The notes under the pieces: generated by a model
Told to the model about the DNA's origin: nothing
The model's input: the letters and a program-made list of their open reading frames with translations, nothing else
Databases searched by the model: none
Made by a program: the position numbers and the translations under genes
Assembly (NCBI GenBank): GCA_005792285.1
Contig: SXSI01000029.1
Span: 1 to 51,941 of the forward strand
Source of the DNA: Bacteroidota bacterium
GTDB taxonomy: Bacteria; Bacteroidota; Ignavibacteria; UBA10030; UBA8401
Reading direction: 5' to 3'
Length of the DNA: 51,941 nt
Shown here: one piece after another, positions 1 to 51,941 of the stretch
How positions within the stretch are numbered: position 1 is the first letter of the stretch
Layout of the letters: each line of letters starts with the position of its first letter

Positions 1-2
1 AA

Positions 3-179
3 CCAACAGGAAATTTAGATAGCCATAATGCGGAATTAGTTCATTCACTTTTATTTAAATTTCAAGAAGAAAATAAAATGTCGTTAGTAATTGTAACTCA
101 TAATATTGAATTGAGCAAACAGACAAATCGAAGGATTACTTTAATTTATGGGGAAATCTCTAAAGAAGAAACTCTCTAA
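3..179 (+). CDS. ABC transporter ATP-binding protein, C-terminal fragment (LolD/MacB-like)
   Basis: The window opens inside this gene; 58 codons remain before the TAA stop. The visible part starts with PTGNLDS, the D-loop that follows the Walker B aspartate-glutamate in ABC ATPases, and continues to VIVTHNIEL, which carries the switch (H-loop) histidine. The PTGNLD form is typical of the MacB/LolD/FtsE group, where the ATPase drives a membrane partner in lipoprotein release or envelope export. In a Gram-negative relative of Ignavibacteria, LolD is the likeliest identity, but the Walker A and signature motifs are off the left edge, so the exact subfamily cannot be settled. A strong terminator follows directly, so this is the last gene of its operon. 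Confidence 0.8.
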   Translation, partial: PTGNLDSHNAELVHSLLFKFQEENKMSLVIVTHNIELSKQTNRRITLIYGEISKEETL

Positions 180-184
180 AATAA

Positions 185-214
185 AAAAGGAGCTTTTCAG
201 CTCCTTTTAGTTTT
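185..214. terminator. Bidirectional Rho-independent terminator
   Basis: A perfect 10-bp stem (AAAAGGAGCT / AGCTCCTTTT, 185-194 and 199-208) with a TTTC loop is flanked by T-rich sequence on both strands. It sits between the end of the ABC ATPase gene (+) and the end of the FG-GAP protein gene (-), so it can serve both convergent transcripts. Confidence 0.85.
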
Positions 215-227
215 AATTATTAATATT

Positions 228-2099
228 TTATTTAAGTAATATCATCTTGCCGGTTTTTTCAATATTACCGGAAACTAATTTGTAAAAATAAGTCCCACTT
301 GTTACAGATTTATTATTTGAATTAGTACCATTCCAAGTTATTTCATGTTTACCATATTGATAAAATTTATTATCAATTAATTTATTTACTTCTTTTCCTA
401 GTGCGTCGTAAATAATTAATGAAATATTTTTATTTAATGGAAGTTTGAATGAAATTTTTGTAGATGGATTAAATGGATTCGGATAATTTTGGAATAACTC
501 GTAATCGTCTGGTGTAATCACAACATATTCAAATGGTTTTACGTCACCAACGACATCAGCTTCAAGCGATCTGAAAGTCCATTTTTTTGTATTCAATCTC
601 CCTTTAACGGAATCTTCAATAAAATCAATTCCATTGTGATGAACCCATCTGATTAAAGTTGTATCAGTTACCGACTGATAAGGAAGTATCATTTCAAGTT
701 TTCCATCTTTATCGAAATCAATTACTTTACTTTGTTTTGAAACGAATCCCTCGCCGATTGTATAAACTGTATCTTTTACTCCAGCAGAATCCCGATAACT
801 AATTGCTGAATAAGTATCTGCTTCGCCTTTATAAAGAACTTTTCGTAAATAATTATTTGGATCGCGTATTGAACCAGTTCCTTTATATTCAACTGCAACT
901 ATATTACTTGGAAATGCAGATCCAACTAAAAGTTCAGGCTTACCATTTCGGTCTAAATCTCCAATTGTTGCATAAAATGAACTAATATTTACGCCTGACG
1001 TATTTAAAGAAATGTTTGGTGCAACAAGGAATGAATGTGTTGAATCAGCTTCGGTTACTACGTCGGAAGTTGAATAATCAAGCATTGAAAGTCCACCGGT
1101 ATAAATATTATTTTCTGAACTATACCAAGGAAAATAAACCTCCTGATTTTTATCTTTATCAAAATCACCGGTCACTAAACCAAATAAAGCAATATTATCA
1201 AAAGTTTTGCATTGGTAATAAAATCTTTTTTCCTTAAGTGTGTCGGGCATTGAATAAGAATTAGGTCCATTTACTTTTATAACAAAATAATTTCCAAAAT
1301 TCCAAGGTTGACAAACTATTTCATTTTTACCATCACCATTTAAATCGGCAACTTGCATTGCATATGGACTTCCACCACCAAATTTAGAAACAATTAATCT
1401 GTATGAACTTCCTTCAATTTGAAAAGAAGAAAAGCCAGGATCTTCAAAACTCCAATCACCTTGTGCAGAAATTATTAAAAAATCATCATTCGCTGTTCCA
1501 GTTACATTTTTTGGTAAAAGAATTTCTTGTTGACCATCTTTATCAACATCAACAATTTCAAAATTTTCAATTGTAGTTTGGATTCCACCTTCAACTGCAA
1601 GTCCGGCCAAAGCACCCATTGTAGAAGCATAGGTAACTAAACTTGTTAATGTTGCAGAAGGTTTAGTTCCGAATTTATGACTTCCAATAACACCATCCCA
1701 TTCAAAAACATTTAAACCAATTCCACTATTTGGAAAAACAACTTCACCTTTTCCATCGCCATCAAGATCACCTGAACGAATTACACGCGGAGTTGAACCT
1801 CCACCTAAAGTTTGTAATCTTGGAGAAGACCAAATCCATTCCAAAGAATCGTTGCCGATCGCTTGAAATGCGTGAACTCTGCCAAGTTTTGTATAATCGG
1901 TAACCCAAAGTTCTGGCTTTCCATCTTTATCAATATCATCAGAAATATGTGCAGCGCGAATTCCAATATCGCCAAACCAAGCGCTATCTGGTTTTGTTGT
2001 AGAAAGTTTTGGTGTGAATTTAGCACCGATATGCAACTGTGATAGAGAAATGGAGTTTATGGTGAAAAGGAGAAAGATTAAAAATTTAGATATTTTCAT
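228..2099 (-). CDS. Secreted FG-GAP/VCBS repeat protein with T9SS C-terminal sorting domain
   Basis: A 623-aa exported protein. An N-terminal signal peptide (about residues 1-20, hydrophobic FLIFLLFTINSISLS) is followed by many integrin-like repeats carrying calcium-binding loops of the form D-x-D-x-D-G-x-x-E, for example DIDKDGKPEL, DLDGDGKGEV, DVDKDGQQEI and DFDKDGKLEM. These repeats normally build a beta-propeller used in adhesion or binding. Residues 539-623 begin with YPNPFNPSTKISF and end in a beta-rich tail, which is the type A sorting signal that directs T9SS cargo through the outer membrane. No enzymatic domain is visible. An AAAGGA stretch lies just upstream of the ATG. The gene is monocistronic, divergent from the GT9 genes and closed by the terminator at 185-214. 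The ligand is unknown. Confidence 0.85.
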   Translation of the reverse strand: MKISKFLIFLLFTINSISLSQLHIGAKFTPKLSTTKPDSAWFGDIGIRAAHISDDIDKDGKPELWVTDYTKLGRVHAFQAIGNDSLEWIWSSPRLQTLGGGSTPRVIRSGDLDGDGKGEVVFPNSGIGLNVFEWDGVIGSHKFGTKPSATLTSLVTYASTMGALAGLAVEGGIQTTIENFEIVDVDKDGQQEILLPKNVTGTANDDFLIISAQGDWSFEDPGFSSFQIEGSSYRLIVSKFGGGSPYAMQVADLNGDGKNEIVCQPWNFGNYFVIKVNGPNSYSMPDTLKEKRFYYQCKTFDNIALFGLVTGDFDKDKNQEVYFPWYSSENNIYTGGLSMLDYSTSDVVTEADSTHSFLVAPNISLNTSGVNISSFYATIGDLDRNGKPELLVGSAFPSNIVAVEYKGTGSIRDPNNYLRKVLYKGEADTYSAISYRDSAGVKDTVYTIGEGFVSKQSKVIDFDKDGKLEMILPYQSVTDTTLIRWVHHNGIDFIEDSVKGRLNTKKWTFRSLEADVVGDVKPFEYVVITPDDYELFQNYPNPFNPSTKISFKLPLNKNISLIIYDALGKEVNKLIDNKFYQYGKHEITWNGTNSNNKSVTSGTYFYKLVSGNIEKTGKMILLK

Positions 2100-2120
2100 A
2101 ACTTATAGTTCCTTTATTAA

Positions 2121-2151
2121 TTGAGAAATAGTAGTTTAATATGAATATTTG
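2121..2151 (+). promoter_or_regulatory. Probable Bacteroidota-type promoter for the GT9 pair
   Basis: TTGAG at 2121 and AATATTTG at 2144-2151 resemble the -33 TTTG / -7 TAnnTTTG promoter of Bacteroidota, with one mismatch in the -7 element. The start codon of the first GT9 gene lies about 30 bases downstream. Confidence 0.4.
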
Positions 2152-2182
2152 TTATTTTTATTAATTCAATGTAAGCTTTTTT

Positions 2183-3202
2183 ATGCTAAATATAAACACA
2201 AAAAATATACTTATTATAAAGTTACGAGCAATTGGCGATGTAGTTTTAATGTCGCCGATTTTGGAAAATTTGCGAAATCACTTTCCGAATGTAAATATTG
2301 ATTGTTTAGTTGATGCAAACTGTTCACAAATACTTTCTCACAATCCTCACATTTCATCAATAATTTCATTTGATAAAAATAGTCAAAGTTCACTTTCAAT
2401 AATAAAAACTATTCGTAATAAAAAATATGACACTGTAATTGATTTGTTTGGAAATCCACGTTCTGCAATTATTACTTTATTAAGTGGTGCAAAAAATAAA
2501 ATTGGATTTAATTTTCGAATGAGAAAATATGCATACAATATTGTTGTAGATGCAATTACAAAAGATGCACATAACATAGAAACCAATTTAAATGTTTTAA
2601 GAAGTTTAGGAATTCCTATAACAACGTCAAATCCAAAAGTTTATTTAAATAACGGAGTTATAAATAAAGCTGCGAATTGGCTAAACTCAAATAATTTAAC
2701 TGATAAATTATTGATTGGAATTAATGTAGGAGGAGGTTGGAGCACAAAAAAATATTTGCCTTCACACTATATTAAAGTAATAAAAAATATTTTAAACTCT
2801 GTTGATGCACATTTTCTAATATTATGGGGACCTCGCGAATTTGATGATGCAAAATTAATTGCAGATAGTGATACAAAAAAATGTCACTTATTACCTTCAA
2901 CTTCAATTCTTGAACTAAGTGCTTTTATTTCAAAACTTAATTTTATGATTTCAAATGATTCCGGACCGATGCATATTTCTGCGGCATTGGGAATTAAAAC
3001 TCTCGGGATATTTGGACCAACAACTCCAAAAAATCAAGGTCCATTTGGTGAAGGGAATATAACAATTAGAAAAGATGAATTAGACTGCTTAGAATGCCAG
3101 TTATTAAAATGTCCAATCGGGAATATTTGTATGACAGAATTAGACTCTTTAAAAGTATCAGATGCGTTCTTTAAACTTTCATCTTTACCGAAAGTAAATT
3201 AA
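2183..3202 (+). CDS. Glycosyltransferase family 9 (heptosyltransferase-like)
   Basis: A 339-aa protein of the GT9/ADP-heptose:LPS heptosyltransferase family (RfaF/WaaC type), predicted to act at the cytoplasmic face of the inner membrane in LPS or surface-glycan assembly. The N-terminal Rossmann motif IKLRAIGDVVLMSPIL (about residues 12-27) and the C-terminal donor-binding segment SNDSGPMHISAALGIKTLG are diagnostic. Near the C terminus is the cysteine cluster DCLECQLLKCPIGNICM, a pattern common in this family. It is followed 11 bases later by a second GT9 gene, so the two probably form one transcript. The sugar donor and acceptor cannot be read from sequence; 'heptosyltransferase' is a family label only. 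Confidence 0.88.
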   Translation: MLNINTKNILIIKLRAIGDVVLMSPILENLRNHFPNVNIDCLVDANCSQILSHNPHISSIISFDKNSQSSLSIIKTIRNKKYDTVIDLFGNPRSAIITLLSGAKNKIGFNFRMRKYAYNIVVDAITKDAHNIETNLNVLRSLGIPITTSNPKVYLNNGVINKAANWLNSNNLTDKLLIGINVGGGWSTKKYLPSHYIKVIKNILNSVDAHFLILWGPREFDDAKLIADSDTKKCHLLPSTSILELSAFISKLNFMISNDSGPMHISAALGIKTLGIFGPTTPKNQGPFGEGNITIRKDELDCLECQLLKCPIGNICMTELDSLKVSDAFFKLSSLPKVN

Positions 3203-3213
3203 GTTGTGAGCTT

Positions 3214-4338
3214 ATGGCAAAGTCAAATATAAAAATTCCAGATTGTATAAATTTTAATGGATACAAACCGTGTTATCCATATACAGTTTGTTATGATGAA
3301 TGCAAAAATCCGCAGCCGTTTGGAACAAGAATTTTAATAATTTGTCTTGAAGCGATGGGAGCTGTTTTGCAAACGACTGCAATGTTAGCGGCTATAAAAA
3401 GAAAATATCCACAAAGTCATATTACTTGGATTACTTTGAAAAATGCAATTCGTTTGCTCGATAATAATCCACTTATAAATTCAACTTTAGTTTGGAATTC
3501 TGATTCACAATTAATTCTTCAACAGATGAAATTCGATATATTATTTAGTGTCGATAAAACAAAACATTCTTGTGCTTTTGCAAATATTATTAATTCAAAA
3601 GAAAAATATGGATTTGGATTAAATGAAAATGGAATAATAATTCCTTTTAATTCCGAAGCTGAAAATCTTTACAAATTGGGATTGGATGATAATCTTAAAT
3701 TTAAAGAAAATAAAAAATATGGAACAGAGCTATTGCAAGAAGCAATGGGATTAAAATTTGTTCGAGATGAATATGTGATTGAATTATCAGATGATGAAAA
3801 TAAATTCTGTCGAGATTATTCTGAAACAAATCTCGATAAAAATAAAACGATTGTTGGTTTTAATACTGGTTGTTCAATTCTCTTTCCAAATAAAAAAATG
3901 ACAATTGATCAACATATTTATTTAATCGAGAAATTATCGCAAAATAAAAAATTACAGTTAGTTTTAGTTGGTGGTCCTGAAGATGCTGAACGAAATTCAA
4001 TTATTACTGCTCGAGTTGGAAATAAAATTATAAACACACCAACTGCAGAGGGAGTTAGAAATGGAATTTGCTACGAAAATATTTGTGATTTAATAATTAC
4101 AGGCGATTCGTTTGGAATGCACGTTGCGATTGGATTAAAAAAATATGTGATTGCTTGGTTTGGTTTAAGTTGCTGGTCTGAAATTGATTTGTACGAGAGG
4201 GGAATTAAATTAATTCCCAATGGTTTAGAATGTTCGCCTTGTTGGAAACGTGAATGTCCTTACGATTTAGAATGCATACAAATAATTGATTTGGATAAAA
4301 TAATTTCAGAAGTAAATAATTACGCAGAAAAAAACTGA
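3214..4338 (+). CDS. Glycosyltransferase family 9 with Cys-rich N-terminal extension
   Basis: A 374-aa GT9 family protein. The core starts at about residue 38 (TRILIICLEAMGAVLQTTAM), matching the glycine-rich N-terminal motif but with an EAMG variant where the neighbouring homologues have RAIGD or DRVGD. The C-terminal half has ITGDSFGMHVAIGLKKYVIA in the donor-binding position and a cysteine cluster (CSPCWKRECPYDLEC). An extra segment of about 37 residues precedes the core and holds three cysteines in PCYPYTVCYDECK; it looks like a small metal- or disulfide-bound module. It is read with the upstream GT9 gene. Its stop codon directly abuts the stop of the convergent thioredoxin-like gene, with no spacer. 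Confidence 0.82.
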   Translation: MAKSNIKIPDCINFNGYKPCYPYTVCYDECKNPQPFGTRILIICLEAMGAVLQTTAMLAAIKRKYPQSHITWITLKNAIRLLDNNPLINSTLVWNSDSQLILQQMKFDILFSVDKTKHSCAFANIINSKEKYGFGLNENGIIIPFNSEAENLYKLGLDDNLKFKENKKYGTELLQEAMGLKFVRDEYVIELSDDENKFCRDYSETNLDKNKTIVGFNTGCSILFPNKKMTIDQHIYLIEKLSQNKKLQLVLVGGPEDAERNSIITARVGNKIINTPTAEGVRNGICYENICDLIITGDSFGMHVAIGLKKYVIAWFGLSCWSEIDLYERGIKLIPNGLECSPCWKRECPYDLECIQIIDLDKIISEVNNYAEKN

Positions 4339-4851
4339 TTATTTAGTTTCAGTTTTTGGTGAAGATTTAAGAAAAGTATCGAAACTTTCTTTTTCATATC
4401 TACTTTCCGAAATATAACGCAGAACATTTAAAAACATTGGTGCTTCAACATATCCGGGAAGAAGTGTTATCGGATTTCCATTTGCAGTAAAAAATAATGT
4501 TGCAGGATATCCGGTTACGCCCATTCCTTGACTAAATTCTGCAGCCGAATAAATTGTATCCTTAAAATTTACAGTAGTTTTTCCTTCGGCATTTAATTTT
4601 ACAACAACAAAATTTTTATTTAAATATTCCAAAACTTTTTCATTTGCATAAACATTACTATCCATTTTTTTACACCAACTACACCAATCAGTATAAACAT
4701 CAACTAGTAATTTTTTATTTGACTTTTCAGATACTTTAACGGCGTCATTAAAATTTAGCCACTTAAGTTTTGAATTATTTTCTTGTGATTCTGATATTTC
4801 AAAACACAAAAGTGAATAAATAAAAAGTATTAGTATGTGTTTAGTTTTCAT
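4339..4851 (-). CDS. Exported thioredoxin-like protein
   Basis: A 170-aa protein with an N-terminal signal sequence (KHILILFIYSLLCFEISES) and a thioredoxin fold. The redox centre is WCSWCKKMD at about residue 57, and the cis-proline region is GYPATLFF. The form VDVYTDWCSWCKKMDSNVY is typical of the thioredoxin_7/DUF255-like periplasmic proteins of Bacteroidota, which reduce or isomerise disulfides or receive electrons from DsbD-like membrane proteins. It is the last gene on the minus strand of this envelope cluster, 31 bases after a GT9 gene, and could be co-transcribed with it. The electron partner is not in the window. Confidence 0.85.
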   Translation of the reverse strand: MKTKHILILFIYSLLCFEISESQENNSKLKWLNFNDAVKVSEKSNKKLLVDVYTDWCSWCKKMDSNVYANEKVLEYLNKNFVVVKLNAEGKTTVNFKDTIYSAAEFSQGMGVTGYPATLFFTANGNPITLLPGYVEAPMFLNVLRYISESRYEKESFDTFLKSSPKTETK

Positions 4852-4882
4852 AATTTATTATTCAAAATACTTTATTATTTTT

Positions 4883-5890
4883 TTACTTTAAAGAAGAAAA
4901 TATTGAAGTGACAACATCATCGAGTTGTATTTCATCTAATGTACATGTTTTTGGATTTCCGGGACATTGAATATGGCAATATTTATCAGTTGCAATATGA
5001 TTAATTGTTTCATTCCCGAGAGTTCCCCAATGCGTCGCAGAGCAAGTATTTAAGGGACAGTAAAGTGTAATAGTCTTTATTTTTAACGCTGATGCAATGT
5101 GTGAAGTTCCTGTACTCGATGAAAATAAAACCGAAAGTTGATTACATGTAGCAACAAGTTCTTTGAGATTTGGAGAAATGTAAAATATATTTTTTTTATT
5201 AGCTAATTCATTTTGTAATTGTGGATTCGTATTTGGTAAAATAAATAAAACTTGATTTGATTTACTTAATATATTGGCAAGCTCAATGTAGTTTTTTAAA
5301 GTCCAGTTTGGTACAGATCCACCAGAAATTGGATTTAGTCCAATAATTGGTTTAGAAATATCGATGCCAATTTCTTTTAACTTTATTTTTGCAGATTGAT
5401 TTTCTTTTTCAGATAAAAAAAGTTCCGGAATTAATGGAATATCTTTAACTCCAATTTTTCTTCCGAGATCATAAATATAATCCGCTTCGTGACGTAGTGG
5501 AATATATTTTTTCGAAACTGTTTTCATTCCAGTTAAAATTTCATATAAGATTTTTCCAACACCAATACGTTCCGGAATTAATGCGAAGAACATCATCCAA
5601 GCGTGTCGTTCGCGCGGAAGTGGCATTAAACCAGTTGTAAAGTTTTCTTTTCGTAAAAGTCTGACTTGATTCCAAAATTCTTTTCTTCCTTTATTATCAC
5701 CTTCGGAGTCGTCGATAATTATTTTATCAATATTCGGATTATTTTCTAATAACGGCTTTGTTTTTGGATTTATCATTAATGTGAGATGACAATCTGGAAA
5801 GGTTTCTTTAATTCCTTTAATAAGTGGAGTTGTTAAAATTACATCCCCAACTCGATCGGGACGAATTAACAGAATTCGTTTTTGCTTCAT
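4883..5890 (-). CDS. Glycosyltransferase family 9 (heptosyltransferase-like)
   Basis: A 335-aa GT9 enzyme, the third in this locus. RILLIRPDRVGDVILTTPLI at the N terminus is the classic GT9 motif with the conserved aspartate after DRVG. The C-terminal half holds FSSSTGTSHIASALKIKTIT in the donor site, followed by a cysteine-containing tail (YCHIQCPGNPKTC). Predicted role: transfer of a heptose-like sugar during LPS or surface-polysaccharide synthesis on the inner-membrane cytoplasmic side. Its start overlaps the stop of the upstream GT4 gene by one base (TAATG), which argues for translational coupling. This gene is the distal end of the long minus-strand polysaccharide train. Confidence 0.88.
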   Translation of the reverse strand: MKQKRILLIRPDRVGDVILTTPLIKGIKETFPDCHLTLMINPKTKPLLENNPNIDKIIIDDSEGDNKGRKEFWNQVRLLRKENFTTGLMPLPRERHAWMMFFALIPERIGVGKILYEILTGMKTVSKKYIPLRHEADYIYDLGRKIGVKDIPLIPELFLSEKENQSAKIKLKEIGIDISKPIIGLNPISGGSVPNWTLKNYIELANILSKSNQVLFILPNTNPQLQNELANKKNIFYISPNLKELVATCNQLSVLFSSSTGTSHIASALKIKTITLYCPLNTCSATHWGTLGNETINHIATDKYCHIQCPGNPKTCTLDEIQLDDVVTSIFSSLK

Positions 5891-6924
5891 TAATATTTCA
5901 AAGCTTGTTTATATGCTTTCAAAGTTTTTTCTGCAACAGATGACCATAAAAAATTATTTCGAATATGTTTTTGCAAACTGTCAGTTTTCTTTTCTCTCAA
6001 ACTATTTTCAATTCCATTTAGAATACTTTGTTTTGAATATGGATTAACATATTGAGCAAAATTTTGAAAATAATCTTTTGTTCCTCCTTTTTCAGTTATG
6101 ACAATAGGAGCGCCAGCCAATCCAGCTTCCAATGCAGCAATTCCCGGAGTTTCAAAAAGCGAAGGTAATAAAAATGCTGAACAGGAAGAATATGCCGAAC
6201 TTAAAAGAGGAGAGTCGTGGTCTATTCCATCTATTAATAAAATATTTGGATTCTCGTTTGCAATTTTAAGACATTTATCGCCGGAGGAATCTTTCGAAAT
6301 CTTTCCGATAATAACCAATTTATGAGTTGTTCTTTTTAATGCATTAATTAATCGGTAAATATTTTTGCGTTCAGGTCCAATATGACCAACATTTAAGAGA
6401 AAATTATTTAAATTAAATTTCTTCTTGAAAAATGTTTTGCTCCCTTTTAAAAATTTATCTTCAACTCCATTTGGAATTAAAATTAATTTCATTTTATCAA
6501 TACTCAAACCGTTATTAATCAAATCCAATTCATCACTTGTATTTGGAAGAACTATTTTTGACCAGTCACAAATATCTTTTGTAATTTGAAAATCGGTATA
6601 AAATCCAGGTTTAATTTTCTTAATTAAATAAGTTAAATTAGTTGCAGTTCGAATTAAAGGATTACTTCTTTGTGAATATACGATTGGTGAGATTACAAAC
6701 GGGATTTTTTGTTGATGAAGAATTTTAGCTATATGGTAAGTTCCAATGTTTGCCGCAAATAAATGAACTAGATCAACTTTCATAAAATCATTTTTAGCCC
6801 ATTGATCAAAAAATTTTACAGTAACTTTTAATTTATTTAATTCTTTTGCAGTTTGTAAAACTTGAACTCTCGGTCCACCACTTATTAAACTTATTGGCAA
6901 ATATGTTGAAAATATTATTTTCAT
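5890..6924 (-). CDS. Glycosyltransferase family 4
   Basis: A 344-aa GT-B fold glycosyltransferase. The N-terminal acceptor domain begins MKIIFSTYLPISLISGGPRV; the C-terminal GT1/GT4 domain contains NVGHIGPERKNIYRLINAL and the donor-binding motif SLFETPGIAALEAGLAGAPIVI, with the E-x7-E spacing typical of retaining GT4 enzymes. It is expected to add a sugar to a lipid-linked oligosaccharide in the cytoplasm. It overlaps its upstream neighbour by 4 bases and its downstream neighbour by 1 base, so it is a middle gene of the operon. The sugar specificity is not readable. Confidence 0.87.
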   Translation of the reverse strand: MKIIFSTYLPISLISGGPRVQVLQTAKELNKLKVTVKFFDQWAKNDFMKVDLVHLFAANIGTYHIAKILHQQKIPFVISPIVYSQRSNPLIRTATNLTYLIKKIKPGFYTDFQITKDICDWSKIVLPNTSDELDLINNGLSIDKMKLILIPNGVEDKFLKGSKTFFKKKFNLNNFLLNVGHIGPERKNIYRLINALKRTTHKLVIIGKISKDSSGDKCLKIANENPNILLIDGIDHDSPLLSSAYSSCSAFLLPSLFETPGIAALEAGLAGAPIVITEKGGTKDYFQNFAQYVNPYSKQSILNGIENSLREKKTDSLQKHIRNNFLWSSVAEKTLKAYKQALKY

Positions 6925-8261
6925 AAAGTTAATTTATTAAAGTTATCTATAATATTTTGAACTTTATGTTTAAATGTAAAATTGCGAGTAGAATTTAAAT
7001 TAGCTGGATAAACTAGATTATATTTTATTGGCGAACCGAATTTTAATAATCCTTTTTTCCAGTAGTTCGAATATTCAGAATATGTAAGTTTTAGAATTCC
7101 AAGTTTGGTAATTAGCTGGAAAATACTTTCTAAAACACTTATATGTCTGTGAGTTGGATGATGGTAAATACAAATTGGTTCATTCATATTAAATTTCTGC
7201 GTAATCGCTTTTTCAAAATAGTCAATCATTTGCTTTTCTGAAAAACCTGCAGTTCTCAAAGAACCAATACAAATTGGATAAACGGGCAATTGCAATAAAG
7301 TCGAAAATCGATTATTTACAATTGGATAAAAAGGGTAGTTTTCGTAATCCAAAGTAAATTCCGAAGAGTATTGAAACCCAAAATCTTCGAAGAGTTTATT
7401 AATTTCAAAATTCCATTCACCAAATGGTGAAGTGATTCCATTAATTTTTAATCCAAGTGAATTTGCAATTGAAAATGCATTTTCAATATCCTTTTTTCGC
7501 AATTGTAAATTCTTAAATGGAGAATGCTCATAACAATGAATTCCAATTTCCTGATTTTTAAAATCTTTTAAATTATTTAAAAATGGAATCTGATGTTTTA
7601 CATCTATAAACCAACTTCCTTTAATAGAATAATTATTTAAAGTCTGATAAAGTTCATTCATCTGATTTATAGAACCACTATCGGTATCAATTCTAAAAGT
7701 AAAAATTGATTCATTTTTTTGGAAGTTATAATCTTTAATTGTTTGTTGAAAAATATGTTGGATAATTTGACGAACAACATTTTTAGAATTACTTGCTACG
7801 ATCTCGTTTGGGAATCTGTCGGAAGAAGAATAAAAGTTTTTTCTTATACTAGTTGAGTCAGAATATATTTCGTCAATATTTAATCCAAGTTGATAAATTA
7901 TTGAATCACTTTCTTTAAAAAAACTCAAAAAGGAATTATTATTATAAAATGTAACATTTGAATTTATGTCAATCATTTCATTTTGAAGTGGAATATTAAC
8001 AATTGAGGGATGAATTGATTTAATAAATTTTGTGTAATTAGGAGAATTGGAAAAATAATTATTTATTTCAAGTAAATTAGTTCCATTTGACAATAGCTTA
8101 TTTAGAATTACCTTTTCATCAGAATTACAAATTCTATTTACAATTATTAATTGGAATTTATCATTTGAAAACCTAAATGGAGAAACTTCTATAAGTTCAA
8201 TGCCCAATTGCTGAGCAACAAGTTTCCAGCCAAGAGTTGAATTTAATATTGCGATTTTCAT
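6921..8261 (-). CDS. Polysaccharide deacetylase-like protein (NodB-related)
   Basis: A 446-aa protein without a clear signal peptide. Residues from about 190 onward resemble the NodB/carbohydrate esterase 4 fold: FTFRIDTDSGS at the first strand, GIHCYEHSPF at the histidine motif, GITSPFGEW in the position of the R-x-x-Y/F-G motif, and IYHHPTHRH near the C terminus. The motifs are diverged from classical CE4 enzymes. The N-terminal 180 residues have no recognisable domain. In O-antigen and capsule loci such long proteins accompany glycosyltransferases and may modify sugars on lipid carriers. It overlaps both neighbours by 4 bases. Function is inferred from fold and context; activity is uncertain. 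Confidence 0.7.
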   Translation of the reverse strand: MKIAILNSTLGWKLVAQQLGIELIEVSPFRFSNDKFQLIIVNRICNSDEKVILNKLLSNGTNLLEINNYFSNSPNYTKFIKSIHPSIVNIPLQNEMIDINSNVTFYNNNSFLSFFKESDSIIYQLGLNIDEIYSDSTSIRKNFYSSSDRFPNEIVASNSKNVVRQIIQHIFQQTIKDYNFQKNESIFTFRIDTDSGSINQMNELYQTLNNYSIKGSWFIDVKHQIPFLNNLKDFKNQEIGIHCYEHSPFKNLQLRKKDIENAFSIANSLGLKINGITSPFGEWNFEINKLFEDFGFQYSSEFTLDYENYPFYPIVNNRFSTLLQLPVYPICIGSLRTAGFSEKQMIDYFEKAITQKFNMNEPICIYHHPTHRHISVLESIFQLITKLGILKLTYSEYSNYWKKGLLKFGSPIKYNLVYPANLNSTRNFTFKHKVQNIIDNFNKLTL

Positions 8262-9649
8262 TTAGTAATTGATATCTCTTTAAATACTTGAATATCCGTT
8301 ATTTTTATTATTTTAGAAGATAAACTTCCGATAATAAATATGCAAAGTACGATGAGTGAATTAACAATATATAAATGAGAATTTAAATTAATAGCAATCA
8401 AACTAAGGCATATGAGTGCGAGTATTTTTAAATAACTCACATTAAGTTTAATTCGAGTATTTAAATAATAAAATAAAATAGAAACTATAATAATCTCTCC
8501 GAATGAAAGTGTAATTGCTGCGCCAATAGTTCCAAAGTAATAAATTGAAATTGGATAAATAATTAAAATCAACAACGAAAACGTTGTAGTAATTTTAGAA
8601 AATAATTTAATTTCACCGAGTGAAATTAGTGCATATCCAACTATACTATTAAAGAGAGTTGCAACAAAGAATATCAATAAAATATCAAAATAGCTTGAAG
8701 CAAAAATAAATGCATTTCCATAAACTAGCTGTAGAATAAATTTCGAATTTATAAATAATACGAATGAGAGCATTCCTGCCAGGACTAGCAACCAATTCAG
8801 AAGTGGGTTTAAAAAATATTGTAATTTATTTTTATTAATTGCAATCTTTGATATAAAAGGGAATAGAACCAAATAAATAATTCTATCAAATGCGAGAATA
8901 AAAAATAATAGTTTCAATGATGCAGAAAATAATGAAACCTCTTTTATTGGTGAAAGAAAAGCGAGAATTACAATTGGAAGATGCAAGACTGCTTGAGTTG
9001 CAATTGATGAGTAGCCGAGAGGCAAACTGTTTTTTATTAATTCGATTGAATTGAGTGAGTTTAAAATATTATTATCGATTAATTTATTTGAAACTATTTG
9101 TAAATAAATCGTTTGAATTATATTTGCAATAAAAAATGAAATTGGAACAATATACCATTCCGTAGAATTCTTATAATTAAAAAATATTAGAATAAAGAAA
9201 ATCAGTGCATTAAGAATTCTTCCTTTATTTATATGATCTGCGTTTTCCTTCGCTTGTAGAAACCATTCGACTTGAAAAGCAAGTGGAATTAAAGATAAAC
9301 TATAAATCATAACGGCGAATAATAGATCTGTTGAAAAAGTTGAGAAGAATATAAAAAGTGATAAAATAAAAATTACAAATATTGAAATAAGAAATCGAAT
9401 ATTTGATATTTTTGTTAAAAGTAATTTGTCATTGAAAAGTTTTTGTGAAATATATTTTATTCCAAGAATATGCAAGCCGGGACTTGTAAGTATTGCAGTA
9501 TAATTCAAAACGGAAATGCCGATACTCAAAATTCCAAAAATATTGTGATCGGAAATGCGAGCGATATAAGCAAATGTCAAGAATCCTAAAATTCTGACAA
9601 GTACATCACTTAATAAAATATATGATATCTTTTGAAGTAGTATTTTCAA
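8258..9649 (-). CDS. Oligosaccharide flippase family (Wzx-like) membrane protein
   Basis: A 463-aa polytopic membrane protein with about 12-14 hydrophobic segments spread over its length. The start (LLQKISYILLSDVLVRILGFLTFAYIARI) has the look of the polysaccharide biosynthesis protein/MATE-like flippases, including the AYIARISDHNIFGILSIGIS segment. Such proteins move undecaprenyl-linked O-antigen or capsule repeat units across the inner membrane. Its position between two GT4/deacetylase genes with 4-base overlaps on both sides supports a Wzx role. No Wzy polymerase is identifiable nearby, so the polymerisation route is unclear. Confidence 0.82.
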   Translation of the reverse strand: MKILLQKISYILLSDVLVRILGFLTFAYIARISDHNIFGILSIGISVLNYTAILTSPGLHILGIKYISQKLFNDKLLLTKISNIRFLISIFVIFILSLFIFFSTFSTDLLFAVMIYSLSLIPLAFQVEWFLQAKENADHINKGRILNALIFFILIFFNYKNSTEWYIVPISFFIANIIQTIYLQIVSNKLIDNNILNSLNSIELIKNSLPLGYSSIATQAVLHLPIVILAFLSPIKEVSLFSASLKLLFFILAFDRIIYLVLFPFISKIAINKNKLQYFLNPLLNWLLVLAGMLSFVLFINSKFILQLVYGNAFIFASSYFDILLIFFVATLFNSIVGYALISLGEIKLFSKITTTFSLLILIIYPISIYYFGTIGAAITLSFGEIIIVSILFYYLNTRIKLNVSYLKILALICLSLIAINLNSHLYIVNSLIVLCIFIIGSLSSKIIKITDIQVFKEISITK

Positions 9650-10632
9650 ATTTCGTTTAAATATTTAAGAATTAATTTTTCTCTATTTATTGGATTATAA
9701 TTATCTGAAATAAGATTACGTATTTCAATTGATTTTGAATCTGGAGAAGTTAATGCTTTTATAAAAATCGACTTAATATTTGAAGTATCTTCAATTGAAA
9801 CGAAGTATCCGCTATTTGAAATCAGTGTTTCAATTCCACCAACTTTTGTACCAATTGGAATGCAACCACAGGACATTGCTTCTAACAATGTATTTGGAAG
9901 TCCCTCGCGAAGTGAAAGTTGGCAGTATACTTTTGATGCTTGATACCATTTTAATAATTCAGATTGTTCAACGAATTCTAAAATAGTAAGATTCTTTAAT
10001 TTTGGTAAATAGTTATGAAGTTCATTTTTAATTCCAATAAGTACAAATTTATATTCTGGAAGTGATTTGGCAATTTCAGAAAAGAAATCAACTCCTTTTA
10101 ATTTTAAGCGATTCTTTTCTGATGCATTTGCAACCATTAATATTTGTTCAGATTTAATTCCTTTTGGCTTCCAAAAATTAGAATCAACAGAAGTTGGAAT
10201 TACATATATGTTTTTGAATTCATAATTAGTTCGAAGAATAATTTCTTTTTTTAGACTTTCATCAACAGCAAAAATATATGTAGCTCTTTTTAAAGCGAAT
10301 TTTAAATAGAGACTTTTAAGAGGGTTATTCCAGATTCCGTATGATAATGATTTTTCTTTTGCAACATCGACACCACCAAGAGTTACGACGCGTTTTCTTT
10401 TTAATAAAGCCATCAATAAAATTACACTTGCTGAATATGTTGACAAAAACCAGCTATAAGAAATATCAGATTTTAATATATATCTGAATAATTTTATGTA
10501 AAAATATATTCCTTTTTCATTTATAAAATTAAGTTCAAAATATTTTGATAAAAATATTTTATCATTATTTATAAATGGAGTTGCAAATGTTGAAGTGAAT
10601 AGAATTCTTTTTCGATTCGCTGAATTATTCAA
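9646..10632 (-). CDS. Glycosyltransferase family 4
   Basis: A 328-aa GT-B fold glycosyltransferase. The C-terminal GT4 domain shows LMVANASEKNRLKLKGVDFF and the donor-site motif SLREGLPNTLLEAMSCGCIP, with the paired glutamates of retaining GT4 enzymes. TLGGVDVAKEKSLSYGIW lies in the N-terminal domain, a pattern seen in capsule/O-antigen transferases. It follows the PorV/PorQ-like barrel gene by only 8 bases and overlaps the flippase gene by 4 bases. It is therefore the point where outer-membrane secretion genes and sugar genes join in one transcript. The substrate is unknown. Confidence 0.85.
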   Translation of the reverse strand: MNNSANRKRILFTSTFATPFINNDKIFLSKYFELNFINEKGIYFYIKLFRYILKSDISYSWFLSTYSASVILLMALLKRKRVVTLGGVDVAKEKSLSYGIWNNPLKSLYLKFALKRATYIFAVDESLKKEIILRTNYEFKNIYVIPTSVDSNFWKPKGIKSEQILMVANASEKNRLKLKGVDFFSEIAKSLPEYKFVLIGIKNELHNYLPKLKNLTILEFVEQSELLKWYQASKVYCQLSLREGLPNTLLEAMSCGCIPIGTKVGGIETLISNSGYFVSIEDTSNIKSIFIKALTSPDSKSIEIRNLISDNYNPINREKLILKYLNEI

Positions 10633-10640
10633 TTTGATTA

Positions 10641-11492
10641 TTACAATTCAAATGAGATGTCAAATGATGTAACATTTCCTAAATCAAAATTAAGTGGTTG
10701 ATATGCATATTGTACGGAAAGAGTAGAATATTTAATTTTAAAACCAAATGTTAGCGATTTATTTTCATAGCCAAATTGATATCCACTTTGTAATGTTAAA
10801 ATATTCCAAGAATATTGTGTACCGAAATGTAATTTATATTTTTGATCAGAAATTAAAACTACATCAGATAATAAAATTAAATCGTTAATAGGAGTGTAGT
10901 TTAATCCTAATCTTAATGTATTTGGAATTGAAGATGATTCGTTATTTAATTTTGAAGTTAATCCGATATTTGATAAAGATGCACCAATATTTAAATTAGA
11001 ATTTAATTTAGCAAGAATTCCTAAATCGAAGTACAAACCAAATGCTTCGTCAATAAAAATTTTCTCATAAGAAGATTTTAATGTTGCACCAACCGATAAT
11101 TCTTCGGAATATTTAATTGCATAGCTACCTTGTAAAACAATAAAACGGTAATTAAATTTCCCAATCGGATCTCCGGGAAAAACTCTATATTCTAAATCGT
11201 TTATTGAAGTTGAAAATAAATTGAATGCAACAGCTGTAGCTTCTTTTTCGAAGGAAACAAAAACTGAATTAGTCTTGGTATCACCAAATCCCATTGTTTG
11301 AGAAAAGGAAGTTGTAAATTTATTTGCGAACTGAAAAGTAGCAGGATTGTATCGAATTGAATTTGTAGAAATGTGACTTGTAAGTGCTTCACCTAATCCT
11401 ACAGCATCTGCGCCAGAACCAAGAATTAAAGAGTTTTGTGAAAAACTTATTTCTTGTAAAAAAATAGAGAAAATTAATATAAATATTTTCAA
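10641..11492 (-). CDS. PorV/PorQ-like outer-membrane beta-barrel protein
   Basis: A 283-aa protein with a signal peptide (FILIFSIFLQEISFS) and an all-beta body of alternating hydrophobic strands ending in an aromatic/hydrophobic terminal strand, as in outer-membrane barrels. The N-terminal part GSGADAVGLGEALTSHISTN followed by SIRYNPATFQF matches the UPF0164/PorV-PorQ pattern (gly-rich turn, then NPA). In T9SS, PorV and PorQ shuttle cargo or hold the attachment complex at the outer membrane. A second family member lies 4 bases upstream. Assignment to PorQ rather than PorV cannot be made by eye; some members of this family have no proven T9SS role. Confidence 0.72.
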   Translation of the reverse strand: MKIFILIFSIFLQEISFSQNSLILGSGADAVGLGEALTSHISTNSIRYNPATFQFANKFTTSFSQTMGFGDTKTNSVFVSFEKEATAVAFNLFSTSINDLEYRVFPGDPIGKFNYRFIVLQGSYAIKYSEELSVGATLKSSYEKIFIDEAFGLYFDLGILAKLNSNLNIGASLSNIGLTSKLNNESSSIPNTLRLGLNYTPINDLILLSDVVLISDQKYKLHFGTQYSWNILTLQSGYQFGYENKSLTFGFKIKYSTLSVQYAYQPLNFDLGNVTSFDISFEL

Positions 11493-11496
11493 ATTA

Positions 11497-12435
11497 TTAT
11501 TTCCACGTAGTATTTAAAGTCAGCCAATGAGCATTTAATAATCCAAATGATTCTAAAACATAAGCATAAGAGAGTACAAATTTATATTCTTGAAATGGAT
11601 AATTAAAAGTAAATCCAAAAGTAGGTGATGCAGGATTATTGGTGGCAGTTGAATATTTATCAATTCCTGTGCGAAATGAAAAATTGTCATTAAAATTAAA
11701 TTCACTACCAAAACGATAGTAAATATTTTTATTTATCTCAAATACTTCGCCGAGCAATAATAAGTTGTAAGGTTCATAAAAATAACTTGTACCAAATCTT
11801 GTAATTTGTGGAAAATTATTAATTGTAGAACTTCCATAATCTTGTCCGTAAAGATTTGAAGTATCCCATTTATATTTTGAACCAATTTCTTTTATTGAAG
11901 CGCCAATTGAAAAGTTCGGATTAATTAAATATATAAATCCAAAATCAAATCCCGGGACAATTGAAGTTAGTTCATCATACAATTTTGCATAATTCATTTT
12001 CACAGTTATTCCGGCAGAAAAATTATCTGTTATTCGATTTGCAAAAGATAAAATATATTGATGTTCAAAAGTTGACATTGTACCAAGTTGTGTTCCGTTT
12101 CCATCTCGTAAATCGATATTTGAAACACCACTTGCAATTAGGCCGAGTGAAAATGCTCCCCGCGGTTCAATCTTTTGTGCAAAATTTATTGTCTGAAAAT
12201 TTCTATCAAGCGAAAGGAAAGTATAAGTTGCATTTGCTTGTGTGTTTTGCATAAAAGCAATTGTAGCTGGATTATGATAACCGGAACTTGGAAAATGAAT
12301 TAGGGAGACGCCAGAATTTCCCATTGAAACAGTTCTTGCATCATTACCAATTCTTGAAAATGATCCAATATTTCCTTGTGAAATTAATTGGAAAGTAAAA
12401 ATTAATAAAAGAAATATAAATTTATTGTATGACAA
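11497..12435 (-). CDS. PorV/PorQ-like outer-membrane beta-barrel protein
   Basis: A 312-aa exported protein: signal peptide FIFLLLIFTFQLISQG, then FSRIGNDARTVSMGNSGVSL and SSGYHNPATIAFM, the hallmark start of the PorV/PorQ (UPF0164) family, followed by repeated amphipathic strands and a C-terminal barrel strand. The family includes the T9SS shuttle protein PorV and the attachment-complex subunit PorQ. Its first 14 bases overlap the end of the propeller-protein gene and it is followed at 4 bases by a paralogue, so the three are almost certainly co-expressed. A role as outer-membrane partner of the co-encoded propeller protein is inferred from the arrangement. Confidence 0.76.
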   Translation of the reverse strand: MSYNKFIFLLLIFTFQLISQGNIGSFSRIGNDARTVSMGNSGVSLIHFPSSGYHNPATIAFMQNTQANATYTFLSLDRNFQTINFAQKIEPRGAFSLGLIASGVSNIDLRDGNGTQLGTMSTFEHQYILSFANRITDNFSAGITVKMNYAKLYDELTSIVPGFDFGFIYLINPNFSIGASIKEIGSKYKWDTSNLYGQDYGSSTINNFPQITRFGTSYFYEPYNLLLLGEVFEINKNIYYRFGSEFNFNDNFSFRTGIDKYSTATNNPASPTFGFTFNYPFQEYKFVLSYAYVLESFGLLNAHWLTLNTTWK

Positions 12436-13975
12436 GAATTTTACCCCAAAGAGGTTTGTTATTATTAAGTGTTAGTTGATAAAAATAAACTCCGTTTGCA
12501 ACATAGTTTCCAGAATTATCTTTTCCATTCCAAATATCATCGCGTTCTTCACCGTTGTTAGTTGCAGTTCGGTTTGCATTTTGTAAAACAGTTGAAACTA
12601 AATTCATTTCAAAATCGAATACTCGAATTGTAACATTATTATTTCCTGCAGATAACGAATATCGAATTCTTGTAACTTCATCATTTGGATCGAATGGATT
12701 TGGATATGCGTAAATTGTTTGCGATGAAGCCAATGGTTGTGCAGCTCTGTAAAATTTCCAACTCGAACCAAAAGGAGAGAAAGTTGATTCAGTTGTTGAA
12801 ATCAAACCATCATTTCCTCCAAGAAAAATAAATTTATTTGTAGAAGCTGCTGAATAAAATTTTTTGGTAGTATATTTTTGTTGTGTTGAAGAATTTAAAA
12901 TAATTCCTGGCGAGTACCAGTAGCTTCCTAAATTATCACTTCTGTAAAATCCATCATCAGTTGCGACGTAAATAATTGAATCTTTAAATCCAATATTGTG
13001 AACAAAATTACCAAGTAAAGTTTTATTCCAAGTGGTCCCATTATTATTTGTAAAACTAATTCCTCGTTGTTCGCTTGGAGATTCAGCATTAATTGTTCCC
13101 GCCCAAACTGAATTAGTTTTTTTATTGCTATTAATTGCAACTACAAAATTTCCGGAAATCGGATAACTTTGATTATTGAAAGTATATTTTGTCCAACTTA
13201 TTCCGTCGTTAGTAGATTTATTAATTCCACCTGCAGTGCCAAACCAAATAGTTTGATCATCTTGAACGTGAACTGAAAAAACTCTGTGATTTAAATTTTG
13301 TTGAAGATTTAAACTCCCTGATGCTGGCGATAAATCAAAATTCAAAATTTCTCCCGGAGAAATAGAATTCAAATTATCTGGAGGTAAAATTACACGTTGC
13401 CAAGTTTTTCCATTATCACTCGATCTTCGAGCCATTCCTGCAAAAGAAGCAATCCAAACTGAAGAATTTGAAATTGCAATATCGTAAGTGATATTGTTAA
13501 TTTTAGTTGTAATTCCTAACGCTCGAATTTTATTATTTCCATATTTCAAAGTGTCGATATTTGTAGTATCAACGGGCTGCGGAATTGATTTCCAAGTTTC
13601 GCCACCATCAATTGAATATTTTAATCCGCTTCCTTCCGGCATATAATTACCATCAATTTTATTTGTGTGAGCAGTTGAAACCCAAACCGTTTTACCTTTC
13701 ACAGCGATTGCAGAAATACTTTCATTTTGAAAAAGTGAATCGCCATAATAATTCTTCCAACTAATTCCGGCATCTGTAGATCTACTTAATCCTCTGTTAG
13801 TTCCAAGCCAAATAGTGTCGCCTTGAGTTGCGATATCTGTAATTGTATTGCTTTGTGGTGAATTTGAACTTTGCGAAAGTGGAATTATATTTTGAAATTG
13901 AAAATTATTTGGAATGATTTGTGCGAATAAATGCAGATTCAAAAAATAAAATAATATTAAATATTTAGATTTCAT
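12422..13975 (-). CDS. Secreted beta-propeller (BNR-repeat) protein with FlgD-like/T9SS C-terminal domain
   Basis: A 517-aa exported protein with a signal peptide (YLILFYFLNLHLFAQI). Several blades carry Asp-box/BNR motifs: STDAGISWKNYY, SIDGGETWKS, SSDNGKTWQRV, STNDGISWTKY and TNNNGTTWNKT, so a propeller of five or more blades is expected. The C terminus (YAYPNPFDPNDEVTRIRYSL onward, ending YFYQLTLNNNKPLWGKI) is a FlgD-like Ig/T9SS sorting domain. The two-part architecture recalls PorZ of the T9SS attachment complex, although PorZ is longer. It abuts a lipoprotein gene and overlaps a PorV/PorQ-like gene. It could instead be ordinary cargo. Confidence 0.78.
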   Translation of the reverse strand: MKSKYLILFYFLNLHLFAQIIPNNFQFQNIIPLSQSSNSPQSNTITDIATQGDTIWLGTNRGLSRSTDAGISWKNYYGDSLFQNESISAIAVKGKTVWVSTAHTNKIDGNYMPEGSGLKYSIDGGETWKSIPQPVDTTNIDTLKYGNNKIRALGITTKINNITYDIAISNSSVWIASFAGMARRSSDNGKTWQRVILPPDNLNSISPGEILNFDLSPASGSLNLQQNLNHRVFSVHVQDDQTIWFGTAGGINKSTNDGISWTKYTFNNQSYPISGNFVVAINSNKKTNSVWAGTINAESPSEQRGISFTNNNGTTWNKTLLGNFVHNIGFKDSIIYVATDDGFYRSDNLGSYWYSPGIILNSSTQQKYTTKKFYSAASTNKFIFLGGNDGLISTTESTFSPFGSSWKFYRAAQPLASSQTIYAYPNPFDPNDEVTRIRYSLSAGNNNVTIRVFDFEMNLVSTVLQNANRTATNNGEERDDIWNGKDNSGNYVANGVYFYQLTLNNNKPLWGKILVIQ

Positions 13976-14812
13976 TTATTTAATCAAAATTGTTTTTTTG
14001 ATTTTATTACTTATTACATTTGAACGATCGGTAGCTTGAAATACAAATAAATAACTTCCTGTAATTGTTGAAGGAGGAAGTTGAATTGTTAAAGAATAAA
14101 TTCCGTCACTTTCTTTTGAATCGTTATTTCCGGAAACTTTATTTTTTCCACCATCATCATACATTTCAAAATTACCACGAACAGTAGTTGTATCTGGTAA
14201 TCTGAAAGAAGAAAATTCAACTTTAGAAATATCATTTAAACCATCAGGATCCGATGATTGAATTGTGATTGGAAAAGTTTGTGTGGTTTGCGAAAGTGTT
14301 ACCGAATCAGCCATAATTAAATTTGAAAGTTGCGGAGGTAAATTACTTCTGGAAATATTTATTGGAGTAATAAGTTTGTCACTGATTTCATTATTTAGAA
14401 ATGAAGTAAAGTTTGCATTTAATAATCCATAATACGATCTCTGAATTGTTATTGTAAGCGAGCCAGAATAAATTGAATCAGATTTAATTAAATCTGGAAA
14501 AACTCCATCGTCTAATAAATTTCCTTTGCCAACAATTTTTGTTGTTCGTTGTTCAGAAATATTACATTCAACAATAATGTTTGCAGAAGTAACTTTTAAA
14601 TAGGCATTAAGTTTGATAATTAGTGTGTCAGAAGCATTTCTGCCACCTTTTACAAGAATTGTATCAAGATTAATATTTTTTGGTGAGATTGATGAATTTG
14701 AACTTTTTAGAGTCTGGAAGGAAATATCGATTACTCCTGAATCTTCAAGTGAACAGGAATTGAAGATACTCGCGAAAAGAAGTAAAAAAGTAATAAATTT
14801 TAATTTAATCAT
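13976..14812 (-). CDS. Lipoprotein with Ig-like domain
   Basis: A predicted 278-aa lipoprotein. The longer reading frame starting at 14875 is rejected because the ATG at 14812 gives a textbook lipoprotein signal: MIKLKFITFLLLFASIFNSC with the lipobox cysteine at residue 20. The body is beta-rich; the C-terminal half (PPQLSNLIMADSVTL, then FEMYDDGGKNKVSGNNDSKE and SDGIYSLTIQLPP) resembles the Ig-like 'choice-of-anchor' type domains with an acidic DDG-SGD-DGIY turn. It is first in the train leading to the propeller and PorV/PorQ-like genes; its stop directly abuts the propeller start. No ribosome-binding site is visible; a terminator hairpin and a 12-codon frame lie right at the start. Confidence 0.75.
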   Translation of the reverse strand: MIKLKFITFLLLFASIFNSCSLEDSGVIDISFQTLKSSNSSISPKNINLDTILVKGGRNASDTLIIKLNAYLKVTSANIIVECNISEQRTTKIVGKGNLLDDGVFPDLIKSDSIYSGSLTITIQRSYYGLLNANFTSFLNNEISDKLITPINISRSNLPPQLSNLIMADSVTLSQTTQTFPITIQSSDPDGLNDISKVEFSSFRLPDTTTVRGNFEMYDDGGKNKVSGNNDSKESDGIYSLTIQLPPSTITGSYLFVFQATDRSNVISNKIKKTILIK

Positions 14813-14847
14813 AAAAAAACCGAGCACAGTGGACTCGGTAATATCAT
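14809..14847 (-). promoter_or_regulatory. Possible leader peptide (12 codons) coupled to the lipoprotein start
   Basis: An ATG at 14847 opens a short frame encoding MILPSPLCSVFL whose TGA overlaps the ATG of the lipoprotein gene as ATGA. The frame runs through the whole terminator hairpin at 14813-14839. Translating ribosomes would disrupt the hairpin and be placed at the downstream start. This is an arrangement seen in the sequence; translation is not shown. Confidence 0.35.
14813..14839 (-). terminator. Rho-independent terminator or attenuator abutting a start codon
   Basis: On the minus strand ACCGAG and CTCGGT (14834-14839 and 14819-14824) form a 6-bp stem with a 9-base loop, followed by a run of seven T and then immediately the ATG of the lipoprotein gene at 14812. 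It could end the site-2 protease transcript, or control readthrough into the lipoprotein-propeller-PorV-polysaccharide train. Confidence 0.7.
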
Positions 14848-14943
14848 TATTGAATAACAAATAGTGCAGTATCAAAAATTTATTCGATTTATCCTTTCTT
14901 TTTTTACAAACTAAGAAAATGTTACTTGCGAAGCAATTTATGG

Positions 14944-15870
14944 TTAAATATTAAATGGTATGGGAGTTATTGAAATAACAAAAATAATAAAGGAAAAATA
15001 ACCCAACAACATTCTTTTATTATCAAGTTCGTCCTCTATTTCGATTTTAGGATGTTCTAATTTCAAAACAAAAAATAAAATTAATGACCAAAAAAGCCAG
15101 CCAGACCAAACAAATGGAATTTTAATATCAATAAACTCGAGCATTGCTAAAGCGCCGGATAAAAAAACAATAGAAAATGAAATGTAAGAAATAAAAATAT
15201 GTTTACTTCTGAACATTGCATAAGAAATATGTCCGCCATCGAGTTGACCAATTGGAAGTAAATTCATTGCTGTTACAAATAGTCCGAACCAACCGGCACA
15301 CAAAAATGGATAATGATATATTTCTGACATTGGCGGAATAAAACTTGTTTCTGGATTTGCGAAGAATGAAACTAAAAATTGAAAAATTATTGTATTACCA
15401 AATTCTAAACCTAAACCTCGTTGTGTTGTTTCAAAATACTTTGGATGAATTGCTTCAATAAATTCTTTTCCGGGAAGTGTTGATAATCCATATATGCAAA
15501 CTAATAAAGTTGCAACGAAACCAGCAATTGGTCCGGCAATTCCAATATCAAACATAATTGAAGTTTTCGGAACTTGATTTTTAGTTTTAATCAAAGCGCC
15601 AAGTGTACCAAAATTTAGAAATCCTGAAAGAGAAGGGAAGGGAATAAAATATGGAAGTGTTGCATCAACTTTGTGATAACGAGCTGCGAAGTAATGCCCG
15701 AACTCGTGTGAAGCTAAAATAAATAATATTGAAAATGAATAGGGAAGTCCGTAATAAAAATTCATTAAATCAGATGGATCGTGATTTAACCATTGAACTC
15801 CTGCGAGAGTTGTTGTAAAAAATGTTAATATGAATAAAATTAGATATAAAAATATTTTAGATGATTTCAT
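14944..15870 (-). CDS. Site-2 protease family (M50) membrane metalloprotease
   Basis: A 308-aa polytopic membrane protein. The zinc-binding motif HEFGH is at residues 55-59 inside a hydrophobic segment (SHEFGHYFAARYH), and the third ligand motif appears as NLLPIGQLDGGHI, the GQLDGG variant of the usual NPDG. Further membrane segments follow to the C terminus. Such proteases cut transmembrane substrates within the bilayer, for example anti-sigma factors or signal peptides, but this compact family without a PDZ domain is poorly characterised. It lies 7 bases downstream of the PHP gene and is followed by the hairpin at 14813-14839, so it is the end of the upstream cluster. Substrate unknown. Confidence 0.85.
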   Translation of the reverse strand: MKSSKIFLYLILFILTFFTTTLAGVQWLNHDPSDLMNFYYGLPYSFSILFILASHEFGHYFAARYHKVDATLPYFIPFPSLSGFLNFGTLGALIKTKNQVPKTSIMFDIGIAGPIAGFVATLLVCIYGLSTLPGKEFIEAIHPKYFETTQRGLGLEFGNTIIFQFLVSFFANPETSFIPPMSEIYHYPFLCAGWFGLFVTAMNLLPIGQLDGGHISYAMFRSKHIFISYISFSIVFLSGALAMLEFIDIKIPFVWSGWLFWSLILFFVLKLEHPKIEIEDELDNKRMLLGYFSFIIFVISITPIPFNI

Positions 15871-15877
15871 AAACCCT

Positions 15878-17437
15878 TTAATAATTAAACCAAATTGGAT
15901 TTGTTAAACAAATATTTTCTGATAACAACCCGATACCGGAAGTGGTATTTAATTCTCCTCGAATATAATATTTTCCCGAATTAGGCAAATTTATTTTTGT
16001 TTTATCAAAATTGAATTTATTTAATTTAAAAGTCTGCTGAAAATATAATAATTCTTTTTTGGAACCAATATTACCTAAAAATAATTTAATGTTATCGATT
16101 TTGCCAAATTCCGGATTTGAATTAATTTTAATATTTAATTTATTGTTACTCGATTTTGAAATTATAATTAATGGTCCTGTAGTTACAACACAATTCCCAG
16201 ATTTTAAATTTGTAATTAAATTATTTACTTTTAATGGAGAAGAAATAATTACTGTTCGCATTGAACCAAATAATTGTTTGTTGGATTCTTCAATACTAAA
16301 AAATGGAATATTTAATTGTCGATATCTGTTAAAATTACCATGCGCATCTGTTCCACCGTAAATGAAAACTTTACGTCCAATTAAAAGTTCTTCAATCCAA
16401 TCTTTCTTACCATTTTCAAATCCATTATTTATAATTCCATTTAGAATTTGAAAACCAGTTAATCCATTTATTGCGAAATCTTTCTTTTTCCAATTATTTC
16501 TCCCAAGTAGAATTTTTTGTAAAAAGGGAGCTCGTTCTTTTGGATGAGCTGCAATCGCAATTGCATTTTTGTTTTTAAGATTTATTGCATCAGTAATATT
16601 ATGTTTTGAATTTGTTCGGAACCACTTTTCTGCACTATCACCTTCGCCAATTAATAATTGACTTTGATTTAATAAAAGTAAATGGACATTATTTCTATCT
16701 GAGTTTCTACAAGAAAGTTCTTCGCCATAAATAATTTTAAAATTATTTGAACTTGAATTAATAAATTTAACTTCTTTTAAAAATGATTTCCATTTAAATA
16801 AGTTGTGATCATTCTTAAGATAATTAAATTGTTCATCATCCAAATCGTATGAATGATCTGTTGCGCAAAAAAAATCTAATCCGATTGACTTACTTAAAAT
16901 TGCAGCACTTTTTAAAGTAGCACCAAATTCAACTTGATCATTTGTAAAATTGGAATGCGTGTGTAAATCTCCAGATTTCGAATTAAGAAGTCGAGGTAAA
17001 AAATATTTTGAACGAAAAACATTTAATGGTTTTTTAGATGAAACTTTATAATTATCAATTTTACAAGTTAATAATTTACCATTACAGGAATAATATAATG
17101 TGGCGGTAATTTTTAACCAACCAAATAATTTAGAAAGTTTATCGCTAAAATTAATTGTAATTATTTCATCCCAAAATTGATTATCAACCCAAGTATTAAA
17201 ATAAAATTTGTAATAAAAATGTTGAACATCATTCTCTAATTTCAAATCAACAGAAATAACTTCAATCGGGAATAAATGAGCATCTTTTACAAAAAGTAAA
17301 ATTGGAAGATTTGAATTAGGCTCAATTCTATGCGGAGCATCAAATAATATTTCCGGTTCATTCTTTAGTAAAAACGAAAAGAAATATTTGAATCTGTAGT
17401 GTATCTCTGCATAACAAATTACAGGTAAAAATATCAT
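15878..17437 (-). CDS. PHP-domain metal-dependent phosphoesterase (CehA/McbA-like)
   Basis: A 519-aa protein. A PHP (polymerase and histidinol phosphatase) domain starts at about residue 155: SGDLHTHSNFTND gives the HxH pair (H159, H161), FFCATDHSYD the next ligand, IYGEELSC the glutamate, IAAHPKE a further histidine and YGGTDAHGNFNRYR the terminal DxH. These ligands build a trinuclear metal site for phosphoester hydrolysis. The N-terminal 150 residues are beta-rich and unassigned, as in CehA-like proteins. It overlaps the GT28-like gene by 4 bases and precedes the site-2 protease. The substrate may be a phosphorylated sugar or lipid; this is inferred from context only. Confidence 0.82.
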   Translation of the reverse strand: MIFLPVICYAEIHYRFKYFFSFLLKNEPEILFDAPHRIEPNSNLPILLFVKDAHLFPIEVISVDLKLENDVQHFYYKFYFNTWVDNQFWDEIITINFSDKLSKLFGWLKITATLYYSCNGKLLTCKIDNYKVSSKKPLNVFRSKYFLPRLLNSKSGDLHTHSNFTNDQVEFGATLKSAAILSKSIGLDFFCATDHSYDLDDEQFNYLKNDHNLFKWKSFLKEVKFINSSSNNFKIIYGEELSCRNSDRNNVHLLLLNQSQLLIGEGDSAEKWFRTNSKHNITDAINLKNKNAIAIAAHPKERAPFLQKILLGRNNWKKKDFAINGLTGFQILNGIINNGFENGKKDWIEELLIGRKVFIYGGTDAHGNFNRYRQLNIPFFSIEESNKQLFGSMRTVIISSPLKVNNLITNLKSGNCVVTTGPLIIISKSSNNKLNIKINSNPEFGKIDNIKLFLGNIGSKKELLYFQQTFKLNKFNFDKTKINLPNSGKYYIRGELNTTSGIGLLSENICLTNPIWFNY

Positions 17438-18513
17438 ATCAGCTGATTTATAAAATCTTTCAATGTTTGTCTTAATTCAGAAACTGGTAATTTTGGAAAT
17501 TTGTAATTTGAAAAAACATTCGTCTTACTAAATATATATTTTAAATCAAATTCATTTTTGTTTACGATTAAATAATTATTCACTGACTTATGATATGCAG
17601 CTAAATATTCTTGCTCACTTTGTCCCGGAGTTGGAACTAAAATTGCTTTTTTCTTTGTAACATTTAAATCCATCAAAGTGCTGTAGCCTGATCTTGAAAT
17701 TAGAATTCCAGAATCATCTAAAAGTTTTTTAAGAACGACTGTATTTGAGTTGTTATATAATTTAATATTATCGTTTAAATTGTAACACTCCTCGTTTCCT
17801 TTTATTCCTCGAACAATTGTAATTGGAATATTATTTTCAATCGACTGATGAATTAATGATAATTCAAATTCAGTTCGATGCGGTTCCGGACCGGAAAGTA
17901 TTGCCAAAATATTTTTATTATTATTTTTTGATTTATGTTTGAATCTTGTAATCGGACCGATATAATTTACATTTTTTGGAATATTTGCAGGATGACCAAG
18001 TTTTCCTGATAAATTATTTTCAGATTTGGAATCAAGTACCAAACATTTTGTAAATTGATTAATAATTATTCTATGAAAATAATTTAAAAGAGGTGAAATA
18101 AATTTCAATGAAGTTGGAACTTCTATATGCAATTGGTGAGTTAAATAAATTGAAGGAATTGAATTAGAATACAAACCAAACCTGCCATCTGAAATTATAC
18201 CCTGAATATTTAATTGAGGAATTACATTAATAATAAAGTTTCGTTCAACCAGAAATGATTTAATGAGTTTATAAAATTGAAAAATAATAGCTTTAGGAAT
18301 ATTTCTTCCATAAGAAAAATTAATTCCAGATAATTTATAAAATTCTAATTTTGGGAATTCTGTTTTAAGAAATTCTTCTGTCTGATTATTAGCCACTATT
18401 ACAACTTCAACATTATTTTTTAGTAGCTCATTGATTATTGGGATGCAACGGGTCGCATGTCCTAATCCCCAATTAAGTGGAGCTACAATTACTCTTTTAT
18501 TTTTTAACATCAT
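17434..18513 (-). CDS. Glycosyltransferase, GT28/MurG-like
   Basis: A 359-aa GT-B fold protein. The N-terminal motif VAPLNWGLGHATRCIPIINEL is the glycine-rich start of MurG-like transferases, with GLGHATR in the position of GxGHxxR. In the C-terminal half, ILAILSGPEPHRTEFE opens the donor domain and ISRSGYSTLMDL is the nucleotide-sugar contact region. It lacks an N-terminal signal and is probably peripheral on the inner membrane. Homologues sit beside GT2 and deacetylase genes in Bacteroidota envelope loci, as here. It follows a GT2 gene by 12 bases and overlaps the PHP gene by 4. It is not MurG itself: the cell-division cluster is absent. Confidence 0.8.
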   Translation of the reverse strand: MMLKNKRVIVAPLNWGLGHATRCIPIINELLKNNVEVVIVANNQTEEFLKTEFPKLEFYKLSGINFSYGRNIPKAIIFQFYKLIKSFLVERNFIINVIPQLNIQGIISDGRFGLYSNSIPSIYLTHQLHIEVPTSLKFISPLLNYFHRIIINQFTKCLVLDSKSENNLSGKLGHPANIPKNVNYIGPITRFKHKSKNNNKNILAILSGPEPHRTEFELSLIHQSIENNIPITIVRGIKGNEECYNLNDNIKLYNNSNTVVLKKLLDDSGILISRSGYSTLMDLNVTKKKAILVPTPGQSEQEYLAAYHKSVNNYLIVNKNEFDLKYIFSKTNVFSNYKFPKLPVSELRQTLKDFINQLI

Positions 18514-18525
18514 ATAAAAATAGAA

Positions 18526-19641
18526 TTAAAATTCTCTTCCTTTCCATTTTACTTTTCCGCCAAATATTGCAGTAAAAGGAGTTGAAAATAAAGATATTAT
18601 AAAATAAATTTGAAAATGTATAAAATATTTAAGTTGAGATTTATAATTAAATAAACCTAATGAAGAAAATAAATAGAGAAAGTCGATTATAATTTTACTT
18701 AACAAAATAAAGAAGGGAATTATAAAATTGGAATTATTGAAAAATGAAATCAATAATAATAAATGAAATATAAATGCAATTGTCATCATCAGTATTCCGC
18801 TTAATTTCATTTCTAAACCTCCAACTGCCCATCTTCGTTTTTGTTGAAATAATATTTTCCAAGTTGGAGATGGTTGACTAAAAACTAATCTATTTTTATC
18901 CATCGGAAATCTGTATTTCCATTTTCCAGAATTTATAATTGCTTTAAATAAAGAATAATCTTCCGTAACACTAAATTTAATTGCAGTGTAACCACCAACT
19001 TCGTTGTAAGCAGTTTTTCGGAAGCAATAATTATTTCCGATACAACTGAGTGGAATTTTTAAATTTATTGTTGAAGCTGAAAGCGAAAGAATATATGTCC
19101 AATCTAAAGATTGAAGACCATCAAACCAGTTTTTAATTTTAAGCAAAGTAAATCCTGCAAGCACTCCAACTGATTCATCAAAATATTTTACAGTATGCGA
19201 AACCCATGTTGGCTTCACTTCGCAATCAGCATCAGTTATCATTATTATATCGTGTGATGTAATTTTAATTGCTTGATCTAATGCATTTGCTTTTCCTTTT
19301 AAATTACCCGAAGATGGAATCGAAGATAAATATCGAATATTTGGATTTGTTTTTGCGTAGTTGTGAATTATTTCCGCAGTTTTATCAGTTGATCCATCGT
19401 CAACAATAATAATTTCAAATAAATTTTTGGGATAATCAATTTTGATTAACGAATTAAGACATTGTTCAATATTTAACTCTTCATTTCTCGCAGCAACAAT
19501 TATACTTACGGGTTCGTTTAAATTTTCGACAAACGTTTTATCGTCAATAAAAAGACCGTAGATCAAAATTATTGATTGTATAAAATATAAAATGAAAAAA
19601 AATAAAAGAATAATATTTAATAAATCAAAGTTCATAATCAT
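18526..19641 (-). CDS. Membrane glycosyltransferase family 2
   Basis: A 371-aa GT2 enzyme: one N-terminal membrane helix (LLNIILLFFFILYFIQSIILIYG), then a GT-A domain with VSIIVAARNEELNIEQC, IIVDDGSTDKTAEI (nucleotide binding), ITDADCEVK (metal-binding DxD) and the acceptor motif QQKRRWAVGG. Three C-terminal hydrophobic segments follow, as in processive or lipid-linked GT2 enzymes. It overlaps the NodB deacetylase gene by 4 bases. Two related GT2 genes lie in the same cluster. Probable role: sugar transfer onto a membrane lipid or export-linked glycan; the donor is not known. Confidence 0.86.
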   Translation of the reverse strand: MIMNFDLLNIILLFFFILYFIQSIILIYGLFIDDKTFVENLNEPVSIIVAARNEELNIEQCLNSLIKIDYPKNLFEIIIVDDGSTDKTAEIIHNYAKTNPNIRYLSSIPSSGNLKGKANALDQAIKITSHDIIMITDADCEVKPTWVSHTVKYFDESVGVLAGFTLLKIKNWFDGLQSLDWTYILSLSASTINLKIPLSCIGNNYCFRKTAYNEVGGYTAIKFSVTEDYSLFKAIINSGKWKYRFPMDKNRLVFSQPSPTWKILFQQKRRWAVGGLEMKLSGILMMTIAFIFHLLLLISFFNNSNFIIPFFILLSKIIIDFLYLFSSLGLFNYKSQLKYFIHFQIYFIISLFSTPFTAIFGGKVKWKGREF

Positions 19642-20258
19642 TTTAGAGTCGAAAATTTATAACCCATATCAACAAGTCTTGGAATAATTTCTTGAAGAGT
19701 TTGTGAAATTTTATTTTTTGTTTTTTCGTTATCGTGAAAAACAATAATTGAACCATTTGTAATATTATTAATAGTATGATCTATAATTTTATCTTTATTC
19801 CAACCCAAAAAATCGCCAGATAATAATGTCCACATACAAACTTTGTACTCTAGTTGAGTTGCAACTTTATTTGTATTCCAATTAAAAAACCCATGTGGAG
19901 GTCTGTATAATTTAACTCGCGATTTGGAATGTGACAATAATAACGCATCAGTATTCATTACTTCATTTTTTAATTTTGAAAAGAATAATGAAGTAACTCG
20001 ATTATGAAAATATGAATGATTTGCAATTGTATGTCCTTCGGAAACTAATGTTGAAACCAAATTTGGATATTTAATTATATTTTTACCAATAAGAAAAAAA
20101 GTTGCTTTAATTTTATTTTTATCCAAAACTTCAATTACAGATTGAGTTGCTTCAGGATGAGGGCCGTCATCAAACGTTAAATAGATATTTTTTTCATCAC
20201 CTTTCCAAATAAACAAAGGAAATAATTTTGAATGTATATTTGTGGTTGTTAATATCAT
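19638..20258 (-). CDS. Polysaccharide deacetylase (NodB domain)
   Basis: A 206-aa single-domain carbohydrate esterase 4 protein. All main motifs are visible: YLTFDDGPHPEAT (catalytic base Asp and metal Asp), ANHSYFHNRV (H-x3-H metal ligands), LYRPPHGFFNWN (the RxxxG segment), and IIVFHDNEKT (C-terminal catalytic histidine region). Such enzymes remove acetyl groups from N-acetylated sugars in glycans or sugar lipids. No signal peptide is apparent, which fits a cytoplasmic or membrane-associated substrate. It lies between two GT2 genes, overlapping one by 4 bases and following the other by 3, so it likely edits the product of these transferases. Confidence 0.88.
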   Translation of the reverse strand: MILTTTNIHSKLFPLFIWKGDEKNIYLTFDDGPHPEATQSVIEVLDKNKIKATFFLIGKNIIKYPNLVSTLVSEGHTIANHSYFHNRVTSLFFSKLKNEVMNTDALLLSHSKSRVKLYRPPHGFFNWNTNKVATQLEYKVCMWTLLSGDFLGWNKDKIIDHTINNITNGSIIVFHDNEKTKNKISQTLQEIIPRLVDMGYKFSTLK

Positions 20259-20261
20259 TTT

Positions 20262-21383
20262 CTATTTTTCATAGTACCGATCTTTCCAGGTAATATTAAA
20301 AATATACCCCATAAAAACCGAAAGTATTGTCAATGGCATATGAATAATTTCTGCAAAAATAAAATATTTTAACAAATAAAATAACTTTAGTTTATTCATA
20401 TATGGGAATAAAAAAAATAAATCCGTTAAGATTTTTGCTAAAAATAAATATATTAATGTTGGAATAATATTTTGATAGTAAAGTGAAAGTATTGCACAAA
20501 TTATCATACATAAATAAAATAAAAATGTTATCACCAAAAATGGTAAGTTGTCTAAATCGAAACTAAAAGTTTGATAAACCCATCTCGCTCGTTGTTTTAA
20601 ATATATCATCCAACTTGGTGCAGGTTTGCTTATTACAAGTGCTTCGTCTGAAAGTAGATATTTTATTTTATATGTTTTTAAATTAAAAACTTTTTGTGCA
20701 AAAAAAGTATCTTCGCCACTTTGTGAAATTGGTAAATTTTTAAATCCATTCACTAACTCGAAAACATTTCTACGAAAAGACATATTGCTTCCGTTTGCTG
20801 TAAATAATTTTCTTTTTCCAATAACTGCACCAAGTAAGCTATTATGTCCAGCATATTCGAGTGCTTGAATATTTTCTAAAAAAGAATAATTCCTAATTTC
20901 AAAAGTTGTAGCACCTGTTACTAATGATGTCGACTTGTCGTATAAATTTGCGTGGGATTCAATTAATGTAGTTGGTGCAACACAATCAGCATCTAGCGTT
21001 AAAATTATTTCAGACGTAGAATGATTAATACCATATGTCAATGCATTAATTTTTGACGAAGAATTAACGTCATTTGGAACTTTTAATATTTGAATATTAT
21101 CATTTGGAAGAATTGTCTCGAGTTTTGATATCGTTGAATCCGTTGACTGGTCATCAATAATAATAATTTTATATTTATTTTTGGGATAAGTTTGAAGCAA
21201 TAAAGAATTTACACACTCTAATATATTATTTTCTTCATTTCTTGCTGGAATAATTACAGTTATCGATGGTAAATAATTAATTTGGATATTTTGCTCGATC
21301 AATAATCCTTTTCTGAAATACAATAAATATAAGATATGAATTGAAGCTAGAATAATTGTGAATGTGAGTAAAATAGTTACCAT
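20262..21383 (-). CDS. Membrane glycosyltransferase family 2
   Basis: A 373-aa GT2 enzyme with an N-terminal hydrophobic helix and a GT-A core: ITVIIPARNEENNILEC, IIDDQSTDSTISKL, LTLDADCVAPTTL (DxD motif) and the KQRARWVYQTF acceptor motif, followed by C-terminal membrane segments. The layout is close to that of the GT2 gene at 18,526-19,641, so the two are probably paralogues. It follows the UPF0104 gene by 5 bases and precedes the deacetylase by 3. It is likely a membrane-bound transferase acting on a lipid-linked sugar. Confidence 0.86.
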   Translation of the reverse strand: MVTILLTFTIILASIHILYLLYFRKGLLIEQNIQINYLPSITVIIPARNEENNILECVNSLLLQTYPKNKYKIIIIDDQSTDSTISKLETILPNDNIQILKVPNDVNSSSKINALTYGINHSTSEIILTLDADCVAPTTLIESHANLYDKSTSLVTGATTFEIRNYSFLENIQALEYAGHNSLLGAVIGKRKLFTANGSNMSFRRNVFELVNGFKNLPISQSGEDTFFAQKVFNLKTYKIKYLLSDEALVISKPAPSWMIYLKQRARWVYQTFSFDLDNLPFLVITFLFYLCMIICAILSLYYQNIIPTLIYLFLAKILTDLFFLFPYMNKLKLFYLLKYFIFAEIIHMPLTILSVFMGYIFNITWKDRYYEK

Positions 21384-21388
21384 TAAAA

Positions 21389-22333
21389 TTATTTATTTCG
21401 TCTAGTTAGAAAAATTAAACCAATTATAGAAGGGAGGAGTAAATTATAAAAAAATATTAATAACGCAGAACTCAACGCAACTGATGCAGTAATTCCGAGT
21501 TTTGTAAATATATAAATTGATAATCCTTCTCTTATTCCTAAATCTCCAACTCCGGCAAAAAAGATAAATGATTTAATAAATAATAATGAACTCGAGCCAG
21601 CAAAAACATTAATTAAATTAATATTTGTAAAAGAACTTATTATAAAATAAAATTGCAGAGAAATTAGAAAAGTTATAAATATTCCATTTCCAAATAATCT
21701 GAATTTTTGTTGAAATGAATAATTATCTAACTTAAAATCGCTTGTTGATAAATTAAATAAATTCTTAATTTTATTCAAAATATTAAATATTAGTGTTGTT
21801 GTTAAATTTGTAAATAATAATAATGAAGTAAAGATTAACACCAGAATTAAAATTAAAGAAATAATAAGTTCCAATTCCTGAATAAAAAAAGTAATTCCTA
21901 AATAAAATATTCCAATAATTCCTAATAAATAAGTCGTTCCACTTAAATAAAGTTTATCAACAAAAGCTAAAGTTGAAATATTAATTAATGAATGATTTTT
22001 TAAATTAATTTTTCTAGCAAAAAATTCTCCAACTTGTCCGGGAGTGATAAATCCTGCAGTTATTCCTATAAAATAAGATTGAATAATATCTTTCCAGTTA
22101 ATATGGAAATCATAGTTTTTTAATAAAAATCCCCATCGAACAATTTGCAAATATTGGATTAATATTGCCAAAATAAATACAACTAATAAATTCCAAATAT
22201 TAATTGATTTAATAACTTCGGCAAAATCATTCCATGCAATCGTTTTAAAAATGAAGTATAAAATTACTACTGCCAATAAATATTGAAATAAAAGTAAAAT
22301 GTATCTTGTCAAAGTTGATATTTTCATTTCCAA
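21389..22333 (-). CDS. Lysylphosphatidylglycerol synthase transmembrane (UPF0104/AglD-like) protein
   Basis: A 314-aa polytopic protein with about 8 hydrophobic segments. The pattern QIVRWGFLLKNYDF, ITAGFITPGQVGEFFARKIN and FAGVGDLGIREGLSIY is characteristic of the LPG_synthase_TM/UPF0104 family, whose conserved PGxxGE and GxGDLGxREG motifs are both present. The family includes the flippase part of MprF and AglD-type proteins; it probably moves or presents lipid substrates. Here it is embedded between two GT2 genes, overlapping one by 10 bases, so a role in flipping the glycolipid made by these enzymes is plausible. No aminoacyl-transferase domain is attached. Confidence 0.82.
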   Translation of the reverse strand: MEMKISTLTRYILLLFQYLLAVVILYFIFKTIAWNDFAEVIKSINIWNLLVVFILAILIQYLQIVRWGFLLKNYDFHINWKDIIQSYFIGITAGFITPGQVGEFFARKINLKNHSLINISTLAFVDKLYLSGTTYLLGIIGIFYLGITFFIQELELIISLILILVLIFTSLLLFTNLTTTLIFNILNKIKNLFNLSTSDFKLDNYSFQQKFRLFGNGIFITFLISLQFYFIISSFTNINLINVFAGSSSLLFIKSFIFFAGVGDLGIREGLSIYIFTKLGITASVALSSALLIFFYNLLLPSIIGLIFLTRRNK

Positions 22334-23454
22334 TTAATAGCTTTCTTATTTCCTAAATAAGATGGGATGCTGAGTAGTCCGAAAAATAAATAATAAGTAA
22401 TTAAAAGTATCTCATTTTTAATTTGAGAAAATATGTTTTGTTTAAAATTGAAATTAATAGAATTAGAATTTATTAATAATATGTCAAATAATATTTTAAA
22501 CAATAAAAACAAAATTCCAATTTTAAAATTAATAATGAGCAACATTAAAATAGTAATGTGAGTTAAATGAATTACAGAATAAAATAATTTAATTGGAAAA
22601 GGATAAAATGAACTTGCAGAAAAATGTCGAATTCTCTGTTGGATGAAATGTGAAAACGAAAGGGGGTATTCAGTTTCAGCAAAACTATATTTTTTTAAAA
22701 GACAATTCACTGACGCATTTTTTTTCTTAAATAATTGCAATAACAAATCATCATCTCCACTTACACTATTATTAATAATATCAAATCCACCAACAGCATT
22801 AAAAAGTGATTTTCGATATGCAAAATTTCTACCACTGCATAAATATGGAAAATTAACTTCGACAGCTGAAAAAGAATAAAGAGAATTTTTGTATTCCTCG
22901 TAATCCAAAAATGAATTTAAATGTGAATTACTTTTTGATAAATCTTTTTTATAGGGTGAGTATCCAATCGAAACTTCAAAATTATTTTTAAATGAATCTG
23001 CAATATTAATTAACCACTCTTTTCCAACAACACAATCAGCATCTGTCAAACAAAGAAATTCGTGTTTTGCGCTTCTAATTCCAATTGTCAAAGCATTTTT
23101 TTTAAAAGGTAAATCAGTTTCATTTCCGAGAGCTTTTATGTAACTCAAATTCGTAAATTCCATTTTAAGTTTATTTACAATTTCGTTTGTTAAATCTGTT
23201 GATCTGTCATCTACTAAAATAACTTCATAAAGATTTTTTGGATAATTTGAATTCAGAATTGACAGCAAGCAATTTTCAATATATTTTTCTTCATTATGAG
23301 CAGCAATAATTACTGATAATGAAAGATCATTTTTCATATTAATTGTTTCTTGTTCCCTTTTGAACATTATTTTCATCTTTTTATAAATCAAAAAATGAAT
23401 TATGCAGTAAAGTAAAAGAAGAAATAGAGTAAAATAAATTAAATATTCTAGCAC
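22324..23454 (-). CDS. Membrane glycosyltransferase family 2
   Basis: A 376-aa GT2 enzyme starting at a GTG codon. The order is N-terminal helix (YLIYFTLFLLLLYCIIHFLIY), GT-A domain with LSVIIAAHNEEKYIENC, ILVDDRSTDLTNEI, LTDADCVVGKEW, and the late motif QQRIRHFSAS in place of the QxxRW of its two paralogues, then C-terminal membrane segments. The RW-to-RH change may alter acceptor binding. It is the first gene of the cluster that ends at the site-2 protease. The spacer to the divergent uridine kinase gene is only 64 bases, so both promoters must lie there. Confidence 0.84.
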   Translation of the reverse strand: MLEYLIYFTLFLLLLYCIIHFLIYKKMKIMFKREQETINMKNDLSLSVIIAAHNEEKYIENCLLSILNSNYPKNLYEVILVDDRSTDLTNEIVNKLKMEFTNLSYIKALGNETDLPFKKNALTIGIRSAKHEFLCLTDADCVVGKEWLINIADSFKNNFEVSIGYSPYKKDLSKSNSHLNSFLDYEEYKNSLYSFSAVEVNFPYLCSGRNFAYRKSLFNAVGGFDIINNSVSGDDDLLLQLFKKKNASVNCLLKKYSFAETEYPLSFSHFIQQRIRHFSASSFYPFPIKLFYSVIHLTHITILMLLIINFKIGILFLLFKILFDILLINSNSINFNFKQNIFSQIKNEILLITYYLFFGLLSIPSYLGNKKAINWK

Positions 23455-23518
23455 AATGTTAGTTTTAAAATTGACAATTTTAGTTTGTATATTACTTCAT
23501 AAAGATACATAAACAGAC

Positions 23519-24121
23519 ATGAAAAATATAATAATAGGAATTGCGGGTGGAAGTGGCTCCGGAAAATCAACTGTTACAAATCGTATTATTCAGCAATTGG
23601 GTAAAAAATCTTGCGTGGTTATTGCTCACGATTCTTATTATAAAAGTTTACCTGAAAATCACAATCCTCTAGAATATAATTTCGATCATCCCGATGCGTT
23701 GCACACAGATGAATTAGTAGATCACTTAACTAAATTAAAAAATGGCAAACAAATTCATCAACCTCACTACGACTTTAGTGTTCATAAAAGATTAAAAAAA
23801 ACAAATTTAATTAAAGCTCATAAAATTATTATTCTCGAAGGAATTTTAATTTTGTCTGATAAAAGAGTAAGAGAATTAATGGATATAAAAATATTTGTCG
23901 ATACAGATGCCGATGAAAGATTAATTCGTAGAATCCGAAGAGATATTTTGGAAAGAGATCGAACTCTTGATTCTGTAATTGATCAATACAACAGAACTGT
24001 AAAACCAATGCACGTTGAATTTGTTGAACCAAGTAAAGTTTTCGCAGATATAATAATTCCGCGCGGTGGAGAAAATCACGTAGCTATAGATTTAATAGTT
24101 TCTAAAATTCGCTCATTGTAA
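23519..24121 (+). CDS. udk: Uridine kinase
   Basis: A 200-aa P-loop kinase of the uridine kinase/phosphoribulokinase family that phosphorylates uridine and cytidine in pyrimidine salvage. The P-loop is GGSGSGKST (residues 10-18). HDSYYK, YNFDHPDALHTDEL and QPHYDFSVHKR are substrate-side motifs specific to uridine kinases, and RRIRRDILERDRTLDSVIDQY is the lid. The length matches the usual 200-215 aa. It is divergent from the GT2 cluster; a weak promoter-like TTGACA is seen at 23,471. The next gene follows after 45 bases and may be co-transcribed, but has no functional link to it. Confidence 0.92.
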   Translation: MKNIIIGIAGGSGSGKSTVTNRIIQQLGKKSCVVIAHDSYYKSLPENHNPLEYNFDHPDALHTDELVDHLTKLKNGKQIHQPHYDFSVHKRLKKTNLIKAHKIIILEGILILSDKRVRELMDIKIFVDTDADERLIRRIRRDILERDRTLDSVIDQYNRTVKPMHVEFVEPSKVFADIIIPRGGENHVAIDLIVSKIRSL

Positions 24122-24166
24122 AAGTTCGTTGTTTACAAGACCAATTATTTTTAATTTCAATTACAA

Positions 24167-25441
24167 ATGCCAACAAAAGCAGTTATAAAATCAATTCTTA
24201 AAGAAGCAATCCCTTCTAATAAAACTATTTTAGAAAATGGAATAAAAATTTTATCATATTCCACTCCAACAGTTCGATCAATTTCATTAGGAATTTGGAT
24301 TGGAGTTGGTTCTCAAAACGAAGAAAACTCAAATAGTGGAATTTCCCATTTTATTGAGCATATGGTTTTTAAAGGAACTAAAAATCGTTCTGCTTATGAA
24401 ATTGCAAATTCTCTTGAATCAATTGGTGGATATTTAAATGCATTCACATCAAAAGAACATACTTGTTATTATGCACGCTTTTTAAATTCTCATCTTCCGA
24501 TTGCATTCGATGTATTGGCAGATTTAGTTTTGAATCCAACTTTTGATTCTGAAGAAATTGAAAAAGAAAAAGGTGTTGTTCTTGAAGAATTAAAAAATAT
24601 GGAAGATGATCCGGGAGATTTAATTCAAGATTATTTTGATGAAGCTATTTATCCAACTCATCCATTGGGAAGAAGTATTATTGGAACCAAGGAATCAATT
24701 AAGGTATTAGCGAAAGAAGATCTAAATAAATATAAAAATAAAAATTATATACCATCAAATATTATTATTACTGCAGCTGGAAATCTTAATCACGATGAAG
24801 TTGTTAATTTAGTAAAAAAATATTTTTCAAAATTAAACTCTACAAAAAAAATACAAACAATTTCAAATTCATTTAAATATAAACCATTAATCAAAACTTA
24901 TATTAAACCAATTCAGCAAACACATGTAATTTTTGGAAGAGATGCATTTTCGGCTCAATCGGATTTAAGATATACTGGATATATTTTAAGTACACTTCTT
25001 GGCGGTGGAATGAGTTCACGTCTTTTTCAAAAAGTGAGAGAGAAAAATGGATACGCATATAATATTTACTCTTTCCTAAGTTGTCTTAAATCGAGCGGAA
25101 CTTTTGGAGTTTATCTCGCATGTGATTTTTCAAAAAAAGATAAAGCAATTGATCTTATTAAAAATGAATTCGAATTAATTTTAAAAAATGGTTTAACTAA
25201 AACTGAAGTGAAAAGAGCGAAAGAGCATTTAAAGGGAAGTACAGTTTTAAGTCTCGAAAGTGCTTCTAACCAAATGATGAGGTTGGGAACTTCTGAACTT
25301 TACTTCAAAAAACAATTTTCAGTTGAAGAAGTACTTTCAAAAGTTGAATCGATTTCAATAGATGACGTAATGAATCTTGCAAATAAATTATTAAAAATTG
25401 ATAAATTTTCAGATGTAAGAATAAATCCATCAGTAAATTAA
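24167..25441 (+). CDS. M16 family zinc metallopeptidase (pitrilysin/processing peptidase-like)
   Basis: A 424-aa peptidase of the M16 family. The inverted zinc motif HFIEH is at residues 61-65 (SGISHFIEHMVFKGT), and the third ligand lies in the KGVVLEELKNMEDDP region about 75 residues later. The C-terminal M16 half contains LLGGGMSSRLFQKVREKNGYA, the R/Y pair used for substrate binding. It resembles bacterial PqqL/YmxG-type and mitochondrial processing peptidase beta-like enzymes of about 420 aa. No signal peptide is seen, so a cytoplasmic role in peptide degradation is likely. A short gap separates it from udk and 13 bases from ald. Confidence 0.9.
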   Translation: MPTKAVIKSILKEAIPSNKTILENGIKILSYSTPTVRSISLGIWIGVGSQNEENSNSGISHFIEHMVFKGTKNRSAYEIANSLESIGGYLNAFTSKEHTCYYARFLNSHLPIAFDVLADLVLNPTFDSEEIEKEKGVVLEELKNMEDDPGDLIQDYFDEAIYPTHPLGRSIIGTKESIKVLAKEDLNKYKNKNYIPSNIIITAAGNLNHDEVVNLVKKYFSKLNSTKKIQTISNSFKYKPLIKTYIKPIQQTHVIFGRDAFSAQSDLRYTGYILSTLLGGGMSSRLFQKVREKNGYAYNIYSFLSCLKSSGTFGVYLACDFSKKDKAIDLIKNEFELILKNGLTKTEVKRAKEHLKGSTVLSLESASNQMMRLGTSELYFKKQFSVEEVLSKVESISIDDVMNLANKLLKIDKFSDVRINPSVN

Positions 25442-25454
25442 AAAAGGTAGAATT

Positions 25455-26570
25455 ATGATAATAGGTGTTCCTAAAGAAATTAAACAAAATGAAAATCGTG
25501 TTGGACTTTTACCGGTTGGTGTCCAGGAATTAAAAAAACATGGCCACACTGTTTTGGTAGAAGCTAATGCAGGAGTTGGAAGTGGATTTGACGATGACTC
25601 ATATAAAAAAGTTGGTGCAAAAATAATTTTTTCCGCAAAAGAAATTTATAAAAAAGCCGACATGATTATTAAAGTTAAAGAACCAATTAAAGTCGAATAC
25701 AATCTTATTAAAAAAGATCAAATACTTTTTACATATTTACATTTTGCAGCGAGCGAGGAATTAACTCTAGCATTAATAAAAAGTAAAGCCGTTTGCATTG
25801 CATACGAAACCGTACAAAAATCTGATGGCTCTTTGCCACTTTTAATTCCAATGAGTGAAGTCGCAGGAAGAATGGCGCCACAAGAAGGAGCAAAATATTT
25901 AGAGCGAACTTCAGGTGGACGAGGAGTTTTATTGGCGGGTGTTCCCGGAACAATTCCTGCAGAAGTTGTGATAATTGGTGGTGGAGTTGTTGGAACAAAT
26001 GCTGCAAAAATTGCTGCAGGACTTGGTGCACATGTAACAATTCTTGATAGCAATTTGCAACGATTAAGATATTTAGATGATATAATGCCGAAAAATGTTT
26101 CAACAAGAATGTCGAACCAACATAATATTCAAGAGTGTGTAATTGCCGCGGATTTAGTTATTGGTGCAGTTTTAATTCCTGGAGCAAAAGCACCAAAACT
26201 TGTTACACGCGAATTATTAAAAAAAATGAAAAAAGGTTCAGTTGTAATTGATGTCGCAGTTGATCAAGGTGGTTGTATTGAAACTTGCAAACCAACAACT
26301 CACGAAAATCCAACTTACGTAGTTGAAGGAGTAATTCATTACTGCGTTGCAAATATGCCCGGTGCTGTTCCGTATACTTCAACAGTTGCTTTGACGAATG
26401 CAACTTTACCTTACGCAGTTGAAATTGCAAATAATGGATGGAAGAAAGCTGCAAAAAATAATCCTGAAATTTCTTCTGGAATAAATATGATTGATGGCAA
26501 TGTTACATATAAAGGTGTTTCTGATGCGTGGAATTTAAAATTTTCTCCAATAGAAAATTTTCTTAAATAA
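25455..26570 (+). CDS. ald: Alanine dehydrogenase
   Basis: A 371-aa NAD-dependent alanine dehydrogenase, which interconverts L-alanine and pyruvate plus ammonia. The N-terminal motif IGVPKEIKQNENRVGLLP is the family signature, with the pyruvate-binding arginine in NRVG. The NAD-binding Rossmann loop is VIIGGGVVGTNAAKIAAGLG, and the C-terminal VANMPGAVPYTSTVALTNAT is also diagnostic. The length is normal. A Shine-Dalgarno-like AAAAAGGTAG lies 5 bases before the ATG. It is followed after 2 bases by nuoG, so alanine oxidation and complex I subunits appear to be expressed together: NADH produced here can feed the complex. Confidence 0.94.
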   Translation: MIIGVPKEIKQNENRVGLLPVGVQELKKHGHTVLVEANAGVGSGFDDDSYKKVGAKIIFSAKEIYKKADMIIKVKEPIKVEYNLIKKDQILFTYLHFAASEELTLALIKSKAVCIAYETVQKSDGSLPLLIPMSEVAGRMAPQEGAKYLERTSGGRGVLLAGVPGTIPAEVVIIGGGVVGTNAAKIAAGLGAHVTILDSNLQRLRYLDDIMPKNVSTRMSNQHNIQECVIAADLVIGAVLIPGAKAPKLVTRELLKKMKKGSVVIDVAVDQGGCIETCKPTTHENPTYVVEGVIHYCVANMPGAVPYTSTVALTNATLPYAVEIANNGWKKAAKNNPEISSGINMIDGNVTYKGVSDAWNLKFSPIENFLK

Positions 26571-26572
26571 AA

Positions 26573-28252
26573 ATGCACACTGCTTCAATTACAATTGATG
26601 GTCGTAAACTTTTAGTTGATTCAAAGCAAACTATAATTGAAGCAGCCGCTTCAAATGGAATTAACGTTCCTCATTTCTGTTGGCATCCAAAATTATCTGT
26701 AAGTGGAAATTGTAGAATTTGTTTAGTTGAAGTTGAAAAAATGCCTAAACTTGTGATTGCTTGTATGACACAAGTTTCAGATGGAATGATAATTAATACA
26801 ACAAATGATCGTGTAATAAACGCTCGTGAGGCAGTTATGGAATTTATTTTGTTGAATCATCCACTTGATTGTCCAATTTGTGATGAAGCTGGTGAATGTA
26901 AATTACAAGATTATGCTTTTTCACACAGTTCAGGTTTCAGTCGATTTAACGAAGACAAAGTTCATAAACCAAAGCGTGTTGAACTTGGTCAGCATGTTAT
27001 GTTCGATGCAGAGCGTTGTATTTTGTGTTCTCGTTGTATTCGATTTTGTGATGAAATTGCAGGAAAACATCAGCTTCAATTTGTACAACGTGGCGATACT
27101 ACTACAATCGAAACTTTTCCTGGAGAAAAACTTGATAATCCATATTCAATGAATGTGGTTGATATTTGTCCGGTTGGTGCATTAACAAATACTGATTTCA
27201 GATTTAAATCGAGAGTTTGGGAAATGTCTTTTACAAATTCAGTTTGCACATCTTGTTCGCGTGGTTGCAATATTGAAGTTGGAGTTCGAAATAATGAAGC
27301 TCTTCGTCTCGCGCCAAGATTAAATGAAAATGTAAATAGTTACTGGATGTGCGATAATGGAAGATTGAATTCATTTAAAAATATAAACTCACCAAGTAGA
27401 ATTAATTTATCACAAATTAAAATTGGAAATAATTATTCTGATATAATTTGGGAAGCTGCAATTCAAAATATAGTTGATAATTTAAAAGTTTTCAAAAAAA
27501 ATGAAGTTGCTTTTCTTCTTTCTTCTGAAGCTACAAATGAAGACAATTATATAATGTTTAAATTCGCAAAAGAAGCTTTTAGTACCGAAAATATTTATTG
27601 CTACAAACATACCGAGATGAATGATGAAGATGATATATTAATTCGCGGAGATAAAACTCCAAACAGTTTTGGTGTTGAAACTTTAGGAATTAATTCGAGT
27701 AAATTACAAGAATTAATTCAGAAAATAAATTCAGGTGAAATTAAAGCAATATATTCTTTGGAAGATTCGTTTCAGGAAAATGAGGATTTGTTTAATTCGT
27801 TTTCACAATTAAAATATTTTGCATTGCATGCAACTAATAATTCTAAATTTACTACAATTGCAAATATTGTTCTTTCGGCTTCAACTTCATTTGAAAAAAG
27901 TGGAACGATAATTAATTTTCAAGGACAAATTCAAAGATTAATTCCATCAATTGCAACTGAAGAAGATGAACGTTCACTCGACGGATTCGAATTAAGTAGA
28001 TGGGATAAGTTTGCTGCTTGGAACGACAAATGGGGAAAAGGTCCGAAAAGAAATTCTCGTTCATCATGGAAAATTGTTTCAGAGGTTGCAAATAATTTTG
28101 GAATAAAACTCAAATTCAAATCAAGTGAAGAAGTATTTTTAGAACTCACACAAAAAAATTCAGCATTTAGCGGAATGACTTATCTTAAATTAGGTTCACA
28201 AGGAATGAAAATTAAAAATAAAAATATTAATTCCGAAGTTAAAGTTTCATGA
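26573..28252 (+). CDS. nuoG: NADH-quinone oxidoreductase subunit G (NuoG)
   Basis: A 559-aa complex I peripheral-arm subunit. In order: a [2Fe-2S] ferredoxin-like domain with cysteines in CWHPKLSVSGNCRICLVEV and later IAC; the His-Cys ligated [4Fe-4S] site in HPLDCPICDEAGEC; the second [4Fe-4S] site in CILCSRCIRFC with the distal CPVGAL; and the start of the molybdopterin-oxidoreductase-like domain with CTSCSRGC. The C-terminal catalytic-like domain is short compared with the roughly 800-900 aa proteins of many proteobacteria and carries no cofactor function in complex I. Its TGA overlaps the nuoH start (ATGA). The other nuo genes are not in this window. Confidence 0.93.
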   Translation: MHTASITIDGRKLLVDSKQTIIEAAASNGINVPHFCWHPKLSVSGNCRICLVEVEKMPKLVIACMTQVSDGMIINTTNDRVINAREAVMEFILLNHPLDCPICDEAGECKLQDYAFSHSSGFSRFNEDKVHKPKRVELGQHVMFDAERCILCSRCIRFCDEIAGKHQLQFVQRGDTTTIETFPGEKLDNPYSMNVVDICPVGALTNTDFRFKSRVWEMSFTNSVCTSCSRGCNIEVGVRNNEALRLAPRLNENVNSYWMCDNGRLNSFKNINSPSRINLSQIKIGNNYSDIIWEAAIQNIVDNLKVFKKNEVAFLLSSEATNEDNYIMFKFAKEAFSTENIYCYKHTEMNDEDDILIRGDKTPNSFGVETLGINSSKLQELIQKINSGEIKAIYSLEDSFQENEDLFNSFSQLKYFALHATNNSKFTTIANIVLSASTSFEKSGTIINFQGQIQRLIPSIATEEDERSLDGFELSRWDKFAAWNDKWGKGPKRNSRSSWKIVSEVANNFGIKLKFKSSEEVFLELTQKNSAFSGMTYLKLGSQGMKIKNKNINSEVKVS

Positions 28253-29289
28253 ATATAATTTCAGAAGCAGTTGTAAAAATTCTGATGATTTTATTTATCA
28301 ATCTTACAATCGTTGCATATCTCGTATTGGTTGAAAGAAAAGTCAGCGCATATATCCAAAATAGAATTGGTCCAAATAGAGTTGGTCCTTGGGGATTGCT
28401 TCAACCGCTTGCAGATATTATTAAATTATTTTTCAAAGAAGATATTGTTCCAAAAGCAGTAAATAAATTTATTCATTCTTTAGCACCAATTATTTCTGTT
28501 GTAGTTGCATTTTCAACATTTGCAGTAATTCCATTTGGCGATAAAATTACAATTTTCGGAACAACTTATAAATTAGTAATTGCTGATGTGAACGTTGGTG
28601 TTTTAATAATTCTTGCGTTAACTTCTTTGGGAGTTTATGGAATTACATTGAGTGGTTGGGCTTCGAATAATAAATATTCACTTCTTGGCGGATTACGTTC
28701 TGCCGCACAAATGATTAGTTATGAACTTTCTTTAGGAATTTCTTTAATTGGTGTTTTGATGATGACTGAATCTTTACGGTTAACGCAAATTGTAGAATTT
28801 CAAAATGGATATATTTTGGGATTCATTCCAAAGTGGAATATTTTTTTACAACCACTTGGATTTATAATATTTTTAGTTGCATCATTTGCAGAAACAAATC
28901 GGTTACCATTTGATTTGCCAGAAGCAGAAACGGAATTAGTTGGAGGTTATCACGTAGAATATACCGGAATGAAGTTCGGATTATTTTTTCTTGCTGAATA
29001 TGCAGCGATGATTACTGCTTCAGCATTTATCGTAACAATTTATCTCGGAGGTTGGCAATTTCCGTTTGTTGAATATTTTAATTTATCTCCTTTTATGTTA
29101 AGCCTACTTCAAATTGGAGCATTTGCGTTTAAAGTTTGGTTAGTTTTACTTTTCTTTATCGTTATTCGATGGACAATTCCTAGGTTTAGATATGATCAAT
29201 TAATGAATATAGGTTGGAAAGTAATGCTCCCAGCTTCAATTGCAAATGTAATTTTAACTGCTTTCTTAATTTATTTTAATCTACTTTAA
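28249..29289 (+). CDS. nuoH: NADH-quinone oxidoreductase subunit H (NuoH)
   Basis: A 346-aa membrane subunit of complex I with about eight helices, forming the quinone-binding chamber where the peripheral arm meets the membrane arm. Diagnostic segments are YLVLVERKVSAYIQNRIGPN, RVGPWGLLQPLADIIKLFFKE, and FAETNRLPFDLPEAETELVG, which holds the conserved acidic loop at the quinone channel. The length and all conserved charged loops are normal. It overlaps nuoG by 4 bases and precedes nuoI by 3, so the three are coupled. Confidence 0.96.
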   Translation: MNIISEAVVKILMILFINLTIVAYLVLVERKVSAYIQNRIGPNRVGPWGLLQPLADIIKLFFKEDIVPKAVNKFIHSLAPIISVVVAFSTFAVIPFGDKITIFGTTYKLVIADVNVGVLIILALTSLGVYGITLSGWASNNKYSLLGGLRSAAQMISYELSLGISLIGVLMMTESLRLTQIVEFQNGYILGFIPKWNIFLQPLGFIIFLVASFAETNRLPFDLPEAETELVGGYHVEYTGMKFGLFFLAEYAAMITASAFIVTIYLGGWQFPFVEYFNLSPFMLSLLQIGAFAFKVWLVLLFFIVIRWTIPRFRYDQLMNIGWKVMLPASIANVILTAFLIYFNLL

Positions 29290-29292
29290 GCG

Positions 29293-29802
29293 ATGAATGA
29301 ATTTCTGAAAAAAAGTGAAATTAAAAGATTAAAGAATTTAACTTTTTTGCAACGACTTTATATTCCGGAAATTTTAAAAGGAATTCGAATTACTTTACGA
29401 CAAATATTTAAACCTTCTTTTACAATACAATATCCCGAACAAAAATTTATTAAACCGGAATCATTTAGAGGAAGACCAGTTTTAGTTGAAGAAAATGGAG
29501 TTGAACGATGTGTCGCTTGCGGATTATGCAGTCGAGTTTGTCCAGCATTAGCAATCGATGTTCAATCTGCAGAAACAGAATTAGAAAAAGAAAGATATCC
29601 GGAAATATTTGAAATTAATATGTTGCGTTGCATCTTCTGTGGTTTTTGCGAAGAAGTTTGTCCAGAAGAAGCAATAATAATGAGTTCAGATTATGAACTT
29701 AGTTTTACAGATTACAATTCAGCAATTTACGGAAAAGATAAATTATTAGTTCCAATTGAAAAAGTTCAAGACCGGTTAGATCATCTACATAGAACCAGAT
29801 AA
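29293..29802 (+). CDS. nuoI: NADH-quinone oxidoreductase subunit I (NuoI)
   Basis: A 169-aa 8Fe ferredoxin-type subunit that carries clusters N6a and N6b and passes electrons toward the quinone site. The two CxxCxxCxxxCP motifs are [16 protein letters not shown] and [16 protein letters not shown]. The N-terminal part ([20 protein letters not shown] and RGRPVL) is the usual membrane-contact region. The operon ends here: a hairpin terminator follows after a few bases, and the next gene is unrelated. The complex I genes in this genome are therefore split, with G-H-I separated from the rest. Confidence 0.95.
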
Positions 29803-29809
29803 TTGTTGA

Positions 29810-29836
29810 AGAGGGAAATGTTCCCTTTGTTTTTTT
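29810..29836 (+). terminator. Rho-independent terminator after nuoI
   Basis: AGGGAA (29812-29817) and TTCCCT (29821-29826) pair around an ATG triloop, extendable by two weaker pairs, followed by TTGTTTTTTT. It closes the ald-nuoG-nuoH-nuoI transcript. Confidence 0.75.
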
Positions 29837-29856
29837 AAAATAAATTATAATGGAAT

Positions 29857-31395
29857 ATGTTATCAATTATTAAAAGTGCAGCTACGTTTGGGGTTAACGC
29901 ATATTTAATTCAAATAGAAACTAATATTGAAAACACAATTCCAAATTTCTTTTTGGTTGGATTGCCAGATAATGCTGTAAAAGAAAGTCGTGAGCGAGTT
30001 GCAACTGCAATAAAAAATTCTGGTTTCGTTTATCCAAATAAAAGAATTATAATAAATCTTGCTCCTGCAGATATTAAAAAAGAGGGAAGTGCATACGATC
30101 TTCCAATTGCTTTGGGATTACTTGCAACGAGCGGACAAATTAATTCAGAAAATCTTGAGAAATTTATTGTTGTTGGTGAATTGGCTCTCGATGGAACTGT
30201 AAGATTAGTTCACGGGATTTTACCAATTGCAATTGAATCGAAGAACTTAAATTACAAAAATATTATTATTCCAAAAGAAAATGGAAACGAAGCTGCAATG
30301 GTAAATGGATTAAATGTTTACGGAGTTGAATCTTTAAAAGAAGCAGTTTCTGTAATTAATGGCGATGAAAAATTACAACCATTAAAAGTTAATCCGGAAG
30401 AATTATTTATTGATGAACAAATTAGTCCATTTGATTTTTCTGATGTTAAAGGACAAGAAAATGTAAAACGCGCATTGGAAGTTTCAGCAGCAGGCGGACA
30501 TAATTTAATTATGATTGGTCCTCCGGGATCCGGAAAAACAATGTTAGCAAAACGTATTCCAACAATTTTACCTCCATTAACTTTCGAGGAAAGTTTAGAA
30601 AGTACAAAAATTCATTCTGTCGCTGGAATTCTTCCACCGAATAAGGCATTAGTTGCAGTTCGTCCATTTCGTTCTCCACATCATACAATTTCTGATAGCG
30701 CATTAGTCGGCGGAGGAACAATTCCAAGACCGGGAGAAATTTCTTTATCTCATCACGGAGTTTTATTTCTTGATGAACTTCCGGAATTTGACAGAAGTGT
30801 TTTGGAAGTTATGAGACAACCTCTCGAAGATGGAAAAGTTTTAATAAGTCGTTCAAAAATGTCTATAGAATTTCCAGCAAATTTTATGTTGGTCTGCGCA
30901 ATGAATCCTTGTCCTTGTGGAAATTTTGGAAATAAAATTAAGGAATGTACTTGCACGCCAATCCAAATAAATAAATATATGGGAAAAATTTCCGGACCAC
31001 TTTTAGATAGAATCGATATCCATATTGAAGTTCCAGCTGTGAATATTTCTGAGTTATCCGAAAAAAGAAATGGTGAGTCATCTATAAATATTAGAAAAAG
31101 AGTTATTCAAGCCCGAACAATTCAATCTATTCGTTACAAAAACAAAAAAGGAATTTATTGTAATGCAGATATTCAGACCAATGAACTGAAAGAATTTTGT
31201 CAAATAGATAAAAGTGGTGAAGAACTTTTAAAAATGGCAATTTCTAAATTAGGATTATCAGCTCGTGCATACGACAGAATTTTAAAAGTTGCTAGAACAA
31301 TTGCAGATTTGAATTCATCTGAAAATATTAAAACTGAACATTTGAGCGAAGCAATTCAGTACAGAAGTTTGGACAGAAATCTTTGGCTTTTTTGA
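29857..31395 (+). CDS. YifB family Mg-chelatase-like AAA+ ATPase (ComM-like)
   Basis: A 512-aa protein of the YifB/ComM family. The N-terminal ChlI-like domain ([39 protein letters not shown]) is followed by an AAA+ domain with Walker [16 protein letters not shown] (about residues 226-240), Walker [10 protein letters not shown], and arginine-rich sensor regions; the C-terminal Mg_chelatase_C part ends [18 protein letters not shown]. ComM promotes branch migration during integration of transformed DNA, so a role in natural transformation or recombination is possible. Between Walker B and the sensor is a CPCGNFG/KECTC cysteine group typical of the family. It is a single gene between two terminator or spacer regions. 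Confidence 0.92.
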
Positions 31396-31468
31396 AAATT
31401 TTTGTTTGTTTGTAAAAAATCATTTTGTAGCTTCTAGAATTGTTTAACTAAAACTAAAAGGAGTTTCA

Positions 31469-32920
31469 ATGGCAAATTTGTTTATTACAAAATCACTTTC
31501 GAAATTACTTTCAGATTCTGAAAGCGATTCGCAAGGTGGATTAAAAAAAGCACTCTCTGCTTTAAATCTAACAACACTTGGAATTGGAGCAATTATAGGA
31601 ACCGGAATATTTGTTTTAACTGGAACTGCCGCAGCAAATCACGCAGGACCAGCTTTAGCTTTATCATTTGTACTTTCAGGAATTGGATGTTTGTTTGCAG
31701 GATTATGTTATGCAGAATTCGCTTCAATGATTCCAATTGCAGGAAGCGCATATACATATTCTTATGCAACACTCGGCGAATTTATTGCTTGGATTATCGG
31801 ATGGGATTTGATTCTGGAATATCTTTTTGGAGCAGCGACCGTTGCAGTTGGTTGGAGCGGTTACATTGTAAGTTTTTTTCAAGGATACGGAATTATAATT
31901 CCTGCAGCATTGAGTAGCGCACCATTAAATCACACCGCTGCTGGTTGGGTTACAACAGGAGCAATTATAAATCTGCCAGCTGTTTTAATTATTTTATTTA
32001 TGACGGCTTTACTTGTTGTTGGAATTAAAGAAACTGCAAATGTAAATAATGTAATTGTAATTGTTAAAATTGTAGTTGTACTTCTCTTTATTATTTTCGG
32101 TGTTTCTTATGTTGACACTGCTAATTGGACACCTTTCATTCCACCAAATACAGGCGAGTTTGGAAAATTTGGTTGGAGCGGAATTGCTGCTGGTGCTGGA
32201 GTAATATTTTTTGCATATATAGGATTCGATGCAGTTTCTACCGCAGCGCAAGAAGCAAAAAATCCACAGAAAGATATGCCAATTGGAATTTTAGCTTCGT
32301 TAGCTGTTTGTACTATTTTATATATTTTAGTTTCGTTAGTATTAACTGGAATTGTAAATTACACAGAGTTAGCTGTTTCAGCACCAATCGCAATTGCAAT
32401 TGATAAAACTGGACAAGCACTTGCTTGGCTTTCACCTTTAGTAAAAGTTGGAGCAATCGCAGGATTAAGTTCTGTAATACTTGTGATGTTAATGGGACAA
32501 CCAAGAATATTTTATTCAATGGCAAAAGATGGATTACTTCCAAAAGGATTTGCAAAAGTTCATCCAAAATATAAAACTCCACATGTTACAACAATTTTAA
32601 CTGGATGTGTTGCTGCTGTAGTTGCCGGATTATTTCCAATTGGAATTTTAGGAGAACTTGTTTCAATCGGAACTTTACTTGCATTTGTAATTGTTTGCGC
32701 AGGAATTATAGTTTTAAGAAAAACGAATCCTGATATTAAACGTCCATTTAAAACTCCATTAGTTCCACTATTTCCAATTTTAGGAATTTTAATTTGTGGA
32801 TTACAAATGTACGCACTACCAAACGATACATGGTTTCGTTTAATTATTTGGATGGCAATCGGTGTTGTAATTTATTTTGCATACAGTATAAAACACAGTA
32901 AAATTCGTAATCAACAATAA
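31469..32920 (+). CDS. APC family amino acid permease (cationic amino acid transporter-like)
   Basis: A 483-aa transporter with about 12-13 membrane helices. LTTLGIGAIIGTGIFVLTGTAAANHAGPA at the first helix is the APC substrate-binding glycine motif (GIGAIIGTGIF), and FFAYIGFDAVSTAAQEAKNP in helix 6 is the conserved region of CAT/YfnA-type permeases. It should import amino acids by proton symport. A clear Shine-Dalgarno sequence (AAAAGGAG, 31456-31463) precedes the ATG, stronger than at most genes here. A second APC gene follows after 3 bases, so the pair is one transcript. Confidence 0.9.
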   Translation: MANLFITKSLSKLLSDSESDSQGGLKKALSALNLTTLGIGAIIGTGIFVLTGTAAANHAGPALALSFVLSGIGCLFAGLCYAEFASMIPIAGSAYTYSYATLGEFIAWIIGWDLILEYLFGAATVAVGWSGYIVSFFQGYGIIIPAALSSAPLNHTAAGWVTTGAIINLPAVLIILFMTALLVVGIKETANVNNVIVIVKIVVVLLFIIFGVSYVDTANWTPFIPPNTGEFGKFGWSGIAAGAGVIFFAYIGFDAVSTAAQEAKNPQKDMPIGILASLAVCTILYILVSLVLTGIVNYTELAVSAPIAIAIDKTGQALAWLSPLVKVGAIAGLSSVILVMLMGQPRIFYSMAKDGLLPKGFAKVHPKYKTPHVTTILTGCVAAVVAGLFPIGILGELVSIGTLLAFVIVCAGIIVLRKTNPDIKRPFKTPLVPLFPILGILICGLQMYALPNDTWFRLIIWMAIGVVIYFAYSIKHSKIRNQQ

Positions 32921-32923
32921 AAG

Positions 32924-34396
32924 ATGACAACCGAGTTTAAGCGCGGTCTTAATCTTTTCGATTCAACATTAATTGTAATTGGATCGATGATCGGTTCGGG
33001 AATATTTATTGTCTCGGCTGACATGGCAAGAATGCTTGGCTCTCCCGGTTTATTATTAGCTGCATGGATTTTAACCGGGGTTATCACAATTTTTGCCGCA
33101 TTAAGTTATGGTGAACTTGCAGCAATGATGCCGCAAGCGGGAGGGCAATATGTTTATCTTCGCGAATCTTACGGACCTTTAGTTGGTTTTCTTTTTGGCT
33201 GGACTCAATTTGCAGTAATTCAAACTGGAACAATTGCTGCTGTTGGAATTGCATTCGCAAAATTTACAAGTATTTTAATTCCGTGGTTCGTTCCTGATAA
33301 TTGGATTTTTAAAATAGGAATTTTTGGTCCGTTTGAAATGCCTTTTGGAAATATGGGACCATATAATGTTGGATTGAATGCGCAAAATCTTCTCGCAATT
33401 TCTACAATAATTTTATTGACTTGGGTGAATACAAGAGGAATCCAAAAAGGGAAAATCATTCAAAATGTTTTCACAATAACAAAAACAATTTCACTTTTTC
33501 TTTTAATTTTAGTTGGTTTGTGGTTTGGTGCTCAATCGGGAAGTATTACAGAAAATTTTTCAAACATGTGGAATGCGAATCAACTTACAGATGGAGTTTT
33601 AATTCCATTATCCGGAATTGCGTTGTTGAGCGTTTTTGGCGCATCACTTGTTGGTTCACTTTTTTCTGCAGATTCTTGGAATAATATTACTTTCACCGCT
33701 GGTGAAGTTATTAATCCGAAAAAAAATATTCCACTTTCACTTTTTTATGGAACTGTGATTGTAATTTTTCTTTATGTAATGGCAAATGTAGTTTACCTTT
33801 TAACACTTCCACTTGAAGGAATTAAAGATGGAGTTACAATTGCAGAAAGAGGAATTCAATTTGCAACTCAAGATCGAGTTGGAACCGCAGCGACTTCAGT
33901 TATTTTTGGTGAACAAGGAACAATCATAATGGCAATCTTAATAATGATTTCCACATTTGGCTGTAACAATGGAATTATTTTAGCTGGAGCTCGAGTTTAT
34001 TATGCAATGGCGAAAGATAAATTATTTTTTAAAAATGCTGGAGAATTAAATTCCCAAAATGTTCCGTCGAGAGGATTAATCACTCAAGGAATTTGGGCGA
34101 GCATTCTTTGTTTAACCGGGACTTATGGCGACTTACTTGATTATGTAGTTTTTGCAGTTCTTATTTTTTATTCGCTAACCATTTTTGGAATTTTTATTTT
34201 AAGAAAAAAACTTCCAAATGCAGAGCGACCATATAAAGCATTTGGATATCCTTTTATTCCGGCAATTTATATTATTGTTGCTTTGTTAATTTGTGTTAAT
34301 CTTTTAATTGTAAAACCACAATTTACATGGCCCGGATTATTTATAGTTTTGCTTGGAATTCCAGTTTATTATAGTTGGAAGAAGTTTTCCAACTAA
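32924..34396 (+). CDS. APC family amino acid permease
   Basis: A 490-aa APC transporter from a different subfamily than its neighbour. LNLFDSTLIVIGSMIGSGIFIVSADMAR holds the helix 1 GSMIGSGIF motif, LLAAWILTGVITIFAALSYGELAAMMPQAG the helix 2-3 region, and SLFSADSWNNITFTAGEVINPKKNIPLSL the helix 6-7 region; these resemble LAT/AdiC-type exchangers. About 12 membrane helices are expected. It is read directly after the first permease with a 3-base gap. The two may import and exchange different amino acids; the specificity is not readable. Confidence 0.88.
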   Translation: MTTEFKRGLNLFDSTLIVIGSMIGSGIFIVSADMARMLGSPGLLLAAWILTGVITIFAALSYGELAAMMPQAGGQYVYLRESYGPLVGFLFGWTQFAVIQTGTIAAVGIAFAKFTSILIPWFVPDNWIFKIGIFGPFEMPFGNMGPYNVGLNAQNLLAISTIILLTWVNTRGIQKGKIIQNVFTITKTISLFLLILVGLWFGAQSGSITENFSNMWNANQLTDGVLIPLSGIALLSVFGASLVGSLFSADSWNNITFTAGEVINPKKNIPLSLFYGTVIVIFLYVMANVVYLLTLPLEGIKDGVTIAERGIQFATQDRVGTAATSVIFGEQGTIIMAILIMISTFGCNNGIILAGARVYYAMAKDKLFFKNAGELNSQNVPSRGLITQGIWASILCLTGTYGDLLDYVVFAVLIFYSLTIFGIFILRKKLPNAERPYKAFGYPFIPAIYIIVALLICVNLLIVKPQFTWPGLFIVLLGIPVYYSWKKFSN

Positions 34397-34425
34397 CTTT
34401 TCCGAATTAATAATTATATTTCGCT

Positions 34426-35055
34426 GTGGAATTAGCCGAAAAAAATAAATTATTTTCAACTGCTTTATTTTTGGGGATTGTAACAATTGTTTATAATTTA
34501 CTTGAGGGAATAATTTCTATTTACTTTGGAATTCAAGATGAATCTTTAACTCTTTTTGGTTTCGGTATTGATAGTTTTATTGAAATGTTATCGGGAATTG
34601 GAATAACTCATATGATTTTGAGAATTACAAAATATAATGAAGTTGCAACCGATAAATTTGAAAGAGCTGCTTTGCAAATTACTGGTTATTCATTTTATTT
34701 ATTCACAGTTGGAATTATTTTAACTTCAATATTTAATTTAATTCAAAATAAAACTCCAGACTCTTCCTTTTGGGGAGTTGTAATTTCTATTATTTCAATT
34801 TTCGTAATGATAATATTACTCAATCAGAAACTAAAAGTTGGGAATAAACTTTCATCGCAACCAATTATAGCAGATGCAAACTGCACGAAAATTTGTATTT
34901 ATATGTCGGTGGTACTTTTACTATCAAGTGCTATTTTTGAATTAACACAATTTAGATTTACAGACACACTCGGCGCATTTGGTCTCGCATATTTTTCTTT
35001 TAAAGAAGGAACTGAGTGTTTTGATAAATCAAAAGGGAGGTTGGATTGTTGTTAA
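34426..35055 (+). CDS. Cation efflux (CDF)-like membrane protein
   Basis: A 209-aa membrane protein with about six hydrophobic segments, starting at GTG. TIVYNLLEGIISIYFGIQDE and GFGIDSFIEMLSGIGITHMI resemble helices 1-2 of cation diffusion facilitators, where an aspartate binds metal (here D in GIDSF). The typical cytoplasmic C-terminal domain is absent, and the C terminus ends in DCC, possibly a metal-binding pair. Only a weak family match is claimed: it may be a short CDF relative. It lies 29 bases after the second permease with no terminator between, and just upstream of the isocitrate dehydrogenase promoter. Confidence 0.65.
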   Translation: MELAEKNKLFSTALFLGIVTIVYNLLEGIISIYFGIQDESLTLFGFGIDSFIEMLSGIGITHMILRITKYNEVATDKFERAALQITGYSFYLFTVGIILTSIFNLIQNKTPDSSFWGVVISIISIFVMIILLNQKLKVGNKLSSQPIIADANCTKICIYMSVVLLLSSAIFELTQFRFTDTLGAFGLAYFSFKEGTECFDKSKGRLDCC

Positions 35056-35060
35056 ATCAA

Positions 35061-35091
35061 TTGATAAAGCATAATAAGTTCGATATATTTG
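35061..35091 (+). promoter_or_regulatory. Bacteroidota-type promoter of the isocitrate dehydrogenase gene
   Basis: TTGAT at 35061 and a full TATATTTG at 35084-35091 match the -33/-7 promoter form with about 20 bases between. The ATG is at 35101, so the transcript would start within roughly 4-6 bases of the start codon (near-leaderless). Confidence 0.55.
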
Positions 35092-35100
35092 TAAAAATTA

Positions 35101-36111
35101 ATGCATAATATCACTTTAATTCCAGGGGATGGAATTGGTCCAAGTATTGTTGAATCGGCAGTTCGAGTTATTGCAGCAACTGGCGTTTCGATTAATTGGG
35201 ATACTCAATTTGCCGGTCTTGTTGGAATTGAAAAATTCAAAGACCCGCTTCCTGAGCCAACTTTGGAATCAATTCGGAAAAATAAAATCTCATTAAAAGG
35301 TCCTCTAACAACTCAATTGGGAAAAGGATTCAGAAGTATAAATGTTGCACTTAGAAAAGAATTTGATCTTTATATTAATTTACGTCCTGCAAAATCTTAC
35401 AAAGGTGTTTCCTCAAGATATTCAAATGTTGATTTAGTTGTGTTTAGAGAAAACATCGAAGAATTTTATTCCGGAATTGAACATTATGTAGATCAGCAAA
35501 AAAATGCGGCAGAAACTATTGGAATTATAACTCGTTTTGGTTCGCAGAGAATTGTTGAAGCAGCTTTTGATTTCGCCAAAAAAAATAATCGCAAAAAAGT
35601 TACAATTGTTCATAAAGCAAATATTATGAAATTTTCCGGCGGGTTATTCTTGGATGTTGCAAAAGAAGTTGCAGTAAAATATCCAGAAATTGAATCTAAC
35701 GATATAATTGTTGACAACATGGCAATGCAATTAGTTTTAAATCCGTTGCAATTTGATGTAATTGTTACTACAAATTTATTTGGTGATATACTTTCGGATC
35801 TTTGTTCAGGATTAGTTGGTGGATTGGGACTCGCTCCAGGTGCAAACATTGGAACTTCCGCAGCAATTTTTGAAGCTGTACATGGAAGTGCTCCAGATAT
35901 TGCCGGAAAAAATATTGCAAATCCGAGTGCAATAATTCTTGCAAGTGCAATGATGTTAAATTATTTAGGTGAAGTTCAAGCAGCATTAAAAATAAATAAA
36001 GCTCTCGAAATTGTACTTGCAGAAAATAAAAAAGTTACTCGCGATTTAAATCCAACAACATTTGTTGGAACTACCGAAATGACAGATGAAATAATTAATC
36101 ATCTAAAATAA
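35101..36111 (+). CDS. Isocitrate/isopropylmalate dehydrogenase family, probably NAD-dependent isocitrate dehydrogenase
   Basis: A 336-aa beta-decarboxylating dehydrogenase. ITLIPGDGIGPSIVESAVRV is the N-terminal signature; GPLTTQLGKGFRSINVALRKEFDLYINLRP holds the substrate arginines and serine-like position, FRENIEEFYSGIEH the next conserved region, and VIVTTNLFGDILSDLCSG with HGSAPDIAGKNIANPSA the metal and cofactor site. The short form and GSAPDIAGK fit the NAD-dependent homoisocitrate/isocitrate group rather than the 410-aa NADP enzymes. It probably makes 2-oxoglutarate in the TCA cycle, though a homoisocitrate or isopropylmalate role cannot be excluded by eye. The next gene follows after 2 bases. 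Confidence 0.87.
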   Translation: MHNITLIPGDGIGPSIVESAVRVIAATGVSINWDTQFAGLVGIEKFKDPLPEPTLESIRKNKISLKGPLTTQLGKGFRSINVALRKEFDLYINLRPAKSYKGVSSRYSNVDLVVFRENIEEFYSGIEHYVDQQKNAAETIGIITRFGSQRIVEAAFDFAKKNNRKKVTIVHKANIMKFSGGLFLDVAKEVAVKYPEIESNDIIVDNMAMQLVLNPLQFDVIVTTNLFGDILSDLCSGLVGGLGLAPGANIGTSAAIFEAVHGSAPDIAGKNIANPSAIILASAMMLNYLGEVQAALKINKALEIVLAENKKVTRDLNPTTFVGTTEMTDEIINHLK

Positions 36112-36113
36112 AA

Positions 36114-37124
36114 ATGAAAATTGGAAATATAAATATCGATCGCCCAATAATTCTAGCACCAATGGAAGATGTTACAGATATTTCATTTAGATTAATTTGT
36201 AAAGAATTAGGTGCCGATATTATGTACACTGAATTTGTTAATGCAGAAGGACTCGCACGACAATCTGAAAAAACTAAAGAGAAAATGTTTTTTTTAAATG
36301 AAGAACGTCCTTTTGGAATTCAACTTTATGGTGGTGGCGATGTCTCAATGGAAGTTGCAAGTGAAATTGCAAGTTCGCTCGAGCCGGACATTATCGACAT
36401 AAATTGTGGCTGTTGGGTAAAGAATGTAGCGTTAAATGGTGCCGGTGCTGGTTTACTTAGAGATTTACCACAAATGAAAAAAATTGTTGAAGCTGTAATT
36501 TCTAAAACTAAAATTCCAGTTACGGTTAAAACGAGACTTGGTTGGGATGCCGAGAATATAAATATTATTGAAGTTTCGAAAATGTTGGAAGATTCCGGCG
36601 TGAAAGCATTAACAATTCATTGCAGAACTCGTTCACAAGCAAATAGAGGAACTCCTGATTATTCTTGGATTAAAAAAATTAAATCTCAAGTTTCTATCCC
36701 AATATTTGTAAATGGAAATATAATAACTCCGGAAGATATTAAAGATGTATTTGATAATACAGAATGTGATGGAGTAATGATTGCACGTGGTGCAATTGAT
36801 AATCCTTGGATATTTCAACAAGCGAAAGAATATTTGGAAAGTGGTAAAGTGATTTCTGAAATCGGTTTACATGAAAAAATTAATATTACACTAAAACATT
36901 TGAAACTTTCCATTCAGTATAAAGGAAATAAAAGGGGAATCCTCGAAATGAGAAAACATTATTCGGGATACCTAAAAGGAATTCTAAATATTTCTAAATT
37001 GCGAAGTGAGTTGATGTTATTAAATTCTTATTCTGAAATTGAAAATCGTTTGAATAAATATATTGAAGAACAAAATAATGAAGTTGAACAAATAGCTAAA
37101 AATTTAGAAACAATTAACGTATGA
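36114..37124 (+). CDS. tRNA-dihydrouridine synthase (DusB-like)
   Basis: A 336-aa FMN-dependent enzyme that reduces uridine to dihydrouridine in tRNA D-loops. The TIM barrel starts with RPIILAPMEDVTDISFRLIC (the APMxxVTD motif), continues with FGIQLYGGG, the catalytic cysteine in DINCGCWVKNV, then GAGAGLLRDL, VKTRLGWD and VNGNIITPED. The catalytic loop reads NCGCWVKNV where most Dus proteins have NxGCPxxxV; the catalytic cysteine is kept and a tryptophan replaces the proline. The C-terminal helical domain is present. It overlaps the LysE-type gene by 4 bases. Confidence 0.88.
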   Translation: MKIGNINIDRPIILAPMEDVTDISFRLICKELGADIMYTEFVNAEGLARQSEKTKEKMFFLNEERPFGIQLYGGGDVSMEVASEIASSLEPDIIDINCGCWVKNVALNGAGAGLLRDLPQMKKIVEAVISKTKIPVTVKTRLGWDAENINIIEVSKMLEDSGVKALTIHCRTRSQANRGTPDYSWIKKIKSQVSIPIFVNGNIITPEDIKDVFDNTECDGVMIARGAIDNPWIFQQAKEYLESGKVISEIGLHEKINITLKHLKLSIQYKGNKRGILEMRKHYSGYLKGILNISKLRSELMLLNSYSEIENRLNKYIEEQNNEVEQIAKNLETINV

Positions 37125-37768
37125 TATTTGAACTTCCATTTATTGCGTTAATTGGATTTACAATTGGATTTTTTTCCAGCATTCCGATTGGCCCGATAAA
37201 TATTGCATTAATAATTAGAGCACTTCAGCATAATTCCAAGCCGGCAATTTTTATCGCTATTGGAAGTGGAGTAATGGAATTTATTTATTGCTTGGGTGCA
37301 ATTCTTGGATTTTCAAGTTTATTATTTATTCCTCAAGTTGATAAAATTTTACAAATATTTTCAATTGCAATTTTTACAATATTTGGGATCAAAGCTATTT
37401 TCTTTCAAACTATGCAACCATCAATCGATGAGGATAATAACTCAAAAGACAATAATTATTTTAAATTTGTGATGATGGGAATGGTCTTATATTTTTCAAA
37501 TCCGGGATTTATTGCTTATTGGGCGACAGTTGCAAGCTTGATAAGTGGTTTACGCTTGTTTGATTATTCTTCAATTAATAATTTAACATTTGCAAGTAGT
37601 ATTGTTGGTGGTAGTTTATTTTGGAGTTTATTACTTATTAGTTTAGTGACAAAATATAAATTGAAAATAACCGGCCGTATTATAAAATTAATATCCAGAA
37701 TTTTTGGAATTATAATTTTGTTGGTATGTGCTTATTTAACTTACAATTTGGTAAAAGGTTATTTCTAA
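37121..37768 (+). CDS. LysE family transporter
   Basis: A 215-aa membrane protein with about six helices. FFSSIPIGPINIALIIRALQ near the N terminus is the LysE/RhtB motif (PGP-type turn; here PIGPIN), and the helix after it (FIAIGSGVMEFIYCLGAILG) keeps the usual small-residue pattern. These exporters remove amino acids such as lysine or threonine. It overlaps dusB by 4 bases. A hydrophilic stretch with clustered aspartates and asparagines (about residues 105-112) separates the two halves. The substrate is unknown. Confidence 0.82.
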   Translation: MIFELPFIALIGFTIGFFSSIPIGPINIALIIRALQHNSKPAIFIAIGSGVMEFIYCLGAILGFSSLLFIPQVDKILQIFSIAIFTIFGIKAIFFQTMQPSIDEDNNSKDNNYFKFVMMGMVLYFSNPGFIAYWATVASLISGLRLFDYSSINNLTFASSIVGGSLFWSLLLISLVTKYKLKITGRIIKLISRIFGIIILLVCAYLTYNLVKGYF

Positions 37769-37789
37769 TATTAGTTAGAAATAAGATGG

Positions 37790-37833
37790 GAAAATATAAA
37801 TGGCATACTTTCTTTTCAGAAAAATATGCCATT
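37790..37833 (-). terminator. Probable terminator for the small Cys/Lys-rich gene
   Basis: AATGGCATA (37799-37807) and TATGCCATT (37825-37833) form a perfect 9-bp stem with a 17-base loop; on the minus strand it is followed by TATATTTT. The loop is long and the T run imperfect. Confidence 0.45.
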
Positions 37834-37854
37834 CAAAAATAAAAAAATTAATCT

Positions 37855-38088
37855 TTAAGATTTCTTTTTAGTTTTGCAGCAAGCGTCTTCACCTTTGGAA
37901 GAGTGTGCAGTTTTTACATCACATTCTTTTGTATTTTTTGCACCAGCTGTTTTGCCGTCAAGTGGTTGTGCACAGCATGCTTTTGATTTACTGGATTTAG
38001 ATTTTTCGGAATTCTTATCTCCTGCAAAAGTAAGTATAGGAATTAGTAAAATCCCAAAAATTAGAGAAAATATTAATTGTTTTTTCAT
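37855..38088 (-). CDS. Small exported Cys- and Lys-rich protein of unknown function
   Basis: A 77-aa protein with a clear signal peptide (KKQLIFSLIFGILLIPILTFAG, cleavage near residue 22). The mature part is almost all Lys, Ser, Asp, Ala and Thr, with five cysteines in two CC pairs and one single (KACCAQP, KECDVK, DACCKTKKK). This could bind metal or make disulfides in the periplasm, but no family is recognised. The ATG is preceded by AAAAGGGTAC. It stands alone between the LysE-type gene and the small RNA, with a hairpin after it. Confidence 0.7.
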   Translation of the reverse strand: MKKQLIFSLIFGILLIPILTFAGDKNSEKSKSSKSKACCAQPLDGKTAGAKNTKECDVKTAHSSKGEDACCKTKKKS

Positions 38089-38152
38089 TTGTACCCTTTT
38101 ATTGTTTTAATGAACATATTAATAAAATATTTTAAAAAAAATATTTTTAATC

Positions 38153-38184
38153 TTGCTTTTTCATATTTAATAACAGTATATTTG
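38153..38184 (+). promoter_or_regulatory. Bacteroidota-type promoter of a small RNA
   Basis: CTTGC at 38152-38156 and TATATTTG at 38177-38184 match -33 and -7 elements. The expected start is near 38,190, just before the two hairpins described as a small RNA. Confidence 0.45.
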
Positions 38185-38189
38185 AGTGT

Positions 38190-38269
38190 CAATTGTAAAA
38201 GCTCCTCCCCTAGCTTTTACATACTAAATGACATACCCGATATTACCCCCTAATATCGGGTTTTTTTTT
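38190..38269 (+). ncRNA. Putative small RNA with two C-rich hairpin loops
   Basis: About 80 bases with no coding frame but two perfect hairpins. Hairpin 1: a 9-bp stem (38195-38203 with 38212-38220) with the loop CCTCCCCT. A linker (ATACTAAATGACAT) follows. Hairpin 2: an 11-bp stem (38235-38245 with 38251-38261) with the loop CCCCC, followed by nine T, i.e. an intrinsic terminator. No + strand gene lies upstream within 400 bases, so the terminator must end its own transcript; a promoter-like element lies in the right place. The CCTCC in loop 1 matches the anti-Shine-Dalgarno core, which suggests pairing with ribosome-binding sites. It could also be a leader of the DUF3098 gene 35 bases downstream. 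Confidence 0.6.
38235..38269 (+). terminator. Strong Rho-independent terminator
   Basis: An 11-bp perfect stem ACCCGATATTA / TAATATCGGGT with a CCCCC loop, then nine T at 38261-38269. The orientation is +, and it forms the 3' end of the putative small RNA. Confidence 0.85.
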
Positions 38270-38303
38270 AACTATAATTGCTGTACTTTGTTGCTATAAA
38301 ATT

Positions 38304-38534
38304 ATGAGTAATTTAAAAACTAAAACTGAAAAAAAAATATTACCACTTGAAAAACAAAATTATATTCTAATAGCAATTGGATTGTTACTTATTGCATTAG
38401 GGTATATTGCGCTAGCTCAAGAACCATGGGACGGATTTATGCCATTAACTGTTTCGCCAATTTTACTAATAACTGGTTATTGTGTGTTTGTACCGATTGG
38501 AATTCTCTGGCGAAAGAAAAATAATTCGAAATAA
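38304..38534 (+). CDS. DUF3098 family small membrane protein
   Basis: A 76-aa protein with two membrane helices: YILIAIGLLLIALGYIAL and LTVSPILLITGYCVFVPIGIL. The order, including the N-terminal basic stretch, LPLEKQNY, and the short loop between helices, matches DUF3098, a family widespread in Bacteroidota where it lies beside cell-division or FtsX-like genes. Function unknown. Here it stands alone between the small RNA and tRNA-Lys. Confidence 0.75.
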   Translation: MSNLKTKTEKKILPLEKQNYILIAIGLLLIALGYIALAQEPWDGFMPLTVSPILLITGYCVFVPIGILWRKKNNSK

Positions 38535-38561
38535 TTATTTTTTCTAAATCAAAAGTTCTTC

Positions 38562-38592
38562 TTTGAAATATTTTCATTCGTTTATATATTTG
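38562..38592 (+). promoter_or_regulatory. Bacteroidota-type promoter of tRNA-Lys
   Basis: TTTG at 38562-38565 and TATATTTG at 38585-38592 with exactly 19 bases between fit the consensus of Bacteroidota housekeeping promoters. The tRNA starts 18 bases after it. Confidence 0.7.
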
Positions 38593-38610
38593 TAGGTATT
38601 TTTATTTGAT

Positions 38611-38682
38611 GAGCGTGTAGCTCAGTGGTAGAGCATTTGCCTTTTAAGCAAAGGGTCGATGGTTCGATACCATCCACGCTCA
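38611..38682 (+). tRNA. tRNA-Lys (anticodon UUU)
   Basis: The 72 bases fold into a standard cloverleaf: acceptor GAGCGTG with CACGCTC, D arm GCTCAGTGGTAGAGC, anticodon stem TTTGC/GCAAA with loop CTTTTAA (anticodon TTT), T arm ATGG-TTCGATA-CCAT. The discriminator is A; the CCA end is not encoded (ACAA follows). Confidence 0.95.
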
Positions 38683-38784
38683 CAAATTTATTTTACAGCT
38701 TTTCATCTACTAAATCCAAAAAACTAATAATTAATTTTAAAGTTTTAAGAAAAAGTTAAAACACGAATATTGTAATAGGTAAAT

Positions 38785-38867
38785 GCGGAAGTGGTGGAAT
38801 TGGCAGACACACCATCTTGAGGGGGTGGCGCTCACAAGGCGTGCGGGTTCAAGTCCCGCCTTCCGCA
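38785..38867 (+). tRNA. tRNA-Leu (anticodon GAG)
   Basis: The 83 bases form a class II tRNA with a long variable arm. Acceptor GCGGAAG with CTTCCGC, D arm with GGTGGAATTGGCAGACAC, anticodon stem CCATC/GGTGG with loop TTGAGGG (anticodon GAG), T arm GCGGG-TTCAAGT-CCCGC. Discriminator A as expected for Leu; CCA not encoded. Confidence 0.93.
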
Positions 38868-38919
38868 CAATATTTCTTGATTTTATGTTTTAATTACTTT
38901 AAGTTATTTCAACAATCAT

Positions 38920-39324
38920 ATGAAGATCTTTCGAAAATATTTTTTCCTTTCCAGCATTATTCCTTTATTTCTTTTTGCAGAAATTATTACTGGCGGAACT
39001 TTATCCGGTAGAAGTGACGGCACAAATATTATAATCTCTTGGAAAAGTGATAACGAAAATGATTTAAAGCAATTTGTTATAGAAAGAAAATTATTTAACG
39101 CATCTTCTTACATTGATTTAGCAATTTTAAAACCAAAAGGAAATAACACTTTCTATCAATTTATAGATGAATCTGCATTTAAAACTTCGAGTTCCGTTTA
39201 TTCTTACAGAATTAGAATTGAAATGCAAAATGGATCAACTTATTACACGCAAAGTTTTAATGTTGCACATCATGTTTCAAGTGTAAAACGAACTTGGGGA
39301 AGTTTAAAAGCAATGTTCCGATAA
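38920..39324 (+). CDS. Small exported protein with fibronectin type III-like domain
   Basis: A 134-aa protein with an N-terminal signal sequence (YFFLSSIIPLFLFAEIITGG). The remainder resembles one fibronectin type III domain: ISWKSDNENDLKQFVIERK, then a FYQFIDES turn and YSYRIRIEMQNGSTYYTQSF, the pattern of 'interacts with other strands' FnIII found in T9SS-organism surface proteins. It lacks a C-terminal sorting domain and ends shortly after the fold (VKRTWGSLKAMFR). Probably periplasmic or surface-located. maf follows 12 bases later. Confidence 0.7.
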   Translation: MKIFRKYFFLSSIIPLFLFAEIITGGTLSGRSDGTNIIISWKSDNENDLKQFVIERKLFNASSYIDLAILKPKGNNTFYQFIDESAFKTSSSVYSYRIRIEMQNGSTYYTQSFNVAHHVSSVKRTWGSLKAMFR

Positions 39325-39336
39325 TTAAATTTATTT

Positions 39337-39936
39337 TTGCTTTTCCAAAAAAATATAGTTACACCAGAATTAATTCTTGCTTCTTCTTCAAAAAGAAGAA
39401 TTAAATTAATTTCACTTCTCGGACTAAAATTCAAAGTCCATCCTTCAAAGATTTCCGAAATTATTAAGAAAAACGAAACTCCAAAATTGCACGTTGCGCG
39501 ACTTTCATGCGAAAAAGTTTTAGCCGTTTCTCGATTTTATAAAAAAAAGAATGTTATTATAATTGGAGCTGATACAATTGTTGTTCTAAAAGAAGAAATA
39601 ATTAATAAACCAACTTCCAAAAATGATGCTATTAGAATTTTATCTAAATTAAGTGGGAAAAAACATTTTGTTTTTACAGGAATTACTTTATTAAATTTAA
39701 GAAATAATAAAATGATAACTGATGTTGTCAAAACGGAAGTTCATTTCAGAAAACTTGCAATTCTGGAAATCAAAAAATATGTTGCAAGTGGTTCATCATC
39801 GGATAAAGCCGGAGCTTATGGTATTCAAGATGACTTTGGCGCTTTTTTTGTTAAAAAAATAAACGGTTGCTATTATAATGTTGTTGGATTTCCGCTTCAA
39901 AAAATTCAGCAAGCGTTAAATAAAATTATAAAATAA
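39337..39936 (+). CDS. maf: Maf family nucleotide pyrophosphatase
   Basis: A 199-aa protein starting at a TTG codon; no ATG is available before the conserved core. [19 protein letters not shown] is the Maf signature (S-x-R-R), followed by the [11 protein letters not shown] region, the acidic IGADTIVVL motif and the [32 protein letters not shown] motif. Maf proteins hydrolyse non-canonical nucleoside triphosphates such as dTTP/UTP and m7GTP and can block septation. The length is standard. The B12-binding gene starts 5 bases after its stop. Confidence 0.9.
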
Positions 39937-39941
39937 AAATA

Positions 39942-40346
39942 ATGTCAAAAAAAATTAGAGTTCTAGTTGCAAAAGCAGGATTAGATGGTCACGATCGCGG
40001 AGCAAAAGTAATTGCTGCAGGTTTGCGTGATGCCGGAATGGAAGTTATTTACACTGGACTTCGTAAAACTCCGGAAATGATTGTTGAAGCCGCATTACAG
40101 GAAGATGTTGACGCAATCGGAATTAGTTCGCTGAGTGGCGCGCATATGACAATTTTTACAAAGATTCTTACTTTGATGAAAGAAAAAAAATTAGACGATG
40201 TTTTACTTTTTGGTGGCGGAATTATATCAAATGAAGATGTTACAAATTTAAAGAAATTAGGAATTGGAGAAATATTTACTCCTGGAGCATCAATACCAGA
40301 AATTTCTAATTATTTAAAAAATTGGGTTAAAGAAAACAGAAATTAA
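39942..40346 (+). CDS. Cobalamin-binding domain protein (methylmalonyl-CoA mutase C-terminal/small subunit)
   Basis: A 134-aa stand-alone B12-binding domain. [20 protein letters not shown] carries the DGHDRG motif, where the histidine is the lower axial ligand of cobalamin; the downstream [10 protein letters not shown] and VLLFGGGII motifs are the cobalamin-binding loops, and the terminal helix ends near [10 protein letters not shown]. Its closest known relatives are the C-terminal domains of methylmalonyl-CoA mutase. The catalytic subunit is not encoded here, so it must be elsewhere or this protein serves another B12 enzyme. Confidence 0.88.
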
Positions 40347-40363
40347 AAAGAGAAGATTAATTT

Positions 40364-40716
40364 ATGGTTTAAATTAATCTTATAGTAATTTTAGCTTAAG
40401 CAGTTTTAAATCTAGTAATCGGAATGATTTGGTCTTCACCAATTTTATTTGGAAAGAAATGGGCAGAATAGACTGAATTTAAAATTGATCCTGCGAAACC
40501 AACTAATCCGATGCCACTTTACTTGCAATCGTTTTTGGCTACAATTCTAACCTATTTTGTTTTGGGACATTTTGTTGAGTGCTCGGATTTATTATGCCGG
40601 TTCAATTTACAGTAAGTTTATTTTCCGGAAAGACTAAAAAATTATTTTTAGTTGATACTAGATATCAACTTGTAACAATTCTTTTGGTAGGTGGAATTCT
40701 TGCAGTTTGGAAGTAA
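40364..40716 (+). pseudogene. Decayed DUF1761 membrane protein gene
   Basis: The frame from the ATG at 40364 reads, around two in-frame stops, INLIVILA, then AVLNLVIGMIWSSPILFGKK followed by WAE, another stop, TEFKIDPAKPTNPMPLYLQS, and FLATILTYFVLGHFVE. These are the helix 1, GxxWxSPxLFGKKW and helix 2 regions of DUF1761 (about 130 aa, four helices). The rest continues in a shifted frame: MPVQFTVSLFSGKTKK, then LFLVDTRYQLVTILLVGGIL and AVWK, which is the last helix of the family. The gene has at least three stops and one frameshift. It follows a functional gene by 17 bases and nothing else of note is seen in the remaining spacer up to the tRNA. Confidence 0.7.
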
Positions 40717-40811
40717 CAAATTATTCCCAATATTTGTAATTCAATCGAATTACGTAATACACAAAATATTATAATTTTATTTTGGATTTCATTTGACGCT
40801 AAATAAAATTG

Positions 40812-40899
40812 CGGAAAAGGAGGGATTCGAACCCTCGGTCCGCTATTCACGGACACACGCTTTCCAGGCGTGCCAATTAAGCCACTCTTGCACCTTTCC
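40812..40899 (-). tRNA. tRNA-Ser (anticodon GGA)
   Basis: An 88-base class II tRNA: acceptor GGAAAGG with CTTTTCC (one G-U), anticodon loop CTGGAAA (anticodon GGA), long variable arm GTGTCCGTGAATAGCGGACC, T arm GAGGG-TTCGAAT-CCCTC and G as discriminator, as required for serine. CCA is not encoded (GCAAT follows). Its first base directly follows the TAA stop of the gene upstream. Confidence 0.95.
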
Positions 40900-41766
40900 T
40901 TAAAATTCTTCTTGCTTTAGAGCCGAACGTCTCTCCTTAATTTCATTCATAATCATTTTTGATGAATAGGTAATTGTAATTTGAAGTCCACGTTTTTGTT
41001 TTAGTGGATCCCCGATAATAATTCCTTTCATCAACAAAATTAATTGAGTTCGTTTGAAATCCCAAATTGCATATCGTTTTGCATACCCTAGTATTATTGC
41101 TTCGATAGTATTTTGATAAGATTTATCTTTTTTTAGAAATCCCTCTCGGGTAGGTGTACCATATTTTTGGAAAAGGGTTTCATAATATTCATCAAACGCC
41201 TCAATGTAATCTGCTTTTCGTTTCGAAAAAATTCTCGGAAGAAGTCGCGCAATAAATAATCTGTCATTATCAAATTGATATGTAATTAAAGTTGGTCGAT
41301 CATTTATTGGATTAGTAAATTCAAATCCATTCTTCGTCTGGAATAATTCATTTAAACTTAAATTATTAGATTCAATTAATTTCGTCTGTGATTCATCAAG
41401 AGTCATTCCCCATAAAACTCCTCTGTAACCTTCTGGTTCAAGTGTAAGAATTGTATCTCTTATTGTAGAAGATGGGAATTGAAAAGTTATTGTATCAAGA
41501 ATCGCAGGATCAGTTTCAGTTTCAAAAAGATTTGTTGTATCAATTCCCGTAACAGAAAGAATATCATCCTGAATTGAAAGTGGATCTTTTGTTTCTTCCA
41601 TTAAACTGTCTGCTTCAGAATCTGTTTTTAGAGAATCGCTTGTATTTAAAATTGATTGAGAAGTATCAGCTTGGCTGAAACTTTCGAAAGTAAATATTAT
41701 AAAATTCAAGAAAAGAAATATTATAATATTCTGAATTCTTGTTGTACTTTGAAAATACATAAACAA
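40900..41766 (-). CDS. Exported protein of unknown function
   Basis: A 288-aa protein, possibly starting at the ATG at 41760 (residue 3). An N-terminal hydrophobic segment (IIIFLFLNFIIFTFESFSQ) acts as a signal peptide. Residues 30-95 are acidic and Ser/Thr-rich, a likely flexible linker; the C-terminal 170 residues are folded, starting GYRGVLWGMTLDESQTKLIE. The start of that domain (GVLWGM-x3-ES) is a recurrent pattern in periplasmic proteins of unknown function; no family is assigned. The gene stops with TAA at 40900-40902 and tRNA-Ser begins at 40899, so the two are necessarily on one transcript unless the tRNA has a promoter inside the gene. The divergent tatD gene begins 11 bases upstream. 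Confidence 0.78.
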   Translation of the reverse strand: MFMYFQSTTRIQNIIIFLFLNFIIFTFESFSQADTSQSILNTSDSLKTDSEADSLMEETKDPLSIQDDILSVTGIDTTNLFETETDPAILDTITFQFPSSTIRDTILTLEPEGYRGVLWGMTLDESQTKLIESNNLSLNELFQTKNGFEFTNPINDRPTLITYQFDNDRLFIARLLPRIFSKRKADYIEAFDEYYETLFQKYGTPTREGFLKKDKSYQNTIEAIILGYAKRYAIWDFKRTQLILLMKGIIIGDPLKQKRGLQITITYSSKMIMNEIKERRSALKQEEF

Positions 41767-41777
41767 TAATACGAAAT

Positions 41778-42587
41778 ATGACTGTTAATTTCAACGAACA
41801 TCCAATAATTGATACACATGCACATTTGTATGATGAACACTTTAAAAATGATATTTCGGATGTAATTAATCGAGCTGAAGATGTAAATATTAAGAGAATA
41901 ATAATACCGGCAACAAATTATGTAACGGCAAGTGAATCGTTAGAATTGGCAGATCGTTTTTCGATAATTCGTGTTGCGGTTGGAATTCATCCTCATCAGG
42001 CAAAAGAGTATTCTTTAAATGAATTTCAGAAAATTGAGTCGCTTATTAAAAATGATAAAGTAGTTGCCATCGGTGAAATTGGATTGGAATATTTTTATGA
42101 TTTTGCTCCACGTGATCTTCAAAAAGAAATATTTGTTAATCAACTGAAGCTCGGAATAAAAAATAATTTACCTTCAATAATCCATACTCGCGATTCTATT
42201 GATGATGCAATAAAAATTATTGAAGAGAATTTTACAAAAAATTTAGAGAATCAAAATAAATTAAATGGAGTATTCCATTGTTTTTCCGGTACTTATGAAC
42301 AAGCAAAAAAATTAAAACAATTTGGATTTTTAGTTTCATTTACTGGAAATGTTACTTTTAAAAACTCTCCTTTGATTGAAACGGTTCAAAAATTGAATTC
42401 AGGATTTATGCTCGAAACGGATTCTCCGTATTTAACTCCAATTCCATTTCGAGGAAAAAGAAATGAACCTTCTTACGTAGTTTATACTTTAAATAAAATC
42501 TCTGAAATTTGTAAAACAGATACAGAACAAATTGCAGAAGAAACCACCAGTTTTGCAAATCGGCTTTTTAATTTAAAATTAGGATGA
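41778..42587 (+). CDS. TatD family metal-dependent hydrolase
   Basis: A 269-aa TIM-barrel metal hydrolase. IIDTHAHLYDEHF gives the HxH metal pair, VAIGEIGLEYFYDFAPRDLQ the conserved glutamate, IIHTRDSIDDA and GVFHCFSGTYEQAKKL the two later histidines, and MLETDSPYLTPIPFRGKRNE the terminal aspartate. TatD proteins act as deoxyribonucleases with 3'-5' exonuclease activity and in D-aminoacyl-tRNA processing. The length is typical. It overlaps the lipoprotein gene by 4 bases, so the operon runs tatD-lipoprotein-TonB receptor. Confidence 0.92.
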   Translation: MTVNFNEHPIIDTHAHLYDEHFKNDISDVINRAEDVNIKRIIIPATNYVTASESLELADRFSIIRVAVGIHPHQAKEYSLNEFQKIESLIKNDKVVAIGEIGLEYFYDFAPRDLQKEIFVNQLKLGIKNNLPSIIHTRDSIDDAIKIIEENFTKNLENQNKLNGVFHCFSGTYEQAKKLKQFGFLVSFTGNVTFKNSPLIETVQKLNSGFMLETDSPYLTPIPFRGKRNEPSYVVYTLNKISEICKTDTEQIAEETTSFANRLFNLKLG

Positions 42588-43177
42588 GAAAAAATTTATT
42601 CTTTTTTATTTTCATTTTACTTTCTTGTAACGAGAATTTACCTCTTTATGATGAGCCAAATAGAATTTTAGAAGTCACAATTAAACCATTTTACTCTTAT
42701 AGTCAAACAGCAAATCGAGTTGTAATAAATATCGTAGCTAAAAATATTTACGATGAAACATTAGATGACAAAGCTAGAATCGGTGGAGAATTAAATATTG
42801 TAAATACAAAATCAAGGAAAAGTAAAAAAATAATATTAGACTGGACTATGCTATCTCGTTCCAACGGATATAATAGAACAACTGGAAAATTAGTTCTTCC
42901 TCCCAGAGATAGTTTGGTCTTCCAATATATTTGGGATTATACTTATGATGATAGTTCAAACATAAAATCACTTTTAGAATACAAGTTCGATCCAAAATGT
43001 CCACAACGAAAAATATCTCCAAAGATTGAACATAATATTAATGGACATATAACATTGTTTTCGAACACTCCATATTTTTATTTACAGAATACAGAATTTA
43101 AATTTTGCCATGTTGATACTTTTGTTGATGGTAGAATTTGTCCATTGCTTTTTCCTGAAGCGACTTGTTTAGAATGA
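42584..43177 (+). CDS. Lipoprotein of unknown function
   Basis: A 197-aa protein. The N terminus MRKNLFFFIFILLSC is a lipoprotein signal with the acylated cysteine at about residue 15 (lipobox LLSC), so it is anchored to a membrane. The mature part is beta-rich and has five further cysteines, including FKFCHVDTFVDGRICPLLFP and TCLE at the end. No family is recognised. Its TGA overlaps the ATG of the TonB receptor gene (ATGA at 43174), which suggests that it works with that receptor, possibly as a surface partner. Confidence 0.75.
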   Translation: MRKNLFFFIFILLSCNENLPLYDEPNRILEVTIKPFYSYSQTANRVVINIVAKNIYDETLDDKARIGGELNIVNTKSRKSKKIILDWTMLSRSNGYNRTTGKLVLPPRDSLVFQYIWDYTYDDSSNIKSLLEYKFDPKCPQRKISPKIEHNINGHITLFSNTPYFYLQNTEFKFCHVDTFVDGRICPLLFPEATCLE

Positions 43178-45669
43178 GATTAACCTTTAGGATATTTTTA
43201 CTTTCATTAATTTTACCTTTATTTATTTTTGCAGGTTCAATAAGTGGCAAAGTTTTAAAAAAAGGAACTACCGAAGCAATTCCGAATGTTTCGATATTTA
43301 TTTCTTCTCTAAATAAACAAACCAATTCAAATCTTGATGGTACTTATATTTTGCAAAATATTCCGGAAGGAGAATATGAATTAATTTATTCAAGTTTTCT
43401 TTTTCAGAAAATTGTTATGCAAAAAGTTCCGGTTTATCGTGATCGAATTACATATTTAAATATTGAAATGGAATCAGGAACCGTTGAACTTGAACCTGTA
43501 ATTGTTACAATGCAACGAAAAATTATTCAACAGGATATTCCTTCAACTTTTTACCGAATGAGTGAATCAAGTTTAAAGCAATTTCCACTTTCAACTATAA
43601 ATGAAATTGTTGCACTTCAACCGGGAGTAACTTTAGAAGGAAATGTTCGTGGCGGAAAAACTTCCGAAACTTTATTGTTGATTGATGGCATTCCAACTTT
43701 CGATTATTTAGGAGGATCAATTTCAACTGAATTGCCAAGGTTTGTAATTCAGGATTTAACTTTAAATTCCGGTGGATACGAAGCTGAATTTGGAAATGCA
43801 CTTTCCGGAGTAATTTCTGTTTCAACTGCACAATCAACTTCCGAACCGAGTACAAAATTTAGAACCGAGACAGATTATTTTATGCCAGTTGATATTTCAA
43901 GCCAAACAAATAAATTAAGAGAGTTTGAATTATTTAAAAGAGATAAAATTGTTTTCGATAATTTAACTTACTTAACAGGAATTAATTTTAAACAAACTGA
44001 CGGAAGATGGTGGCAGGATTTAAGTAAATTTATCGATTCGCCAATTCAACAGAAATTAAGTAGTTACAGCAAATTGGAATATTTATTTTCTCCGCTAGAA
44101 AAAATTTCATTTCATTTAATGACTTGGAAAAATAAGTGGAACGATTACGAATTTAGTTGGCGATTTAATCTTGATGGACTTCCGGAACGGAACGAACAAA
44201 TTTACAGAGGGACTGTAATGTATAATTTTGCTTCCTCTACACAAACAACTTATTATTTATCATTTTCAACAACTTCATATTTAAATTCAATTGGAAAATC
44301 AAAACCTGTTGAACCTTTTACGCCATATCAGTACGATTTATTTTTGCAATATGTGATGGATGGAAATAAACTTCATTGGGCAAAAGATGAACAATTAATT
44401 TACACTTTAAAGGCTGATGTAACTTACGAACAACAAAAAGATAATCTTATAAAATTGGGATTTGAGTTTACTCAATTTAATTTGAATTCGAATCAAATGA
44501 GAATTGATCCATTGAAAACTTTGTATGGCAAACCAATGGAAGATAAACCGATGTTGAGTTTTATAAATGATTATCAAAAAAATCCAAAACAGGGAAGTAT
44601 CTATCTTCAAGATAAATTTTATTACGCACAAGATGGCTCTGTATTAAGTATTGGATTGAGATATGATTATTTGGATCCGCAAATAAATAAAATAATATTC
44701 GATTCAACTGAGGAAAATAAAATAGGTGAAGTTGCAACTCCGATAAAATCGCATATCAGCCCAAGAATTGGACTTTCATTAAGGATGTCTTCAACTACAA
44801 TGATGCATATAAATGTTGGAAGATATGTTCAGTTTCCACTTTTTAATTATTTATATGCCGGGACAAATCCTTCTACAATATTACGAGATACAAAAAATAT
44901 TTTCAGAGCTAATCCAGATTTGAAAGCTGAAATTACAGATTCTTGGGAAATTGGAATAAAATATTTTCCAAATGAAAAAATAATTCATTCATTTACATTA
45001 TTCAATAAAAAAACAAAAGATCAAATTGATTCAAAAACATTTATTCCATTCGATAGTAAATTCGCAGGAGATTATGGATTTGCAGAATATGTAAATAATG
45101 CAGAAGCAAATTCAAAGGGAATTGAATATTTATTTAATTATGAAAATCAACCGAAAATTAGTGCAACATTTTCATACACCTGGATGATAACTGAGGGAGT
45201 GAGTGAATATGTAGATCAGTCAATAAATTTTATTCAATGGGGGTTTCCAATGAAGGCAGTTGTATTTCCTTTAAGTTGGGATCAGCGTCACGCTGTAAAA
45301 TTTAATTTCGAAACGGAATTATTTTTCGGTTTCCGTGGTTCGTTGATTACACTTTATAATTCTCCAAGACCTTTTACCTATTATCCAACGCGCGATGGAT
45401 TTACTCCGTTTGATTCAACAAAAGATTTTCTTCCAAATAATTACAGAATGAGTGATGTTTTACTATTGCATGGAAAATTAACTCGCAAATTTAATATTTC
45501 CGGAATGAATGAGAATCCACTTTTATTTTATATTGAAGGAAGAAATCTTTTGAATAAACGAAATGTAAAATGGATGGACTCAAACGGAAGAATTGGTGGT
45601 GAACTTGGCGATCCAACTGCATTTTATGAATTACGAAGAGTAAATATTGGAATTGAGTTACAGCTTTAG
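43174..45669 (+). CDS. TonB-dependent receptor with carboxypeptidase-regulatory-like domain
   Basis: An 831-aa outer-membrane receptor. The ATG at 43174 is chosen over an in-frame TTG nine bases earlier because it overlaps the upstream TGA. The signal peptide (RIFLLSLILPLFIFA) is followed by a CarboxypepD_reg-like domain (GSISGKVLKKGTTEAIPNVS, YILQNIPEGEYELIYSS), a plug region (IPSTFYRMSESSLKQFPLST and VRGGKTSETLLLIDGIP), then a long 22-strand-type barrel ending in an aromatic strand (NIGIELQL). The architecture is that of receptors importing large nutrients or siderophores with TonB energy. The ligand is unknown; the coupled lipoprotein may assist. Confidence 0.87.
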   Translation: MRLTFRIFLLSLILPLFIFAGSISGKVLKKGTTEAIPNVSIFISSLNKQTNSNLDGTYILQNIPEGEYELIYSSFLFQKIVMQKVPVYRDRITYLNIEMESGTVELEPVIVTMQRKIIQQDIPSTFYRMSESSLKQFPLSTINEIVALQPGVTLEGNVRGGKTSETLLLIDGIPTFDYLGGSISTELPRFVIQDLTLNSGGYEAEFGNALSGVISVSTAQSTSEPSTKFRTETDYFMPVDISSQTNKLREFELFKRDKIVFDNLTYLTGINFKQTDGRWWQDLSKFIDSPIQQKLSSYSKLEYLFSPLEKISFHLMTWKNKWNDYEFSWRFNLDGLPERNEQIYRGTVMYNFASSTQTTYYLSFSTTSYLNSIGKSKPVEPFTPYQYDLFLQYVMDGNKLHWAKDEQLIYTLKADVTYEQQKDNLIKLGFEFTQFNLNSNQMRIDPLKTLYGKPMEDKPMLSFINDYQKNPKQGSIYLQDKFYYAQDGSVLSIGLRYDYLDPQINKIIFDSTEENKIGEVATPIKSHISPRIGLSLRMSSTTMMHINVGRYVQFPLFNYLYAGTNPSTILRDTKNIFRANPDLKAEITDSWEIGIKYFPNEKIIHSFTLFNKKTKDQIDSKTFIPFDSKFAGDYGFAEYVNNAEANSKGIEYLFNYENQPKISATFSYTWMITEGVSEYVDQSINFIQWGFPMKAVVFPLSWDQRHAVKFNFETELFFGFRGSLITLYNSPRPFTYYPTRDGFTPFDSTKDFLPNNYRMSDVLLLHGKLTRKFNISGMNENPLLFYIEGRNLLNKRNVKWMDSNGRIGGELGDPTAFYELRRVNIGIELQL

Positions 45670-45716
45670 AAAATCACAGAAGTTAAGGCGAGACCTAATT
45701 ATTTATTTTGATTTTT

Positions 45717-46569
45717 TTAATCTGACAAATTTTTTCCCATATAAATGGTTCCTTTAATAGGATTAAAACGATACGAAGGTATTTCAACAAATCCGTTATC
45801 CCGGTAAAGTTTTTGTGCTTTTTTCATACTTGGCAAAGTATCAAGTCTTATTTTTTTTATAATTTAGTTCTTTAGAAATATCAAGAGCGAGTTCCAACAT
45901 ATTTTGTCCAATTTTATTCCCACGATATTCTTTTTGAACAAACATTCTTTTGAGTTCAGCTGTTTTATTGGAAAACTTTCTAATTCCAACGCAACAAATT
46001 GCTAATTTATTTTTATAGGCAAGAATTAAAGCACCATTTGGATTGTTAGATTCTTTGTCAATTGATTTAAGTTCTTTATCGAAATTTTGGAATCATAAAT
46101 TATAGTTTAGGGATTTAGCGTATTGAAGAAATAATCTTTTCCCATCATTAAAATGTTTCTTTGTTTTTGCGATTTTATAGATAGTATCGAGTGTAAAATG
46201 GTTACTCAAAATGTTTATTGATTTATCTAGATTTCTTTTTTGGACAAAAATATAATCAGTTTCAAATGTTGAAAAAGTTAGAACACTAATTTTATTTACC
46301 GAAAGTGGGGTAATTACAGATTGAAGAATACCAATTGCTGAAAATGGAAAATTTCCATCAATTTTAAATCCATTCCATTTATCTATAGATTTATATTTTT
46401 TGGGAATATATTTCGATGGACATATTATAGAAATTGAAGTGTCGGACTTTGAAATAAAATACAAGTCGCATTTCAAAATCCAATTTGGTAATTTGAAATT
46501 GAGTTTTAACTTAAAAATAGAAAAATCAACTGAAAGAAGTTTGAGTTTTAATCTTTTAATATTACGCAT
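45717..46569 (-). pseudogene. Decayed ACT (CASTOR-type) and GNAT acetyltransferase gene
   Basis: Reading from the ATG at 46569: a CASTOR-like ACT domain (LPNWILKCDLYFI, then FSAIGILQSVITPLSVNKIS and STFETDYIFV), followed in the same frame by a GNAT start, KRLFLQYAKSLNYNL. A TGA stop then interrupts the frame exactly where relatives often have cysteine (LCFQNFD), and the GNAT continues FQNFDKELKSID, AICCVGIRKFS, KRMFVQKEYRGNKIGQNMLE and [14 protein letters not shown] frameshift in a run of A (about 45,857-45,864) moves the rest, [20 protein letters not shown], to another frame, ending at 45717. Three disruptions indicate a dead gene; a fusion or two adjacent genes are both possible ancestors. 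Confidence 0.68.
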
Positions 46570-46579
46570 GCCATAACTT

Positions 46580-47353
46580 ATGAAAATTATATTATTCTCG
46601 ATTATCATATTTTTATTTCCACTTAAAAGTTTAAGTCAAATTGATATAAAGACAGGTAATAATATAATAACAGGAAGCGATTTTTATAAACAAATTGATT
46701 CATATTGGTGGAAAAGCAGGGATTCAATTGCAATGGATTTAATTCTCGCTGGAAATATTCCTACTTTTTATAAAAATTTTATTCCAATTGTTTCTTCAAT
46801 TGAAACTCCAGAAGGAAAAATAATTAATGCAACTTATTATGTAGCTCCCGATTATTTAATGATTGGCACCGATGATGATTGGGCAAGAATTCCGCTAACT
46901 CCAATGTCAGCACAAAAAATTGCAGACAATTTTAATTGTTTCCTTCCAACTACAAAAATGGTTGATCAAATATATTTACAAAGTAAAATTAAACTCGAGC
47001 CTGTTCCAATGTATGCATTTAGAGATAGTACTGTAACAATGTGGCAACATCATTTAATTATTGAAGGTCAGCGAAAAGGTAGAACAGGATTAATCAGTGG
47101 AATTAAAAAAGATGTCGTAATTAGTTCATCGTTAAATCAGCATCTAAAATTAAATCGTGTTGCAATTTATGGTTGGCATAAGTTGGATGGAAAACCAATT
47201 CAACAACTTTATACGGGACATGTAAATTGGTACGTTGATTACAGTCACGGGATCAGATTAATTTCGCGAAAGATTTTAGTTGATGGAAATATTTTAGATT
47301 ATAAAGTTGTAATGGGTGATTCTGTTTTGAAAAAATTAATTACTGATGAATAA
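46580..47353 (+). CDS. Exported protein of unknown function
   Basis: A 257-aa protein with a signal peptide (IILFSIIIFLFPLKSLSQ). The motifs ATYYVAPDYLMIGTDDDWAR and IPLTPMSAQKIADNFNCFLP followed by TTKMVDQIYLQSKIKL are striking and look like a conserved enzyme-like core, and GWHKLDGKPIQQLYTGHVNW near the C terminus with a WYVDYSHGIRLI segment adds histidines and aspartates that could be catalytic. I do not recognise the family. The gene starts 10 bases from the decayed ACT-GNAT gene on the other strand. No operon partner is visible. Confidence 0.72.
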   Translation: MKIILFSIIIFLFPLKSLSQIDIKTGNNIITGSDFYKQIDSYWWKSRDSIAMDLILAGNIPTFYKNFIPIVSSIETPEGKIINATYYVAPDYLMIGTDDDWARIPLTPMSAQKIADNFNCFLPTTKMVDQIYLQSKIKLEPVPMYAFRDSTVTMWQHHLIIEGQRKGRTGLISGIKKDVVISSSLNQHLKLNRVAIYGWHKLDGKPIQQLYTGHVNWYVDYSHGIRLISRKILVDGNILDYKVVMGDSVLKKLITDE

Positions 47354-47482
47354 GAGTGAGATATTTTGTGAATAAACATTTAACGTAAAAAATAAAAATA
47401 ATATTATTTTCTTATTACCTCTGAGTAATTGTTATAAATCTTTTCCAAAAACTGTTATAATCTTTTTCCTTGGAAGTTCAAT
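47354..47482. other. Spacer with an AT palindrome
   Basis: No coding signal. AAAATAATATTATTTT at 47395-47410 is a perfect palindrome; nothing else supports a terminator or operator. Together with the fragment to 47,725 it makes a 374-base stretch without a complete gene. Confidence 0.5.
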
Positions 47483-47725
47483 TCAAAAGCAATTGGTAGT
47501 TAAATCATGATGGATTGAAAAACCTAATTCCTTTAAGTATCCAACTAATTGAAATAACGATCCTATAATAGCATTTTCATTTAAGTTAAATGGAATAGAA
47601 ATTCTTTTATTTATTAAAGAATCATTTTCAAAAATGCTACCGATTAATTTGCCACAAATTGTATAATCTGTTGCTAAGTTAAATGTTTTGGATGTAGGTC
47701 CCATACTCGCATAAATTTTTATCAA
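47483..47725 (-). pseudogene. Possible gene fragment at the composition break
   Basis: An 80-codon frame that begins with a TTG two bases from the end of the DUF1295 gene and has no recognisable family. Its composition (AT-rich; Ile, Asn, Lys-rich) is that of the left part of the window, while the sequence just to its right is clearly more G+C-rich. The N terminus looks cut: no signal or ribosome-binding site precedes it. It may be the truncated end of a host gene at a junction, or simply a spurious frame. Confidence 0.3.
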
Positions 47726-47727
47726 AG

Positions 47728-48495
47728 TTAATTTCTGGGTGGTAATGGAAAAAATATACTCACTCTTTTTTTATAACTTTCAAATGCAGGATTTTCTGCC
47801 ACACTCTTTTCAAGCATGGGAATACCAGACACTTCCAGAATTAGAAAGGTAATGGTGATCGGCCCGATAATACCAACCCAGCCATTCGGGACAGATAGGG
47901 CGATGAGCCACAAGCCCCACCACTGAGTCACTTCACCAAAATAATTCGGATGACGCGTGTATGCCCAAAGCCCGCTCTGCATGAGATTGCCTTTGTTCGA
48001 TGGATTTTTAATAAATCGGGAGAGTTGTGCGTCACCCACAGCTTCAAAATAAAAACCAAAGAGCCAAACGGCTACGCCTAAAAAGTCGAGTAAGCCAATA
48101 TCCCCGCCTGCATTCTTGTTAATAAGCAGTACTGGCAGAACGATGAGAAACAAAAATGTACCCTGCAAAAGATACACTTGAAAATACGATCGGGTATAAA
48201 ACCACTTGCCCCATTCTTCCCTCCATACGAGGTATCGGTAGTCTTCTGCTTTTCCTTTGTTACGAGTGTGTATGTGCCACGCGAGACGCAAGCCCCAGAT
48301 GCTTACCAAAATACCCACTAGTAATCCTCGTGTACCAGAATCACTGGAAAGAAAAAAAGATATCCATGCCAAAAGCACGAACCCCAAGCCCCACGCCACA
48401 TCAGCGACATCATTTCTTTTTTTAATCAAAGAAACCACGAACCATAGGCTCATGTATACGAACAATATGATAATGAGTGTTGCATAATAGTTCAT
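47728..48495 (-). CDS. DUF1295 membrane protein (steroid 5-alpha-reductase-like)
   Basis: A 255-aa polytopic protein with about six to seven helices. GLRLAWHIHTRNKGKAEDYR and SGLWAYTRHPNYFGEVTQWW are the diagnostic segments of DUF1295; the latter is the NADPH/substrate motif shared with isoprenylcysteine methyltransferases and 5-alpha-reductases. The C terminus ends in a basic/Pro-rich tail (KKRVSIFFPLPPRN). It overlaps the DUF2177 gene by 4 bases and is last in the five-gene minus-strand cassette. In other bacteria DUF1295 genes accompany photolyase-like and fatty-acid genes in light-stress clusters; that link is from memory of such clusters. A substrate is not known. Confidence 0.85.
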   Translation of the reverse strand: MNYYATLIIILFVYMSLWFVVSLIKKRNDVADVAWGLGFVLLAWISFFLSSDSGTRGLLVGILVSIWGLRLAWHIHTRNKGKAEDYRYLVWREEWGKWFYTRSYFQVYLLQGTFLFLIVLPVLLINKNAGGDIGLLDFLGVAVWLFGFYFEAVGDAQLSRFIKNPSNKGNLMQSGLWAYTRHPNYFGEVTQWWGLWLIALSVPNGWVGIIGPITITFLILEVSGIPMLEKSVAENPAFESYKKRVSIFFPLPPRN

Positions 48496-48890
48496 AGGCC
48501 TATTTTACTTGCTATAAAATAAGTCACGACTGATACAGAGGCCGCAAGTACCGCGCCCCATGCCAAGTCAACAATAGTTACCAAAAGTGGCCAATCTTTA
48601 GCAACGGCCAAATTCGTGAGGTCATAGGTGGCATAACAAACGAATCCAAATAGCGCACCAAAAAGAAGTGCGTGTATCCACGATCCTTTTTCCATAGCAG
48701 GAGAGATGACAAACACCACAAGACCAGCGATAAAAATGAGATAAAAGATAATCGCGGCAGCCCAATTTACATCCGGCTTCAGAAGCGTACCAATCTGCGC
48801 GCGATAAAAGTCTTTTGCCACAAGCCCTAGCCAGATCATGTCGATGGCAAAGAATACTAGTAGTGCGATTGCGTAAAGTTTTATAAACAT
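48492..48890 (-). CDS. DUF2177 family membrane protein
   Basis: A 132-aa protein with four membrane helices: YAIALLVFFAIDMIWLGLVA, AAIIFYLIFIAGLVVFVISP, ALLFGALFGFVCYATYDLTN and the last VTIVDLAWGAVLAASVSVVT. The first helix holds the D-M-I-W-L-G motif and the third the YATYDLTN motif, both typical of DUF2177. Function unknown; the family is often found beside photolyase-like and DUF1295 genes. It overlaps the photolyase-like gene by 10 bases and the DUF1295 gene by 4, so all are on one transcript. Confidence 0.85.
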   Translation of the reverse strand: MFIKLYAIALLVFFAIDMIWLGLVAKDFYRAQIGTLLKPDVNWAAAIIFYLIFIAGLVVFVISPAMEKGSWIHALLFGALFGFVCYATYDLTNLAVAKDWPLLVTIVDLAWGAVLAASVSVVTYFIASKIGL

Positions 48891-50341
48891 AAATTTTTTA
48901 ATAAATACTCCTTAGCGATTCTTAAATATTTTTCCTTTTTCTCTTGCTCCATCTTATCAAAAAGTCTCGGCATCATCGATAGTCGATGATTACTTGTGAA
49001 AAAGTCACGGTGACTACCTATAAAATTCCAATACAGTGCAGTCCATATTTCTTCCCAGTCACCACTTAGATAGTCTGACATTTTTTTAATATAATTGCTA
49101 CCCGAGATATATGGTTTGGTAGCAAAAATACCACCATCAGCGAACTGACTCATTCCATATACATTTGGTACCATCACCCAATCATACGCATCCACGTACA
49201 TTGCCATAAACCATTGATACACATAATCGGGATTAACTTTAGAAAGCAACATAAAGTTACCGAGAACCATTAATCGCTCGATGTGATGATTGTATCCATA
49301 GTGCAGAGCTTTCTTGATAGCGCTGTCGACCGGAGCAATACCAGTATCTCCAGTCCAAAATCCTACTGGCAAACTGTGGGAATGTTTCCAAAAATTCTTA
49401 GTACGCATGACAACACCATCACACTCATAGGAAGCGCGCATAAACTCACGCCACCCAATAATCTGTCGTACAAAACCTTCTAGTGAATTTATAGGTATAG
49501 CGTAAGTATCTGCATACTGTATCGCGCTGTCGATTACCTGTTTCGGGTTGAGCAATCCAATATTTATGAGCGCTGACAATGTCGAATGAAAGAGCCGTAC
49601 ACTTTTCGTAGAAAGCGCGTCCTCATACACACCAAAATGTGCAAAGCGGTCTTCTAAAAATACCTGCAAAAATTTCTTGGCATCCTTGTGTGTACATGGT
49701 AGCCAGCACACTATCTCTCCATATTTTTCAGCTTGTATTGTATCGAGCCACTTCTTCATTTTTGATACATCAAAATCATTTTCAAAAACAATATCCTTGG
49801 GGAGAGTTGTATCACGAGCAAGTTTTTTTCGATTGTCTGCATCAAAGCTCCACGCGCCCCCTCTGGGCTTTCCATGTCCGTCCATCATGATATCCAAATC
49901 CACTCGAATTTTCTTGTAGAACATCGCCATATTTTTCTTCGAGCTTTTGTATCTTGCTATTGATTCCTCCTTTGGCAAAATAAAAAGTGGTGACTCATAC
50001 CAAACCCGCTTTATCTTGGAAGCTGTTATAGCCTGCTCCAAATAGAAGTCAGTAGTATCGACAATATGAAGTTCTTGTATCCCTTCTTTTTTTAAATAAT
50101 CAAAAATATCTTCCGTCTTCGGATACTGCTCAATCGTCAGACATTTTACTTTGTACCCTTCTTTTTTCAAAAGCTCTGCATATGCGCCCATACTTAATTT
50201 GTGCAAAATTAGCTTTTGATAATGGATTGGGTTGTGCGATAGAATCAACGGCTCTTCAATCAAAAAGATAATGCGTCCTTTTTGTATAGCTGGTGATTTT
50301 ATAAAAAGTTGATGAGGATAGACTAATGTTGCTTCTTTCAT
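48881..50341 (-). CDS. Photolyase/cryptochrome-like protein (FeS-BCP/PhrB type) without visible Fe-S cysteines
   Basis: A 486-aa protein of the bacterial cryptochrome/(6-4) photolyase group (COG3046 type). The N-terminal alpha/beta antenna domain (ATLVYPHQLFIKSPAIQKGR, ending near residue 130) is followed by the all-helical FAD domain: GWREFMRASYECDG, VDSAIKKALHYGYNHHIERL, DAYDWVMVPNVYGMSQFADG and GIFATKPYISGSNYIKKMSD. In PhrB the cysteine cluster that binds [4Fe-4S] follows this point as NYCxxCxY...CPF; here the sequence runs DYLSGDWEEIWTALYWNFIG with no cysteine. Only an early Cys (about residue 307) remains near the usual first position. It is part of the five-gene cassette; DNA repair or blue-light sensing is possible. 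Confidence 0.85.
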   Translation of the reverse strand: MKEATLVYPHQLFIKSPAIQKGRIIFLIEEPLILSHNPIHYQKLILHKLSMGAYAELLKKEGYKVKCLTIEQYPKTEDIFDYLKKEGIQELHIVDTTDFYLEQAITASKIKRVWYESPLFILPKEESIARYKSSKKNMAMFYKKIRVDLDIMMDGHGKPRGGAWSFDADNRKKLARDTTLPKDIVFENDFDVSKMKKWLDTIQAEKYGEIVCWLPCTHKDAKKFLQVFLEDRFAHFGVYEDALSTKSVRLFHSTLSALINIGLLNPKQVIDSAIQYADTYAIPINSLEGFVRQIIGWREFMRASYECDGVVMRTKNFWKHSHSLPVGFWTGDTGIAPVDSAIKKALHYGYNHHIERLMVLGNFMLLSKVNPDYVYQWFMAMYVDAYDWVMVPNVYGMSQFADGGIFATKPYISGSNYIKKMSDYLSGDWEEIWTALYWNFIGSHRDFFTSNHRLSMMPRLFDKMEQEKKEKYLRIAKEYLLKNLCL

Positions 50342-50353
50342 ATTATTCCTTGA

Positions 50354-50620
50354 TCAGGTTGATAATATTAAAATTAAAAGAGCGAAGTATATGATCAGAT
50401 AAAAACGATAGGAATTAATCACCCGCAACTCTACATTCGCCGTATGCTGATGAAAACCAAAAAGAACTTTGATCTCCTCCCAAAAAACTGGCCTTACATT
50501 AATCCACCAGCTATCAGTTTGATAGACCATCTTCCTGAATCGACTGCGAAACAATCCCAAAGGCAAACTCCAGATAATAAATGCATAGACGGCAATCGTG
50601 TGTATGGTTATAGTACCCAT
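50354..50620 (-). CDS. Small membrane protein of unknown function
   Basis: An 88-aa protein with two hydrophobic segments: IHTIAVYAFIIWSLPLGLF at the N terminus and FYLIIYFALLILILS at the C terminus, joined by a tryptophan-rich basic loop (RKMVYQTDSWWINVRPVFWE). I do not recognise the family. It lies 12 bases upstream of the photolyase-like gene and 33 bases downstream of the SOUL-MsrA gene, all on one strand, so it is most probably part of the same operon and may anchor or assist one of these proteins at the membrane. Confidence 0.65.
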   Translation of the reverse strand: MGTITIHTIAVYAFIIWSLPLGLFRSRFRKMVYQTDSWWINVRPVFWEEIKVLFGFHQHTANVELRVINSYRFYLIIYFALLILILST

Positions 50621-50653
50621 TTATTTCTCTTCAGTCCTTACTTCGATTATTAA

Positions 50654-51784
50654 TTATTTTATATAACTATCAAAATAAATAGCATGACATGTATATCCGC
50701 TGGGATTTTTTTGTAAATAATCCTGATGATAGTCTTCTGCCAGATAAAATTTTTGAAGTGACTCCAATGTTGTCACCACGGGACTCTCCCATCGCTTTGA
50801 CTTATTTACAATTTCAATAAAATTTTCCGCTTCTTTTTTTTCTTGCTCATTCCCATAAAAAATTGCTGAGCGATACGAAGTGCCGATGTCATTGCCTTGC
50901 TGATTGAGGGTGGTTGGATTGTGGATTTGAAAGAAAAAATCCAGTAATTTTTTGTATGAAGTTTTTTCAGGATCATATCCTATCTCAACCGCTTCGGCGT
51001 GGCCTTCGTGATTTTTATAGGTCGGATTTTCCACCTTTCCGCCGGTATAACCGACAATAGTGTTTATCACACCGGGCTGTTTTCTGATTAGTTCTTCCAT
51101 ACCCCAGAAACAACCGCCCGCCAATACTATTTTTTTAGATGTTATTTCTTTTAATTCAACCAATACTTCATTTCGCGTCATCCATGGCGGAGTCCACGGC
51201 GCATTATATCCGGCGTAGGCAATGCTTTCGCCAGCCACCACTCCATCGCGAGCGAGCGCTGAAAGCAATTTCTCTTGCATACTCTTGATTCGCGCGTCAG
51301 AGCGATACCAAGAGAATTGCATTACTGCATATTTCTTGGCAGGGATCATGACTATTTTTACCCGAGGATCATTGGGTGTCGGCAATGTTTCAAGTGTATA
51401 GGAGCGAGGCATGCCGAAAGATATTATTTGCGCGTCGCCCTCAGCCGTCGCCACTACTGGCGCAGTCATCGCGATGCTTTCTGAAATTTTCTTCGCTTCT
51501 CCTTTTTGTGCGACCACGGGCGCGGTCATGGCGATACTCTCCTTTTTTGTATTCCCGCCAAAAATATATCCCGCCACGATACTAAAACCATTGCCCATGG
51601 ATTCTCCATAAGAACCCTTTACTGTAGTCTGTGCGACTATATGCGCCGGATATTCCCGTATTTCGTAGCCATTCATTTTCTTTACGACGGTATAATCCGC
51701 CTGCTCAACCCGAGAACCAAAAAATCCCCAGACAGACCAGAGCGAAGTAATGATGACTACAAATTCGATAAGTGTATTGTTCAT
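50654..51784 (-). CDS. SOUL heme-binding protein fused to peptide-methionine (S)-S-oxide reductase (MsrA)
   Basis: A 376-aa two-domain protein. A single N-terminal helix ([20 protein letters not shown]) serves as signal anchor or signal peptide. Residues 25-210 form a SOUL/heme-binding domain: [19 protein letters not shown], the repeated [11 protein letters not shown] motifs, [15 protein letters not shown] and [18 protein letters not shown]. Residues 217-376 are Msr[19 protein letters not shown] with catalytic Cys225, the [13 protein letters not shown] and [10 protein letters not shown] motifs, and a resolving Cys366 in GYTCHAIYF. The SOUL part would bind heme or porphyrin, the MsrA part repairs oxidised methionine. 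It is the first gene of the cassette. Confidence 0.88.
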
Positions 51785-51801
51785 AATTTTATTTTTTGTT
51801 T

Positions 51802-51829
51802 AAAATAACAGTTATTCTATTTCATTCAA
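51802..51829 (-). promoter_or_regulatory. Promoter with a palindromic operator-like site before the SOUL-MsrA operon
   Basis: On the minus strand TTGAAT (51824-51829) and TATTTT (51802-51807) are spaced by 16 bases, a sigma-70-like arrangement. The perfect inverted repeat AATAAC-A-GTTATT (51804-51816) overlaps the -10, as a repressor site would. It is short and AT-rich, so chance is possible. Confidence 0.4.
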
Positions 51830-51913
51830 ATTTATATTTATCAATTAATTCACAATATTTTTTAGTGAGTTCAGTCCGGCAGGCTGGCGTGCGATTTCAC
51901 AAAAAATGAAAAT

Positions 51914-51941
51914 TGGCGGAGAGGGGGGGATTCGAACCCCC
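51914..51941 (-). tRNA. tRNA-Ser, 3' part (right window edge)
   Basis: Read on the minus strand: GGGGG-TTCGAAT-CCCCC is a T arm, then CCTCTCC (acceptor 3' strand), G discriminator and an encoded CCA (51914-51916). The G discriminator and GGAGAGG-type acceptor fit serine. The rest, including the anticodon, is beyond the window, so the isoacceptor is unknown. Confidence 0.75.

What the first reader, a model, noticed from the sequence alone, without database searches (positions are those of the whole stretch)
38153..38269. Unannotated small RNA with C-rich loops, one carrying the anti-Shine-Dalgarno core
A promoter of the Bacteroidota form (TATATTTG at 38177) is followed by two perfect hairpins, the second with an 11-bp stem and nine T. 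No + strand gene lies close upstream, so this terminator must belong to its own short RNA. The loops are CCTCCCCT and CCCCC, and loop 1 contains CCTCC, the core of the 16S anti-SD. C-rich loops are used by several small RNAs of other phyla to pair with ribosome-binding sites. Such an RNA in this lineage may be undescribed, but could also be a leader of the DUF3098 gene.
Basis: partly seen in the sequence, partly recalled or inferred. Interest (0 to 1): 0.7.

Follow-up and report, generated by a model that had tools for sequence, protein, structure and literature searches.

The report
New C-rich-loop small RNA of Ignavibacteria
A roughly 84-base regulatory RNA, apparently undescribed, is conserved across the bacterial class Ignavibacteria; it shows a C-rich hairpin loop of the kind that other bacteria use to block ribosome-binding sites, in a group that rarely uses such sites, and usually sits as a self-terminated leader just before a small membrane-protein gene.

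Summary
Window 38153-38269 holds a promoter (TTGCTT-N18-TATATTTG), an RNA of about 84 nt and a terminator. A covariance model built from the window and its sister genome finds full-length copies in 56 of 98 genomes of the order; a second model extends this through the class but not convincingly beyond it. In 60 aligned copies 97% of pair cells form and 23 of 26 pairs show double changes, while the loop core TCCCCT is present in 60 of 60. No Rfam family reaches threshold. In 109 of 145 loci the DUF3098 gene lies just behind the terminator, without room for a promoter of its own; in 36 the RNA is free-standing, some in tandem arrays. Best reading: a trans-acting, Hfq-independent, C-rich-loop sRNA which in most genomes, this one included, is made by termination inside the DUF3098 leader, as UpsM is made in front of mraZ. 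Transcription and targets are unproven; my target tests were negative.

The parts
38153..38158 (+). -33/-35 promoter box TTGCTT (TTGACA in most relatives)
   Evidence: upstream alignments; promoter-like match in 105 of 108 DUF3098-linked loci against 9.6 in shuffled sequence
38177..38184 (+). -7 promoter box TATATTTG (TAnnTTTG form)
38186..38269 (+). small RNA, about 84 nt (5' end inferred from the promoter, +/- 3 nt)
   Evidence: transcription itself not tested
38186..38191 (+). P1 helix, 5' strand (GTGTCA)
   Evidence: covariation
38194..38221 (+). P2 hairpin, 10 bp, loop CCTCCCCT at 38204-38211; TCCCCT core 38206-38211 is present in 60 of 60 order-level copies
38229..38234 (+). P1 helix, 3' strand (TGACAT)
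38235..38269 (+). P3 intrinsic terminator, 11 bp, loop CCCCC, nine T
38304..38534 (+). DUF3098 gene (PF11297), start codon 34 nt after the T run; little room for a separate full promoter between them

Best explanation
The element is the gene of a trans-acting regulatory sRNA. A housekeeping-type promoter starts an RNA that folds into P1 enclosing P2, directly followed by a terminator hairpin. P2 holds the seed, a single-stranded UCCCCU loop (a second C-run usually sits in the terminator loop). The loops most likely pair, without Hfq, with G-rich sites, probably Shine-Dalgarno-type sites of the minority of mRNAs that have one, and block translation or change stability. In most members, this one included, the RNA is also the 5' leader of DUF3098: most transcripts stop at the terminator as sRNA and a fraction read through and express DUF3098. 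Shown by comparison: structure, loop conservation, promoter, terminator, linkage to and independence from DUF3098. Inferred: transcription, read-through, pairing in trans, identity of targets.
For: Covariance model R1 from two genomes finds full-length hits, mostly at E 1e-5 to 1e-9, in 56 of 98 genomes of the order; R2 finds more when filters are laxer and strong hits across the class. Covariation 0.398 against 0.197 in shuffles, 97.0% of cells paired; a pattern-selected set gives 0.473 against 0.205. All 60 copies fold into P2 and P3 on their own and 59 into P1. TCCCCT 60 of 60 on stems that change freely. Every one of 145 loci keeps at least one run of four C, 132 keep two. In f7 loci the C-run of P2 is gone but the terminator loop carries it. 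36 free-standing copies: in front of convergent genes (rsmE), behind ispG, behind tRNA-Met, and tandem arrays of two or three in which copies have promoter and terminator of their own. Families f8, f9, f11 and f19 have the RNA and DUF3098 apart. No general antiterminator pairing. No Hfq in 10 genomes. SD-like sites in a minority of genes. 16S tail of a relative keeps CCTCC.
Against: No transcript data exist here. Loop-complementary sites are not enriched at start codons of the own genome, and a reversed loop does as well. Loop variants do not match the DUF3098 start region of their own locus better than those of others. Synteny with DUF3098 in 109 of 145 loci is unusually tight for a purely trans-acting RNA. 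The TCCCCT tally comes from a model whose two seeds already carry it, so it is biased upward.
Confidence: 0.68

Rival explanations
1. It is primarily a cis-acting attenuator: a leader whose terminator is controlled by a factor that binds the invariant C-rich loop and so sets DUF3098 expression. The released short RNA is a by-product.
For: DUF3098 starts just behind the T run in 109 of 145 loci across the class, there is little space for another promoter, upstream genes differ while DUF3098 stays. In families f2 and f4 of the order the RNA is missing and DUF3098 follows the preceding ABC-ATPase gene directly, with promoter-like sequence in front of it by eye.
Against: 36 free-standing copies, some in tandem or facing convergent genes, keep loop and terminator and often the promoter. 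No general alternative pairing of the terminator 5' arm before its 3' arm is made: mean 30% of arm bases paired, fewer than half paired in 44 of 60. T runs are no weaker in linked than in free copies.
Confidence: 0.2
2. The C-rich loop is a protein-binding site (cold-shock-type or ribosomal protein), so the RNA is a sponge for a protein rather than a base-pairing regulator.
For: The loop is constant while the stems drift, and no target mRNA class could be found. In Bacteroidia the anti-SD tail is held by bS21, bS18 and bS6 (PMC9976891), so a CUCC-like loop could be a mimic.
Against: No protein candidate was found or tested; the known RNAs of this anatomy act by base pairing (PMC10746234, PMC10470900).
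Confidence: 0.1
3. Only an intergenic terminator of an upstream or tRNA transcript that happens to be conserved.
For: In L103 and L117 the RNA follows a tRNA-Met directly; in f11 it follows ispG closely.
Against: A promoter-like match lies directly upstream in 105 of 108 linked and 22 of 35 free loci. P1, P2 and the P2 loop are conserved, none of which a terminator needs.
Confidence: 0.02

Closest known systems
ar14 / cuckoo RNAs of Alphaproteobacteria (RF02344; anti-hemB RF02837 by profile likeness)
   Same: Hairpin loops with an anti-SD-like C-rich motif held constant on freely diverging stems (PMC10746234, PMC3927594); sub-threshold Rfam likeness
   Different: Motif UCCCCU, not CCUCCUCCC; P1 encloses P2 instead of serial hairpins; other phylum; best Rfam score 36.0 against a threshold of 58.8
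6C / B11 sRNA of Actinobacteria
   Same: Two C-rich loops; for B11 either loop can suffice to repress a mRNA with a G-tract; 6C is reported to work without RNA chaperones (title cited in PMC10470900)
   Different: No Rfam match to it at E <= 1 in relatives or at E <= 10 in the window; different lay-out and phylum
UpsM of Rhodobacter sphaeroides
   Same: sRNA made by termination in the 5' UTR of a conserved gene (mraZ) that has no promoter of its own and is expressed by read-through, about 1 in 100 (PMC5089854)
   Different: Unrelated sequence and structure, other downstream gene; here free-standing copies exist as well
RsaE/RoxS and other UCCC-loop sRNAs of Bacillota
   Same: C-rich unpaired seed (own knowledge)
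   Different: RsaE model gives only 14.7 bits against a threshold of 79; different structure

Membership tests
ar14 / cuckoo RNA (RF02344) | Score at or above the curated gathering score of the covariance model | tested here: not met
   Best 36.0 bits against 58.8; none in 20 further loci at gathering threshold
ar14 / cuckoo RNA (RF02344) | CCUCCUCCC motif in all hairpin loops | tested here: not met
   Conserved motif is UCCCCU (60 of 60); CCUCC in 16 of 60
ar14 / cuckoo RNA (RF02344) | Anti-SD pairing with target mRNAs | tested here: inconclusive
   No enrichment of sites at starts in one genome; only experiment can decide
6C RNA of Actinobacteria | Match to the Rfam model | tested here: not met
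   Not among matches at E <= 1 in eight relatives nor at E <= 10 in the window
5'-UTR-derived sRNA made by termination (UpsM kind) | Own promoter and intrinsic terminator in front of a gene that lacks its own promoter | tested here: met
   Sequence level only:
5'-UTR-derived sRNA made by termination (UpsM kind) | Short RNA plus read-through transcript observed | not testable with these tools
   No transcriptome of these organisms at hand
Hfq-dependent sRNA | Host has Hfq | tested here: not met
   PF17209 in 0 of 10 genomes, while five control genomes ring
Transcription attenuator / riboswitch | Mutually exclusive antiterminator | tested here: not met
   by MFE folding of truncated transcripts only

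The most novel reading that the evidence does not exclude
A class-wide anti-SD-type sRNA in a lineage where SD sites are rare and Hfq is absent, acting selectively on that SD-bearing minority. In this genome SD-bearing genes are twice as often membrane or exported proteins (63% against 31% for AAGGA, p = 1.7e-7), so the RNA would be a global envelope regulator, coupled by read-through to the small membrane protein DUF3098.
Probability: 0.25. Interest if true: 0.8.

Novelty: new variant of a known kind. Interest (0 to 1): 0.62.

Why it matters
No regulatory sRNA of Ignavibacteria matching this was found in Rfam or in the paper library. Its anti-SD-like loop occurs in a phylum known for SD-less mRNAs and a sequestered anti-SD tail (PMC9976891), which asks directly what such a loop binds there. 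The promoter-sRNA-terminator-gene order, present in some families and absent in related ones, gives natural experiments on how leaders and sRNAs turn into each other.

Tried and rejected
DNA BLAST beyond the genus: nothing, the RNA diverges too fast. Rfam: no family over threshold. Viral contigs: none. A pattern scan of genome contigs also hit records of other phyla (Streptomyces, Roseovarius, Magnetospirillum, Clostridia and others), but the model confirmed none of those at a meaningful score: chance. Hits outside the class at E ~1e-3: the one examined, L127, matches only the terminator, rejected. Targets by duplex energy at starts of about 830 own genes: no excess over upstream, coding or reversed-loop controls. 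Feedback pairing to the DUF3098 start: slightly stronger than at other starts but no locus-specific match (permutation 0.99), rejected as a rule; three loci of the own family with UUCCCC loops do carry GGGGAA there. Weaker terminators in linked loci: no difference. Paper searches for Ignavibacteria sRNAs gave nothing relevant.

Full report
Observation. All landmarks of the finding are in the sequence. The region folds far better than shuffles (z -6.3). A third helix, P1 (38186-38191 with 38229-38234), encloses hairpin 1 and abuts the terminator.

Conservation. In the only other genome of the genus the RNA is 93% identical, between the LysE and DUF3098 genes as here, with hardly alignable flanks and a compensatory change in P2. 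DNA BLAST finds nothing further, but a covariance model from these two sequences finds full-length copies in 56 of 98 genomes of the order. The alignment of 60 copies has 97.0% of pair cells formed, 23 of 26 pairs with double changes, and a covariation score of 0.398 against 0.197 in shuffles and at most 0.092 in slid controls. Each copy folds alone into P2 and P3, 59 of 60 into P1. A model from those copies finds the family through the class. A pattern scan of named genomes gave loci titled Ignavibacteria, Ignavibacteriales and Ignavibacterium, or MAGs loosely named Bacteroidetes or Chlorobi, which score 49-97 bits, and loci of other phyla, which do not. In that set covariation is 0.473 against 0.205; its loop was fixed by the pattern and is not counted as evidence.

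Loop. TCCCCT is in 60 of 60 order-level P2 loops, preceded by TC, AC, CC or T; CCTCC is in 16. The two seeds of the model carry TCCCCT, so the tally is somewhat biased. The terminator loop is C-rich in most members but not in some (L053, L126). In family f7 the P2 loop lost the motif while the terminator loop carries a C-run (L119, L121, L123-L125). At least one run of four C stays in all 145 loci.

Gene arrangement. Upstream of the RNA lies a TTGAC box and a TATATTTG-like box in nearly all linked loci: 105 of 108 against 9.6 in shuffles. DUF3098 follows within 450 nt in 109 of 145 unique loci, mostly 15-45 nt behind the T run. The upstream neighbour varies: LysE here, an ABC ATPase with an FtsX-type permease in much of the order, an 82-aa protein in f14. 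In families f2 and f4 of the order the RNA is not found and DUF3098 follows the ATPase gene directly. In f8, f9, f11 and f19 the RNA exists but DUF3098 lies elsewhere. Free-standing copies face convergent rsmE, follow ispG or tRNA-Met, or form arrays of two or three, in L112 and L189 in front of a PEP carboxykinase gene. RNA and gene are thus separable both ways, which a simple leader would not be; where joined, the gene has hardly room for a promoter of its own and must be read through the terminator.

Mechanism. Hfq is absent from 10 genomes. SD-like sites are a minority trait: AAGGA in 8.2% of own starts against 1.8% further upstream, GGAG in 11-22% in relatives. The 16S tail of a relative has CCTCC. 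SD-bearing genes of the own genome are enriched in membrane and exported proteins by a hydrophobicity rule, but this is a property of the genome, not evidence about the RNA. Direct target tests were negative. I therefore commit to a trans-acting C-rich-loop sRNA with leader function on top, at 0.68, with transcription, pairing and targets inferred.

Comparison. It works like ar14/cuckoo RNAs, whose loops are constant and whose stems differ (PMC10746234, PMC3927594), like 6C/B11 with its two C-rich loops (PMC10470900), and, in its setting, like UpsM (PMC5089854). It is a member of none of the Rfam families by score. The likeness to ar14 and anti-hemB in sub-threshold hits is what shared anatomy would give; common descent across phyla is not shown.

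Noticed in passing
37855-38088, - strand: 77-aa ORF with a signal-peptide-like start and a Cys/Lys/Ser-rich tail, no Pfam match; absent from the same place in the sister genome.
   Followed up: partly
38920-39324, + strand: 134-aa ORF without Pfam match, conserved in the sister genome behind tRNA-Lys and tRNA-Leu.
   Followed up: no
own genome, about 830 genes in 1.10 Mb: Genes with AAGGA before the start are twice as often membrane or exported proteins (63% against 31%, p 1.7e-7).
   Followed up: partly
L103:1501-1657 and L117:1521-1678, - strand: The RNA follows a tRNA-Met (CAT) directly, as if co-transcribed and released by tRNA processing.
   Followed up: partly
L112:1352-1637 and L189:6395-7109: Two and three tandem copies in front of a gene clustering with PEP carboxykinase (GTP), identified by Pfam in L112.
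   Followed up: partly
L119, L121, L123-L125 (family f7): Variant with no C-run in the P2 loop but a run of six C in the terminator loop, still in front of DUF3098 where the gene was called.
   Followed up: partly
L033, L043, L080: DUF3098 leaders with GGGGAAGGAG, complementary to the UUCCCC loops of the same loci; not a general rule.
   Followed up: yes
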